Of a DNA stretch of 64,000 nt, positions 1-64,000 are shown piece after piece. How positions within the stretch are numbered: the stretch's first letter is position 1; each line of letters begins with the position of its first letter. The DNA is from Pyrenophora tritici-repentis (Eukaryota; Ascomycota; Dothideomycetes; Pleosporales; Pleosporaceae). The DNA is taken from assembly GCF_003171515.1 (NCBI RefSeq), contig NC_089395.1:2976001-3040000 (forward strand), read 5' to 3'. The notes beneath the pieces were generated by a model, which made no database searches, was not told where the DNA came from, and saw only the letters and a program-made list of their open reading frames with translations. The translations under genes and the position numbers were made by a program.

Positions 1-369
1 CATGCCGAACACGTCCGCCACATGACACCAAAATGTCATTCATACCGAACATCAACTACAATATTAGCCTAGCGAAAGATGAATCTAGAGAAAGTTGCAT
101 TCTTGTGCTGACGTTTGAGTCGGCGGAGCGAGCGGATGGTCACTTAGCCTCGTTCTAAGGTCTAGGCAGGACAAAGTACCTACTCCAACGCCTCAACTGT
201 GGCGTCATCGCAAATCCTCCGCATTTCTGACGAGCGATTATTCTAACTACGGAATGATGTTGTCCGTAAAAGCTACCAAGGAAGGGCACTGGTGATGTCA
301 GTGTACACGCTTCATTCACACCCCTTGCACACAAGCGTGTGACCTTGAGCCGCAGTCTAAGTAGGCAAT

Positions 370-589
370 GACATTCTACGACGATTGAATTGTGGAGGCA
401 TCGCAACTCCTCCGCACTGCCGATGAGTGACCTGTTTGGATCCGGGCCGATGTCGTCCATGAGAGTAGGTAGCAATTGATAGTCGAAATCTTTCGAGACA
501 AGATATGCACCGGATTCTCGTTTATTAAATACCCGCGCATATACTTGTATTTCTTTGTCATCTTCTAAACGTCTTGAAATCACAATCAA
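370..589 (-). pseudogene. Unassigned coding-like exon fragment
   Basis: An open frame reads inward from 589 and has a protein-like composition (for example FDYQLLPTLMDDIGPDPN). I do not recognise the product. A diverged second copy of about 90 bp of it lies at about 180-275 and aligns by eye around the stretch encoding AEELRCLHNS, but that copy has stops in the matching frame. This looks like the remains of a host gene with an internal duplication. No start, splice or partner exon is certain, so it could also be chance. Confidence 0.2.
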
Positions 590-1810
590 TAAGCCTCAGA
601 AGTTTGCCGGGAGACTTTCGCCTTCGGACCTTCGGCACCTTGGCTGGATGTCAGCTTAGTGTGGGTCTACTATCAGCCTTTTGTCGGCGTATTCTGCCAC
701 AAAGGCAGCGGACTTGCCTACGTTAATGCTACCACTCGAACCTCAATTGACGGACTACAGCGATGGCGCAACGTTAATTGCCCACCTTATAGCCGCAGCA
801 GAAGCTGTATCGATAGGAGTACGAGCGATAGGGGCGCAACAACCTTGAGTGCAGGCATCAAAAGAAGCCGCTCGCCGCGTTTGGATTGACTCCAAGTTTT
901 GCAAGACAATCGCTGTAAGCCCCTTTACTTAATAGAGAACAAAGACAAGCATCATAAGCGATCCACGACGTGTTGTAATCTTACAAGTTGCGATGGCTTG
1001 GGCCAGACCAGAGGCGCGTCACCATAAAGAGATGCTAGCGACACGGCAGGGCATAGCGGATAGGGGCCCTTTTATGCAAATGTTCAGCTATGCAGATGTT
1101 CAGCGTTCATCGGATGCTGACTAAGCATCTGGTAGGAAAGCGGATGCGACCAAGGAGAACGACCATTCCACTTGTGGAAGAGCCAGGCAACTTTACGCTA
1201 AGCCAACGGGTGTGGCGACAGGACGTGTTTGAGTGGTAACGAGTCGTGCGACGGGGAGCGGTAGTGTTTGATAAAACGAGCATGCAAGTTGAGCACAGCA
1301 AGATGGGTATGCAGTAAGCGCAAGGGATACCGCGGCGGCAAGTAAGACGGTCTTACCGGAAGGGGACTCCAAGGAGGAGTACTGGCTACAATAAAGGTAA
1401 GTTTGTGGGTCGCAAGGCACAGAGTGATTATAAATTGCGTCGCAGCACAAGATGGACTGCTGTTCCTTTTGCATACGCCGGGGTTGAAGGCGTCGAAGGA
1501 TGATTTTCTCGGTGTGCCGGTGACGTTGACGTTACTGTCCCAGGACCCTGGGTAGCGGAATCTGAGGAAGGTTATCGTGATTTGTGACAGGTGTCACCCT
1601 GTCCTTGAATCTCACGAGCGTGTCAGCGTTTCAAGTGAGCGCATCGGTCTATGCCATGCATGAGGGCGGGAACCGTTTGGTGTGCAGCACGGGCTCAACT
1701 CCATCCCTACTCATTTTGAGCTAGGGCGGAAGCATGGAGATTCGTTTCGCATGTTGTCTCTCGCTTACATGTACAAAAGATACTACAAACATCTACAAGA
1801 TATGCAATCA

Positions 1811-1886
1811 CGTTGTTGAGATAGATCGGTGGTCGCTTTGAAGGTGCAAAAGTTGGTGGGGTGCGACGCCCGCCCGTGGAGCACGT
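1811..1886 (+). repeat. Relic of a Fot1/pogo right end
   Basis: This 76-bp stretch matches, with differences, the right end of the intact pogo element at 43211-45064. The shared parts are CGTTGTTGAGAT, then GCAAAAGTTGGTGGGGTGCG and a CGCCCG-rich tail, followed by TA. It is probably the end of a related, mostly deleted element or MITE. I found no matching left end. Confidence 0.5.
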
Positions 1887-2516
1887 TACCCAGTGTCTTC
1901 TCATCTCTTGTTTCCGAGCTATAAGTCGAACAAAGCCATCATGCCCATAATTTTGCCAGAGGTTTCTTAGGCTAACCCTACCGGCGAGCCATTCGAAGCG
2001 CCTTCTCGGCTAGACGTTCACGTTGACCTGCGACGTTTCACGTCTCCTGTTCCGCCCAGCCTTGGCCTAGCCTTGGTGTTCAAACACTCGCGCAACAGCG
2101 TTGTCAACCTCGGTGACATGCGCAACAATGTTCTAAACATGCGGCCACAACGGCTGCTCAGGTTCAGCCTCCGCATCCTTCGTTCCACCAAACGTAAGTT
2201 GTTCCGCATACTCAATCTGCACCCACGGAGCGCTCAAACGCGGAACGCTCAAACGAGCTCCCGCTATCATGACATCTGTAACAGGAGTCTAGAAGATGCC
2301 TTAGTTTCGTCGTGAACACTTTCGCATGTGGGTTCTATTGTGCCTTGCTCGCCTTAAAAGCCCCATACTTCGCTGCTCTACTCCACATTACTTCATTCAC
2401 AAGTTTCTATTCTTGAGTCCAGACACCTGTAGTGTATTACCTTCACTCTCTCAAACTACATTCGTTACTTGAATTGTTGTGCTTCGGTCACATCAAGCCC
2501 TCATTTGTCATTCAAG

Positions 2517-3301
2517 ATGCTTTTCAAGTCTATCCTCCTCTCTGGAGCCATCCTGTCTTTCTCTACACTTCAGGTTTCGGCTCACGCAGCTATCAACCCA
2601 GCCCTTGGTGTGAAGGGTACGGCGGCACGGAGTGATGTACAGAGACCATCAGATAACAAACCGTGTGGCAATACTGCTTTGACCGCCATCGACACATCGA
2701 CGCCAGTAAAGGCTGATGCCTCCGGCTCCTTCACTGTCAGTATACAGAACTTCAACGGGTTAGTTTCGTCCACTTTAAAGATCCCTGCGAAATGCTGACA
2801 CATGCAACAGTGGGAAAGATGGATCACGTCAGGTCACGATGCAAGTTGATGCTGCTGGTTCCGGCACTAACTTCGTCGCTGGAAAAGTAACAGCGAACGG
2901 AGAAGCTGCCCCAGCATCCACCGGCACAGAGCAGATTACCGCTTCGCTTCCAGCTGGAACCAAGTGTACTGGTGGTGCTTCTGGTGGCCTCTGCATGGTC
3001 TCGTTCAAGACAGCGGGAGGCTTCGGCAATTGTGTCGTTGTTCAGCAGGGTGCCGGTGGTGGCGGCAACGCTGGAGGCAACGCTGGAGGCAACGCTGCTG
3101 GAGGTATGCTCGTCCAGACCACACCCTTTTACGACCCTGCTGACAGATATTACAGGAAATGCTGGCGCAGCAACAGGCAACGCAGGTGCGAAGAACAACG
3201 GCGGTGGCAATGCTGCTGCCGCTGCTGGGGGCAAAAACAAGAACAATGGCAGGGGTGCTGGAACACGCTTGGCCCGCTATGTCATTGTCGATCAAGATTA
3301 G
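2517..3301 (+). CDS. Egh16-like (Gas1-type) secreted protein
   Basis: Three exons are visible: 2517-2758, 2811-3103 and 3156-3301, giving 226 residues. Both introns are 52 nt with GT-AG ends, and the first has a CTGAC branch-like site. The N-terminus is a clear signal peptide (MLFKSILLSGAILSFSTLQV, cleaved near SAHA). The core, from HAAINPALGVKG through PCGNTALTA to a CTGGASGGLC region, matches my recollection of the Egh16/Gas1 family, extracellular proteins that some plant-infecting fungi express in appressoria. A Gly/Asn/Ala-rich low-complexity stretch (GGNAGGNAGGNAAGG) and a basic tail follow. The start at 2517 is preferred because it begins the signal peptide. Biochemical function is unknown; a role in host penetration is inference from relatives. 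Confidence 0.85.
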
Positions 3302-3967
3302 ACTATACAAGGAGGAGGTTGTCAGATTCAATGATTGGTGAAAGCACTGAATGGACAATGTTCTTCGTCAATGGCATAGTATCGAGTCTGCTAAGGATAG
3401 ACGAATCGCTACCGAGCCCTCGTAGCGTATTCTCATCCTAGCCCACCATGGGCAACCCTGGCCCATTCTGTACGGGGTCCTGACAGAGGTAGTGAATGAT
3501 AGAAAGCCATGCTTTTCCCTCAGCCGTACGTGTCGACACTCTCGTCGAAAGCGCCGGTGTAGAATAATACTAGAGGCATAAATATTACTACTAAGGTAGA
3601 ATTAAGACTATGTGTATTTTTTAAGACCCCCCGTAGGGGACGTTATACAGGATTGGATGTGACTTTCGGTTCACTCCTATGATTCTTTTCCACCAGAATC
3701 TCTAATAATCTCGTTGACTACTGCGTTTAGCTATCTCGCCCCAACAAAGACTGAGACTATAGAAGTATAGCCTTGTAGTAGAAGATTTTCCCACAAGAAC
3801 GTGTGCTCAATGCAATGTTAGAGAGTAGATTGTGTTACGGGTATGTAGTTGTCTAAGTGATGTTCGATAGGTTCTTTTGTAATCCCACATGCTTTCCCCT
3901 GTCTAAGCGTCCTTCGGGTTCGTTCATCTCCACTTGCTCCACCACAGCCTGACCCCGTGTAACACCC
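3302..3967. other. Tail-to-tail intergenic region
   Basis: This separates the Egh16-like gene (+) from the small secreted protein (-), so it should hold both 3' ends. It is A/T-rich from about 3570. I see no gene, repeat or RNA in it. Confidence 0.5.
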
Positions 3968-4318
3968 TTATACTGCAGAACATTGAATGCCACGAAATGG
4001 TGGTGAGACAAGAGTTCCTCCGACATTCATTTTTCGTGCTCCACCGTCTAAGAGATATGTACCGCCATTGGTTCCATCTTTGTAGGTCATACAATTAACA
4101 TTGTTTGGGTCCACACCAGGTGATACACCGGTAAGGGTAACTCGGCAAGCAGGCGTTTGTAAAATACGGCCAACATCAGTAAACTGAGTGGCATAGACAG
4201 CAAATGACAGGCGGCCTAGGTCGACAGGTCCTTCGCAAGGCTCAAAACGGAGGTTATAATATTCTTGGGCGGACACGGCCCTAGTCATAGCTGCGATTAT
4301 GACTAAAGATAACTTCAT
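3968..4318 (-). CDS. Small secreted protein, candidate effector
   Basis: This is a single-exon frame of 116 residues. The first about 17 residues (MKLSLVIIAAMTRAVSA) form a signal peptide ending in an ASA-like site. The mature part is about 99 residues with four cysteines (EPC, PAC, VNC, IQC), compatible with two disulphides. I do not recognise the family. Size, secretion and cysteines fit a fungal effector candidate or a small extracellular protein. It sits about 150 bp from the outer end of the Tc1/mariner element, a context often associated with fast-evolving effectors. Function cannot be read from sequence. Confidence 0.65.
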   Translation of the reverse strand: MKLSLVIIAAMTRAVSAQEYYNLRFEPCEGPVDLGRLSFAVYATQFTDVGRILQTPACRVTLTGVSPGVDPNNVNCMTYKDGTNGGTYLLDGGARKMNVGGTLVSPPFRGIQCSAV

Positions 4319-5154
4319 CTTGAGGTTGGTGTGTAACTATACAATTGTTGAATAGTTATTTCGAAGTGTAGGTGTTGCGAGGGCGACGTGTATCAAGTAA
4401 AAGATGTTTGATCTTGTTTGTAGATTTTCTACATGCCTCATTTCATACAGTGAGGGGTAACTATATGTACTTACAGTAGGGTGACAAAAAGAAAACAACA
4501 TTAAAAAAGCTACCTTTTTTAAAGCTATATATCTAGACAACTAGACTAGCTAGAACTATAATTTTTAGTGTTTTGGAAAGCTAAGAACTTCCTCTTGAGG
4601 TGAGCGTCCTAATGAACCTGCTTAGTAAGCACTTAGGAGAAGATAAGTAGCAGTAAATATAGAGATAAAAAATATCCTAGTTTAATGCAGCTACAACTTT
4701 TTAGTGAGCGTATAAAAAGTTCTAAAAAAAATTTATGTGATACTAGCTTATATAAGCATTACGTAAGCAAAATTAGAACTAGGGTATTTTACTTACTTTT
4801 TTTTAAATCAAAGTTTAAAAAAAAGGACGCTAAAAAAAGACGCTAAAATTACGTAAGCTTCTTTTAGTCTTATTCTATATATTTTTCTCTTTCTAATCTC
4901 AATTTTTCTCTTCTATATTACCTCTCTATGTCTATTAAACTTTCGAAATTTGAAAAAGAAGTTTATTGTCGGATCGTGAGTATCGGTAGAGACGTCGGCT
5001 GCTTGACACTTCGGCCCGACTTCGGCCCACCTTGCGCAGAGCTTAGGTATACCTTCGTAGCAGCTATGTTCGTAGACAATCAATCAGAACCACCGAACAG
5101 AATGCATTCCTAGTTATCGTTATTTCCCTTTACGCACTTAGTGCAAAGCCAACC

Positions 5155-5333
5155 TGTAAAGGCACTAGTACACTGCAATAGTTAGGATGCCTCTAATAAG
5201 TGAGATTGTGTGTACAGATCTATATACAAGTACGAGGGGAACTTTATTATTCCTCGCACGGGCCAACTGCCAGCGTGGCACGTGATTGTATGGCACGTGA
5301 TCGCGTGAGGGATCGTAGGTTTGATCCATCACA
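5155..5333 (-). repeat. 3' LTR of the chromovirus
   Basis: This LTR is identical by eye to the copy at 12677-12855. It has TG...CA ends in element orientation, and the polypurine tract abuts it at 5334-5346. Confidence 0.92.
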
Positions 5334-5346
5334 CTACCCCCCCTTC
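5334..5346 (-). other. Polypurine tract of the chromovirus
   Basis: On the minus strand this reads GAAGGGGGGGTAG directly before the 3' LTR. That is the expected place and composition for the plus-strand DNA primer. Confidence 0.7.
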
Positions 5347-5421
5347 AAAAAAAAGCAGGTTCCGTCGCTTAAAGTAATTAAAAAGAGTTGTCTAGCTTGC
5401 TTTGCAAAAGCTTCTGTAAGC

Positions 5422-8400
5422 CTAAACAGCAATGTTGCCGGTATTGCGAAAGCTACGCGGGCCAATAGTCTCCTCCGTCTGCTGTATCGTCGGGGCTCCT
5501 GGTGGAGGCTTAGGATTGTTAGAGGATGCGATCACTGTAATCATAAGTAAATCCTGTTTGCCTGCGAGCGTCGCAAACTTTCGATGTGGTCCTGGAGCTT
5601 TAGGGCGGGACTCATGGTACTGTTGGACAATGTCTGCGGAGTCCACCAGGTTCATGTATGGTTCCCAAGATGGGTTGTCGGTGCCGGCGGGGTAGTTGGT
5701 CCATCGCACTAAGTATTGGAGAAGACCGCTGCGAGAGTAGGGGTCTTTAAGTCTCTTGTTGACGCGGGAGTCTAGGACGGCTTCCACTTCATAGCTTGTA
5801 CCATCTTCCTCGTCGGGATCGGCGAACTCAGCTGGTGCGGAATCGCGCAGTTGACCAGGCAGCGGAGCCTCCTCGTGTAAGTGTAGTAACCACGGGTGGA
5901 AGACGTTGTGGAGCTTGCCCATCTCTGGAGGCAGGAGTAGTTCGTAAGCCATATTGTCAATGACGCGTGTGACAGTGAAGGGACCGCGGTTCTTGAAGTC
6001 AAGTGATAGACTAGGACGTGTAGTACGGAAGTTACGGGCGTCCAACATAACTTGATCGCCGACCTTAAACTCAGGCGCTGGGAGCCGGGCGTCGTTTGCG
6101 TATTCCGCCTGTTTAGCTTGTGACCATTGTAGTTCGAGCCGAAGGGCTTTGCGTAGCGCGTCTAGCTTTTCTGCAAACTTGTTGGCGTTGTCTTGATCTC
6201 TGCGAGCTGGGGCAGTGAGACCAGTGTTCACCTTAGGTGGTTCAAGACCAGACTTCGGGTCATAGCCCTTAGTGAGGCGGAAAGCGGTAGTCCCAGTACT
6301 AGCGTTGATGGCGTTGTTAGCTTCGAACTCTGCCATAGGAAGAAAGAGAGCCCAGTTGTCTTGCTCGTAGTTAATATATGACCGGAGGTATTGTTTTAGC
6401 CAAGCGTTGGCGTTCTCCGTCTGCCCATCGGTTTCTGGGTGATAGCCCGTTGACAACTTTGGCTTGGTACCCAGTCGTTGACAAAGACGTGTCCAGAAAT
6501 GGGAGAGGAACTGGGCTCCACGGTCGCTGACGATGCTGTCGGGATATCCCTCCTCACGCCACACGTACTCGACGAAGGCTTTCACAAGGGTATCAACCTT
6601 TAGGTCCACCACAGGTATAAACTTCTTCTTCTTGCTAAGCCGATCAACAATCACTAAGACGTTGGTATATGTGCGGCCGTTATCGGTGCAAGGAGGCAGG
6701 TGCGTGATATAGTCCATGCTGATGCTACTCCAATATCGCTCAGGTATCGGGAGTGGATGTAGGAGCCCGTGTTTCCCATCGCGGTAAGATTTCGATCTCC
6801 GACAGGCCAAACAGTTCTTGACGTACTGTGCTACATCATTTATCATCTTCGGCCAGTAGTACCAGCGGTTTAACATGTCGTAGCTACCGTGTTTGCCGCT
6901 ATGGCCACCGCAATAGGATCGGTGTACGCGTTCGATGATCCGGGTGCGCAGGGTGCCTGATTCGGGGATGTAGACCTTCTTCTTGACATAGAAGACTCCG
7001 TCGTGTATTGAGCAATCACCAAGCTCTAAGCGTATCCTGTTTGGACCGTGAATTAGGTGGTACGGGATGCGGCGCTGGCCATCAGCTTTGGCTTTGAGGA
7101 TAACTTGAACGATGTCGTCATCCGGGTAAGCTTGTCGAACGGTCTGGAGGATATTGGCTTCGTCCAGCGACGTGTCCGGCTCCGTAAGCGGTGCAGCGGA
7201 CGTGTCATCGACCTCCGCTGTGTCTCCGAGAGCGAAGAGGTATTCGTCGCTAAAGTCGTCCGTTTCACTGTCTTGGTACATCATCATGGCCAAGGAGACT
7301 GGGGACGTCCGGAGCTCGTCACCGAGGGCGTTGGCCAGATATACAGCGTGTCGGGAGCCACCGTCGAAGTGGAAGCTAAAGGTGGCAACTCGACACTCAG
7401 GATCCACCTGGTCAGGCTTGAGGATCACTTGTACCTGGTGTTGACGTCGCTCATCCTCGGCGTTAGCTGGAAGATCGCCCGGTCGGCGAGTGAGTGCGTC
7501 GGGCTTAGTTCCTTGTTTACCAGGACGGTATTTGACTCTAAAATTGAACTCAGCTAGGAACTCAGCCCATCGAGCTTGCCGTCGGTTGAGGCGTTTGGTT
7601 GTCATGAACGTCTGGAGGGCCTGGTGGTCTGACAATACCAAGATGGGATCATCAGTACCTGACAGTTCAAACCTCCACTCCTCGAATGCTCGAACAATCG
7701 CGAGGAGCTCCTTGTCATAGATCTCGTAGTTGCACTCGGCAGGTGTCATCTTATGTGATAAGAACGCTACAGGTCGTAGAACACCTTTGTGCATCTGCGA
7801 GAGGATAGCTGCGGTAACGAAGTCCGACGCGTCAGTCTCGAGCCACGTTTCCAAATCTGGGTCAAAGTGGGACAGTACGCCCGCTGTTTTAAACGCAAGC
7901 TTTAGCTGTTCAAAGGCTTTCGCAGCTTGTCCATTAGCTTGGAGAGGGAAATGTCGTTGACTACCCTCCTTGGTGAGTTCCGTGAGTGGCTTAGCGATAT
8001 ATGAGAACCCTTTAATAAACCGGCGATAGAAGTTGCAGAAGCCGAGGAAAGACTGCATGTCCTTCACTGATCTCGGCAGTTGCCAATCGAGGACAGTGGA
8101 GACCTTCTCCGGATCCATTTCGATGCCGTCGGTGGTGAGGATCAAGCCTAAGTACTTGACTCGCTTGGTTTCGAACTTGCACTTCGTGGGATCCAACGAT
8201 AGTCCTGCGCCTTGAATCTTGCGGAGAACCTTTAGGACATGCGAACGGTGGTCTTTCTCGTTGTCGCTATATATAAGTATGTCGTCTAGGTAGGCGGTAC
8301 ATATAACGTCCAAGTATTCGCGCAGCGTTTCGTTGATGAAGTTTTGGAACGTCCCTGGTGCATTGCACAGTCCAAAGGGCATGACCATATACTCATAGAG

Positions 8401-9807
8401 TCCGTACCGGGTGAGGAAGGCGGTTTTCTCTTCGTCACCTTCTTTAATCCGAACGGTGTTGAAAGCGGCTACAACATCGACGAGAGACATAATCTGAACT
8501 TTGGCCATGCGCGCTAGAGTTTCTTTGATGGCTGGTGGCGCATTTCGATTCTTCTTAGTGACGTTGTTGAGTGCTCGGTAGTCGACACATATGCGGAGAC
8601 CTCCTCCAGGTTTCTTGACGATCAAGACAGGTGACGCAAACGGGGAGTTACTGGCCTTGATTAAGCCCTTTTGCAGCATGTCATCGATATACTTCTTAAC
8701 AGCCTCAGTCTCGGTACGAGTGAGTCCGTAGACATGAGGCTTAGGGGGCGTAGTGTCAGGAAGCAGGTCGATGGGGTGGTCGACTCCTGGTCTTCGTTCG
8801 GGGAGTTGATGAGCCAGATGAGGGTTGAACAGATCAGGTAGTTCGTCCAACACCCACTCAGGTACCAGCTGGCCAATCTGGTCTCTAGTCATGTAAGGTT
8901 GCTCCATCTTGTGCATGTACTTCTCAAAGTCAGTTTGCGAGACTGCGGCTACGCCGATGCCTTCTCGGTCTTCATCGGGGGGCTTCGCAAGCTTGGCCCA
9001 ATGGCGGGGTTCCAACCATATGACCTGGTCAGGATGTTTGGCTGCGAGTGCGGTTGCAGCGGCAGCGGAGATGAGGTAGATATCAGCCATAGTCTCCTCA
9101 GTCGTCACCTTACCATCCTTGTTCGTCTTAGTAGTGGTGTCGCCTGTCTGGTAGTCTCCCTTGACTAGTTGTACGTGACTGTGACAAACTCCGTTTTCGT
9201 AAACCGTCTCTGGGAGTCCTTCGTGGAGGCAGTTAAGTTTGCACCCTGCCTTAGCGAAGGTGAGTGATCGCTGGTCGCCAAAGTGGAGGGCAGGCTGGTG
9301 ATAGTCCATCCAATTCATGCCTAGGATAACGTCGTACTTGCCGATATTGGTGACGTAGCATAGGACGTTGTGCGTATGGCTTCCGTGTCGGACGGGCAGA
9401 TCAACGGCCTGGGTAAGCTTGTCCACTTCTCCGCCGTTGGCTAGTGACAATCGAATGGGTTTGGCCACAGGCATAGTATCTAGGCGGTGTTGGTTAACCC
9501 ATGACTGATTGACGAAGCATGCGCTGGCTCCCGTGTCGATAAGGGTAGAAATCGGTTGCCAACAATCAGGTCGCGTGAGAGCGGAGCCGGGAAACTCGAG
9601 TTGTCGGCTGAAGTCTTTAGAAGGCTTGCCTCCGATGGAGGCGGAGGACACGAAGTGGACCTCCGTCATAGTTGGCGTTTCGTCAGGGGCGAGCAGCAAG
9701 GCTGCAGCGATCTCGAAACGGCGATGCTGGTTTCGAACACGGCGCTGGTGTCTTTTTGCGTTACGCCAATTGAGCTCCCGCACGCGGCTCTGCGCGGGAG
9801 CCCCTAA
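5422..9807 (-). CDS. pol: Chromovirus Pol polyprotein (PR-RT-RH-IN-chromodomain)
   Basis: This is about 1,455 residues in the -1 frame relative to gag. The order of domains is aspartic protease (LIDTGAS, near residue 83), reverse transcriptase with YLDDILIYS near residue 500, RNase H (LETDASDF, near 650), integrase with a zinc-binding CLACRR and the catalytic Asp/Asp/Glu blocks (SMDYITHLP, SDRGAQFLS near 1085, HPETDGQTEN), and a C-terminal chromodomain near 1330-1390 (YLVRWTNYP, NPSWEP). No ATG lies near the start and the first in-frame start-like codon is GTG at 9783. Together with the slippery heptamer at 9807-9813, this argues for expression as a Gag-Pol fusion by frameshifting. No internal stops are seen. 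Confidence 0.92.
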   Translation of the reverse strand, partial: LGAPAQSRVRELNWRNAKRHQRRVRNQHRRFEIAAALLLAPDETPTMTEVHFVSSASIGGKPSKDFSRQLEFPGSALTRPDCWQPISTLIDTGASACFVNQSWVNQHRLDTMPVAKPIRLSLANGGEVDKLTQAVDLPVRHGSHTHNVLCYVTNIGKYDVILGMNWMDYHQPALHFGDQRSLTFAKAGCKLNCLHEGLPETVYENGVCHSHVQLVKGDYQTGDTTTKTNKDGKVTTEETMADIYLISAAAATALAAKHPDQVIWLEPRHWAKLAKPPDEDREGIGVAAVSQTDFEKYMHKMEQPYMTRDQIGQLVPEWVLDELPDLFNPHLAHQLPERRPGVDHPIDLLPDTTPPKPHVYGLTRTETEAVKKYIDDMLQKGLIKASNSPFASPVLIVKKPGGGLRICVDYRALNNVTKKNRNAPPAIKETLARMAKVQIMSLVDVVAAFNTVRIKEGDEEKTAFLTRYGLYEYMVMPFGLCNAPGTFQNFINETLREYLDVICTAYLDDILIYSDNEKDHRSHVLKVLRKIQGAGLSLDPTKCKFETKRVKYLGLILTTDGIEMDPEKVSTVLDWQLPRSVKDMQSFLGFCNFYRRFIKGFSYIAKPLTELTKEGSQRHFPLQANGQAAKAFEQLKLAFKTAGVLSHFDPDLETWLETDASDFVTAAILSQMHKGVLRPVAFLSHKMTPAECNYEIYDKELLAIVRAFEEWRFELSGTDDPILVLSDHQALQTFMTTKRLNRRQARWAEFLAEFNFRVKYRPGKQGTKPDALTRRPGDLPANAEDERRQHQVQVILKPDQVDPECRVATFSFHFDGGSRHAVYLANALGDELRTSPVSLAMMMYQDSETDDFSDEYLFALGDTAEVDDTSAAPLTEPDTSLDEANILQTVRQAYPDDDIVQVILKAKADGQRRIPYHLIHGPNRIRLELGDCSIHDGVFYVKKKVYIPESGTLRTRIIERVHRSYCGGHSGKHGSYDMLNRWYYWPKMINDVAQYVKNCLACRRSKSYRDGKHGLLHPLPIPERYWSSISMDYITHLPPCTDNGRTYTNVLVIVDRLSKKKKFIPVVDLKVDTLVKAFVEYVWREEGYPDSIVSDRGAQFLSHFWTRLCQRLGTKPKLSTGYHPETDGQTENANAWLKQYLRSYINYEQDNWALFLPMAEFEANNAINASTGTTAFRLTKGYDPKSGLEPPKVNTGLTAPARRDQDNANKFAEKLDALRKALRLELQWSQAKQAEYANDARLPAPEFKVGDQVMLDARNFRTTRPSLSLDFKNRGPFTVTRVIDNMAYELLLPPEMGKLHNVFHPWLLHLHEEAPLPGQLRDSAPAEFADPDEEDGTSYEVEAVLDSRVNKRLKDPYSRSGLLQYLVRWTNYPAGTDNPSWEPYMNLVDSADIVQQYHESRPKAPGPHRKFATLAGKQDLLMITVIASSNNPKPPPGAPTIQQTEETIGPRSFRNTGNIAV

Positions 9808-12152
9808 TTTAAATGCTCAAGTAGTTCCTCGTCGTTGACGTAGAAGCCATCGTCATCCACTAAGTCGTTGTCGTCCAGCGGCTCCTCAGTATCCTCGTCT
9901 CGCTCCTCTTCGTTGGAAGCGTCGAGAGCATTGATGTACAAAGAAGCCAGTGCGGGGATTTGGTGAGAAGGAGTGAAGGGCTTGCCGCGGCAGGGGGCAG
10001 TCTCGTGCCTCATCTGATGGTCATCCTTGCCACATTTGAAGCAGAGCTTCAAGTCAGCTAGACGCTTCTTGTCTTTCTCTGACCGCTCGAAGGCCATCTT
10101 CTTGTACGTATGCGTGCTGGCGGCGTTGTTGTGACCTGGAGTGTCGGGTGTCCGGAAGGTGACCAACTTTTGGGTACGGCTAGCACCAGCGGTCTTCGTA
10201 ACGGGAGTTAATTTTCGGCCAGCGTCAATCTGTTGATGTCCCTGGTCGATGTGTTGCGCTCGCAGCAAGAAGGACTGGATGGTCTCATCCTTGTGAGATC
10301 CGGCAGTGGTCGCGATAGCTAACCCGGGTCGCATGAACTCGCGAGCGTATCGGATCTGGGTCGCGTTCTTGTGTTTGAGGATTCGCATGCAAGAGGTGAA
10401 CTTAGACTTCCACTCCATGAACTTCTGTCCAGACTTGTAGCGGAGCGAGCCGTCGGCGATGAGGGTTTCGGCGTCAGCTTCCCGATCATAGGTGAGATAC
10501 TGGCTGTCGAGAGTCTCTAGGAAATCTAGGAAATGGCGAGCTTTGACATCTCGGATGTGCTCGTAAGCTTCGCCTTGAATGCGGAACTTGAGGTAGTCAA
10601 CCGCTTGCCAGTCCTCTGGGTATGTGCGACACTTGGCCACTGCCATCTCGCGCCACCGCTCGTAGTCGTCGTCGACCTTGCCCTTGAACGTCTCAAGTTC
10701 TGGGAGTTTGTAAGAGAATCCTCCACCGGCGGTAGAGGGCGCGACGGGCGGCGGTCGCGGTACTGTAGGAGCGGGGGCGTATGGGTTCGATGATGGAGGA
10801 GGTAGCGAGGCGTCGCGCACGGGAGTACGGTTATCCCATGGGGTGTACCCAGCTCGGCGAGGATCTTGTGAGAGTTGGTCAGCGGTACCATCTACAGGTC
10901 GCTGTAGCAAAACGCTTGATTGTACAGGCCGTACTGGGTCGTAAGATCGCTCGCGCCGCCAGAGGGTGTACGGCTGATAGTTGGGTTCATGTTGCAGCAG
11001 TCGGTCGGTGACCGTTTTTGTCTCACGTCTAGCCTCGGTGAGCTGGAGGTTGAGCTCATCGTAAGCCTTATCCTTAAGGGCGAGAGCTTCGTTCTTGTTC
11101 GCCTCCATGTTAGAGTACTTGACATCATACTGGTTAAGCTCGATAGAATAGCGATCAGCTTGTCCTTTGAACTTGTCGCAGAGCTCAGCGTTGGCCTTAG
11201 CTTGGTCTGCCCACCAGTCGGCGCTGTCAGACTCCTCCTTGAGCTTCTGTGCCAACTCTGCGTAGTTAGGACCGCTCTCCGGTTCATCGGCTCGGCGGGA
11301 TAGGTCCTCAACCTTCTGCTTGAGTTCATTGCGTTCGGTGGCGGCAAGGTCGCGCTCAGCGGCGAGGGCTTTGAAGGCGGGGTCATCGCGAACGTTGGGG
11401 AGTTGTTCTGACGCAGCTTTGAGCTTTCCGATGTCCGAGGTGAGGCGTCGGATCTCTGTCAGCTTCTCCTTGTACAGGTTGCTGCTAACCATGCCAACTT
11501 GTAGTTGTTTACTGTTCGAAGTTTCATCAAGGGCTGCTTCAACATTCGCTAGTCGGTCTCGTAGAGCTTGAGTCTCTCCTTCATTGCGGTCCACAGTCTG
11601 CAGATGCCTATTGATGGCGTCAGTGCAGTTGCGTAGGGAGACTAGCGTAGAGACAATAAATCGCCACCAGAAGTCGGGACGATCCTTCACGTTCTTCTGG
11701 AGGTTACTAGAGTTAGTGACAGTGAAGTCGTTGATGTTGTGGGTGATGTTGCCATCAGTGCGGATTCGGCCTGTGCTAAGGGAGTAAAAGGCATTGCTGT
11801 GCTCGTCAGGTTCGGGATCCTCTTGTAATTCGAACCACTCGGTGTCAACGGTATAACGGAGGTAAACGTAGTTAGAATCTTTGAGGTATTCGAGCAGGAC
11901 GTCGTTGATTTCGATGCCGACAATCTCGCGTGTAGCAGTCATGGGCTCTAGGTCGCCGCTAGCTGATACTGATGGCTGGGATGACGGATGGGCTGCCAGA
12001 AGCATGCTCTCTCGGCGGTTGGAGAGGCAAGCTCGTACTGGTACGAGAGGCGGGCCCATCTGTGATTGAGTAGGATCCTGGGAAGCTTGCCCGAAGGTGG
12101 CACCGGTGGCTGAGGTACCTTGGGTATTCTGGGTATTGGCCGGGTTTGCCAT
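9804..12152 (-). CDS. gag: Chromovirus Gag
   Basis: This is 782 residues starting at an ATG (12152). The central part is long, charged and coiled-coil-like (repeated Leu/Glu/Lys/Arg heptads, about residues 210-400). A Pro-rich stretch follows, then the capsid-like region (YERWREMAVAKCRTYPEDWQ). Near the C-terminus is a zinc-knuckle-like CFKCGKDDHQMRH with a later Cys. The usual last Cys of a CCHC knuckle is not at its normal position, so this is an atypical knuckle. The tail is acidic (EEERDEDTEE). At 782 residues Gag is longer than in many chromoviruses because of the coiled-coil segment. It ends in TAG right after the slippery site. Confidence 0.88.
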   Translation of the reverse strand: MANPANTQNTQGTSATGATFGQASQDPTQSQMGPPLVPVRACLSNRRESMLLAAHPSSQPSVSASGDLEPMTATREIVGIEINDVLLEYLKDSNYVYLRYTVDTEWFELQEDPEPDEHSNAFYSLSTGRIRTDGNITHNINDFTVTNSSNLQKNVKDRPDFWWRFIVSTLVSLRNCTDAINRHLQTVDRNEGETQALRDRLANVEAALDETSNSKQLQVGMVSSNLYKEKLTEIRRLTSDIGKLKAASEQLPNVRDDPAFKALAAERDLAATERNELKQKVEDLSRRADEPESGPNYAELAQKLKEESDSADWWADQAKANAELCDKFKGQADRYSIELNQYDVKYSNMEANKNEALALKDKAYDELNLQLTEARRETKTVTDRLLQHEPNYQPYTLWRRERSYDPVRPVQSSVLLQRPVDGTADQLSQDPRRAGYTPWDNRTPVRDASLPPPSSNPYAPAPTVPRPPPVAPSTAGGGFSYKLPELETFKGKVDDDYERWREMAVAKCRTYPEDWQAVDYLKFRIQGEAYEHIRDVKARHFLDFLETLDSQYLTYDREADAETLIADGSLRYKSGQKFMEWKSKFTSCMRILKHKNATQIRYAREFMRPGLAIATTAGSHKDETIQSFLLRAQHIDQGHQQIDAGRKLTPVTKTAGASRTQKLVTFRTPDTPGHNNAASTHTYKKMAFERSEKDKKRLADLKLCFKCGKDDHQMRHETAPCRGKPFTPSHQIPALASLYINALDASNEEERDEDTEEPLDDNDLVDDDGFYVNDEELLEHLN
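9807..9813 (-). promoter_or_regulatory. Candidate -1 ribosomal frameshift site
   Basis: The last sense codons of gag read CAT TTA AAT before TAG. This places the heptamer T TTA AAT, of the form X XXY YYZ, in the gag frame. Slipping back one base moves the ribosome into the open pol frame (TTA GGG GCT...). The stop codon immediately 3' would promote pausing. I did not establish a downstream pseudoknot. Confidence 0.65.
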
Positions 12153-12160
12153 CGCGATGA

Positions 12161-12482
12161 TCTTTTCGTGTGTGTTGCGCAGGGCTGACCGTAGGGTCGC
12201 GCTTCTCGAAGCTCGATGCCTTGCCTTCTGCCTACTTGTCCGTTGATGTAGGTGGACCTGTCCTTTACCAGCGTTGGTGACAACCCCACGAGCAATACTT
12301 GCCTGTTGAGCCTGGTGTCTCTGGTCTTTTCGTGTGTTGCGCAGGGCTTACCGTAGGGTCGCGCTTCTCGAAGCTCGATGCCTTGCCCTCTGCCTACTTG
12401 TCCGTTGATGTAGGTGGACCTGTCCTCTACCAGCGTTGGTGACAACCCTCACGAGCAATACTTGCTTGTTGAGCCTGGTGTC
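12161..12482 (-). repeat. Tandem duplication in the chromovirus leader
   Basis: A unit of about 160 bp starting TCTTTTCGTGTG is present twice (from 12161 and from 12325) with a few differences, including a 2-nt gap. It lies between the 5' LTR and the gag start in element orientation, so it doubles part of the untranslated or packaging leader. Confidence 0.8.
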
Positions 12483-12662
12483 TCCACCCGTGGGCTTCTA
12501 GCGCAATACTTTGCGATCCTCGTCGTCAAGACCTAACCCGTCGCAGAACGTCTTGTTCTGCCCGATGTAGCAAGTCGCAGTTGCTCAATCGGCGGCGGCG
12601 CTCGGCGCGGACGGTGTTTCTGATAACTGAGCCTGATGCGAAGTATCCTAGGTATGTAGGGG

Positions 12663-12676
12663 TTGACACACAATAG
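12663..12676 (-). other. Putative primer-binding site, possibly self-priming
   Basis: The sequence directly 3' of the 5' LTR (CTATTGTGTGTCAAC on the minus strand) does not start with the TGG typical of tRNA-primed elements. Nine bases of it, ATTGTGTGT, are complementary to ACACACAAT inside the LTR (12727-12735), as in Tf1-type self-priming chromoviruses. A TATA-like TATATA at 12743-12748 is only about 8 nt from that segment, which is closer than usual for a transcription start. Confidence 0.4.
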
Positions 12677-12855
12677 TGTAAAGGCACTAGTACACTGCAA
12701 TAGTTAGGATGCCTCTAATAAGTGAGATTGTGTGTACAGATCTATATACAAGTACGAGGGGAACTTTATTATTCCTCGCACGGGCCAACTGCCAGCGTGG
12801 CACGTGATTGTATGGCACGTGATCGCGTGAGGGATCGTAGGTTTGATCCATCACA
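12677..12855 (-). repeat. 5' LTR of the chromovirus
   Basis: This 179-bp LTR is identical by eye to the other LTR. It contains a TATATA motif and, near its outer end, a B-box-like GGTTTGATCC. Confidence 0.92.
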
Positions 12856-14478
12856 AACCAACATTTATACTCTATCTTTACAACAGCTATCTACTAGTGC
12901 TATTAGTACTATCCTAGAAAAGTCTTCTAGATCTATTACAGACGCTTTACAACGTATTAAGAAGAAAAAAAGTACTTCTTTACTTCTTTCTAAGCCTAAA
13001 CTAGGTCGCCCTTCTAAGATCTCTAAAAGAGCTACTAGAGTAGTTAATAGAGACCTAGAACGAAGTCCTAAAAAGACAAATCAACGCATTTTAGAAGAGA
13101 ACAATCTCGATTTCTTTACTAGAAGCCTACAACGCCTATTAAAAGTAGAGAAATACTCTGTTTCTACTGCTAAGAAAAAACAGCTTTTAAACGCAAAAAA
13201 AGCTGCTTTACGGAATAAATACGCTAAGAAGACACTTAAAATTCTAAAATATATACACTTTAACAAAGTTGTATTTTCAGACGAGTCTTCTATACAGCGT
13301 AGACACGGTGCTAGGCAATAATACGTTAGAAAGAGAAGAAACAAGAGAACTGGTAAAGAAAAAGTCTCTACAGCTAATTCAAGTGAGTTTAAAAAAAATC
13401 TGAATAACTTATTTTATTCTCCTAAAAATCTAGTATTTTTCTAGTTTTCTAGATTATTTTTATCTAGCTTACTAACTAAGTTATAGCCCGAGACATTACT
13501 ATCTCTGTTTGGGGAGCTATTTGGTTAGGTGGAAGATCTAAGTTATATATAACTAGAACGCCACAAGAACCGAGAAGCTTTACAAATACAAGATATATAC
13601 GAGAGGTTTTAAATCCAATTGTTAAACCTCTTTTTAAAAGAGGTAAGAAAGTATTACTTTATTTACAACTTTAAAAGACTCTAACTAAGTTATTTTTTAT
13701 TCTTTTTCAAAACTTCTTTTAGATATGGAAAGCTGACATTCTTTTCTATCTAGGGTGGAAATTTCAGCAAGACAACGCCAAGATTCATAAAACGCCAGCA
13801 GTTATTTCTTGGTTTTCAAGAAATAGGATTCCTCTTTTTGAGCATCCTACCTATAGCCCAGATCTAAATCCTATCGAAAACGTTTGGAGTCTACTTAAAA
13901 ATAGACTAGTTAGAAGATCTACTGCCTCTTTAGGCGTAGGTCAAAGTATAAAGGCAGTAGAATTGTTTAAAAAAGCAATTTTGGAAGAGTGGGAGCAAAT
14001 ACCGCAAGAGGCAATAGATAACTGCATTTCGTCTTTACCTAGACGTTATACTGCGGTAAAACAAGCTAAAGGTTGGTATACTAAGTACTAGTTACTCGAT
14101 CTAGCTAGTTTAATATACTAAAAGCTTAAAAATTAACTTTCTTATCTAACTATTGCAATAGCTGATAGAATAGCTCTAAACTACAGTATACTATTCATTG
14201 ATATGTATGTAATAACATATGAAATTTCTAGCCAAAAAGATACTCCAAATAAAAAGTTGTAGCTAGAAAAGAGCAGAGCTTTTTAGTATACTTAAGCACT
14301 GCCAAAGTTACACGAATCTAAGCTTACTAATCAGCCTTTTAAATAAGCCAGCCTAAAGAAGAAGATCTTCGCTTTCCAGAACACTAAAAGCTAAAGTTCT
14401 AGCTAGTCTAGTTGTCTAGATATATAGCTTTAAAAAAGGTAGCTTTTTTAATGTTGTTTTCTTTTTGTCACCCTACTG

Positions 14479-16107
14479 TACATCTTACAATCTGTTCATA
14501 GTTCAATCGGCCTTAATTTGATTAATACGAACCCCGCTGCAAGAGGCTAGACTTAAGAGAGTGCTACGCCAAGGGTAATACGGATCTACTCCGGTACTTA
14601 TGTCTTCGTATAGATCAGAGAAATAAGCTCTCCGGTTGATCTATGTCTAAGCGCGGCATTTGAGTGCGGTAGGTGCCATGGCCTACACCCGGATTTTGTG
14701 ATTGCGCATTAAGACATCATCGAGGGGCTCTATCAAAACGCGTTCAGCCCGTCACATAATAGAGCTAGGTGTATTTTGAGGGGCTTCGCTCAGGAAGCCA
14801 CCGCCAGAATATACCGTGATTGAGTTTTTATCCTGACGCATCTAATTCATACGATGATCCGAAAAGAAATGAGTACGTCATGATTCGGACTTATCGTTAC
14901 GTCACATACCATGATCCGAAAAGATGATAATAACGCATCTAATCTCCGCTGTGGAGCAGTAGACGTTGGTGGCGGAGTAACGCAGACTAGAAAGGAAACT
15001 CTAATCAACCATTACCCGAAGGAGGGCCTATGTGAGAGTAGCGCAAACGGCGTCGGTGGTGGAGTAGGACAGACTAGAAAGAAAAGGGACGGATATTACC
15101 ATTGTTCTCTTTAGCTTCAATGGGCCTTGCAAAATGGTGGTTCTGTCAAGCCTGGGCATGGTCTGCTGTTCCCCTCTCCCCTGCTTACTTACAGCTTTGT
15201 TCGCACTAGTGCAGGCAAGGATAAAGGATCTGCCTCTCTGGATTGAAGCGCAAATTGGGGAAGTCAGCTGACTGTGCTTTGGAGCGCTCGGATGTGCTCG
15301 GATGTGCTCGGATGTGCTGTGGTCATGGCGTTGCTGACGGTAGTGGCGCCCATCGTGTTATGTACACAGTCCGCAACAATCAATTAAGTGGGTCCTAGAA
15401 GGTTCAGATTGGATTGATTGATTACCGCTTTAAGCCTAGTAGTTACCTATAGGAGTTTAAGCCCTACCTAGATAGGTAAGTGGGTCTAGGAGAGTGACCG
15501 GATTGAATTGATTGTTGCGGAGTCTAGTTATGTAGATCGTTACCCGACAGCGACCAATCACAACACAGTCAGAGCAGCACGATAGAGACCCGAGAAGCAA
15601 GATGCGTGAGAAACGAGATCTGACTTACGTAGTCCTCAGTTAGATAACATGGCGGAGAGGTTGACGCGATACTATATCACTACATATATCAGTGGCTCTT
15701 CTTTTATCTTCTTTGCTGGCCGGAATCTGCCAGTGACGTACAGCATTGTGCAAATGTCTGCTGACCATGTGTTCATATCGGCTGGTTCCGGCTCACCCAG
15801 ATTTCCGTTATACAGGAAGGGATGGGCTTGTCGGGAGATTAAACCTCACATCAGCTTAGTCCCCAGGAGCCGAAAATGATCTGAACTCGAAAGGATCCTT
15901 GATTAAATGCCCATTTTGGTTTGTGCTTAAACAGGCCCTAGTAGGTTCTCGGTTGATCTGTGTCAGGAGTTGAAATTATCTAACTCGCGCTCGCGATTAT
16001 AACAAGACACTCTCCGCTCCAGTTTAGCCCGCATCGCCTATACACTCACGGTAGTCTCTTTTTTAAACACATTACTATTGTTCTCGACAAAGGCTCTAAC
16101 AACAAAA
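14479..16107. other. Intergenic stretch with minor repeats
   Basis: No gene is supported. Two imperfect local duplications are visible: ATGATCCGAAAAGA twice near 14850-14930, and a GTGGAGTA...CAGACTAGAAAG unit near 14965-15000 and 15050-15080. The 10-mer CTCGGATGTG occurs three times in tandem at about 15290-15320. The 162-bp MITE at 15365 lies here. The end of the stretch is the promoter of the 16108 gene. Confidence 0.45.
15365..15526. mobile_element. 162-bp hAT-type MITE, copy 1
   Basis: The ends CACAGTCCGCAACAATCAAT and the reverse complement of TAGACTCCGCAACAATCAAT form imperfect inverted repeats, and an 8-bp duplication GTTATGTA flanks the element. It is identical by eye to copies at 40489-40650 and 63257-63418. 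It has no coding capacity. Confidence 0.9.
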
Positions 16108-16664
16108 ATGAAACTCACTATCCTCACCTCTCTCGCTCTCGCTAGCATGGCGCATGCGCTAGCACGAGCAGATATACCAGACCCATCACCAATACCAGGA
16201 CCACCACCAGGACTACCACCAGCGCATTTGGAATTTCATGAGAAAGCCAATTGCTACACACCTAAAGAAGTAAGCTCTACCTACGCCTGCCACAGCGAAG
16301 TACAAAAGATCCATCTCTAGAAGAACATTTCCCTAGGACAGAAAGAGCTCTATACATGAACGTCTTGGAGCGCAACTAACCCAATTTCTATAGGGTGGCA
16401 CTGACTGCTCAACCCAAATCCCCGAGACCCCAGAGGCCGAGGACCCTATCAGGGCGAAGTGTGTGAGAGATGTAAGTATTCAATAAATTCATGCAGTGAC
16501 TAAGGCGAGAAAAGAGGAAGGACGTAAGAGAAAGAGAGGAAGAAGCTAACGACGATGTGAAAATGTAGTGCGATCCACAGCCAGGTTGGGTGCCAGGTCA
16601 AAATCATTGGCAGTGTGTGATCAAGCATGGGGATACCAAAGGGACGATCCACTGTCTGTTGTAA
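16108..16664 (+). CDS. Small cysteine-rich secreted protein, three exons
   Basis: The first exon encodes a signal peptide (MKLTILTSLALASMAHA) and a Pro-rich stretch (DPSPIPGPPPGLPP). Exon 2 is 16394-16471 and exon 3 is 16569-16664, both in phase 0 with good GT-AG borders (GTAAGT...ATGTAG for intron 2). Exon 1 can end at 16269 (donor GTAAGC) or 16299 (donor GTACAA); both keep the frame. The first choice leaves six cysteines in the mature protein, the second seven, and the even number slightly favours 16269. The product is about 111-121 residues, ending THCLL-like (TIHCLL). I recognise no family. Secretion, size and cysteines make it a candidate effector. Confidence 0.6.
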
Positions 16665-17300
16665 GGGGGAAAGAAGGAGGGCAGAGGAGAGAAAAGGAGT
16701 AGAGTGGTGGATGTGGTGTACTGATGCGGAGAGTAAATCTCCGCTAGTATAAGAAAGGCGTACCTTCTCTTCTTAGGTGATGCTTTATTCTTTTCTTTAA
16801 CAATTATAGTTACTATTTATTGGAACAAGGTCCCTCTAGTAGTATGACTACTGTCGACAACCGAGTGAGAGGGACAAGCCGGGGTGACTATCGTGTCCAG
16901 TGTCACAGACTTAGGCTGTTGTGGTGGGTGCTATTGCCCACCGGACAGTGCCTGCCACACCAGCATATCATGTGACTCCCAAGCACCCTCTACCCTGGAC
17001 TGAACCTCGATATTCTCAACACTACTTTATACTCTTACTTTTGACAGTTGTATCCCATTATATAAATAAATAGAGTAACAATCTATTAGATATTAACTCT
17101 TATTGTCAGATATTCACTCTCATCTGGAATACTGATGAAATAGGTAATTATGATGATAATATTGATGATTGATTGTGTCTTGGTTCTGTCTACGGTTGTG
17201 GGCACACCTAGGGGGTGCCAAGCCTTCCTGTGATCCGATTGGCTCTCACAGATGCCGGGTCGCGCTAGTCTAACCCAGCGTCTGTACGCTCTTCTCTTCA
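16665..17300. other. Intergenic stretch with a solo LTR
   Basis: Apart from the solo LTR at 16818-17021, nothing coding is supported. The sequence from 17030 to 17300 is A/T-rich with no recognised feature. Confidence 0.4.
16818..17021 (-). repeat. Diverged solo LTR
   Basis: On the minus strand it starts TGTTGAGAATATCGAGGTTC and ends in TTGTTCCAATA. Both ends match the LTR at 42649-42885. The flanking pentamers CTATT and CTACT differ by one transition, consistent with an old 5-bp duplication. No internal element remains. Confidence 0.65.
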
Positions 17301-17309
17301 ACAGTGCTA

Positions 17310-18452
17310 TTATCTGACAACAGGACGCCTACATTAACAAGGTTGCCGCTAAGTATAATATCACCTCTATTGGCCACCCTTCTAAGGTGCCTATGCTGGC
17401 GAACTATCTAGAACAGTCTCTAGAGGAGCCGAACACAGCTCGAACAAAGACCTATTAGGAGCTTGTGGGCTACCTTGCCTACCTAACACAGCATACCTAA
17501 TCTAATCTGGCTCGCGCTTATGTTATCTATGCATTATACTTGATTAATCCTAGTTAAGCACATGTTGAATCTGTGCGAAGAGTGTATGTGATGGGCTGGA
17601 GCCCAGTTGGTGAACCCTCGATGATATCTCGGTCCGAACGACGCTCAGACCATCCGCACAGTCCATAGGCAGAAGGTTATTCCGAGCCGCCCTCCGAATA
17701 ACCTTTAGCACGAGATAGCTTGTAGTTCTCTTCCCCATCGAATACAACTTCAGTATACCTGTGCGATTGCTCCCTGAGCGTAGCCCCTTACAGTGTAGCG
17801 TTACATTCTTAAGACAAAGTACTAAGCCCTATAGGCTTAAGCCGTTAATGAGGTAGAGATATAAGAGTACCTTACAGCACTATAGGACTATCGCAATCCT
17901 ATCTTTTTTAGAGCATCTAATGCCTCCTTTACTAACGACGTTAAGATACGCTAAAGCTCTTAAGGATACGTATTTCAGCTCTTTAGCATAACTGTTGACT
18001 GGAAGTTAACACTCTAACGCACGGTCACGAAATCTACGACTAAAGCAGAGCTGCTCGCTCTATCACTCGCTAGATTAGAGATGGAGGAGTGGTGCCGCCT
18101 GTTCAAAGGACTATTCTTAAAGCTCAACCAGACGCCTATCATCTAGTGCGACAATTAGCAGACTGTGGGCATAGTCACGAAGGAGCAGGACAAGCTTAGC
18201 ACTAAGCTTAAACACGTCGATATCCATCAGAACTGGGTCCGCCAGGAGGTCGAGGGGAACCGCCTCTACGTACACTAGAAGCCCACGAACCAGATGCCTG
18301 CTAACGGCATGACGAAGATCCTTCCTCGACAGAAGTATACTGAGTTTGTGCAGCAACTACACTTAGTCGACATTCGTTCGAAGGTTCGTGAGATAGATAA
18401 CAATGCCTGAGAGGTTTATCTTTACGTCGTTAGACGACTACAAGATGAGGGG
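17310..18452 (+). pseudogene. Degenerate Copia pol (RT-RNase H) relic
   Basis: Conceptual translation shows the end of a Ty1/Copia reverse transcriptase (QDAYINKVAAKYNI, ELVGYLAYLTQHT, LARAYVIYALYLINPS) at 17310-17560. From about 18000 it shows the RNase H end (TKAELLALS, KLKHVDIHQNWVRQEVEGN). Unrelated sequence at about 17560-18000 replaces the middle. Several stops sit where relatives have Gln (TAG for CAG), as RIP or deamination would give. A GAGGGGGTG tract at about 18444-18452 followed by TGTGACGG looks like the polypurine tract and start of a 3' LTR. Confidence 0.7.
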
Positions 18453-19783
18453 GTGTGTGACGGTTGTGAGGAGAAGCAGATCACGTGTTGGTAGTCTGGT
18501 GCTGCTTCCTTACTTTATTGAACACCTCTTACCTCAGCTGTGTCATAGATATGCCATGTAAAATAGACCCTGCTGCTGCTTCTGGGAGCACAGCACGAAC
18601 AACACAACACGATAGCAGAATACATGAAATTACGTTCTACCGCAACAACAACTCAGGCCTACAACTCGAAGAAAGCGAGTACAACTCGATCTAAATAAGC
18701 GTTTTAGCAATGTTGAATCAATCAGAGCTGCGATAGCTGAATCGCAAGCTTCTACCGCTCAAAACACTACTAGTTCAGGTGGTAGATTAGCAGCTTTAAC
18801 TGTAGCTGAAAACACTATAGCTACGGTGGATTCTATGTGTATACAGTGACAATTATAGTAAACATATACGTTGTTGTTGAGCTTCAAAAATGAGATCGCG
18901 CGCCCAATTGGGGTGGGCCAAAACTAGGTTGGGCCAAAACTAGGTGGGCTAGCTTAGCTGCTTGTTTAGAAGTAAAGGAGCCTGTAGCATACTCCGCGTG
19001 CATTGGCCACATTCGGAGCTTCTTGCGCTGTATTGTCGCAAGTTGCAAGTAAAAGTCGCGTCTGGTGGGATGCGCGTAGGTAAAGTCGCTCACAGAAGTG
19101 CCAATACCGGTACTGGCGCTTTAGGGTGCCCACTTCCTAGACCTACAACGAGTGATGCGACTGCGTGACACAGCTGCATGCGGTCTGAAAGCACGTCTAT
19201 GATATGCCTCATGAGCTTCGAGAAGCGCGATCGGTGATGCACTCCGGGTTGGTCACGCTTAACGTGGAACAGCCCGTCTCGGGACCGAAAGTGCACGCGA
19301 GGCGCAAGGACGGCACGGACGGAAAGTGCATGCGACACCCTTTGATCCCCGTAGTACAAACACCGGACGTCGCGCAATTTACGTCCATGACTTAACGCAG
19401 GCACACCGGCGCGCTCGTATGCCAGCCTGCGCCACCAGTCAAGTTCTAGAAGGCCGGCTCGCCTTTCAAGTCGACAACAGCCAAATGTCAAAACCGTGTT
19501 TTGTTCCAGCCAAGCCATTCGCTCTTTCATGGCAAAGCGTTTCGCTCTGGCGGAAACACGTCAGCTCAGCTATGGTGCGCTATGGACTGATAACATGAGT
19601 CAATGCTACTAGGTGCCTACTTTACTACATGTTATCTGCAGTAGATTAGGTACTGCAACTGTATCCTCAAGTGCAATACAATCATTTCTTACTGTTGTCG
19701 GTTGTCTTTGTCACTAGGTCTTTTCAATTCCTTCTCACTCCACTAACGGGCAGGTATCCCAACAACCCTTCTTCTAATTACCC
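18453..19783. other. Intergenic stretch upstream of the dioxygenase fusion gene
   Basis: The start is probably a decayed Copia 3' LTR whose end I could not fix. A short tandem unit GGGCCAAAACTAGGT occurs twice at about 18910-18945. Open frames at 18884-19598 overlap on both strands and have no recognisable domains. The last few hundred bases before 19784 should contain the promoter of the dioxygenase fusion gene. Confidence 0.35.
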
Positions 19784-22700
19784 ATGTCTTTGAGGTCAGA
19801 ACAATGTCCAGTCTCCGGTATGGCTGGTGGTTATTGCCCAGCGGGGTCAGCTGCTGCTAGCAAGAGCGGAAGTCGGATGGGTCCCCGAGGGTGCACATTT
19901 TCTGGATTTGCCGCGCCTGGAGATGTGCATGCTGCGTTCGGAGTAATTGCAAATTCCATGCACTTGGAAATGCTGTTGCTGATGATAATAGATACCACAA
20001 CATGCGAACGTTGAAGACTTCCTTCGACAAAGGTGGGCATGCCATCAATCCGAGCTAGGATGATTTTGTTAACCAATTTAGGGAACGTAAGGCGATCAAC
20101 GAGCTGATCTATTCGAACGTGCCTTCGATGGACGAGATCAAAGAGATTCAAAATGCCAAAGGCGTGAAGAGTCTTGACACCCTCAACATGAATGACCGAG
20201 ATCTACTGGCAATTGCGCTTGGTGCACCCGCTCGTCAAGTCATACTACGTGCGGAAGAAGTCGGCTCTGTGACAGGCTGGCGAGATGGCTACTTGAGCAC
20301 CGAGTACGGCTTCCAACCTCCAGACACAAGCGAGGCTCCTGGTGCCCTACGCAACTCTCCAGGACGAGTATGGATGGATCTGTGTACAAGAATGCCTGGC
20401 TGCGTTGCTCGTGGTCGAGTGCGGGAATCAATCGCAGCATTACCAATCATCCAAGGAACGGTCGACACCATCCCAGACAAAGCTTTATGGGCAGCTCTGG
20501 TCGCCCTTGGCATGCTTTGCTCTATCTACCGGTATGAAGAGCGACATGATGGCAATGAGGGCATCAACGTAGCTACGAAGCCTTTGAAACTGAAAGGTGT
20601 TCCTATATGCGACGATCTTGGCGACGAGGTCAAAGGCATCCCTCGTAGCATCGGCCTTCCGTACGTTCAGATTTCCATTCGGATGGGTCGGTCTATTCCC
20701 CACCTCACGTTTTTCGACCAGTCGTCTTTCAATGTCGACTACGTCGACCCACTTTCGAAATATCCCTATGTCGGTCGCTTCGACAACACCAGGTTGCGAT
20801 GGGGCATGTTCGGTGACAGCGCTGAGAATGCGTTCCTCAAAGGGTGCGCGGATACGTCGGCGAGCTTTCAGCATGGTCCTGATGCCATTGCGGCGTGTCA
20901 AGAACACGTTATGAACCGTAACAACGAGGGGCTCCTTCGTGAACTCATTCGCTTGAAAGAGATCTTGGAACGAATGCCCACAGCCTTCAACACCATATCG
21001 CCCAACGATAGATCTGGCGAGAACTATGTGTCTCCTACCGAGTGGGTACGCTGGGCTAAGTTCTCGGCGCCTCTGTCCAAACGTTGTCCAGCTACTTCCG
21101 GCCTACAATTTCCTCCGCAAGTCAATCCATCTATCTTAAAGCTCTTTACTAACACATTCAGGTACCTGGTCATGGATGCCTTCCTTGGTCGCAAACAGTA
21201 TAACTCATTTCTTGGCGCCGAAGGTGTACATCTTCGAGCCTGGCTGCCGTCGAATCTCCGTGCTTTCATTGCTTCCATCGAGTATCATTATCAGATACCA
21301 GAATATGTGAAGGCATCTGGAGACCCCCGATTGATGGGTGTGCTCGATGGCGTGGTGGAGGCATACACTGGTGAGCGAGGCTTCATGGGTGTCCATCGGT
21401 ACAAAGTGTTTGGTGTAAGTATGTTCTAACCAATACGTTGATCCGACTGACATCGAGAAGCTACTCGAGTGCGCCGGCAAGTCTGGTCGGACTGAGACAA
21501 ATGGGGCTTCTGGAGCTGCTGACGCTATGAGACCCTGGGAGCAAACGCATGCAGAATTTTCCGAGGCTATGAAGGAACGTCTGGAGCCTTTCCGTGGACA
21601 ACGTGATGTCGAACCACACGAGATGCGTGGTACTTTCGAAGAATGCCGATACCGAGGCAGAATCCTGAGCAGGAACTTCGTCGACTCGGATCCCAAGCGC
21701 TCCATTGCGATGGTCACTTTAGACATCCAGGACACCGGCATCACCTTTCAGCCTGGCGACCGACTTGCTATCATGCCAATGAATAGCTGGACAGAGTGTG
21801 CGAAGGTTGCAGCTGCGCTAGGCCTTGATACTATGCTTGCAGATCCTGTCAGTCTGGACCGTATATGGACACGATACGCTGTTCATATGGGCGCCATCTC
21901 GCATACAGACAAGCCCCAGCTCAATGTCCTTGATATCCTACGCAAGGGTCATCTTGCGCCGATAACCAAGAAGCTTGCCACAAAGTTGCATACCCTGCTG
22001 CGAGCGTCATCGCATGCAGTGCTGCAGGTCCTAGCCACAGATGAATGGCCTGTACGAGCCTCACTCGGTGACTTACTTCAGGCAGCTGTGAAAGACACTT
22101 CGCCACGCATCTGGGACCAAGCATTCGACCTCTCTGGCAATCTGGTCTGGCTGGCAGAACTCATTTCTGTCGAGGTACCACGAACTTACAGCATCTCCAA
22201 CTACTCTGACGAACTTCTTCCTAGTACTGTAGACTTGGTATGTATTGTTCCCTTGGGATGACATCCAAAACTGACGTGTGTAGACAATATCCCGTTCGGA
22301 GTACGACCTCTGCCCCACGTTCGCAGGTACTGCCAAACATGTGCGGAACGGCGTTAGCAGTGGCTTCCTAAACCCGCCAGTAGCCGAAGAGATGGACGTA
22401 CTCGATGACGAGGATATATTGATCGGCGTGTCGAGGCCTTTCTCATTTCAATTGCCACATGACGACACCTCGCCTGTTGCGCTCTTTGCAGGTGGCAGCG
22501 GCGTGGCACCTTTCCGCAGCTTCTGGCAAGCTCGTTGCGGCCAAGCATGGGGAAAAACTGTCTTATATCTCGGTGTACAGTCCCGGCAAAAGTTCTGTTA
22601 TGAATCTGAGCTTCGTCAGTATGTCAACGAGGGACTGATAGAAGTGCATACGGCATTTTCGCGCGACACGAATGGCCTAGTGTACGATCCTGTTTCCAGA

Positions 22701-24898
22701 GACCTTGTGGAAAAGGAAATGCCTTCACGGTATATTGACGGGCTTATCGTGGAGCAAGGGCAGTCCATATGCGATCTCGTTATGTCAAAGGTAAGTTTTA
22801 TGCTCCCAATCCCTGGAGTCTTTGCTAACGTGCTTGGATCATAGAAGCAAGGCGGCATCGGTGGCTACCTTTACGTATGCGGTTCAGTCGGAGTATTTGA
22901 TTCAGTCATGTCCGGCATTCGCCAAGCGCTCTACAATCATCGATCGCCTACTATGGAAACTGTGGAGACCATATTGAACACTGCATTTGCCGAGCGACGC
23001 TTTATGCTCGACGTCTTTATGACCCCAAGACCTCTACCTTGCAACCAACCTACGATATCGCTTTCACAGCTAGCTCTTCACACCGGTCATATCAACGGTT
23101 CGCGCGTATGGATCGGAGTGCATGGTAAAGTGTATGACGTGTAAGTGTACTGTCCACTCACCCAATGGCTCACGCATACTAAGACCGTCGCAGCACCGAC
23201 TTTTGCGCAATGCACCCAGGCGGTACCAATATCATCAAATCCAACGGCGGCGTAGACTGCACCAAATCTTTCGATTTGTTGGCCCATACCAACAATCCCG
23301 AAGTCTCGTCTCTCTTGACCAAGTACTACATTGGAGAAATGACCCCGAAGCCCGCTTTTCAATCCGAGGAGATTGGCATGCTTTACGATCTATGGAAGGG
23401 TTATCTTCGTGTCGCAACTGAACAAGTGGTCGCGTCGAACTTCGAGGTTGGCATGATCACAGAGTCGTCGCTCGTGTGGTTCCAGGGTGACCTCTTCAAC
23501 ATGGGAGGTGTGCGCAGATTCTACCACTACCAGTCTCGCCTATTAGATGGTGGTTTTTCTACTCTCTTTGGAGCAAAACTGCAAGAGCTCTACCTCAAGA
23601 TCTCATTCACTCTCGCCAATGTTTCTTCTGCCAACACCAAGTTATCCGACGTCCTTGGTGTAATCGCCCGCGCCAAAGGCTCCCATGATGCTGTCACGGC
23701 GTGCAACGAGATTTCTCAAATCGGCCAATTCACCTGCGACAGTGAATCTGCTCGTCATCATGAGAAAGGTATCATCGCATATGCGCAGCGGTCTGTCCGA
23801 TACGACATGGAGTTTCTCGAGGCTATTAGGGAAGAAGCTTGTACTGGCATGGATGCTTTTGACAGTATTATGGAGCTCGATGCTCTATCCAATTCCGAAC
23901 GCGTCACTGCACTTTCCACGTTTCTCATGCAAGTACTCGAAAGGATGGCGAATCGCCTTGAAGGCTTTTACGCCAAGCTCGCCCGTCACTCCGTGTTCCA
24001 ACCCGATATGGAGAGAAACCCGGCTCGTGCTCGATGGAACATTCTGAAACGAAAGGTTTGGGACGGTTCCTTCTTTATTCTAGCCCGCGAAGCATCCATT
24101 CAGCCGGCTGCTAGAAATCCCACCAACGGTGTCGATTTCGACCGTGTCGTATCACAGATCGAGATGAATCTGAGCAAATCTTCACCGATGACGCCACGGA
24201 CCATGGGGCTCAACGAGCAGCATGCCGCTCGTGCGATGAGCACTGCAAGCGGTACCCCTGCGTACGAACAGCACACGCAAAGTAACGCTCTCAAGGCGAT
24301 GTCGACTTTCATTGACACCAACAAAAAGGCCATTCGGCGTTTGAGTAAACTACCGCAAGCTATCGATCTGCGGCAATTAATGCAAGCCTATGGATCGCTA
24401 CCACAGGGTAATCATGCTCTGCCAACGCCACCGTCAAGTCGATCGCCATCGTTATCGTCATCTATGAGATATTCAATGGGACGCCGAAGATCCAGGACGC
24501 TCAATGACACGCCGCAGCTGTTGCAACGTCGTGACACTGCTATGTCTGACTGGGCTCGTTCAAACTCAGGTGCATCGGCTCATCCGTCACCAACTGCCGC
24601 TATGTCAGCATTGATGACCAAGATGAACACTCGCACAAAATCCATAAACTCACCAGTCGATCGAAGTCCCGATCATGGTGATCAGGATCGAGCGCGGTCA
24701 ATGCAAGCGTTTTCTCTGCAGAGGCCGGATAGAATGAGTGGTCTAGGAATTACAGGATCTGACCATGGAGCTGGTAGTCGTATGGATGGCATGCATGCGC
24801 GTTCTAAGAGTACCACTAGTAATCTGAAGGCGTTTCGACTGCAAGCAAGTACTATGGCTGGTGGCATGAACCGGAGAAGCGATATAGGGCGAACATGA
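19784..24898 (+). CDS. IDO-like dioxygenase / FAD-NADPH reductase / cytochrome b5 fusion
   Basis: Exons by splice signals and reading frame are 19784-19942, 20059-21414, 21461-22237, 22284-22790, 22845-23140 and 23194-24898, about 1,599 residues. The N-terminal half resembles indoleamine 2,3-dioxygenase-like haem proteins, with GVHRYKVFG as probable haem-ligand region (His near residue 499) followed by GKSGRTETNGASGAAD. Next is a ferredoxin-reductase-type module with FAD motif RTYSIS (near 745), NADPH motif GGSGVAPFR (near 834) and YLYVCGS. Then comes a cytochrome b5 domain (KVYDVTDFCAMHPGGTN, near 1030), a helical region, and a Ser/Arg-rich disordered tail. The layout suggests electrons passing from NADPH through FAD and b5 to the dioxygenase haem in one chain. 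The substrate is unknown. The junction between exons 1 and 2 is uncertain (see findings). Confidence 0.8.
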
Positions 24899-25244
24899 AC
24901 GGACTTGAAGCTTCCATAGTTGCAAATGCTTAGTCAAATTTCCTCTTGGGATCGTTCCACATCCTTGAAGTATGCTTGAAATGGTCTAAAAGGATCACTA
25001 GTGGATTATCTGGCTCAACAAACTCTTGATGGTGGTTTAAGACTTACCGATCAGCAGAGATGGCAACTATCAAGACGGCTTTTCAAGCTGGCTTGATCGG
25101 CTTGATTGTTGAAGCCTTTAGGGGCTTAGTTATCACTGCGCGCATAACGTGCCCGTGCGCGAGACGCCCGGATTCGCGAGACGCCCCGCCGAACACCAAA
25201 TTGTGAAATCAACACTAACTTCAACGCGTCATAACTCTACCAAT
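24899..25244. other. Intergenic stretch with a hAT-end-like sequence
   Basis: Near 25057 the sequence CAGAGATGGCAACTATCAAG and a later CAAGCTGGCTTGAT resemble the end of the 159-bp MITE at 34820-34978. No partner end was found. The rest is the leader of the pogo relic. Confidence 0.35.
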
Positions 25245-25705
25245 ATGGACCCAATCCAAGCTGCAATTGCAGCATTTGAATCGCGAGAGCTAGGAGAACA
25301 AACCTCGTATACAAAAATTGCAGCTAAGTACAACATTGATCGATCAACACTTAGCCGAAGACACCAGGGCTCTTAAGCACCACAACAAGCCCGTACACTC
25401 TAGAAGCTAGTACTTAATCCACAACAAGAGCTAGAGCTTGTGAGATATATAAAAACGCTCACAGAGAGAGGCCTTCCTCCTACGCGAGAGATAATCAGGA
25501 ATTTCTCATCAGAAGTAGCCCATCAGCAGCTTAGCGAGAGCTAGGTTACTCGCTTTATCAATAGACATGTCAGATTGAGGCGAGGTTTTGCTCCATGATC
25601 GAGCCGATGGTGGTTGGGGAAGGACATAAGACCCCCAAACCAGGGCTAGCGCCGGGACTTAGCACTGCCAAGCCCGAGGCGAGGCCACCTCCCACTACGC
25701 TGGCA

Positions 25706-25850
25706 AATGGGTCGGGGTGTGGTTGGGGTTGGGTTAGAAATTTTGCGACCCCAACCCAGCCCCAACCCATTTGTCAGCGCCAAGCTTAGGGTTGGGTTGG
25801 GGTTGGGTTGGGGTCGCACGGACCATGGGTTAGGGTTGGGTTATAGTAAA
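25706..25850 (+). repeat. Left subterminal G-rich repeats of hAT-1
   Basis: The zone has repeated GGGTTGGG units with TTAGGGTTGGG variants, plus the motif GGTCGCAC. The reverse complement of the same motifs occurs at the right end (31385-31530, CGACCCCAACCC). Such subterminal repeats are usual transposase-binding sites in hATs. The telomere-like composition is unusual. Confidence 0.7.
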
Positions 25851-26007
25851 AAAATTGCAAGATGTATAATATAGATTTCAATAAAAGAAAAGTTTATATA
25901 GTATCACAGTAGATTAACACAGTGTAGCATTAACTAGTTTCATTTATAATATACAGAGGCTTCGCCAGCTAGCATTTAAGCAAGTGTATCTAGATATATC
26001 TTATAAT

Positions 26008-26580
26008 CTAGAGAAAAGCTAGTAACTCGCGCGCAAAGTAGCGCCTAGCCAATTGAGAATCCTTCTCTTGAATAGTAACCCTCTTTGCGTGAATAGCATT
26101 GATGTTGCAGTCTATAAAAGTTATTAAATGAAAAATAGTATAGGGTAGATAGACTATACCCTCAAAATAACCAACTAAGAAAGCTTCTGTAGCTTCCTGA
26201 AGAGCTTCGATTGCAGATCGTTGAAAGCGGATATCGGCCTTGTGCACCTGTGCAAATTCGCGCACTACGCGGGAAAAGGGGAGTTTTCGCAAGAGTAGTT
26301 CAAAACCTCTCTGGTATCTCTTGATTTCCCGTAATGCGACAGCTAAGCTAAATTAGAAAATAGCTGTGATAAACGACTGTGATAACCTACTGCCGGCCTT
26401 AAACTTGCGCTTCTTCTTAACAGCTACAGGTGCCTTTCGCGTAGACTTTCCTGCTACTTGACGTCTAGCCTTACTAGCAAGGGCCTTCTGAGCCGGCTTG
26501 CCGCCAGTAACTGTCTTGCCATCAGGACCACCCCGGCCGGCTTTACCGGTGACCTTAGGCCGTGGTTTTGTCCTTGCCAT
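26008..26580 (-). CDS. Histone H3-like variant carried by hAT-1
   Basis: There are three exons on the minus strand: 26580-26391, 26342-26160 and 26111-26008, with introns of 48 nt each, 158 residues in all. The fold region matches histone H3 throughout: [52 protein letters not shown], then [20 protein letters not shown] and SQLARR. The tail begins MARTK like H3 but is longer and diverged. The K27 region reads ASKARRQV instead of the usual ARKS, and the K9 region reads GKTVTGGK. The C-terminus is extended ([10 protein letters not shown]). Loop 1 and the alpha-2 helix are H3-like rather than CENP-A-like. Intact frames and both introns argue for a functional gene. Its position inside the element suggests capture and use by the transposon. 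Confidence 0.88.
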
Positions 26581-27090
26581 TGCGTAGTAGAGTAGATGAT
26601 GAACGTAGGCGACGTATGTGATTGATTACTGTGATAAATGTGGTCGACAATTAAGAAAGTAGTAGGCTGAAAGAGTTAGGTAGCTGGAAAGTTTGGGCGA
26701 CGGCAATTTCCCGATTTCCGCACTAGTAAAGGCAGCAGCGCACGGACTGCATGACGTAATTTGCTGTTTCACGATCGCATACAACCATTTCTGTTGCAAA
26801 ATCAGTAGCGAGCATATCATACAAACGTGTTAAACTGCTGTGATAAACGCCGAGCTCGCGCATGCGTGCAGCCCAAAAATGAAGGAATCATCGATGTGTT
26901 GATCATTTTGGGTAATTTCCGCGTTTTCGCGCTAGCGCAGGCAGCAGCGCACGGACCATTTCTAGGTGAGCATAATGCTGTCTACCCATTTCTCCAGCCC
27001 CTGACGCCCAGTAACTTCCAACACCTAATAACTCTCTCTACTACATTGAAAACACCCCATTTACAACAGCGCATTATCACAGTCCCCGCC
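26581..27090. promoter_or_regulatory. Divergent promoter region of hAT-1 with TTATCACAG motifs
   Basis: This 510-bp gap separates the H3-like gene (-) from the acidic-protein gene (+). It holds the nonamer TTATCACAG or its complement at 26629-26637, 26838-26846 and 27074-27082, the last only 8 nt before the ATG at 27091. The same motif occurs in most introns of the element. It could be a transcription-factor or transposase-binding site. The expected products are two divergent transcripts. Confidence 0.4.
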
Positions 27091-28294
27091 ATGCCTGTCG
27101 CGAAAGAGCAAGTCGGCGACGTACCTGAAGGCCTAGTTCCAGCCATCAAACTTGAACCTCCGCCTGGGTTCGAACAAGATGAGTGGGAGCAGCTTACCGA
27201 TGTAATAATCACAGCCATTTATCACAGCTTATGCTAATATAAGCAGGGATTTGCGTGTGAAGCTGACGAGATTGACGGTATCTTAGATCAAAGAGGTAGT
27301 GGGGGTTCACGAAAAGGCCGACCTATCAATTTGAGCGTCCCCTATACTGGCTCTCTGAGTGGTAGCGCCCGTGCTATTGCTCAACGTGAACGCAAAGCTC
27401 TTTTCGATAAAGAGGAGAAGGTACTTGAAAGCGTTAGAACAGCCGACCGCTCCGCGAAGTACCAACTGAAGAAATCGCTTTTGCAACAGCCTAAGTATAA
27501 ATTAGCAAATAGTGCTCGACAGGCTAAGCTGCTAGAGAAAGAGTGGGATATACTTTCAGAGAAGCGGTTTACCCAGAAAAAGTCTGGTAAGTTATCACAG
27601 CTGTTTATCATAGACATCTGCTAATAGACTATAGCTGAATGGCTAGAGACAAACCTAACTCATGTGCATCGTAAATGGGATGCGATCACTAAGCAGGTGG
27701 ATATGAGAAAACACGAGATCACGATTGCGAAAGTGCTTAGCAAAGATGACAAGCCCACCCATGACATTAGTGGTAGAGGAATAGCAAGAATTTACGGCTC
27801 AGGTGGTGTTTTGCAAAAGATTCTTCGAAAGACCTATCAAGAAGGATTAGCAAAGCTTAACAACAACGACTTTGAGAGCAAGGAGGCTAAGAGAGAGTTT
27901 GAGAAGTTCGTGGAGGAACTTACACCTGATGAGATGAAAGTCGTAACTGATAATGACTGGCAGTAAGTTTATCACATCCTTTTATCACAGAGATACTAAT
28001 ATAATAAGGCAACGGGAGCCACCTAGCATTCTCGACTTACTTGGTGACGCTGATATTGAGCTGGAGGGTGATAAGCCGTACGTTAAAGGTGACGATAGCG
28101 ATGAGTGTGAAGAAGAGGTTGACTATGACTCTGATCTTGAGGAGCATTTCAATTCACTTGAAGACGAGTACGAGGATGACGACCAGTGGGCTGCTGTACA
28201 GAAGCAGGCAGCGCTTGAGGAGTCTGAGGAATCTGAGGACTCTGAGTTTGAGGGGTTTCCGGATTCTGATGCCGCTTCTGAGTCTGATAATTAG
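27091..28294 (+). CDS. hAT-1 accessory protein of unknown function
   Basis: Four exons can be read: 27091-27201, 27247-27586, 27635-27962 and 28009-28294, giving 354 residues. Introns are 45-48 nt with clean GT-AG borders and CTAAT branch-like sites. I do not recognise the family. The middle is Lys/Arg-rich and helical (RAIAQRERKALFDKEEKVLE). A second region (ITKQVDMRKHEITIAKVLSK) is followed by a strongly acidic C-terminus (EECEEEVDYDSDLEEHF and many Glu/Asp/Ser). A basic-acidic layout would suit a chromatin or histone-binding role, and it sits next to a histone gene, but that is inference only. It is transcribed in the same direction as the transposase, which starts 350 bp downstream. Confidence 0.7.
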
Positions 28295-28643
28295 AGTTTT
28301 AGGCTAAGACACTTTCAAGCATTGAGGGATAGTAAGCAGTTATCACAACTAATTAACACGGATTATTGCGCCATATAATCTTAACTTAAGATTGTGATCT
28401 GTCATTTATGCAGATTAATATCCGTGCACTCCTGACGATCTCTGTGTTTACTATGAGGCATTAAAAATGATATTCCGCTAGTAATATGCCAAGGTTTCAA
28501 GTTAAATTACAGGCGTCATAGCGCAAGCAAAGCTGAGAGGAGCGTGAGAAGCCTTGAGTCCTACATCCAAACTTAAACTTCTCAACTTTTTCCTATTGTG
28601 TGCTACTACTATTAATGCCTTATTCTACTACTTTCTAGAAGCG

Positions 28644-31290
28644 ATGGACATAGCTGCACAGTCTATTGAGCTTATGCCTAATCCTACTAATATTGAATTT
28701 CCGGAGGACCTCAACTGTTTAAAAATCAATTCTCCACAGGTTACAAAGGGGGGTGACAGGAGAACGATTGGATTAGTGAAATATCCAAATAATCGTTTTC
28801 TGCAAGATTATAGTGTAAGTGAGATCTTAGGGACATGGACAGCGTCGTGGAGTAATACTAGCTGGGGTATAAACCCTAAAAATGATAACCCACGATGGAA
28901 CTCTCCTACTCGCTATGGCACAGTATGGTTACGATTTGGAGAAGCTGCTGAGCTTCGAACTGGCCACCCCTACGTGTTCTGCTACAACTGTAGTCTTGCA
29001 CTCCAGCATCCAAATCTAGGTGGTATTGGGACAAAGCACCTTATTACTCATCTTAAAACAAAAAGCTGTCGAAATGTCCTTACTCCTATTCATAATGAGG
29101 CAGACTTATCGGCCTCTACTCTATCCCAACGTCAACAAAGAAACAGTACTTCATCAATACCAGCTTACACTACTACTACCTTTGAAAAGGAGCTTGTACG
29201 GGTAGTAATCGACAGCAACTGGTCATTCCGAACAGTTGAACGACCATCTTTCCATCGATTTCTTCGGTTCCTTCGACCAGATACTGTGATAATTAGTCGT
29301 TGTAAATTCAAGACGATATTCAAGAGTCAACATGAGGAAGCAAAAAGGTCTATCCTTCGAGATCTTGGAAAATCAACAAAGATCTCAATCGCCTTAGATG
29401 CCTGGTCTGCAGCTAATCACCTCTGCTTTCTTGCGGTAAAGGGTTACTACATTAACAAAGACTGGAAACTTCAGGAAAAGCTACTTGACTTTCTCCCTAT
29501 GCGCGGCAGGCACACCGGTACTTCTATGGCAGACGAGGTACTGCATATTCTTCTGGATACAAAGACCAAAACCCAGCTTCTAGCTATTACTTGTGATAAC
29601 GCTAGTAACAATAGCGTACTTGCTCGCACTCTCCAGTCTAAACTCCAAGAAGTCGACATTCAGTGGAGTGCCAGAGAAAACACTATCCCTTGCCTTGCCC
29701 ATATTATCAACCTCGTTGTCCAGGATATTATCCAACACCTTCGGCTAGCAGCAACTACAGAGTTAGGAGCAAGGGATACCCTACAGAGACGTCATATACA
29801 GGACATTGAGACGCATATTTCAGTCCCAAATTCCCTTCGCAAGGTATTTCGCTTTTAACACATTCATTTATCACATACTAATAATAGACTAGATAAGGGC
29901 GATTTGTATCGCTATTGACGTATCACCTCAACGCTTTGAGCGGTTTATTGCGGTACAACAACATCTACCGCCAAAGGAGCGATTATCTGTTATCCGCGAC
30001 GTGAAAACCCGATGGAACTCAACATACGACATGTTAGAGCGCGCGCTCAAAATCCAAAAATATATTGATGAATGGCTTAAACAAGAAATCTTGCTAAGGC
30101 CAGGTAGTCACCTGGATAGCTCTCTAGACAACAATCAAATGGCTGAGATTGATTTCCGGGATCTTAAACGCCTCCGCTTATCTTCGACTGAGTGGCATCA
30201 TCTCGAACTCGTTACTGAGATGCTTAAACGGTTTAAAACGGCAACTAGCTTCCTCAGCCAGAACGAGAAGCCCCAGATTCAGTATATTTGGTTAATGTAC
30301 AATCGACTGTTTGATTTCTTGGACAAAATGTCAGAGGACCTAGATGAGGATGAAGAAAATCAAGATGATAGGGAATGGCTAGACGTAGTACGAGCTGCAG
30401 CTGACAGGGGTCGTCTAAAACTGAGCAAGTACTATTCGAAGACAGACGCAGAACGTGGGTTCTTGTTTAATTGTGCCACTATCCTTGATCCAACGCAGAA
30501 GCTTACAGCATATGAAGTATGATTATCACAGCTATTTATCACAGTCACGCTCTAATTACGCTTATAGGACGATTCATGGGAGCCACAGTACAAGCATCTC
30601 TACCGAGGCCAATTTCTTGCTTACCTTGATCGTTATGATAATACGGACGGGAGAGGTTCAACCCCAGGCTCTAGCATAGTCAAAAGGAGGTCACTTGGGA
30701 ATGAGTGGTTCAGAAAGCCAGCTCCTCCCCCTACATCAGCGTTAAACAGCTTTTCTTCCCAGAACTCTTCACTAGTAGAATCAGACAAGACAACTGGCCC
30801 AACCCGCCAAGAAGGAGAGTCCTACCTTAGTACTGCCTGTGTAATGACAGATGACTCTTTCGATATTCTAGAGTGGTGGAAGACGAACGAGCCTACCTAC
30901 CCACGACTATCCCAAGTGGCGAAGGATATACTAGCAATACCAATTGCTCAGGTTGGGGTTGAAAGAGTTTTCAATGTTGCTAAGGATGTTATTGGTAGTC
31001 GGAGGCACCGACTATCTGCCCGGACAATACAGCAGATAATGGTTCTTAAGGATACAATATCTCAAGAGGAAGAACAGGGTCTAGACTACCTAGTTGCTCA
31101 ATTAGGGGAGGATGGAGAGCCAATTGACGAGGTTAATGATCTTTTTGAGCTTCCAGCCTCGTTAGAGCATACCTTCGATATAGATGAGGAGAACCAGACT
31201 ACAGAAGAAGAGTCGGAGGAAGAGGTCCAGGAGGAGCGTCAATTGCCACCTCGAAAGCGCCAGCGTCCTCAGCGCTACCGTGATAATTAG
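28644..31290 (+). CDS. hAT-1 transposase
   Basis: Three exons (28644-29843, 29893-30516, 30568-31290) give 848 residues. An N-terminal BED-like zinc finger is visible near residues 94-135 (FCYNC ... HLITHLKTKSC). The RNase-H-like core carries ISIALDAWSA with the first Asp, CDNASNNSV with the second, and CLAHIINLVVQD. The C-terminal hAT dimerisation block is complete (YPRLSQVAKDILAIPIAQVG, VERVFNVAKDVIG, LSARTIQQIMVLKD). The tail is acidic and then basic. The ATG at 28644 is the first in a frame open from 28554. Both introns contain TTATCACA copies. No internal stop remains after splicing, so the enzyme may be active. Confidence 0.9.
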
Positions 31291-31384
31291 CTGTGTTAAT
31301 ATATCTCGTTTTATGTATCTACTATATCATCAACGTGTACACATTATCTTAATTAAGTGTTGTTCCGTTAAAGTACCCAAAAAA

Positions 31385-31530
31385 TATAACCCAACCCCAA
31401 CCCAACCCAGCCCAACCCAAGCCCAACCCTACCACTTGGTCTGTGCGACCCCAGCCCAGCCCTAACCCATGGTCTGTGCGACCCCAACCCAACCCCAACC
31501 CAAGACTGGGTATACCCAACCCATTTGCCA
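31385..31530 (-). repeat. Right subterminal G-rich repeats of hAT-1
   Basis: This is the mirror of the left end: CCCAACCC and CCCTAACCC arrays with two TGTGCGACCCCA motifs just inside the right inverted repeat. Confidence 0.7.
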
Positions 31531-31885
31531 GCGTACCTCCCACAGACAGAGCCGTAGACAGACACAGACAATACACACTTGATCCCATCCATAAAAAATC
31601 TGACAAGACACAAGATCCATCTCATCTTAAAGTAGACCAGCGCCATAGATCGTACGCGCCACCTAGCTAATTCTAAGTTAAAGTATAGACTCTACTTCGA
31701 GCTACTGCACTAAAAGATCACTAAATACCACCTTAAGGCTCAAGATATATATAATATAGATGAGAAGGGCTTCTTAATTAGCTTAATAGGCAGAAGCAAG
31801 AGGATATTTAGTAGGCGTTAATAGGAGAAGAAGGAGGTTCGAGCACCTCTCTAGGATAGATCACGTGAGTTTCTGACAATCCTGG

Positions 31886-32074
31886 TGTCAGATTTTTATG
31901 GATGGGATCAAGTGTGTATTCTCTGTGTCTGTCTACGGCTCTGTCTGTGGGAGGTGGCCTCGCCTCGGGCTTGGCAGTGCTAAGTCCCGGCGCTAGCCCT
32001 GGTTTGGGGGTCTCATGTCCTTCCCCAACCACCATCGGCTCGATCATGGAGCAAAACCTCGCCTCAATCTGACA
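31886..32074 (-). repeat. 3' LTR of the truncated Copia
   Basis: This 189-bp LTR starts TGTCAGATTGAGGCG and ends AATCTGACA on the minus strand. The purine run GCTGAGGGGGTG (32075-32086) directly precedes it in element orientation and serves as polypurine tract. It is nearly identical to the split solo LTR at 25568-31605. Confidence 0.88.
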
Positions 32075-32140
32075 CACCCCCTCAGCTCGGCGCTCCTCGG
32101 CAGCCTGAGGTGGAGTGGTCTTTGCGACATTCATACCGGA

Positions 32141-34071
32141 CTATATAACAAGACTTTCCATCTTCTCCAGAATTTCCTCTGGATCTGCTTCCTCTACGTC
32201 TCGTTCCTTCACTTCAACCAGTCCGACCTGCGTCAAGAACTGGGGCCAGTTGTTGGCAGGCAGGGTCTTCGTGAAACCATCGGCGAGCATTTCGCCAGAC
32301 GGTACATACACGACTCTGATAGACTTTCGCTTTGCCTCTTGCCTCAGCCAGTGATTGTGGATGTCCACGTGACGGAGTTTCGTCGTCAGCTGAGAGATCT
32401 CCTCGTTGATCAGCCGGATCGTCTGCGTATTATCGCACTGTATCGTAATTGTCTTCTCCGTCAACTCTACCCGAAGCTCCTCTAGCAGCATCCGCACAAA
32501 CATGGACTCCTTAGCCACTTGCGATAGCGCGAGGAGTTCTGCTTCGGTCGTAGATGTCGTGATGGTATCTTGTTTGTTCGCCCTCCATGCGATCAGTCCT
32601 CCAAATAGCTTGATAACGTACCCTTGGGAGCTCTTGCGATCCGCGGTGTTGTCCGCAAAGGATGCATCGCTAGCTACTACCAATTGGTCGTCTCCTCCGA
32701 ATGATAAGGATAGAAGCTTGGTTGACTCCAGGTACAACAGCACTCGGTCAGCGGCTTCTTGATGTAGTGGACCAGGGTTTGTGAGGAACCGGGCGAGTCG
32801 TGATACTGGGAATGCGACATCGGGTCGGGTGTTGACGGCGGCGAAGAGTAACGATCCAATCTTGCGTTGATACAAGTTAATCTCTCCAGGAGTCGCCAAA
32901 CCCTCACGTGCAACTAGTTCGACTCTAGCCATTGGTGTGTTGTGTCGTTGGTCCTTGTTCGTTGCCAGCCGTGCAATCTTCTCAACATAAGCTTTCTGTG
33001 ACAGCCAGATCTTTCGCTTCTCTCGGTCCCGTATAACTTCTACTCCTAAAAACCACTGCAAATCCTTTCCTCCGGTCAGGTTGTATCGCTGTTTCAGTTC
33101 CTCTTCCACTTTCCGAGCTACTTCCGCGTGCCGTTTCGAAGAGGCAAGGATAATGTCATCAACATAAAAGAAGATGAACACTCCGTCTCGGATCATGCAG
33201 CAAGGTTCGTGGGGAACTGGCGAGAACCCGATTTCTAGAAGGAAGGCAGTGAAGTGTCTTTGCCAGAGCAATGGCGAGATCCGTAGGCCGTACAGCGCTT
33301 TGTTTAGTTGCAGTATTGTTCCCTGCTTCCTGTATCCTGGGGGCATCCGCATGTACACTGTTCGATCAATATCTGCGTTGACGAAGGCGTTCGATACGTC
33401 GTATTGCTTCAGCTCTAGGTCAAACCGGGCCGCAATCGACACTAGCATCCGAAACGATCTTCCGGCCAGTGTAGCAGCGTAGGTTTCTTGTGCGGTGACA
33501 TTTCGTTGCTGGTCTCCACGCACTACCAATCGCGCCTTACACTTCTGGAATCGATGGTGCTTGTCAAATTTGTAGGTGTATACCCACATTGAGTCCAGTA
33601 CCTGCTGGTCGGTCTTCCGAGCCGTCTTCGCCGGGACCTCTGACCAGGATCTGGTTTCCTTGTGGCTATGGAGATGTGTAATCTCAGCCTCTTTGAAAAA
33701 ATAGAACAACTCGTGATCCTCTCGCAGGCCGTTCGCTTGGGGAGGCGGTGGCAGCTGGCTGCGATGAGGCTTCTTGCCGTTTCGCATCATACGCTCAAGC
33801 TTTGCCTTGTCCAGTCGCTCTCCTGCCAAGTTTTGAACGTTTCCTGCCTTGGTGCCTGCCATAAAGGCGGCTGCCCATGGCTCCTTCAACATCCTGTGTT
33901 CCGGATGGAGGATACCACTCGCGAGACCTTGTTTGCCGTAGCTAGTGTCAAGACCTTGTTTCCCGTAGGCAGTCTCTTCGGATTGTAGGCCGTAGCCTCC
34001 GGCATCGCATTGTTCGCGTGGAACGCCTGCGGATAGACCATGTTCGCGCTGTGCGCCAGTCTGTACACCAT
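32141..34071 (-). pseudogene. Copia Pol fragment (reverse transcriptase-RNase H)
   Basis: The frame from 33892 to 32141 encodes 583 residues that cover a Ty1/Copia reverse transcriptase (VYTYKFDKHHRFQKCKARLV, YDVSNAFVNADID, LYGLRISPLLW, catalytic FFYVDDIILAS) and RNase H (VVASDASFADN, TTSTTEAELLAL, KLRHVDIHNHWLR, LADGFTKTLP). Upstream coding (HPEHRMLKEPWAAAF) continues towards 33930 before the frame becomes unclear near the hAT-2A junction. The visible part has no internal stop. Lack of integrase and gag makes it non-autonomous. Confidence 0.88.
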
Positions 34072-34334
34072 GCAGTGATCGGAATGGTCTGGTCTGACTT
34101 GGTCTTGGTCTGGTCTAGACCGCCAAGACTTGGTCTGGTCTGGCGATTTTTTGAGACCGTGGTCGGACCGGTCTAGATGATCGGACCGGTCCGGCTATAA
34201 ATAGGTCCACGTGACTAGATCTTAGACTAATCTAGCCAGAAAATTTAGCACAATATGAGTCATTAAGATCAAGGTAAGTCTTCTACTTACATAGAACAAT
34301 CAAGTCCTTAACAACCTACTTATATACTATTGTT

Positions 34335-36798
34335 ATGGAGCCTTCAACACCAACCTCACCGTCCCCATCGAATATTATAAGACTAGATTTAACGTCTCTT
34401 ACTCCATCTCCTATCCCCACGTCATCACCCACCCCTATACTATCACCCACTCCTATTCAATATCACGAATCTCCAGATGAGTTCGTGCAGGGCGGTATCA
34501 CGTACGTGAAACGTGCAATAATTGCAAGGAAGGATTTCCGTCAAGGTACATCACACATCTGGAAGTACGGACTCCAATACATTCGAGATAGCGATAAGAA
34601 AGAGGTGTATTACTGCCATGAGTGCAGGGTTGGGAAGAGCAAGCAAGAGTTGTTTGTCATCAATGGCACTTCTAGGATCCGGAATCACCTGGAACAGAAG
34701 CACCAGATTGATCCCCAGAGTGGCATCAAGCGAAAGGGTTCTGTACGGAAGTCTATAATCGACCAGCAAAAGGATGGGGCTGCTTCCAGCATCTTTTTCT
34801 GGAAGGAGTCAGTAGAGAACAGAGATGTCAACAAGCAAGTCAAGCTGGCTTGATTCTTATCGATTGCAGATCACAGACAATATAGAGGCTCGTGCACAGT
34901 GGCACGTCCCAGAGAATGGTCTGTGATCTGCAATCGATAAGAATCAAGCCAGCTTGACTTGCTTGTTGACATCTCTGGTAGAGAAGTTTAAAGAGCTTCT
35001 AATTCGTTGGATTGTGTACTGCCATATCGCCTTCTTTCAATTAGAGAACCAGTACTTTCGTGAACTACTCCTCTTTTTAAATCCGGCACTACTCAACCAC
35101 CTCCCGAAGGCTGCGAAGACTATCCGAAGCTGGGTAATGAATGCATTCATATCGAAGAAGCAACAGCTTAGGGAGGACCTACACCATTCACGGAGTAGGA
35201 TCTCTATCTCCTTTGATCTCTGGACTTCACCAAACCCTTACGCTATCCTAGGCGTCGTCGCTATGTGGATTGATACTACCGGCATGCGACGTGTTACCGC
35301 TTTAGGTATGCGACGTATATACGGCGAACATACTGGAGAGAATCTTGGATCGGTGGTCCTTGAATTGCTGGAAGAATACGACATTAGCGGAGATCAGATT
35401 GGATACTTTATGCTGGATAATGCCTCGGCAAATGATACCGCTGTTGAGTTTATACTCAAGGATCTCTGCCCATGGATGAAGTCAAAACAACGTCGTCATC
35501 GCCGGCTGCGTTGCTTGGGCCATGTCATCAACCTCTGTTGCCAGGCGTTCCTTATGGGGCGAAACTGTGAGAAGTATCTTGCGAAGCTGGAGAAGCATCA
35601 TCAACGTGGCGACTATACGAAGGTGGAAGAGCTCTGGAAGAAGTTCGGATGTTTGGGTCGTCTTCACAACCTGGTGCGATACATCAGGCTTACTCCACAA
35701 CGGCGTGAGGAGTTTGCTACAATTATTATCGGCGGAGATCTTTCGCAATTCGACGGGCTTGAGCTTATCCAGAACAACTCGACCCGCTGGAACTCATGGT
35801 TTTATTCGATTACACGTGCATTAAATGTTCGAGAACGTTTAGAGCTCTTCTCGGCTCGTCATGTACCTGGAAAGGGCTCCGTAGGGATCGCGAACTTTAA
35901 GCTTGATGGACAGCACTGGTTTGAGCTTGAAAAGATTGAACTCGCTCTCAAAGACTTCTATGCTGCAACTTTGCTTTCTGAAGGTAAGAAGACGTCACTT
36001 GCGGACTGGTTTTCAACTTTGGACTGCCTTCTCCGGGAGATAAGCGAGACGAAGGATCACTACCACGACATCCACACTGAGGACGATAACAACTTTACAT
36101 GGAAGTACCTTCAAGGCTGCGCTGATGCTGCTTGGTTAAAGTGCGTTGAGTACTATAACAATCAGCAGCTGAATTGGCAAAATCGATTCCCTGAAGATAC
36201 TGACCTTCCACCGGCATATTATGCGGCTCAAATCCTTGATCCATATCGCAAGTGGGGATGGTTCAGGCAAGAGTGGGTTCTTCATGGCGACGAAGAGAAG
36301 AAGAGGTGGTTTGAAAACGCACAATTAGCGGTGAAGCATCTCTGGGAGACAGAGTATAAGGGAAGGTACCCTGTCGAGATGCTGCCACCACCAGCCAGGA
36401 AGGAGAGAGATCCTGACCCAGCATTTGATCGCCAGCGGGAACATAAGCGCATTCGAATAGACGCTCCAGTTTCTACAACTGATTTGTATGAACAATACAT
36501 CTCTACTGACCGGCTTCATAACGAAGAGGCAGGTTGCAATGAGGCTATTGCGTACTGGCTATCTCGCTACGACTCCCAACGAGATCTCGCTCGCTTCGCT
36601 CTAGACATGTTTGCGATCTCGCCTATGTCGGATGAATGCGAACGTCTTTTTAGTAGCGCGAAGCTTACTATCGTCGATCGCCGTGGTAGGCTGAAGGCAG
36701 ATATTATAGAAGCGTGCGAGTGTCTCCGGGCCTGGTATGGAAAGCCCCAAGCTGAGGGGAACAGCGATATCGAGGATAGTGAGAACGAAGACGACTAG
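34335..36798 (+). pseudogene. hAT-2A transposase, interrupted by a MITE
   Basis: The N-terminal 161 residues match copy C, including the BED finger (YYCHECRVGK ... HLEQKHQID). The frame then runs into the MITE at 34820 and stops at 34853. Downstream, the rest from VEKFKELLIRWIVY to the end at 36798 is intact and matches copy C by eye. Excising the MITE with one copy of its duplication would restore the full 765-residue frame. Confidence 0.9.
34820..34978. mobile_element. 159-bp hAT-type MITE with 59-bp inverted repeats
   Basis: It starts CAGAGATGTCAACAAGCAAG and ends in the exact reverse complement. The inverted repeats are 59 bp and perfect by eye around a 41-bp loop. An 8-bp duplication GTAGAGAA lies on both sides (34812-34819 and 34979-34986). 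Confidence 0.92.
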
Positions 36799-36969
36799 AT
36801 TGACAGTCAGTAGTAAAACACATTTCCTCGGCTTCCTTCTTTGCTTCAGCCTCATTCTTGGCGGTCTTGTTGGTCGGACCGGTCTGGTCGGACCGGTCCT
36901 TATGTAAGCACCTGGTCTGGTCTGGTCTGTACCCTCAGACCAGACCAGACCAGACCATTCCGATCACTG

Positions 36970-37322
36970 CAGAGGGGGATATCGGGCAAAGCGAGAGCAG
37001 CGGAGAAGGCGAGAGGAGCAAGGACGGCAGGGATAGTAGAAATAGCAAGAGTAGTAAGAGTAGTAAGAGTAGTAAGAGTAGTAAGAGTAGTAAGAGTAGT
37101 AAGAGTAGCAAGAGTAGCAAGAGGAGGATGTGTAACCGCGAGGATAGAGGCAATGAAGGTAATTAAGGTAATTGCGATAATTGCAGGGTTAGTAAGAGCA
37201 ACAAGGGCAACACAAGAAAGGCGCGAACGGCAAGGGAATTAACAATTAAGTTAATTATAGCGATTGCAAAGACGGCGGGAACAGCGAGGATATTAAGGGC
37301 AGTAAGGGTAGCAAGGACAGCG
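36970..37322. repeat. Purine-rich spacer between hAT-2A and hAT-2B
   Basis: The spacer is dominated by G/A on the plus strand and includes a pure run of AGTAAG-type hexamers at about 37045-37110. It resembles the low-complexity block that continues at 40054 and was probably contiguous with it before copy B inserted. Confidence 0.7.
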
Positions 37323-40053
37323 CAGTGATCGGAATGGTCTGGTCTGGTCTGGTCTGAGGGTACAGACCAGACCAGACCAGGTGCTTACATAAGGACCGGT
37401 CCGACCAGACCGGTCCGACCAACAAGACCGCCAAGAATGAGGCTGAAGCAAAGAAGGAAGCCGAGGAAATGTGTTTTACTACTGACTGTCAATCTAGTCG
37501 TCTTCGTTCTCACTATCCTCGATATCGCTGTTCCCCTCAGCTTGGGGCTTTCCATACCAGGCCCGGAGACACTCGCACGCTTCTATAATATCTGCCTTCA
37601 GCCTACCACGGCGATCGACGATAGTAAGCTTCGCGCTACTAAAAAGACGTTCGCATTCATCCGACATAGGCGAGATCGCAAACATGTCTAGAGCGAAGCG
37701 AGCGAGATCTCGTTGGGAGTCGTAGCGAGATAGCCAGTACGCAATAGCCTCATTGCAACCTGCCTCTTCGTTATGAAGCCGGTCAGTAGAGATGTATTGT
37801 TCATACAAATCAGTTGTAGAAACTGGAGCGTCTATTCGAATGCGCTTATGTTCCCGCTGGCGATCAAATGCTGGGTCAGGATCTCTCTCCTTCCTGGCTG
37901 GTGGTGGCAGCATCTCGACAGGGTACCTTCCCTTATACTCTGTCTCCCAGAGATGCTTCACCGCTAATTGTGCGTTTTCAAACCACCTCTTCTTCTCTTC
38001 GTCGCCATGAAGAACCCACTCTTGCCTGAACCATCCCCACTTGCGATATGGATCAAGGATTTGAGCCGCATAATATGCCGGTGGAAGGTCAGTATCTTCA
38101 GGGAATCGATTTTGCCAATTCAGCTGCTGATTGTTATAGTACTCAACGCACTTTAACCAAGCAGCATCAGCGCAGCCTTGAAGGTACTTCCATGTAAAGT
38201 TGTTATCGTCCTCAGTGTGGATGTCGTGGTAGTGATCCTTCGTCTCGCTTATCTCCCGGAGAAGGCAGTCCAAAGTTGAAAACCAGTCCGCAAGTGACGT
38301 CTTCTTACCTTCAGAAAGCAAAGTTGCAGCATAGAAGTCTTTGAGAGCGAGTTCAATCTTTTCAAGCTCAAACCAGTGCTGTCCATCAAGCTTAAAGTTC
38401 GCGATCCCTACGGAGCCCTTTCCAGGTACATGACGAGCCGAGAAGAGCTCTAAACGTTCTCGAACATTTAATGCACGTGTAATCGAATAAAACCATGAGT
38501 TCCAGCGGGTCGAGTTGTTCTGGATAAGCTCAAGCCCGTCGAATTGCGAAAGATCTCCGCCGATAATAATTGTAGCAAACTCCTCACGCCGTTGTGGAGT
38601 AAGCCTGATGTATCGCACCAGGTTGTGAAGACGACCCAAACATCCGAACTTCTTCCAGAGCTCTTCCACCTTCGTATAGTCGCCACGTTGATGATGCTTC
38701 TCCAGCTTCGCAAGATACTTCTCACAGTTTCGCCCCATAAGGAACGCCTGGCAACAGAGGTTGATGACATGGCCCAAGCAACGCAGCCGGCGATGACGAC
38801 GTTGTTTTGACTTCATCCATGGGCAGAGATCCTTGAGTATAAACTCAACAGCGGTATCATTTGCCGAGGCATTATCCAGCATAAAGTATCCAATCTGATC
38901 TCCGCTAATGTCGTATTCTTCCAGCAATTCAAGGACCACCGATCCAAGATTCTCTCCAGTATGTTCGCCGTATATACGTCGCATACCTAAAGCGGTAACA
39001 CGTCGCATGCCGGTAGTATCAATCCACATAGCGACGACGCCTAGGATAGCGTAAGGGTTTGGTGAAGTCCAGAGATCAAAGGAGATAGAGATCCTACTCC
39101 GTGAATGGTGTAGGTCCTCCCTAAGCTGTTGCTTCTTCGATATGAATGCATTCATTACCCAGCTTCGGATAGTCTTCGCAGCCTTCGGGAGGTGGTTGAG
39201 TAGTGCCGGATTTAAAAAGAGGAGTAGTTCACGAAAGTACTGGTTCTCTAATTGAAAGAAGGCGATATGGCAGTACACAATCCAACGAATTAGAAGCTCT
39301 TTAAACTTCTCTACTGACTCCTTCTAGAAAAAGGTGCTGGAAGCAGCCCCATCCTTTTGCTGGTCGATTATAGACTTCCGTACAGAACCCTTTCGCTTGA
39401 TGCCACTCTGGGGATCAATCTGGTGCTTCTGTTCCAGGTGATTCCGGATCCTAGAAGTGCCATTGATGACAAACAACTCTTGCTTGCTCTTCCCAACCCT
39501 GCACTCATGGCAGTAATACACCTCTTTCTTATCGCTATCTCGAATGTATTGGAGTCCGTACTTCCAGATGTGTGATGTACCTTGACGGAAATCCTTCCTT
39601 GCAATTATTGCACGTTTCACGTACGTGATACCGCCCTGCACGAACTCATCTGGAGATTCGTGATATTGAATAGGAGTGGGTGATAGTATAGGGGTGGGTG
39701 ATGACGTGGGGATAGGAGATGGAGTAAGAGACGTTAAATCTAGTCTTATAATATTCGATGGGGACGGTGAGGTTGGTGTTGAAGGCTCCATAACAATAGT
39801 ATATAAGTAGGTTGTTAAGGACTTGATTGTTCTATGTAAGTAGAAGACTTACCTTGATCTTAATGACTCATATTGTGCTAAATTTTCTGGCTAGATTAGT
39901 CTAAGATCTAGTCACGTGGACCTATTTATAGCCGGACCGGTCCGATCATCTAGACCGGTCCGACCACGGTCTCAAAAAATCGCCAGACCAGACCAAGTCT
40001 TGGCGGTCTAGACCAGACCAAGACCAAGTCAGACCAGACCATTCCGATCACTG
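37323..40053 (-). mobile_element. hAT-2 copy B
   Basis: This 2,731-bp copy has the same inverted repeats as A and C and a perfect 8-bp duplication GGACAGCG (37315-37322 and 40054-40061). It is in opposite orientation to copy A. Confidence 0.93.
37494..39791 (-). pseudogene. hAT-2B transposase with one nonsense codon
   Basis: It matches copy C except for two visible substitutions close together. TTC TGG becomes TTC TAG (stop at 39324-39326), and a neighbouring ATC codon becomes ACC. The stop splits the 765-residue enzyme into a 155-residue BED-finger fragment and the about 600-residue catalytic part. Downstream ATGs could still give the catalytic part, but without the finger. Confidence 0.9.
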
Positions 40054-42185
40054 GGACAGCGCAAGCAGCGAGGACAACGAGGACAGCGAGGACAGTGAAA
40101 GTAGGAGAGTAGCAGTAGCAATAGCAGTAGCCGGAGGTGTATATAAGGTGTAGGAGGTAAGAGGTAGAAGTAAGGATATTATAAGCAGCAAGGATAGCAG
40201 GGGCAGAAGCGGCAACAGGTGCAGGGGTAGTAGGAGTAGTAATAAGAATATTAAGAGCAGTGCAAGTTATAAGGACAGGGGACAAAGTAAGGACAGCAGA
40301 GATAGTAAGAGTATCAGGAGCAGGGAGAGCAGAAGCCGTAGGATTAATAGCGAAGATATTAAGAGCAGCAAGGAAATCGAAAGCAGCGAGGGTAGTAGGA
40401 GCAGCGACAAGATGAGGCGTAGCGGCCGCCGAAACCGCAGTTACCGCAGGTGGAGGAGGCGTAGGAGGTAAGGGGCAGAAGAGAGCAGCACAGTCCGCAA
40501 CAATCAATTAAGTGGGTCCTAGAAGGTTCAGATTGGATTGATTGATTACCGCTTTAAGCCTAGTAGTTACCTATAGGAGTTTAAGCCCTACCTAGATAGG
40601 TAAGTGGGTCTAGGAGAGTGACCGGATTGAATTGATTGTTGCGGAGTCTAGAGAGCAGTAGAGACAGCGGGAACAGCGGGGAAAGGGAGAGCAGCAAGAA
40701 GGACGGGGATAGTAGAGATAGAGGAAGTGGCGAGAGCAGAAGCAGTAATAGGGAGGATTGCGGAATGCGGAGGAGTAAGAGCGGCAGGAGTAAGAGTAGC
40801 AAGAGCAGGACGTAGAAGTAAGAGCCGTAGGAGCAGGAGCAGTAAGAATAGCAGGAGTAGCAAGGGTAGGAGCTTTAAAGGCGGCAGCAACGAGGGTGTT
40901 ACAAGCAGCGAAAATAGTAGGAGCAGGGAGAGCGGTCGCAGTGAGGATAGCGATAGAAGCGAGGTTGGCGACAGCAGGGACAGTAGTAGTAGCAAGAATA
41001 GCGAGAGTAGCGAGAGCAATAGCAGTGAGAGCTAGAGCATTAAGAGTAGCAGCAATAAGAGCAGTAACCGTAGGAGTAGGCGCATTAAGAGTAAAAGCTG
41101 CAGGAGTAAGAGCAGTAAGGGCGGAAATAGTAGGAGCGTAATTAGCGAGAGCAGGAGCAGCGAGGACAGCAGGAGCAGCTGGAATGGCGAGAGCAGCAAG
41201 GACGGAGTGGATAGCAAGAATAGGAAGCGTAGGGGCCGCAGTGGCGATATTTGTAGAAGCGGCAGTAAACACAGGTGTAGTAGTAGCCGTAGGAGTAATA
41301 ACGAGCATGTTAAAAGCAGCAAGGACGGCAGGAACAGCGGGAGTTGCAATAGTAGAACCCGTAACCGTAATTGAATAGACAGTAAGAGTGATAGTCGCGA
41401 TAGAAGGAAAAGCTACAAGAATAGCAGCCGTAGCCGTGGTAGAAGCAAGAGTAATTATAATAGAGGCAAAGATAGTAACAGTAGTAAGAGTAATAAGCAC
41501 AGTAAGGGTACGGTAAGAGCAAAAGTTTAAAGAAGAGTTATTTATAATAAAAATAAGTATGCAGGTATAAAGCAAAGAAAAGAAAGATTCGAAAAGAGAG
41601 AGTACAAAGTGGGTGAGATTCATAATCGATAGATAAGGTAGGTAAAACAGGTATAGTTTGTAGTATAGATTAGATAGTGTTTGAGAAAGAAATCAAGCAT
41701 AGAATCAAGTAGGATTCAAGGATTAGGATTGTAGTAGAAGACAGAGAAAGTTGTTAGGAATACATTAATAAGAAGATAGAAGAAAAGATTAAGTTTATAT
41801 AAAAGTAGAGTAATAAGAAGAAGATATAAATAAAAAAGATATAAGAGATTATGTTTCAATAATATTAAAAAGAGATGTTAGAAAAGAAAGAAGAATAAAA
41901 AAAACCCGATATAATTTAAGAGGAGTATAGTAGAGGGAATAGAAGATAGGTAGAAGAAGAAAGAGAGAGAAAGATAAGGAAGTTTATAGAGAAGGACATA
42001 AGAAGCAAAAGATAAAGAGAAAGAAGGAGAAGTAAAGAAAATAGAAAGAGAAGTAAAGAAAAATATAGAGCAAGTAAAGAGAGAGTAGCAAGAACAGCAG
42101 TAGTAATAAGGATAAGGATAGAGTTAAGGTACAGTACAATAATGCATAGTGGGTATTTAAGCAACAGTAGTAAGACGAGGCAGGC
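40054..42185. repeat. Long purine-strand low-complexity block
   Basis: About 2.1 kb of strongly strand-asymmetric, A/G-rich sequence has a loose 3- and 6-base rhythm (AGCAGG, GTAGAA, GAGGAC and variants). It first has GC-rich then A-rich flavour. Long open frames on both strands reflect the lack of stops in such sequence, not genes. MITE copy 2 interrupts it. Confidence 0.75.
40489..40650. mobile_element. 162-bp hAT-type MITE, copy 2
   Basis: It is identical by eye to the copies at 15365 and 63257. The flanking duplication is GAGAGCAG (40481-40488 and 40651-40658). Confidence 0.92.
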
Positions 42186-42265
42186 CGTGTCATGGATCAA
42201 ACCCGCGACCTCTAGTAAGCGAGGTGGCCCGTGCGCCTTAAGCGAAGGCCACAGCCGAACACCAA
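42186..42265 (-). other. tRNA-derived relic (SINE head or tRNA pseudogene)
   Basis: The minus strand has an A-box-like TGGCCTTCGCTTAAGG and about 30 nt later a B-box-like GGTTTGATCC, spaced as in a tRNA. A second B-box-like GGTTCGAAGAC lies just upstream within a perfect palindrome (GCAGGTCTTCGAACCTGC in plus orientation, near 42280). I could not fold a complete acceptor stem, so a working tRNA is unlikely. Confidence 0.4.
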
Positions 42266-43210
42266 AGTTCGACCCGCGCAGGTCTTCGAACCTGCACGCA
42301 ATATCTCACTTAGTACTTAATACAGATACGGTCATCTCAACTATTGACGTCCCTCACAGGCCGTGTTGGACGTGCATACAGTAGGTAGAGTTTAAGTTTA
42401 CCGACGCAGAATAGTGATAGAGGTATATAGGGTAGTAGATAATGCGATGCGGTATATAGACGGCGGTAGGCGAAGGACAGAGCCGACACAAGATACAATA
42501 GTATTAGAGAACTAAGAGGCAGTAGGCAAAGGAGATAGTTGAAGAAGTATTTAGGTTGTGTTTAGTATAGCGAATGGTATAACGTGTGTATACAAGCAAT
42601 AAGAAGATAATAGATACGGAGGAGATTAGACAGCAGATATAAAAGATTTATTGGAACAAGGTCTCCTCTGGTGGTATGACTACCATAGGGAACCGAGTAG
42701 AGGTATGTTAGGTCACCACGTATTGGATTGAACTACACTAAGAGCTGTTGTTCTGTCTTCTTATTATCATGATGATCTGGGGATTTACATGACAGATCAT
42801 CATTCCGCGTCGGTCCTTCTGCTCGGGCTTACTTCCACGAGCCTCATCCCCGCCGACCTGGACTGAACCTTACATCTTCTCAACAAGATTGTTAGTTTCG
42901 AGGGTATTTATAGTAAGGTTGTTAGGATTAGTATAGGGAAGCAAGAATAGAGTAGCATAGGGATAGATAGGAGGTTAGTAGAACAGAGAGTTAAAGTAAA
43001 TTTAATAGAGGGATTCGTAAGACAGTTTTAGAGCAAGTAGGGGTTAGGGTGTACAGAAACGAATAGGTTAATAAGAGAGTTTTATTAGAGTCAGCCGTTT
43101 ATAATAGAGGAGAACAATAAACAACAGAGGTTATTGCAGAGAAGGGTATAGGCCGAGGTAAAGGGAAGAAGAGAGAAGATATAGTGGCAATAGGAAAAGT
43201 TTCCGAGTTA
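42266..43210. other. Gene-free stretch with a solo LTR
   Basis: Outside the LTR at 42649-42885 the sequence is A/G-rich low-complexity DNA like that to the left. I see no gene. Confidence 0.5.
42649..42885 (-). repeat. Solo LTR
   Basis: On the minus strand it begins TGTTGAGAAGATGTAAGGTT and ends GTTCCAATA. A perfect 5-bp duplication AGATT flanks it (42644-42648 and 42886-42890). It is the same family as the relic at 16818-17021, with a different middle. Confidence 0.75.
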
Positions 43211-45064
43211 ACATGATCCATGGGCGAGCGGCGCACACGGGCGAGCGGCGCACCCCACCAACTTTACTCACCTTACTGATCTTAATCTACAATGGCTCAA
43301 CGCAGCGCTACTCAATTACTATCAAATGAAGCAGATATTCAGCTTGCTATCTCATCTATTAATGCGCACCAGATCCAAGGTACCCGTACTGCTGCAGTAG
43401 TCTACAACGTAGCCGAAACAACGCTCCGCCGCCGACGCGCTGGTATACCTGCCCGACGCGATTGCCCGCCCAACTCAAGGAAGCTTACCCAGAGAGAAGA
43501 GGAGGTGATTATTAGCTATATACTTCAGCTAGATCTGCGTGGATTTGCGCCTACCTACACAGCTGTACGTGATATGGCTGATAAGCTGCTGGCTGCGCGT
43601 GGTGGAGAGCAGGTTGGAGTCAACTGGCCATCTACCTTTGTTAAGCGTACAGACAGTCTTCGGACGTGTTTCAACCAAGCGTACGATAGGCAGAGAGCTC
43701 TTTGTGAGGATGCAACATTAATAAAGAGGTGGTTTAAGCTTGTAGAAGAGACAAAGGCTGAGCTAGGTATCTGCGATGAGGACGTCTACAACTTTGATGA
43801 AGCTGGCTTTATGATGGGCAAGATTACAACGCAGCTAGTTATAACAGGAGCAGAGAGGAGAGGCAGGCCGAAGAGTATTCAGCCAGGCAATCGCGAGTGG
43901 GTAACGCTGATCGCTGCTATCAGCGCTGCTGGCTGGTCAGTCCCACCGTTCCTCATCTTCGCTGGCCAGTACTACCTATCAGCCTGGTATAAGGAAGCTG
44001 AGATCCCACGCGACTGGGCGATCGCAGTCAGCGATAATGGCTGGACGAATAATGAGCTTGGAGTTGAGTGGCTAAAGCACTTCAACGCTCACACGCAGGC
44101 TCGTAGTGTAGGCGCGCGTCGCCTGCTTATTATTGATGGCCATAAGAGCCACCAATCTCTAGAGTTCCAGGAGCTCTGCAAGGAGAACAATATCCATACG
44201 CTCTGTATGCCTCCTCACTCATCTCACCTACTCCAGCCACTTGATGTTGGCTGCTTCTCGCCATTGAAGCGCGCGTACAGCCGTGAGGTGGAGAGCCTTA
44301 TGCGCAACCACATCAACCACATCACCAAGCTAGAGTTTCTGCCAGCGTTCAAGGCAGCATTTGATCAAGCGTTCACGCCAGCCAATATCTGCTCAGCCTT
44401 CCGCGGCGCAGGCCTTGTTCCTCTACAACCAGAGGCTGTTCTATCAAAGGTAGATGTACAACTGCGTACACCTACTCCTCCAGCAGCTCTGCCAGAGGCT
44501 CCCTGGGTAGCTCAAACGCCGAGCAACGCGCGTGAGCTTGAGGCTCAGTCAAGCCTAATACGTGAGCGCGTGCGCCAGCACAAGAGCTCATCACCAGCTT
44601 CAATTATTATGGCGATTGACCAGCTAAAGAAGGGCGCCGAGGTGATGATGCTCTCTGCTGAGCTGATGCGCGATCGGATCTCTAGTCTTGAGAAGGCCAA
44701 TAGCGCAGCCTCAGAGCGTAGGCGGCGCTCTAAAAGGCGTATACAGAAGCATGGAGTACTCACAAAGGGAGCTGGAGAGGATATACTGGCTCAAAATGAG
44801 GCTGACCAGCAGATTGCTCATGAAGAGCGTCAAGGAGGAGCGCGATCAGGCCTCAGCCAGCGGGCTCAAAGGCGCTGCACTAGGTGCAAGGAGACTGGGC
44901 ACAACTCGCGCACATGCAAGACTGATACTATTAATATAGAGTAATCTACTGTATCAATATCTAGCAATAATATTATCGCGTTGTTGAGATGCATCGCTTT
45001 AAAGTTGCAAAAGTTGGTGGGGTGCGCCGCTCGCCCGTGTGCGCCGCTCGCCCATGGATCATGT
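43211..45064 (+). mobile_element. Fot1/pogo element, apparently intact
   Basis: Inverted repeats of about 55 bp start ACATGATCCATGGGCGAGCG and contain an internal direct repeat (GGGCGAGCGGCGCAC twice). TA flanks both ends (43209-43210 and 45065-45066). The 1,854-bp element contains a single long open frame. Confidence 0.9.
43292..44944 (+). CDS. Fot1/pogo transposase with C-terminal zinc knuckle
   Basis: This is 550 residues with no intron. The N-terminus is a CENP-B-like helix-turn-helix pair ([25 protein letters not shown] ... [16 protein letters not shown]). The DDE domain shows [11 protein letters not shown] (Asp about 169), [10 protein letters not shown] (Asp 282) and [13 protein letters not shown] (Asp 318), a DD35D spacing typical of Fot1/pogo. 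The C-terminal part has a coiled-coil-like stretch ([19 protein letters not shown]), a basic patch and a CCHC-type knuckle [14 protein letters not shown]. All motifs are intact, so activity is plausible. Confidence 0.92.
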
Positions 45065-45540
45065 TAGGGTATTTAGTAGATGTTATATAGATTAAGTGAT
45101 AAAAGGGAGTAAATTAGATTAAAAATAAGGAGAGATAGAAATAGATGAAGAGGAAAGGAAAGAAGAGAGAGGAACAGAAGAGAGAGAGGGGAAGGATGGA
45201 TGTGGTGGAGAGGAGAGATGAGGAGGGGCAGGGAGGGTTGGAGCAGCAGGAGCAGGAGCAGGAGCGACAAGGCGGGTGGCGGAGGTGAATACAGCAGCGG
45301 CAACAGGAGTTTAGGGAGGTAGAGTAGTGAGGTAGGGAATTAGGATGGTAGGGGAATGGATAGGGAATATGCAAAGGGGCGGATAATGGGCGAAGCGAGG
45401 AAAATATAGGGAGATGTTGGTGAGGGGAGGGGGGAAGTGTAAAAGAAGCGATTACGATTGTTTTAGAGCCGATTCAGTTTAAGGGTTATTAGGGGTGTTT
45501 TTGGTGGGAGGTAGAGTAGGAAAGGAATTGTTAGGGGCGG
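45065..45540. repeat. A/G-rich low-complexity gap
   Basis: This stretch lies between the pogo element and the LINE 3' tail. It is rich in GAGGAG and AGAGAG runs with no supported gene. Open frames on the minus strand are Leu/Ser/Pro-rich by composition only. Confidence 0.6.
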
Positions 45541-47026
45541 TATTATTATTATATTATTATATTTCCATTAGAGTCCTGTATCAGTCGGTGACTATGTAGG
45601 ACTTTGGCTAAGCCGTTCTATGTATGATGGTCGTTGTGGAGTTTCTATGGGTCTTGTACAATTTGGGTGGTGTTTTGCGTACTCCAATTTCAGAGCTAGT
45701 CTTCCATTGGCGCGGGTGCTAAAGAGCAGTGTGGTGAATAGAAAGAGATGTAGCAGCGGGCTCTTTTAGATAAGGAAATATTGTTTTTGTAGTTTTATAC
45801 AGTGTCTGTCTGTTCGGTGGTTTGCCCAAGGTGCCATTTTCTCGTGCCAATCCTAGTACTTGCAATAAAGGCTAGAGTAGCTTTGATGCCTGTCTTTGTT
45901 TGGAGGAGGAGTGGGAGGGTGATGGGTCTGTGTGGTATTGCTTCTTTGAGTGTATTTCGATGTGTTTTGTACTGTTTGCAATCTAGAAGTAGATGCTGTG
46001 GTGTTTGTGGTTTGTAGCATATACATAGATTGCAGTCTCTCTTGTTGAATCTCTTAAGGTAGGAGTTGAAGTATCCATGTCCTAGCTTGAGTGAGTAGAA
46101 CGCGCTCGAGATTTCTCTTGGTGTTCCCTTCGGGACTTTGATTGTTGTATGTGTGTTGAGCTTGAAGATCCTTGAGTAGGAGCTTCTGTTTTTGGTGGGC
46201 CTGTCGGTATACCTCTTGTACTCCATCAGTTGTTCTGTTTTTTGTATTTTGTTGATTTCTGTGCCTAAGTAGGCTAGGCTCGCTGTGGTCGATGTTGTTG
46301 GTCTCTCTTTAGCTGCTTCCTTTGCTAGCGTGTCGGCTTTTTCGTTGCCCTTGACGTCGTTATGTCCTGGGGCCCACTGCAGGTGGATCGATGCTTTCTT
46401 TGTCGTTATTCTCTTTGCAGCTCTGATGCATCTTAGTAGCCACTGTTGTCCGGGTTGTCCGATAGGTTGTTAAGCCTATGGATTGCTGCTTGGTTGTCTG
46501 CGTATACGTAGATCTCTTGGCCTTCTTGTGCCACTGTAGCCGCGTGTTCAAATGCCTGTGCTATCCCCTCTAGTTCACCGTTGTAGACTAGTTGGGAGCA
46601 TCCAATGTTTGTCTTTTGAGAAAAGGTTTCTTCGTGGGTGGAGCTGTACGCTACTACACCTACGCCGATCCCTATTCCCTTGTCGTGTTGTGAGGCATCT
46701 GAGTAGATTGCGGTGAAGTTATCTCCGCTCCTTGATAGGATATAATCCGTGTGTGCAATTGCCTCTTCCTCTTTGCTCTTTTTTGATACAGTAACCTTGT
46801 AGTTAAGACTTTCCCATGGTCTGAACCTATATGGGATTATCTTTTCTACGCTATTGTTGTCTCTCTCTGGGATTGACTTAACAATAGTGTATAGTTGTCT
46901 ATGCTGGTTTGGCTTTTTGTAGCTAGCTTTGTCTGTATTTGTGATCCTTGTAATTGCTTTCTGGATTGGGTGGTTGCTGGATAGCTGGTGTGCTCTAGAC
47001 GCATACTTTCGGTTGTTGGTGTTGAG

Positions 47027-47154
47027 CAGACTCCGCAACAATCAATCGGATCGGCATGATTGATTCCTATCTAGGTTAAAGGCTGCCTAATGAAGTAATT
47101 CTTTAACCTATATAGGAATCAATCATGTCAATCGATTGATTGTTGCGGAGTCTG
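47027..47154. mobile_element. 128-bp hAT-type MITE, copy 1
   Basis: The ends are CAGACTCCGCAACAATCAAT and its reverse complement. The 8-bp duplication GTGTTGAG flanks it (47019-47026 and 47155-47162). It differs from the copy at 62046 at about three positions. It shares the CTCCGCAACAATCAAT core with the 162-bp MITE but has a different interior. Confidence 0.92.
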
Positions 47155-49718
47155 GTGTTGAGTCTAATTGCAGGTGACGTAAGTCCGGATTCAATGCTTG
47201 TTGGTAGGGATGGTGACGTTCTAAACACTCCAATTATCTTTCTACACGCCAGGTTGTGCAGTGATTGTAGGAGGCTAGTGGCGTAGCTTTGGTTCTTCCA
47301 GTATATTTGTGATCCGTAGTCTGCAACGCTTGTGACGCATGCTAGGTATAGTTGTCGTACTGCTTTTGGGGAGAGTCCTCTTTCGATGTTGGCTAGTCTC
47401 CCTAGTCTATAGAATGCTTTCCTTGCTTGGCTTACGCGTGTAGCAATATGTTCCTTGAAGGACAGTCTATTGTCTATGTGGATACCTAGCCATTTGATTG
47501 TGTCTTTCGGTTCTACAATGGTGTTGTCTGGAAGCTGTAGGCTTCTCTCTTTTCTCTCTTTCTTGGCGGTAAAGTGGATGAGCTCTGTCTTAGCTATATC
47601 GAACATAATCGCTAAGTTTTTCCCTCGGTGAGATAGTAGGCGGACTTGCTGTTCTAGTATTTTGACATTTTTCTTTAGCGATGTTGAGGATGTCGATAGA
47701 GATAGGTCGTCAATATAGGATAGGTTGAAGCTTTGTAGTCCTGGGAAGAGGTCTCTGGTGTAGATAAGAAAGAAGATTGGAGACACTGGGCTGCCTTGAG
47801 GTATCCCAGCTATTATCTCGGAGAATTCTTGTGTCTTATTGTCGAAGGAGAGTCTTAGCGATCTGTTTGAGAAGAAGGATTTTGTCCAAGCGATAAGACT
47901 AATTGGAAGGCCTAGCTTCTTAAGCGTTCGCAGGAATTGATTGTGTGAGACGTGGTCAAATGCTCCCTTTACGTCTAGGAAGATAGTTGATGTTATTTGG
48001 CCTTTCTGTTTCTGGTGCTGAATTTGGTCGATGAGTAGCATAGCTGCATCTATTGCAGATTTCTTGAGTCTACCCCAATTTGGGTTGGGTGTAGTAGCTC
48101 TGTGATTTCTGCTAGATTGCTCAGCCTACTTGCGGTGATCCTCTCGTTAATCTTTCCTAAACAGCTTAATAGAGTGATAACTCTGTAGGCTTTTGGGATT
48201 GAATAGTCTGGTTTTGATGCCTTTTTAAGAACAGCTCCTGTAGCTTGTTTCCAGCATTTTGGGTGGTATCCATAGTTGAATAGGAGTGAGAAAGCTCTAA
48301 ACATTGTTTGCGGTTGAGCTTTGTACGCGGCTGTGATTATGTCTTGTGTTATTGCATCTGGTCCTGGGGTGCTACTTTTGACTTGACTTGAGCATGCTCG
48401 TTCTAGTTCAGTCGTGGATAGTGCTGGCCAATCCCATCTCTTTTCCTGGTAGTTGGTGAATGTGGGCGCTTCGGTTATGGGCGGTGGTGGGAATAGCGTG
48501 TTGCGGAACGCTTGGCATTTCTTGTCGAATGATGTTTCTCCTTGTATAGGTGGAATTCTTTCGACTTTGTTATCCTTTGTATATGCCATGGCTTTGTAGA
48601 TTGACTGCGGGTCTTCCTTCTCTAGGAATTCATTCCAGTGTTTCCTTTTAGCGTCTTTGATTGCCTTGTTGTAGGTGTTTCGTGCACGTAGGAAGTCTCT
48701 TTTCTCTAGGTAGGCGTCGTGTATCGCAGTAGTTTCGAGCTTTTCTTTAAAAATCCTTCTATAGTGGGAAGTGTCTTGTCGTAGCTTTGTCAGCTCTTTG
48801 TTCCACCAAGCTTTTGGTTTTGGACCAAGTCTAGTGATAGGGATAGCTTTGTTTGCTGCAGTTTGGATTGCTTGAGTTATTGCTTTACCAATCTCTTCTA
48901 GCTGTTGCTCTAGCTCTGTATTGTTGCCGAGGAGGAGGTCCATTAAGTCTGCCTTTCTTGGATCACTGATCTGGTCCATATCTTGCAAGGTTTGACTGTT
49001 TTGGATTGCCGTTTCTAGTTCTTTGTTGAAGGTGTCCCAGTTAGCCTTTGCAGTATTAAATCTGGGTTGGTTTGTCGGGTTTTCTACAAGGTCTGCGTTT
49101 GTTTGGATGGAGAATAGGAGGCCGTAGTGATCTGATCCAGTTTCAGGTATAGTCTGCCAGTCCGTAGCTTTGCTAGCCAAGTCTGGAGTGACAAGTGAGA
49201 GGTCTAGGACTGTTTCTCTAGATAGGTGTGGTCTGAAGAATGTGCCTACTCCTGGTGTGTTTAGGAGCTCTAGATCTTGTTCTTCAATCCAGTCAATAAA
49301 TGGCTGTGCTCCTTGGCTCGTCGTTGGGCATAGCGGGTCCCACAATGGATGGTGCTCGTTGCTATCTAGTACTAAAATAGAACTTGGCGGAAGCTTAGTG
49401 TTAAGTATAGCTCTGGGCAGTGTTTTTTCCCCTTCGGCGTTTGTTTGGTTGTATACGTTAAATAGGTTAAATTGGAAATTAGAACCTTTTATTGTAATAG
49501 CCATTGCGTCTGGGTCTATTTTGAAGTCGTTTTGGGTGAATGTCTCTGCTTCTAGTGTTCTAGATATATAAAATAGAACCCTAGGGCGGACGGGTAGGTT
49601 TGTTACTGGTAAGATCTGGATAAACGCAGTGTGATTTATGGATCTTGCTGTTGCGTAGTTGTCGTTGGTAGTTAGCCATGGCTCTTGAATTGCAATTATA
49701 TCAGCTTTAAGTTCAACT

Positions 49719-52449
49719 CAGTGATCGGAATGGTCTGGTCTGGTCTGGTCTGAGGGTACAGACCAGACCAGACCAGGTGCTTACATAAGGACCGGTCCGA
49801 CCAGACCGGTCCGACCAACAAGACCGCCAAGAATGAGGCTGAAGCAAAGAAGGAAGCCGAGGAAATGTGTTTTACTACTGACTGTCAATCTAGTCGTCTT
49901 CGTTCTCACTATCCTCGATATCGCTGTTCCCCTCAGCTTGGGGCTTTCCATACCAGGCCCGGAGACACTCGCACGCTTCTATAATATCTGCCTTCAGCCT
50001 ACCACGGCGATCGACGATAGTAAGCTTCGCGCTACTAAAAAGACGTTCGCATTCATCCGACATAGGCGAGATCGCAAACATGTCTAGAGCGAAGCGAGCG
50101 AGATCTCGTTGGGAGTCGTAGCGAGATAGCCAGTACGCAATAGCCTCATTGCAACCTGCCTCTTCGTTATGAAGCCGGTCAGTAGAGATGTATTGTTCAT
50201 ACAAATCAGTTGTAGAAACTGGAGCGTCTATTCGAATGCGCTTATGTTCCCGCTGGCGATCAAATGCTGGGTCAGGATCTCTCTCCTTCCTGGCTGGTGG
50301 TGGCAGCATCTCGACAGGGTACCTTCCCTTATACTCTGTCTCCCAGAGATGCTTCACCGCTAATTGTGCGTTTTCAAACCACCTCTTCTTCTCTTCGTCG
50401 CCATGAAGAACCCACTCTTGCCTGAACCATCCCCACTTGCGATATGGATCAAGGATTTGAGCCGCATAATATGCCGGTGGAAGGTCAGTATCTTCAGGGA
50501 ATCGATTTTGCCAATTCAGCTGCTGATTGTTATAGTACTCAACGCACTTTAACCAAGCAGCATCAGCGCAGCCTTGAAGGTACTTCCATGTAAAGTTGTT
50601 ATCGTCCTCAGTGTGGATGTCGTGGTAGTGATCCTTCGTCTCGCTTATCTCCCGGAGAAGGCAGTCCAAAGTTGAAAACCAGTCCGCAAGTGACGTCTTC
50701 TTACCTTCAGAAAGCAAAGTTGCAGCATAGAAGTCTTTGAGAGCGAGTTCAATCTTTTCAAGCTCAAACCAGTGCTGTCCATCAAGCTTAAAGTTCGCGA
50801 TCCCTACGGAGCCCTTTCCAGGTACATGACGAGCCGAGAAGAGCTCTAAACGTTCTCGAACATTTAATGCACGTGTAATCGAATAAAACCATGAGTTCCA
50901 GCGGGTCGAGTTGTTCTGGATAAGCTCAAGCCCGTCGAATTGCGAAAGATCTCCGCCGATAATAATTGTAGCAAACTCCTCACGCCGTTGTGGAGTAAGC
51001 CTGATGTATCGCACCAGGTTGTGAAGACGACCCAAACATCCGAACTTCTTCCAGAGCTCTTCCACCTTCGTATAGTCGCCACGTTGATGATGCTTCTCCA
51101 GCTTCGCAAGATACTTCTCACAGTTTCGCCCCATAAGGAACGCCTGGCAACAGAGGTTGATGACATGGCCCAAGCAACGCAGCCGGCGATGACGACGTTG
51201 TTTTGACTTCATCCATGGGCAGAGATCCTTGAGTATAAACTCAACAGCGGTATCATTTGCCGAGGCATTATCCAGCATAAAGTATCCAATCTGATCTCCG
51301 CTAATGTCGTATTCTTCCAGCAATTCAAGGACCACCGATCCAAGATTCTCTCCAGTATGTTCGCCGTATATACGTCGCATACCTAAAGCGGTAACACGTC
51401 GCATGCCGGTAGTATCAATCCACATAGCGACGACGCCTAGGATAGCGTAAGGGTTTGGTGAAGTCCAGAGATCAAAGGAGATAGAGATCCTACTCCGTGA
51501 ATGGTGTAGGTCCTCCCTAAGCTGTTGCTTCTTCGATATGAATGCATTCATTACCCAGCTTCGGATAGTCTTCGCAGCCTTCGGGAGGTGGTTGAGTAGT
51601 GCCGGATTTAAAAAGAGGAGTAGTTCACGAAAGTACTGGTTCTCTAATTGAAAGAAGGCGATATGGCAGTACACAATCCAACGAATTAGAAGCTCTTTAA
51701 ACTTCTCTACTGACTCCTTCCAGAAAAAGATGCTGGAAGCAGCCCCATCCTTTTGCTGGTCGATTATAGACTTCCGTACAGAACCCTTTCGCTTGATGCC
51801 ACTCTGGGGATCAATCTGGTGCTTCTGTTCCAGGTGATTCCGGATCCTAGAAGTGCCATTGATGACAAACAACTCTTGCTTGCTCTTCCCAACCCTGCAC
51901 TCATGGCAGTAATACACCTCTTTCTTATCGCTATCTCGAATGTATTGGAGTCCGTACTTCCAGATGTGTGATGTACCTTGACGGAAATCCTTCCTTGCAA
52001 TTATTGCACGTTTCACGTACGTGATACCGCCCTGCACGAACTCATCTGGAGATTCGTGATATTGAATAGGAGTGGGTGATAGTATAGGGGTGGGTGATGA
52101 CGTGGGGATAGGAGATGGAGTAAGAGACGTTAAATCTAGTCTTATAATATTCGATGGGGACGGTGAGGTTGGTGTTGAAGGCTCCATAACAATAGTATAT
52201 AAGTAGGTTGTTAAGGACTTGATTGTTCTATGTAAGTAGAAGACTTACCTTGATCTTAATGACTCATATTGTGCTAAATTTTCTGGCTAGATTAGTCTAA
52301 GATCTAGTCACGTGGACCTATTTATAGCCGGACCGGTCCGATCATCTAGACCGGTCCGACCACGGTCTCAAAAAATCGCCAGACCAGACCAAGTCTTGGC
52401 GGTCTAGACCAGACCAAGACCAAGTCAGACCAGACCATTCCGATCACTG
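49719..52449 (-). mobile_element. hAT-2 copy C, intact
   Basis: This 2,731-bp copy has perfect 8-bp duplications GTTCAACT (49711-49718 and 52450-52457), inserted near the start of LINE A ORF2. The inverted repeats and subterminal arrays are identical by eye to those of copy B. Confidence 0.94.
49890..52187 (-). CDS. hAT-2 transposase, full length
   Basis: This is 765 residues in one exon, starting MEPSTPTSPSPSNIIR. After a Ser/Thr/Pro-rich lead comes a BED zinc finger (residues about 75-125: YYCHECRVGK and HLEQKHQID). The RNase-H-like core follows, with ISISFDLWTSPNPYA (first Asp), FMLDNASANDTAVE (second Asp) and CLGHVINLCCQAF. The C-terminal hAT dimerisation domain is complete (YWLSRYDSQRDLARFALDMF, SDECERLFSSAKLTIVDRR). 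It is the only uninterrupted copy of three in the window and could supply enzyme to the other two. Confidence 0.93.
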   Translation of the reverse strand: MEPSTPTSPSPSNIIRLDLTSLTPSPIPTSSPTPILSPTPIQYHESPDEFVQGGITYVKRAIIARKDFRQGTSHIWKYGLQYIRDSDKKEVYYCHECRVGKSKQELFVINGTSRIRNHLEQKHQIDPQSGIKRKGSVRKSIIDQQKDGAASSIFFWKESVEKFKELLIRWIVYCHIAFFQLENQYFRELLLFLNPALLNHLPKAAKTIRSWVMNAFISKKQQLREDLHHSRSRISISFDLWTSPNPYAILGVVAMWIDTTGMRRVTALGMRRIYGEHTGENLGSVVLELLEEYDISGDQIGYFMLDNASANDTAVEFILKDLCPWMKSKQRRHRRLRCLGHVINLCCQAFLMGRNCEKYLAKLEKHHQRGDYTKVEELWKKFGCLGRLHNLVRYIRLTPQRREEFATIIIGGDLSQFDGLELIQNNSTRWNSWFYSITRALNVRERLELFSARHVPGKGSVGIANFKLDGQHWFELEKIELALKDFYAATLLSEGKKTSLADWFSTLDCLLREISETKDHYHDIHTEDDNNFTWKYLQGCADAAWLKCVEYYNNQQLNWQNRFPEDTDLPPAYYAAQILDPYRKWGWFRQEWVLHGDEEKKRWFENAQLAVKHLWETEYKGRYPVEMLPPPARKERDPDPAFDRQREHKRIRIDAPVSTTDLYEQYISTDRLHNEEAGCNEAIAYWLSRYDSQRDLARFALDMFAISPMSDECERLFSSAKLTIVDRRGRLKADIIEACECLRAWYGKPQAEGNSDIEDSENEDD

Positions 52450-52533
52450 GTTCAACTGCAAGTTGCAGTGTAGACTCAGTCGCTGTAATGCTCTTGTTGA
52501 GATTGACTTGGAGGATCCTAATGTTGTTCAACA

Positions 52534-53985
52534 TTAAAATCCTGCGGGGATGCTCTTTGTTACTGCTTGGTAGAGTTCGCACTCTTTGCTGTTTGCAAAG
52601 TGGGGCTCTTTGCAGTTACTACAGTGGGGGAGTGTATGGTTGCAGGGTTTTCCTTTTGTATTACACACTGAGCATTTGTGTGTTGTAGTTGCATGTTCTT
52701 CTCCGCACAAATTGCATGCTGGTTGGTTTCGGCATCTAGTGGCTGGGTGGCCAAATTGTTGGCAGTTTAGGCATTGGGTAGATGCTGCTATAGGCTTAAA
52801 CTTTTCGGTGAAGAGAGTTTGTCCAAGGATTGTAATTCTACCACCAAGTCTGGCTGCGTCTTCGGCTGTTTTGAATGCTATTACAATAGAGCTGTTCTTC
52901 TTGTTTTGCCATTCTCTTGATATCCAGTATGGGTTGCCAGTAATTTGTAGTCCGTTGTTGTATGCTGGGATTTCTGTGTGGAGTATCTCTAGTGTCTCTG
53001 CTCCCTCCCATTCTGTTGGCACATTATGTACTACTACTTTCGTCCATGATTCTAGTAGTTGTACATTCTTTAGCTCAAACTTTTGATGCCATATATGCTT
53101 GTGTTGGACTAGGTATTCTCCTGAGTAGGTTGGAGTGGTTGTTAGAATAATATTGTTCTTTCTACTTGTTGTTACTTCCTTCACTACTGGGTCTTTGATG
53201 CCGCCCTTTGTGAACTCTTCGTTGATTAGGTCTCTAATCTGGAGTGGTGTGTGAGACGTAGGCTGGGTAAGCGTAAGGACTGCTTGGTAGTAGCTTGCTG
53301 GCTTTTTGTTTGTCTTCTTTTTTGTAGACACTGTAGTCCATGTGTTTCCGTTGTTCTGGGCGGCTACGCTAGCGTATGATGTCTTGTTTTGTTGGGTGTT
53401 TTGGGTGTTTTGGGTGTTTTGGATGTTCTGGGTGTTCTGGTTGTTTGGTTTTTCTTGGTTGTTTGGGTTTTGTGGTCCAGTTGCGGCATTAACAGCTTTC
53501 TTTAGTGTCTTTGTAGCTTGTTGGGAGGCGCTTGTAAGCGTTGCAGTCTGGTACGCAAGCTGTGCTGTAAACTTCTCAGTCATTTGCTGCGTAACCCTGC
53601 CTAGTTCCGTAAAGTCTCTAAAGACGTCCAGTAGTTGTAGTAGTTTGTTTTGGGATAGATGGGATTCGGCCATAGTAGATGCTTGTAGAATTAGGTCCCT
53701 TGCCCAGAAGATTGCTTGGGTTGAGTCCTTTGCTCTTGGTTTCTTTTCTTGGCTGTTCTGGAATGGGTTTCTCTCTCTTGTAGTTATCTCTGGGGAGAAT
53801 GCCGCTGGTCTTTTATTTAGTGGTGGCTGAATAATTAACCTTGGTGTTTCTTGGGTGGTCTGCTCGATGGGTGTTGTTGGGTTGTCTTGGTGCCTTTCGT
53901 CGGTCTCCATTTCGTCGTCCAGTGTGCTTGAGGTCCGGAGGTCTTCTGGTAGCTGGACTACGATAGTGTCGCTATCTGGGGCCAT
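52534..53985 (-). CDS. LINE A ORF1 protein (nucleic-acid-binding, Gag-like)
   Basis: This is 483 residues starting MAPDSDTIVVQLPEDLR. The middle carries a coiled-coil-like helix and an Asn/Gln/Thr repeat stretch (NTQNIQNTQNTQNTQ). An RRM-like or chaperone region follows, and the C-terminus has three zinc knuckles (CLNCQQFGHPATRC, CNLCGEEHATTTHKC, CSNCKEPHFANSKEC). This is the typical ORF1 layout of Tad/I-type fungal LINEs. Its TAA stop overlaps the ORF2 ATG as TAATG, so ORF2 may be translated by reinitiation. The frame is intact although ORF2 is not. Confidence 0.85.
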   Translation of the reverse strand: MAPDSDTIVVQLPEDLRTSSTLDDEMETDERHQDNPTTPIEQTTQETPRLIIQPPLNKRPAAFSPEITTRERNPFQNSQEKKPRAKDSTQAIFWARDLILQASTMAESHLSQNKLLQLLDVFRDFTELGRVTQQMTEKFTAQLAYQTATLTSASQQATKTLKKAVNAATGPQNPNNQEKPNNQNTQNIQNTQNTQNTQQNKTSYASVAAQNNGNTWTTVSTKKKTNKKPASYYQAVLTLTQPTSHTPLQIRDLINEEFTKGGIKDPVVKEVTTSRKNNIILTTTPTYSGEYLVQHKHIWHQKFELKNVQLLESWTKVVVHNVPTEWEGAETLEILHTEIPAYNNGLQITGNPYWISREWQNKKNSSIVIAFKTAEDAARLGGRITILGQTLFTEKFKPIAASTQCLNCQQFGHPATRCRNQPACNLCGEEHATTTHKCSVCNTKGKPCNHTLPHCSNCKEPHFANSKECELYQAVTKSIPAGF

Positions 53986-54000
53986 TTTAGCCTAACCCAG

Positions 54001-54346
54001 GGCGCTCAATGGTACGTTATAATATACCATTTTTTTGTTAGTGCTGAGAAGTACGCGTATGGCGGGTATATACTAGAACCAGGGGTTTATCCCATTAAAC
54101 TTCAGGAGTACATCCCATTTTTAGTCTATAGTCGAAATTACTCCAAATTTAGACATATAACTCAGCATACGTAGACGCACAATCTGACGAATTTACAGCG
54201 CAGCAGACTATGTGGTTCAGGAGCTTAGGGTTTGGTGTTCTTGGTTAGGGTTACGCGTCTGGGGGGTCAGGAGGTCGCGAGGCTCGGCACCCCGCCGCGC
54301 GCGCGCCGCCGGAGTAAGCACCGAGAGAGCGATCAACAGCGCGTGT
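54001..54346. other. Gap between LINE A 5' end and LINE B 3' end
   Basis: This is probably part of the LINE A leader plus flank. It has a GC-rich patch at about 54285-54315 (CCCCGCCGCGCGCGCGCC). I see no gene. Confidence 0.45.
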
Positions 54347-54602
54347 ATATATTATTATTATTATTATTCCATTAGAGTCCTTTTTCAGTCAGAGACTATG
54401 TAGGACTTTGGCCGAAGGCCGTTCTATCTTGGTTTTTCTAATTTACATGGTTTTCTGGTATGGTTCGCTAATATGGTTTTTGGCTTTTCTACAAAAGATA
54501 GCTTGTATCTGTTTGTTGCCAGGTGCTAAAGAGCAGTTTGATAAGTAGAAAGAGATGTAGCAGCGGGCTCTTGTGGCAAAGGAGAGGGTTGTGGTTTTAG
54601 TT

Positions 54603-57600
54603 TTATACAGTGTCTCTCTGTAGGTCTTCTGTTGGCTGTCCTAGGTACCATTTTCTTGTTCCTATTCTGGTGCTAGTGATAAAAGCTAGGGTTGCTTCTA
54701 TACCTATACTAGTGTGGAGTAGTAGTGGTAGTGTGACTGGGCGATGTTTGATTGTTTGTAGGAGCGTTTTTCGATGGTCTTTGTATAGATGACAGTACAG
54801 TAGTAGGTGTTCTGGCGTTTGGATGTTTTGGCAGGTGCAGCGATTAGAGTCTCGTTTCTTAAATCTCTTTAGGTAGGAGTTGAAGTATCCGTGTCCTAGC
54901 TTAAGAGAGTAGAAGGCGCTAGAGGTTACTCTTTTCGTGTTCTGTGGCATTTGGATGGTTTTGCTGATTTTAAGAGGGTATTTGGCTGAGTAGGTAGCTT
55001 TGTTTAGAGCGGTTGCTCTTGCTTTGTATTTCTCATACTCTTGGCGTTGTTCCGTTTGTTGTATCCTTTTGATTGTCGTGCCCAGGTAGGCAATGCTCTT
55101 TGTTGTTGATCTGGGGTCCTCTTTGGTTGCTCCTTTTGCTAGGTAGTCTGCTCTTTCGTTTCCAACTATATCTGTGTGTCCAGGTGCCCAGAGTAGGTGG
55201 ATGTTTGCTTGTTTTCGTCGGATCGTATTTGCCGCTTTTAGACATCGGAGTTGCCAATGCTGTCCTGGGTTATCTGATAGGTTTTTAAGCCTGTAGATTG
55301 CTGCTTGGTTATCTGCGTAGACCTCAAATTCCTGGTCGGTTGTAGCGTTCTTTGCTGCGTATTCGAATGCTCGTGTGATCCCTTCTAGTTCGCCGTTGTA
55401 GACTAGCTGGTATTGTCCGATATTAACTGTTTCTGAGTAGATCTCTTGCTGAGTTGAGTTGTAGACTGCTATCCCAACTCCTATTCCTTTTCCTTCTTGT
55501 GTTTGCGAGGCGTCTGAGTATATTGTCGTGTAATTGTCTAGCCTTGTTTTAATGTAGGCTTGGTGCGCATTTGCCTCCTCTTCTTTGGATTTTTGAGAGA
55601 CTGTTACGGTATAGTTTAGAGTATCCCATGGCCTAAACCGGTATGGGATAGTCTGCTCTGTGTCCCTTTTGTTGTTTTTAGGAATTGCGTTAGTAATAGT
55701 TTGTAGCTGTCTGTGCTGGTTTGGTTTCTTTGAGCGTTGGAGATTAGTTGATTGGATCCGAGTTATTGCCTTTGCAATTGGATGGGTGTTGGCTAGCAGG
55801 TTTGCTCTGCTTGCGTAGTTCCGGATAGTTGAGTTAAGCCTAATTGCTGGTGGTAGTAGGCTCGCTTCGAGGCTTGTAGGGACTGTTGGTGCTGTTCTAA
55901 ACACTCCTAGTGTTTTTCGACAAGCCAGGTTGTGTAGTGACTGTAGTTTCTTTGTAGCGTAGGGTTGGTTTTGCCAGTATATTTGTGCTCCGTAGTCTGA
56001 CACGCTGGTTACACATGCTAAGTATAGTTGTCTAATAGCGTGTGTTGATAGGCCGAGTTCAATGTTCGCTAGTCTTCCTAGCCTGTAGAAAGCTTGTCTG
56101 GCTTGGCTTACACGTATAGACACATGTGATTTGAATGATAGTCGGTTGTCTAGATAGATACCTAGCCACTTGACAGTGTCTTTGTGTTCTATCCGGTCGT
56201 TGTTTGGGAGTATGAGGGCTCTTTCTATCCTCTCCTTCTTAGCGGTGAAGTGGATTAGCTCTGTTTTGGATGTGTCGAAGATAATGTCTAGCTGCTCTCC
56301 CTTGGCAAAGAGTGTAGCTATCTCTTTTTGCAGTGCTCTTATGTTTTTCTTTAGAGAGGTTGATGAGGTAGTAAGAGATAGGTCGTCGATATACGATAGT
56401 TGAAAGCTTTGTAAGGCTGGGAATAGGTCTCGGATATAGATAAGGAAGAAGATTGGTGATACTGGGCTGCCTTGTGGGATGCCTGCTCTAATCTTGCTAA
56501 ATTCTTCAATCTTATTATCGAATGCTAGTCTTAGGGTCCTGTTGGAGAGAAAGGATTTCGCCCAGCAAATTAAGCTAATTGGGAGTCCAAGTTTCTTAAG
56601 TCGGTCTAGAAATCGGTTGTGTATGACGTGGTCAAAAGCTCCTTTGACGTCCACGAACACTGTGGAAGTAATTTGGCCTTGCTGTTTTTTGTGTTGAATC
56701 TGGTCTACTAGGAGGAGAGCGGCGTCTATTGCAGATTTCTTGTTTCTACCTCCAATTTGTGAGGGGTGTAGGAGGTTTGTGGTTTCTGCTAGACTAGCTA
56801 GTCTTTTGGCGATAATTCTCTCTAGTACCTTCCCTAGGCTGTTTAAGAGAGTAATTACTCTATAAGCTTTCGGGAGAGAGTAGTCTAGTTTAGATGGTTT
56901 TTTGAGAATTGCTCCTGTAGCTGCTTTCCAGCACCGAGGGTGGTATCCGTAATTGAACAAGATTGAGTAGGCGATGAAGAGGATCTCTGGGTTGAACTTA
57001 AACGTAGCGGTTATAATATCTTGAGTAATGGCGTCAGGCCCTGGTGTACTACTTTTAACTTTCCTAGAACAGGCTTGTTCTAGTTCAGAAATTGATAGTT
57101 GCGGCCAGTCCCAAATGCTCTCTTGATAGTTTAGAAAGCTTGGTAGTTCTGCTGTTGGAGGAGGAGGGAACAGTGCTTTTCTAAAGGCCTTGCACTTTCC
57201 TTTGAATGTTTTCTCTAGTATCTCTCCATGGATAGGTGGAATCTTTTCGACCTTTTGATCCTTTGTGTATGCCATAGCTTTGTAGATAGACTGTGGGGTT
57301 TCTTGTTCTAGAAAGCTATTCCAATGTCTCTTCTTGGCATCCTTGATTGCTCTTGCGTAGGTGTTCCGCGCTATTAAGAAGTCTTTCTTGAATAGATATG
57401 CCTCTTGGATGGACAACTGTTGCAATTGTTGTGTGTAGACTCTTTGGCAGTGAGTAAGCTCTCTTCTTAGCTTAGTAAGCTCCTGGTTCCACCAGGGTTT
57501 TGGTTTAGGACCTAGTTTGACTTTTGGGATTGCTTTGTCAGCTGCTAGTTGGATAACTTGCGTAATTGCTTCCCCTATCTCCTCTAGTTTGCTTTGAAGC

Positions 57601-58493
57601 TCCTGGTCCTCTTCTAGAATTAGATTCTTGCAATCTTGTTTCCTAGGGTCGTTTATCTCGCTTATGTGCTGTAGCGTGATGTTGTTTTGAATAGCCTCGT
57701 TTAGGGTTTTTTGAAAAAGTGGCCAATCCGCCTTTTTTGTGTTAAACTTGCGTTGGTTTATTGGATTGTCTACTTGGTCGGTGTCTGATCGAATTGAGAA
57801 GAGTAGGCCGTAGTGGTCAGATCCAGTCTCCGTAGTGACTTGCCAGTCAATAGCTTTGTCAGCTAGGTCTGGGGTAACTAGGGATAGGTCTAAAACTGAT
57901 TCTCTTGATAGGTGTGGCCTAAAGAAAGTGCCCGTTCCTGGTGTGTTTAGAAGGCTAAGGTTTTGGCTTTCTATCCATTCTACAAATGGGGGTGCTCCTG
58001 GGCTCGTCGATGTGCATAGTGGGTCCCACCACGGGTGGTGCTCATTTGCGTCTAGGAGTAGAATAGATGACTCTGGTAGTCTTGTGTTTGTGTTTAGAAG
58101 AACTCTTGGGATAGTCTTTATATCTCCTATACCTCTCTCGTTGTATAGGTTGAAGATATTAAACTTATGGTTTCCTTTCTGTACTACTAGTGCTATAGCG
58201 TCTGGATCTGACGTAAAACCTTCTAGTAGGTGGGTTTCTGCTAATAGCGTTCTAGAGATATAGAATAGCACTCTAGGGCGGAGTTTTGGTTCGGATTGTG
58301 GGAGAATTTGGAGGTATGCTGCGTGGCTAGTGGACCTAGTATCAGCGTAGTCGTTGTTTCTTGTTGGTGTGAGCCAAGGCTCTTGGACTGCAATTATATC
58401 AACCCTTAGTTCGACAGCTAGTTGAAGAGTAGACTCTGTAGCCTGGATACTCTTATTCAGATTCGCTTGGAGAATCTTAATGCTGTCTAACAT
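54603..58493 (-). CDS. LINE B ORF2: endonuclease-reverse transcriptase-RNase H
   Basis: This is an uninterrupted frame of 1,296 residues from MLDSIKILQANLNKSIQ. The N-terminal 230 residues are an exonuclease-endonuclease-phosphatase domain (VQEPWLTPTRN, LLDANEHHPWWDP, GSDHYGLLFSI). The reverse transcriptase shows DVKGAFDHVIHNRFL, RAGIPQGSPVSP and the catalytic LSYIDDLSLT near residue 700. RNase H follows (IYSDASQTQEG, GELEGITRAFEYA, WAPGHTDIVGNERADYLAKG). The C-terminus has a CCHC-like cysteine motif (CTCQNIQTPEHLLLYC). Two-ORF layout, APE-type nuclease and RNase H place it in the Tad1/I group. All motifs are intact. Confidence 0.93.
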   Translation of the reverse strand: MLDSIKILQANLNKSIQATESTLQLAVELRVDIIAVQEPWLTPTRNNDYADTRSTSHAAYLQILPQSEPKLRPRVLFYISRTLLAETHLLEGFTSDPDAIALVVQKGNHKFNIFNLYNERGIGDIKTIPRVLLNTNTRLPESSILLLDANEHHPWWDPLCTSTSPGAPPFVEWIESQNLSLLNTPGTGTFFRPHLSRESVLDLSLVTPDLADKAIDWQVTTETGSDHYGLLFSIRSDTDQVDNPINQRKFNTKKADWPLFQKTLNEAIQNNITLQHISEINDPRKQDCKNLILEEDQELQSKLEEIGEAITQVIQLAADKAIPKVKLGPKPKPWWNQELTKLRRELTHCQRVYTQQLQQLSIQEAYLFKKDFLIARNTYARAIKDAKKRHWNSFLEQETPQSIYKAMAYTKDQKVEKIPPIHGEILEKTFKGKCKAFRKALFPPPPTAELPSFLNYQESIWDWPQLSISELEQACSRKVKSSTPGPDAITQDIITATFKFNPEILFIAYSILFNYGYHPRCWKAATGAILKKPSKLDYSLPKAYRVITLLNSLGKVLERIIAKRLASLAETTNLLHPSQIGGRNKKSAIDAALLLVDQIQHKKQQGQITSTVFVDVKGAFDHVIHNRFLDRLKKLGLPISLICWAKSFLSNRTLRLAFDNKIEEFSKIRAGIPQGSPVSPIFFLIYIRDLFPALQSFQLSYIDDLSLTTSSTSLKKNIRALQKEIATLFAKGEQLDIIFDTSKTELIHFTAKKERIERALILPNNDRIEHKDTVKWLGIYLDNRLSFKSHVSIRVSQARQAFYRLGRLANIELGLSTHAIRQLYLACVTSVSDYGAQIYWQNQPYATKKLQSLHNLACRKTLGVFRTAPTVPTSLEASLLPPAIRLNSTIRNYASRANLLANTHPIAKAITRIQSTNLQRSKKPNQHRQLQTITNAIPKNNKRDTEQTIPYRFRPWDTLNYTVTVSQKSKEEEANAHQAYIKTRLDNYTTIYSDASQTQEGKGIGVGIAVYNSTQQEIYSETVNIGQYQLVYNGELEGITRAFEYAAKNATTDQEFEVYADNQAAIYRLKNLSDNPGQHWQLRCLKAANTIRRKQANIHLLWAPGHTDIVGNERADYLAKGATKEDPRSTTKSIAYLGTTIKRIQQTEQRQEYEKYKARATALNKATYSAKYPLKISKTIQMPQNTKRVTSSAFYSLKLGHGYFNSYLKRFKKRDSNRCTCQNIQTPEHLLLYCHLYKDHRKTLLQTIKHRPVTLPLLLHTSIGIEATLAFITSTRIGTRKWYLGQPTEDLQRDTV

Positions 58494-59919
58494 TCTGTTG
58501 TATATTGGTTCTCCTTGTTTGTTATAGCTGCGAGGACTTCACAGTCTCTGCTATTAGCAAAGTGAGGTTCTTTGCAGTTTGAGCATTTTGGGAGTGTATG
58601 GATACAAGGCTTCCCACTTGTCGTGCAGGTGGAGCATTTATGCTGCGATGTAGGGTGGGTCCCCGCACATAGCTGGCATGCTGTTTGGTTCCGGCATTTA
58701 AGCTTTGTATGGCCAAAGCCTTGGCAGTTGTCGCATTGGGTAGTAGCTGGAATACTTCTGTACTTTTCAGTACGGAGGCTCTCTCCAAGGATAATGATCC
58801 TCGCTCCTAGTTTCTTTGCTTCAGCTTCTGTTTTAAAAGCAATAACAATAGAGCTGTTTTGCTTGTTCTTCCAGTCTTTTGTAAGCCAGTAGGAGTTACC
58901 AACTATTTGTAGTCCTTTGTTGTATGTAGGGATTTCAGTTTGAAGGATTTCTAGCGTGTCTGCTCCTTCAAAGGTTGTAGGGACGTTGTGGACTATGACT
59001 TTTGTCCAAGATTCTAGTGGTTGAGCGTGTTTGATGTTAAAGAGATCCATCCAGATGTTGGATTGCTGGAGAAGGAATTCTCCAGAGTATCCGCTTGTAG
59101 TAGTAAGTATGAGATTGTTTCTCTTACTAAGAGCTGCTAGTTGGATAACAGGTCCTGCAATGCCAGCTTTTTGGAATGCCTCGTTGATTTTGTTTCGTGC
59201 TTGGAGCGGGTTGATGGTTTGGTTTTCCTCTAGTGTTGCAACTATTTGATAGTGCGTAATTAGTTTCTTAGGCGTTGGCTTTTTCTTTGGGGCTACAGTC
59301 GTCCAAGTGGCGTTCTTTGATGGTTGAGCTGCAATTGTTGCGTATGATTGGGGAGCATTTGTGTTTGTTGTCGTTGTTGCTACTGCTACTGTTTGGTTGT
59401 TTTGACCAGCTACTGTGGCTGTTGCCTTCTTTAATGTCTTTGCTGCTTTTTCTGAAGCGTTTGCTAGAGTAGCTGAGTGGAAGGCGAGCTTGGCAGATAG
59501 TTTGTCCGAGATCTGGTTTGTAACTCTCCTTTTTCCGTGTAGTCTCTAAATACGTCTAGTAGTTCGAGTAGCTTGTTTTGCTCTTCATATGAGTTGGTCA
59601 TAATAGAGGCTTGGAGGATCAGGTTTCTAGCCCATTGGATTGCCTGTTCTGGATCTTTTGCGGTTGGTTTATCAGAGTCATTCTTTTGGAATGGATTTCT
59701 TCCAGTTCTGTCGTATACAGGAGAGAAGAGGGCTGGTCGTTTGTTCATGATTGGGACTAGTCGTTCGGGTGGGTTAGGTTGAGTTTGGGTTGGGGTCGCT
59801 GGTGTCTGGTCCTCTTCTATACCCATTTGGATATCATTTTCGAGATAGATTGCGGTATTAGTGCTGTTTCCGCTTGCCTCTGGGATCTGCACTATGATAT
59901 TGTCGCTGTCTGGCGGCAT
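58487..59919 (-). pseudogene. LINE B ORF1 with one frameshift
   Basis: The first part, from 59919 (MPPDSDNIIVQIPEASG), aligns with LINE A ORF1 until the ...VFRDYTEKG region. It then goes out of frame near 59525 and would stop at 59464. A one-base shift restores VTNQISDKLSAKLAF and everything down to the three zinc knuckles (CDNCQGFGHTKLKC, CQLCAGTHPTSQHKC, CSNCKEPHFANSRDC). The stop TAG overlaps the ORF2 ATG (ATGTTAG). The shift may be decay or a sequencing error. ORF2 is intact, so this one change decides whether the element can be active. Confidence 0.8.
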
Positions 59920-59950
59920 TTTTGTTCTGTTGTTGCTACTTTACACTAGA

Positions 59951-60362
59951 AGGATACCTAGTTCTTCTAGCCGTACCGGTGTGAAAGTAGTGAAAGCCTT
60001 GCTATTTTACTCTTCTTACTCTCTTTTCTCTATCTTACTGATCTATCGAGTAGATCTCTAGGATAGGAATCGATTTGGGAGACTAGAAAACAGCGAAAGA
60101 GTCAATTGTTGGTGTTTTTGGTTATCTTATCGATAAGGACTGGTCTGTGCGTTTTTGTTTTGGAAGATTGAACGCGTCTGAAGAATCTCGTTCTACTGGC
60201 TCTAGCTTTACAACCAGCTGGCTGCAGAGGCTTAGAGTAGCTGGAATGTTTTTCTTCTGATGGTTTCGACTATATTCCGATGAAAAACGACGCGTTTTGA
60301 TCAGTTTTCGTGCGCGTGTATATAAGAAGCCGAGTAGAACAGGTAGGCGTCGATATTTCAAC
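59951..60362. promoter_or_regulatory. Upstream region of the helicase gene
   Basis: There is no gene here. A TATA box TATATAA at 60319-60325 lies about 38 bp before the ATG at 60363, which reads TCAACATG. The TATA fits a promoter immediately upstream. Confidence 0.55.
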
Positions 60363-62045
60363 ATGTCTAAACCTAGCATCGAGTGCCAGTATTTCGAGCA
60401 TGTGCCTGAGCACAGCGTAGCGGCATGCAGAGAGTGCAGATATGCAGTATGGCCAGATCAGATTGAGGGCCATCTACAGAAGCAGCATAAGGTTAGTTAC
60501 AAGGAGGCTGAGGCAGTTGGACAGCAGGTTCGCAGCTGGGCTGGGTTAGTCCAGTACCCTAGTGAGCTCGAGGTGCCGACTGGTGCTCCAAAGCCTGTGC
60601 GGCAATTGCCAGTGTATACAGACGGGATGTTATGCCAATTTGACTCCAGCTGCTGCTATTATGTAGCAAGAAGTAAGGAGGCTATACGAAAGCATTGGCG
60701 TAAGGACCATCAAGGATGGTCAGCAGGGAAGAAGCGAGGGCGGCCAAGTCGAACCAGGCAGAAGAGCGTGCAGGCACATATGGATAAGGGGTACCGGCTG
60801 GTCCATTGCCAGCGATTATTCAGCAGCCGGCATGGATCGCAGTACTTTGAGGTCCAGGCACCCAGCCAGGATGGAGAAGGCCCCGAAATCGTGCCCGTAG
60901 ACGGGGCAGCAGCATGGGCGCGAGTGGGCGAGCAGATGGCCAAGGCGTGGGCAGACATCGAGAAGCGGGCGCAGACGACGATCCAGGAGGGCGAGCGCGA
61001 CGAGGTGAACCCATGGCTGGAGCGGACGCAGTGGTTGCCGTACCTAGTGGGCATGGAGAGGCCGGATTTGTTAGCGTGCATCGAGGAGCCCGTGGCAGAG
61101 CCAGATGCCAGGCAGGAGCAGCAGGCCGAGCCGGTGGAAGCAGCGATTTGGGCAGCCATGGATGGATTGGCGCGGTTCAGCCAGGCATCCATTATTGACC
61201 GGATTGGCGTGTTTATACGGTTGGAGGCAATTCGCACAGAGATGCACCAAACCCGGTTCCAGCCGTTACAGCCGTATATGGACAAGAACGCCATTGTCAA
61301 GCACACACGACCGTGGCAGCAGATGTTAATGTTTTTTGCACGCACACAGAAAGAGCACGGGTGGAAGAGCCCCAAGTATCGGTTTACGCGCCGGCAGCGA
61401 GAGGCATGGGAGGTGTTAATCGAACAGGCAAAGCGGAGCATAGAGGGAGACGAAGAAGATGAAGCCGAGGATATGGACGAAGAGAGAGAAGAGCTGGACG
61501 AGGAGATGATGGACGACATAGACGAGGCGATAGAGGTAGCTGAGGAAGAGCCAGGTCAGGGAGAAGGCCCCGAGCCTAAGAAGTTGTCTAAGATACAGAA
61601 AGCGTGTTTGGAGTTTTGCATTGCATTACTTAACCACCGCATCACCCGTAGAGAGTATGACAGCCCGCTGGTGTGCGCGTTGGCGGTGCTGGGCGTCAAG
61701 GAGGACGGATGGAAGGGGCCGGAGCAGTACCCGCCGATATTATCGGCGGTGATCAAGATCGCTCGGTTTATGGTCGTGCAGAAGGGACTAGAAATGTCAG
61801 GGCCCGAGGAGGATAGCGGCGATGAGACAGACGACGACTTAGATGACAGCGCGTACGAGAGCGGGCCAAGCCAGCGACGGCGTCCCAAGGGGTGTTTGCA
61901 GTTAGTGCAGAAGATGATGGACCGGTTCATGGTGCGCGGCAGCCATAGCCCCATGCAGTGGATGTTGGATTTGCGGACGTATGGATTGAAGATCCATTAC
62001 AACACTACAACCCGCGGGCATGTAGAGTGGACGAACGGCGACGAG

Positions 62046-62173
62046 CAGACTCCGCAACAATCAATCGGATCGGCATGATTGATTCCTATCTAGGTTAAAG
62101 GCTGCCTAATAAAGTAACTCTTTAACCTATATAGGAATCAATCATGTCGATCGATTGATTGTTGCGGAGTCTG
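62046..62173. mobile_element. 128-bp hAT-type MITE, copy 2, in the helicase gene
   Basis: The ends are CAGACTCCGCAACAATCAAT and its reverse complement. The 8-bp duplication GCGACGAG flanks it (62038-62045 and 62174-62181). Insert plus duplication is 136 bp, so it shifts the host frame by one. Confidence 0.93.
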
Positions 62174-63256
62174 GCGACGAGCTGCTGTACAAAGAGCTGC
62201 ATTTTAGCATGGCGCAGTTCCGCGGCATGGTACATGGGCTGGCTAGCGAGAGCCGGCGATTATTAACAGAGGAGTTAATGTTTAGCAGCAAGGCAGCGCC
62301 GGTGCCGGCAGTGCCATGGGAGAGCATACGTGACAACCCAACCGACGAGCGGCCAGGATGGAACTTTTTGAAGGATCATCGCACAAACATGCCCGTCAAC
62401 GGCGAGAGGTGGTTATTTGAGCGGGTAGGCGAGAGCGCCAGCATCCGGAGTCGGTTCATGAAGCCCGGGACGCAGTCAGGGGTAGACCGACAGGCAATAG
62501 AGCGATACATGGACCGGGTGGTAGAATTTCGCGAGAAGCTGGCGGTGTTAATGCATATAACGGGTGGGCAGCCAGCGCGAGGGCCAGAGCTACTGAGCGT
62601 ACGGCATAGCAACACAGTGCAAGGGGGGCATCGCAATATATTCATCGAGGACGGCATGGTGGTGTTTGTGACACGGTACCACAAGGGATACAAAGTCAGC
62701 GGCGACGTCAAGATTATCCATCGATATTTGCCGCGCGAGGTGGGCGAGCTGGTAGTGTGGTATATGTGGCTGGTGTTGCCGTTCCAGCAGCGGCTCGAGG
62801 CGTTGGTGTGGGAGAAGGAGGCAGTTTCGTCGCATATGTGGCCAGCAGACCCCAGCGGCCGCAAGTGGACGACCGATCGGCTGCGGGAGGCGTTGAAGCG
62901 CGAGAGCCGGATCGCGATGGGCCAGGAGTGGACGTTTGCCGGGTACCGGGAGATGGCGATTGGCATCAGCCGGCGGTTTTTGCGTGGATCGACAGCGTTC
63001 CAGGCAGATGAGGGCGAGGAGAATAAGGAGTGGGCTGAGGAGCAGGCAGGAGATTCGATTGCCGACGAGCAGGCGGGCCATACGTCGCACGTGGCGGGAC
63101 TGGTATACGCGCGAGGGATCATGGAGCAGTCAGGGGCCGTGGCGGATAGGCGGCAGCAGTTCCGGGCATCGAGCACGGATTGGCATAGATTTTTGGGCTT
63201 CCAGGCAGGCTTGGACGACCAGAGAAGAAGCAGCAAGCGGAAGAGAGCGCCGTTTG

Positions 63257-63418
63257 CACAGTCCGCAACAATCAATTAAGTGGGTCCTAGAAGGTTCAGA
63301 TTGGATTGATTGATTACCGCTTTAAGCCTAGTAGTTACCTATAGGAGTTTAAGCCCTACCTAGATAGGTAAGTGGGTCTAGGAGAGTGACCGGATTGAAT
63401 TGATTGTTGCGGAGTCTA
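63257..63418. mobile_element. 162-bp hAT-type MITE, copy 3, in the helicase gene
   Basis: It is identical by eye to copies 1 and 2. The duplication GCCGTTTG flanks it (63249-63256 and 63419-63426). Insert plus duplication is 170 bp and shifts the frame by two, so together with the first MITE it returns the frame arithmetic to zero, but stops inside the inserts still break translation. Confidence 0.93.
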
Positions 63419-64000
63419 GCCGTTTGAGAGCGAGGCAGACGAGGCAAGGGTGGATCGGTGGCAGCGGCTGAGGAAGATGGACGCGAGAGCGCAGCTGAAG
63501 CGCATGATGGGCGAGGAGGCCAAGTTCCGGGGGGTGCAGGAGGCAGCGATCAAAGCCATCACAGCAGGCGAGAGTCCCGTAGTAGCGGTGATGCCGACGG
63601 GGGCAGGCAAGAGCTTGTTGTTCATGTTGCCGGCGTGGGCAGAGCAGGGCGGCACGACGGTGGTGGTAGTGCCGTTGATCGCGTTGCGTGGCGACATGGC
63701 ACAGCGGTGCAAGAAGCTAGGGATATCGTGCGTAGAGTGGCAGAGTCGGCGTCCGCCAGACGCAGCAGCGGTGGTGTTAGTGACGCCCGAGTCGGCAGTT
63801 GGAGAGGAATTTGCAACGTTTTTAAACCGGCTACGAGCGACGCGGCAGCTAGATCGGATTATTATCGACGAGTGCCATATCGTGTTAAACCGGCAGTACA
63901 CGTTCCGCAAGCAGATGCAGCAGCTAGGTAAGCTAGTGGCTGTAGAGACGCAGATGGTCATGTTAACAGCAACGTTGCCACCCAGCGAGGAGGACGAGTT

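What the first reader, a model, noticed from the sequence alone, without database searches (positions are those of the whole stretch)
25696..31535. A hAT transposon that carries its own spliced histone H3-like gene
Between perfect 8-bp duplications and matching inverted repeats there is a complete H3-fold gene with two phase-consistent introns, next to the transposase. Host-gene capture by DNA transposons is known, but I know of no fungal hAT with a histone. The frame is intact and both introns are clean, which suggests selection rather than passenger decay. A transposon-encoded histone could alter chromatin at new copies, resist silencing, or mark the element.
Basis: partly seen in the sequence, partly recalled or inferred. 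Interest (0 to 1): 0.88.

Follow-up and report, generated by a model that had tools for sequence, protein, structure and literature searches.

The report
Jumping gene carrying a histone gene
A fungal DNA transposon carries its own intact variant of the packaging protein histone H3; the element was published in 2013, but related proteins in other fungi suggest that the histone is an old, conserved part of this transposon line rather than a recent passenger.

Summary
It is not new: Manning et al. 2013 (PMC3538342) described this element and its short derivative in Pyrenophora tritici-repentis.

The genome holds 33 copies with both ends (11 long, 22 short), plus 8 loci of a 134-bp MITE. H3L is intact in 30 of 33. 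Near-identical copies say nothing about selection, but other species do. Eight H3L-type proteins (Pyrenophora, Paraphoma, Alternaria, Massariosphaeria, metagenomes; hand-picked) fall on one side of a 99/98 branch, away from H3 and CenH3. In P. teres, H3L and third-gene relatives bear consecutive locus tags. N110 and Y130, at H3-H3' pairing positions, occur in 8 of 8; K9 is absent in 6 of 8. This argues against a recent capture (PMC6710886).

A motif, TTATCACA, marks the element: 15 exact copies, 1 in the window's other 58 kb.

Best reading, inferred: a self-pairing H3 variant and an acidic partner shield element copies from silencing.

The parts
25688..25695 (.). left target-site duplication CCTCCCAC
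   Evidence: identical to 31536-31543
25696..25712 (+). left terminal inverted repeat TACGCTGGCAAATGGGT
   Evidence: exact in 33 of 33 left ends
26008..26111 (-). H3L exon 3 with stop
26112..26159 (-). H3L intron 2 (48 nt), the one intron of seven without the TTATCACA pair
26160..26342 (-). H3L exon 2 (most of the histone fold)
26343..26390 (-). H3L intron 1 (48 nt) with exact TTATCACAG-N3-TTTATCACAG
26391..26580 (-). H3L exon 1 (start codon, N-terminal tail)
27091..28294 (+). central gene, 354 aa, exons 27091-27201, 27247-27586, 27635-27962, 28009-28294; acidic C-terminal tail; relatives in other Pleosporales
27202..27246 (+). central intron 1, paired motif (1 mismatch)
27587..27634 (+). central intron 2, paired motif (1 mismatch)
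27963..28008 (+). central intron 3, paired motif (1 mismatch)
27633..30904 (.). segment missing from the short copies; junction at GACTAT, 6-bp ambiguity
   Evidence: match ends; junction string in 22 of 22 short copies
28644..31290 (+). hAT transposase gene, 848 aa, exons 28644-29843, 29893-30516, 30568-31290
29844..29892 (+). transposase intron 1, paired motif (3 mismatches)
30517..30567 (+). transposase intron 2, exact paired motif
31519..31535 (-). right terminal inverted repeat
31536..31543 (.). right target-site duplication CCTCCCAC
31886..32074 (-). uninterrupted copy of the target repeat (empty site)
   Evidence: joined flanks match at 98.4% across the junction

Best explanation
This is a full-length hAT-superfamily DNA transposon with three genes: transposase, an acidic, mainly helical protein of unknown function (the 'central ORF'), and H3L, a divergent histone H3. 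SHOWN by sequence: boundaries, gene structures, 33 copies, a 2.6-kb derivative that still carries H3L and has its own target-site duplications, a supported grouping of H3L-type proteins from several Pleosporales, and one P. teres pair of H3L and central relatives with consecutive locus tags. INFERRED: H3L is old, selected cargo of this transposon lineage, not a recent capture. INFERRED, most likely mechanism: H3L pairs with itself (changed H3-H3' interface) and with host H4, is delivered by the acidic central protein acting as a chaperone or targeting factor, and packs element copies in nucleosomes that lack the usual H3K9 site, so that silencing at the element is weakened. The TTATCACA motif in the element's non-coding parts may be the address. 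My confidence is about 0.97 in the element's identity, 0.75 in old conserved cargo and 0.35 in the anti-silencing mechanism; the number below is for old cargo plus some chromatin function.
For: Eight H3L-type rows form one side of a 99/98 branch against 8 H3s and the host CenH3. P0146 (transposase, 68%) and P0131 (central, 44%), both P. tritici-repentis, have the same longest contig (17060) and contig count (3), so probably lie together. Neutral drift to the P. teres identity leaves H3L open in 9.7% of 1000 simulated runs and the central gene in 0 of 200, indels not counted. Position 110 is N and 130 is Y in 8 of 8 H3L rows; in 96 other listed H3s that could be parsed, 110 is C or A in 96 and 130 is I, L or V in 95. 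Residues 109, 110, 126 and 130 were used to change H3-H3' pairing in yeast (PMC5626479 passages). K9 is absent in 6 of 8; K14 and K18 are kept in 8 of 8. The tail is acidic in 9 of 9 aligned central proteins. Of 158 genomic hits of the paired motif (up to 2 mismatches), 153 lie in the 34 fetched copies. No H3L outside the element was found in this genome.
Against: No DNA of other species was available: no dN/dS, and no proof that the Paraphoma, Alternaria, Massariosphaeria or metagenome proteins lie in transposons. No P. teres transposase relative was among the 50 hits, and a second P. teres central relative (CFE70_001257, P0128) has no H3L neighbour among the listed hits. The 8 tree rows were picked by eye, which favours grouping; only 120 of 7925 H3 hits were listed. 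Of 107 other listed H3s, 11 could not be parsed, and one of these (P0105, an odd C-terminus) also reads HYY at 129-131. In Dhillon 2019 the P. tritici-repentis H3L grouped nearest the original H3s, in a tree without the relatives used here. Databases prefer intact frames. The tail alignment around K9 is gapped. Recent copies show neutral-looking changes in all three genes. The central protein has no Pfam, PDB or fold match, so 'chaperone' rests on acidity alone. One long copy (L027) carries RIP-type change, so protection is not complete.
Confidence: 0.5

Rival explanations
1. Recent transduplication: a host-like H3 sequence was captured once in P. tritici-repentis and is a passenger multiplied by the transposon (the view of Dhillon et al. 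2019).
For: Manning 2013 found 26 nearly identical copies and argued for recent expansion; Dhillon 2019 calls it a recent and independent event with capture of a transcript, and places H3L nearest the original H3s. Within-genome changes look neutral.
Against: H3L has two introns at places not shared with host H3 (one intron, in the codon of Q19, read by eye) or host CenH3. H3L groups with H3L-type proteins of other genera, not with host H3. A P. teres relative at 69% has a tag next to that of a central relative at 66%. Recent spread of the copies is real but is a different event from capture.
Confidence: 0.15
2. A host H3-variant gene exists in some Pleosporales and was captured by this transposon; the relatives in other species are host genes.
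For: The relatives are known here only as proteins; no transposase relative from P. teres was listed.
Against: No H3L outside the element was found in this genome, and the P. teres protein has the locus tag next to a relative of the element's own central gene.
Confidence: 0.2
3. H3L acts on the whole genome in trans (histone dose or poisoned nucleosomes), with no targeting to the element.
For: 30 intact genes in this assembly; ESTs reported for H3L (PMC3538342).
Against: Changed H3-H3' positions predict little mixing with host H3; no phenotype was found in the papers seen.
Confidence: 0.1
4. H3L or the central protein is an accessory factor of transposition itself, for example bridging the ends.
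For: Both travel with the transposase; accessory genes are known in other multi-gene DNA transposons (recalled).
Against: 134-bp MITEs with nearly the same ends have perfect TSDs without carrying genes; supply in trans would still be possible.
Confidence: 0.1

Closest known systems
H3L transduplication element of Pyrenophora tritici-repentis (Manning et al. 2013, PMC3538342)
   Same: Same species by protein identity (P0121, P0143 and P0002 are named P. tritici-repentis, 99-100%), same three genes, long and short forms, and the same gactat junction. This is that element.
   Different: That paper gives ~5.6 kb x10 and ~2.3 kb x16; this assembly has 5.84-5.88 kb x11 (one with RIP-type change) and ~2.6 kb x22 (three interrupted; two on contig C18 may be redundant). 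The paper left the origin of H3L open and the central ORF unknown, and suggested drift.
H3-carrying hAT of Pseudocercospora fijiensis and relatives (Dhillon et al. 2019, PMC6710886)
   Same: hAT element with 8-bp TSD and an H3-like sequence.
   Different: About 9.5 kb, H3 without introns, hundreds of copies inactivated by RIP; the authors report no similarity between those hAT elements and the P. tritici-repentis one.
VANDAL/VANC anti-silencing transposons of Arabidopsis (PMC5735166)
   Same: Element-specific short motif concentrated in introns, intergenic and terminal non-coding parts, beside a non-transposase gene.
   Different: Not a hAT; VANC binding was shown by ChIP and EMSA (passages), nothing of the kind here; no histone gene was mentioned in the passages seen.
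Designed H3X/H3Y obligate pairs (PMC5626479)
   Same: Changes at H3 positions 109, 110 and 130 of the H3-H3' interface.
   Different: Designed heterodimers; here the changes are natural, L126 is kept, and the pairing outcome is only predicted.

Membership tests
hAT superfamily | 8-bp target-site duplication | tested here: met
   8/8 in 23 of 33 copies; of the 10 misses 4 are two reciprocal swaps, 2 (L043, L045) share the same flanks, 4 (L021, L022, L025, L048) are unexplained
hAT superfamily | short terminal inverted repeats | tested here: met
   17 bp, 66 matches in 33 pairs
hAT superfamily | C-terminal hAT dimerisation domain | tested here: met
   PF05699 E 6.2e-21
hAT superfamily | DDE catalytic triad | not tested
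   no alignment to a solved hAT transposase was made
Manning 2013 H3L element | three genes plus a short form joined at gactat | tested here: met
   gene models; junction in 22 of 22 short copies
P. fijiensis H3-hAT (Dhillon 2019) | captured H3 without introns, copies RIP-inactivated | tested here: not met
   two introns; H3L intact in 30 of 33
canonical histone H3 | canonical tail and C-terminus (K9; C/A110, I/L130, R131) | tested here: not met
   N110, Y130, Y/F131 in 8 of 8 H3L rows; K9 absent in 6 of 8
CenH3/CENP-A | groups with CenH3; longer loop 1 | tested here: not met
   tree separates H3L from the host CenH3 (99/98); no loop-1 insertion against H3 in P0001
VANC-type anti-silencing | motif dense in non-coding parts of the element and rare elsewhere | tested here: met
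   15 exact TTATCACA in the element, 13 of them non-coding, 1 in the other 58,160 bp of the window; 153 of 158 genomic paired hits in fetched copies
VANC-type anti-silencing | element protein binds the motif and removes silencing | not testable with these tools
   needs ChIP, EMSA and chromatin profiling
Introner-like elements | near-identical introns spread among host genes | tested here: not met
   only the 22-bp pair is shared, by 6 of 7 introns, and it is almost confined to this element

The most novel reading that the evidence does not exclude
A transposon lineage of Pleosporales has kept, across genera, a private chromatin kit: a self-pairing H3 variant without the usual H3K9 site, a dedicated acidic partner protein, and a private DNA or RNA address motif repeated through the element's non-coding parts. 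Together they would make the element's own chromatin distinct from the host's and hard to silence. From memory, no transposon is known to build its own nucleosomes, though some giant viruses do.
Probability: 0.27. Interest if true: 0.88.

Novelty: already known. Interest (0 to 1): 0.5.

Why it matters
The element itself is on record. That turns a curiosity into a testable question: can a transposon build its own nucleosomes to escape host silencing?

Tried and rejected
Introner-like origin of the introns: only a 22-bp pair is shared, so not a clean case. The sense orientation of the motif in all 9 exact intron hits also fits copying of introns within the element, or an RNA-level signal, so the DNA-address reading is not forced.

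dN/dS between copies: no power, as recent copies are nearly identical. The one 95% copy (L027) has 217 changes in the three gene stretches; 100 are C>T (80 before A) and 84 are G>A (68 after T), against 15 reverse transitions. That is RIP-type change, so it was not used for selection.

Scans of viral contigs with P0133 and P0067 and of prokaryote genome contigs with P0121 gave no relatives. Rfam at gathering thresholds: 0 matches in the window.

Papers: searches bear on transposon-borne histones. I judged the listings by title and abstract start, and one search listed 20 of 33, so I can say only that I saw no third paper with this element as its subject. Reviews such as PMC8616336 were not opened. 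PMC5915480 and PMC9594970 contain the word histone 0 times. Read: section 20 part 1 of 2 of PMC3538342 and passages; part 1 of 7 of PMC6710886 and passages; passages of PMC5735166 and PMC5626479; abstract and outline of PMC10398659.

Rows left out: five further P. tritici-repentis H3L entries (P0002, P0032, P0035, P0041, P0053; near-identical, truncated or frame-shifted models) from the alignment and tree; L050, a long-form fragment without ends, and L064, a decayed end, from the copy counts.
Full report
WHAT IS THERE. The element runs from 25696 to 31535 (5840 bp) between two copies of CCTCCCAC, and both ends read TACGCTGGCAAATGGGT inwards. Joining the flanks recreates a sequence that exists uninterrupted at 32074-31886 of the same window (98.4% over 190 bp, across the junction). 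Three spliced genes fill it. H3L lies on the minus strand, 26580 to 26008: 158 aa, two introns of 48 nt. A central gene, 27091-28294, has four exons and 354 aa. The transposase, 28644-31290, has three exons and 848 aa and a hAT dimerisation domain, PF05699, E 6.2e-21. Splice sites are my reading of the sequence; they are not from RNA data here.

COPIES. The genome (40.9 Mb, 41 contigs) has 33 copies with both ends: 11 long and 22 short, three of the short ones interrupted. All 22 short copies share one junction, and 15 of 22 have a perfect 8-bp TSD. L037 and L042 share theirs, so these are 14 different sites; the short form therefore moves as such. Of all 33, the TSD is 8/8 in 23. The 10 misses include two reciprocal swaps (L030/L036; L047/L049), as inversion by recombination between inverted copies would leave. 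L043 and L045 show the same flanking bases, and contig C18 repeats the C7 arrangement, so the two C18 copies may be assembly redundancy. L021, L022, L025 and L048 are unexplained. H3L is intact in 30 of 33: L021 has a frameshift, L027 stop codons, L049 an insertion. Among the 10 long copies without RIP-type change, 1 H3L, 2 central and 5 transposase frames are broken; the genes differ in length, and I do not take this as evidence of selection. Distinct coding changes are 1 silent/2 replacement for H3L (short copies included), 1/6 for the central gene and 1/8, one of them a stop, for the transposase, which looks neutral. Eight loci hold a 134-bp MITE whose end differs by one base; 7 of 8 are complete and those 7 have perfect TSDs.

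ALREADY PUBLISHED. Protein matches at 99-100% are named Pyrenophora tritici-repentis. Manning et al. [quoted passage not shown] They left the origin of H3L open, found it neither H3 nor CenH3, and suggested drift. Dhillon et al. 2019 called it a recent and independent event and placed it nearest the original H3s (passages).

WHAT THE RELATIVES ADD. In this genome the only other matches are the canonical H3 beside H4 (L051) and CenH3 (L052); by eye, their introns lie elsewhere than those of H3L. A protein search gave 7925 hits among the 8000 candidates scored, 120 listed. From these I picked by eye eight H3L-type proteins: P. tritici-repentis, P. teres (2), Paraphoma, Alternaria, Massariosphaeria and two metagenomes. 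A later signature scan of the 120 listed hits found 8 with the C-terminal signature, seven of my rows plus the near-identical P0002; it missed P0054 because that has Y at 113. In a tree of the globular domains (17 rows: 8 H3L, 8 H3, 1 CenH3) the H3L rows are one side of a branch with 99/98 support. The rows were hand-picked, so the test is not blind, but it speaks against a recent capture from host H3.

The central gene has 22 database hits, among them P. teres (65%), P. seminiperda (50%), Boeremia, Exserohilum and Parastagonospora. Another P. teres central relative, CFE70_001257, has no such neighbour in the lists. In P. tritici-repentis a 68% transposase (P0146) and a 44% central protein (P0131) share longest contig length 17060 and probably lie together. 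No P. teres transposase was among the 50 hits. If drift were free, H3L would have stayed open to this divergence in 9.7% of 1000 simulated runs and the central gene in 0 of 200, without indels; databases prefer open frames, which weakens this.

RESIDUES. Against host H3, the 8 H3L rows have N at 110 and Y at 130 in 8 of 8, I at 109 in 6 of 8, and keep L126 in 8 of 8. Of 107 other listed hits 96 could be parsed: 110 is C or A in 96, and 130 is I, L or V in 95. Of the 11 unparsed, P0105 has an odd C-terminus that also reads HYY at 129-131. L109, A110, L126 and L130 are the cluster used to design H3s that refuse to homodimerise (PMC5626479 passages). K14 and K18 are kept in 8 of 8, K9 is absent in 6 of 8, K4 is R in both P. 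teres rows, and K27 is lost only in P. tritici-repentis. The tail alignment is gapped, so K9 is the softer claim.

CENTRAL PROTEIN. 9 of 9 aligned members have a strongly acidic last 95 residues (net -23 to -38). The model is mainly helical, of middling confidence, without a known fold. An acidic partner of a basic histone suggests a chaperone; that is inference only.

MOTIF. TTATCACAG-N3-TTTATCACAG occurs, with up to 3 mismatches, 11 times in the window, all inside the element, against 0.03 expected. Six of 7 introns carry it, 4 to 11 nt after their start. Exact TTATCACA, both strands: 15 in the element (9 intron, 4 intergenic, 2 exon), 1 elsewhere in the window. Genome-wide, 153 of 158 paired hits with up to 2 mismatches lie in the 34 fetched copies; the reversed control pattern gave 1. 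All 9 exact intron hits point in the sense direction of their gene. That fits a DNA address of the VANC type (PMC5735166 passages), an RNA signal, or copied introns.

MECHANISM AND VERDICT. The element is known. The best-supported addition is that H3L is old, conserved cargo. The mechanism I hold most likely is a self-pairing H3 variant, brought by the central protein, that makes element chromatin poor in H3K9 methylation. Each step after sequence conservation is inferred.

Noticed in passing
25901-31299: Paired motif TTATCACAG-N3-TTTATCACAG (up to 3 mismatches) in 6 of 7 introns and in other non-coding parts; 11 hits in the window, all inside the element.
   Followed up: yes
L054 (about 1039, minus strand) and L055 (about 1015, plus strand): Two of the 5 genomic hits of the paired motif outside the fetched copies; the two loci resemble each other and, read by eye, lie beside a zinc-knuckle-like frame, perhaps another transposon.
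   Followed up: partly
L056-L063: 134-bp hairpin MITEs with TIR TACGCTGGTAAATGGGT, one base from the element's TIR; 7 of 8 complete, those 7 with perfect 8-bp TSDs.
   Followed up: yes
L027 (C1:7525660-7531691): The one long copy 5% diverged; 80 of 100 C>T lie before A and 68 of 84 G>A after T, as RIP leaves.
   Followed up: partly
L030/L036 and L047/L049: Reciprocally exchanged TSDs between inverted copies on one contig, pointing to inversions by recombination between copies.
   Followed up: partly
L053 (C7:2006000-2011500): Lone relict of the central gene (71% DNA identity over 328 columns) whose intron 2 stretch still has a TTATTACAG-like motif.
   Followed up: partly
38739-39521 and 51135-51917 (minus strand): Two stretches of another multi-copy family with weak (24-25%) similarity to the transposase, converted from genome coordinates.
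   Followed up: no
32141-34114 (minus strand): 657-codon frame that reads like a Copia-type reverse transcriptase by eye, beside the insertion.
   Followed up: no
C18:6354-12499 and C7:1128523-1134668: Contig C18 repeats the inverted pair of short copies on C7 with the same flanking bases; possible assembly redundancy.
   Followed up: no
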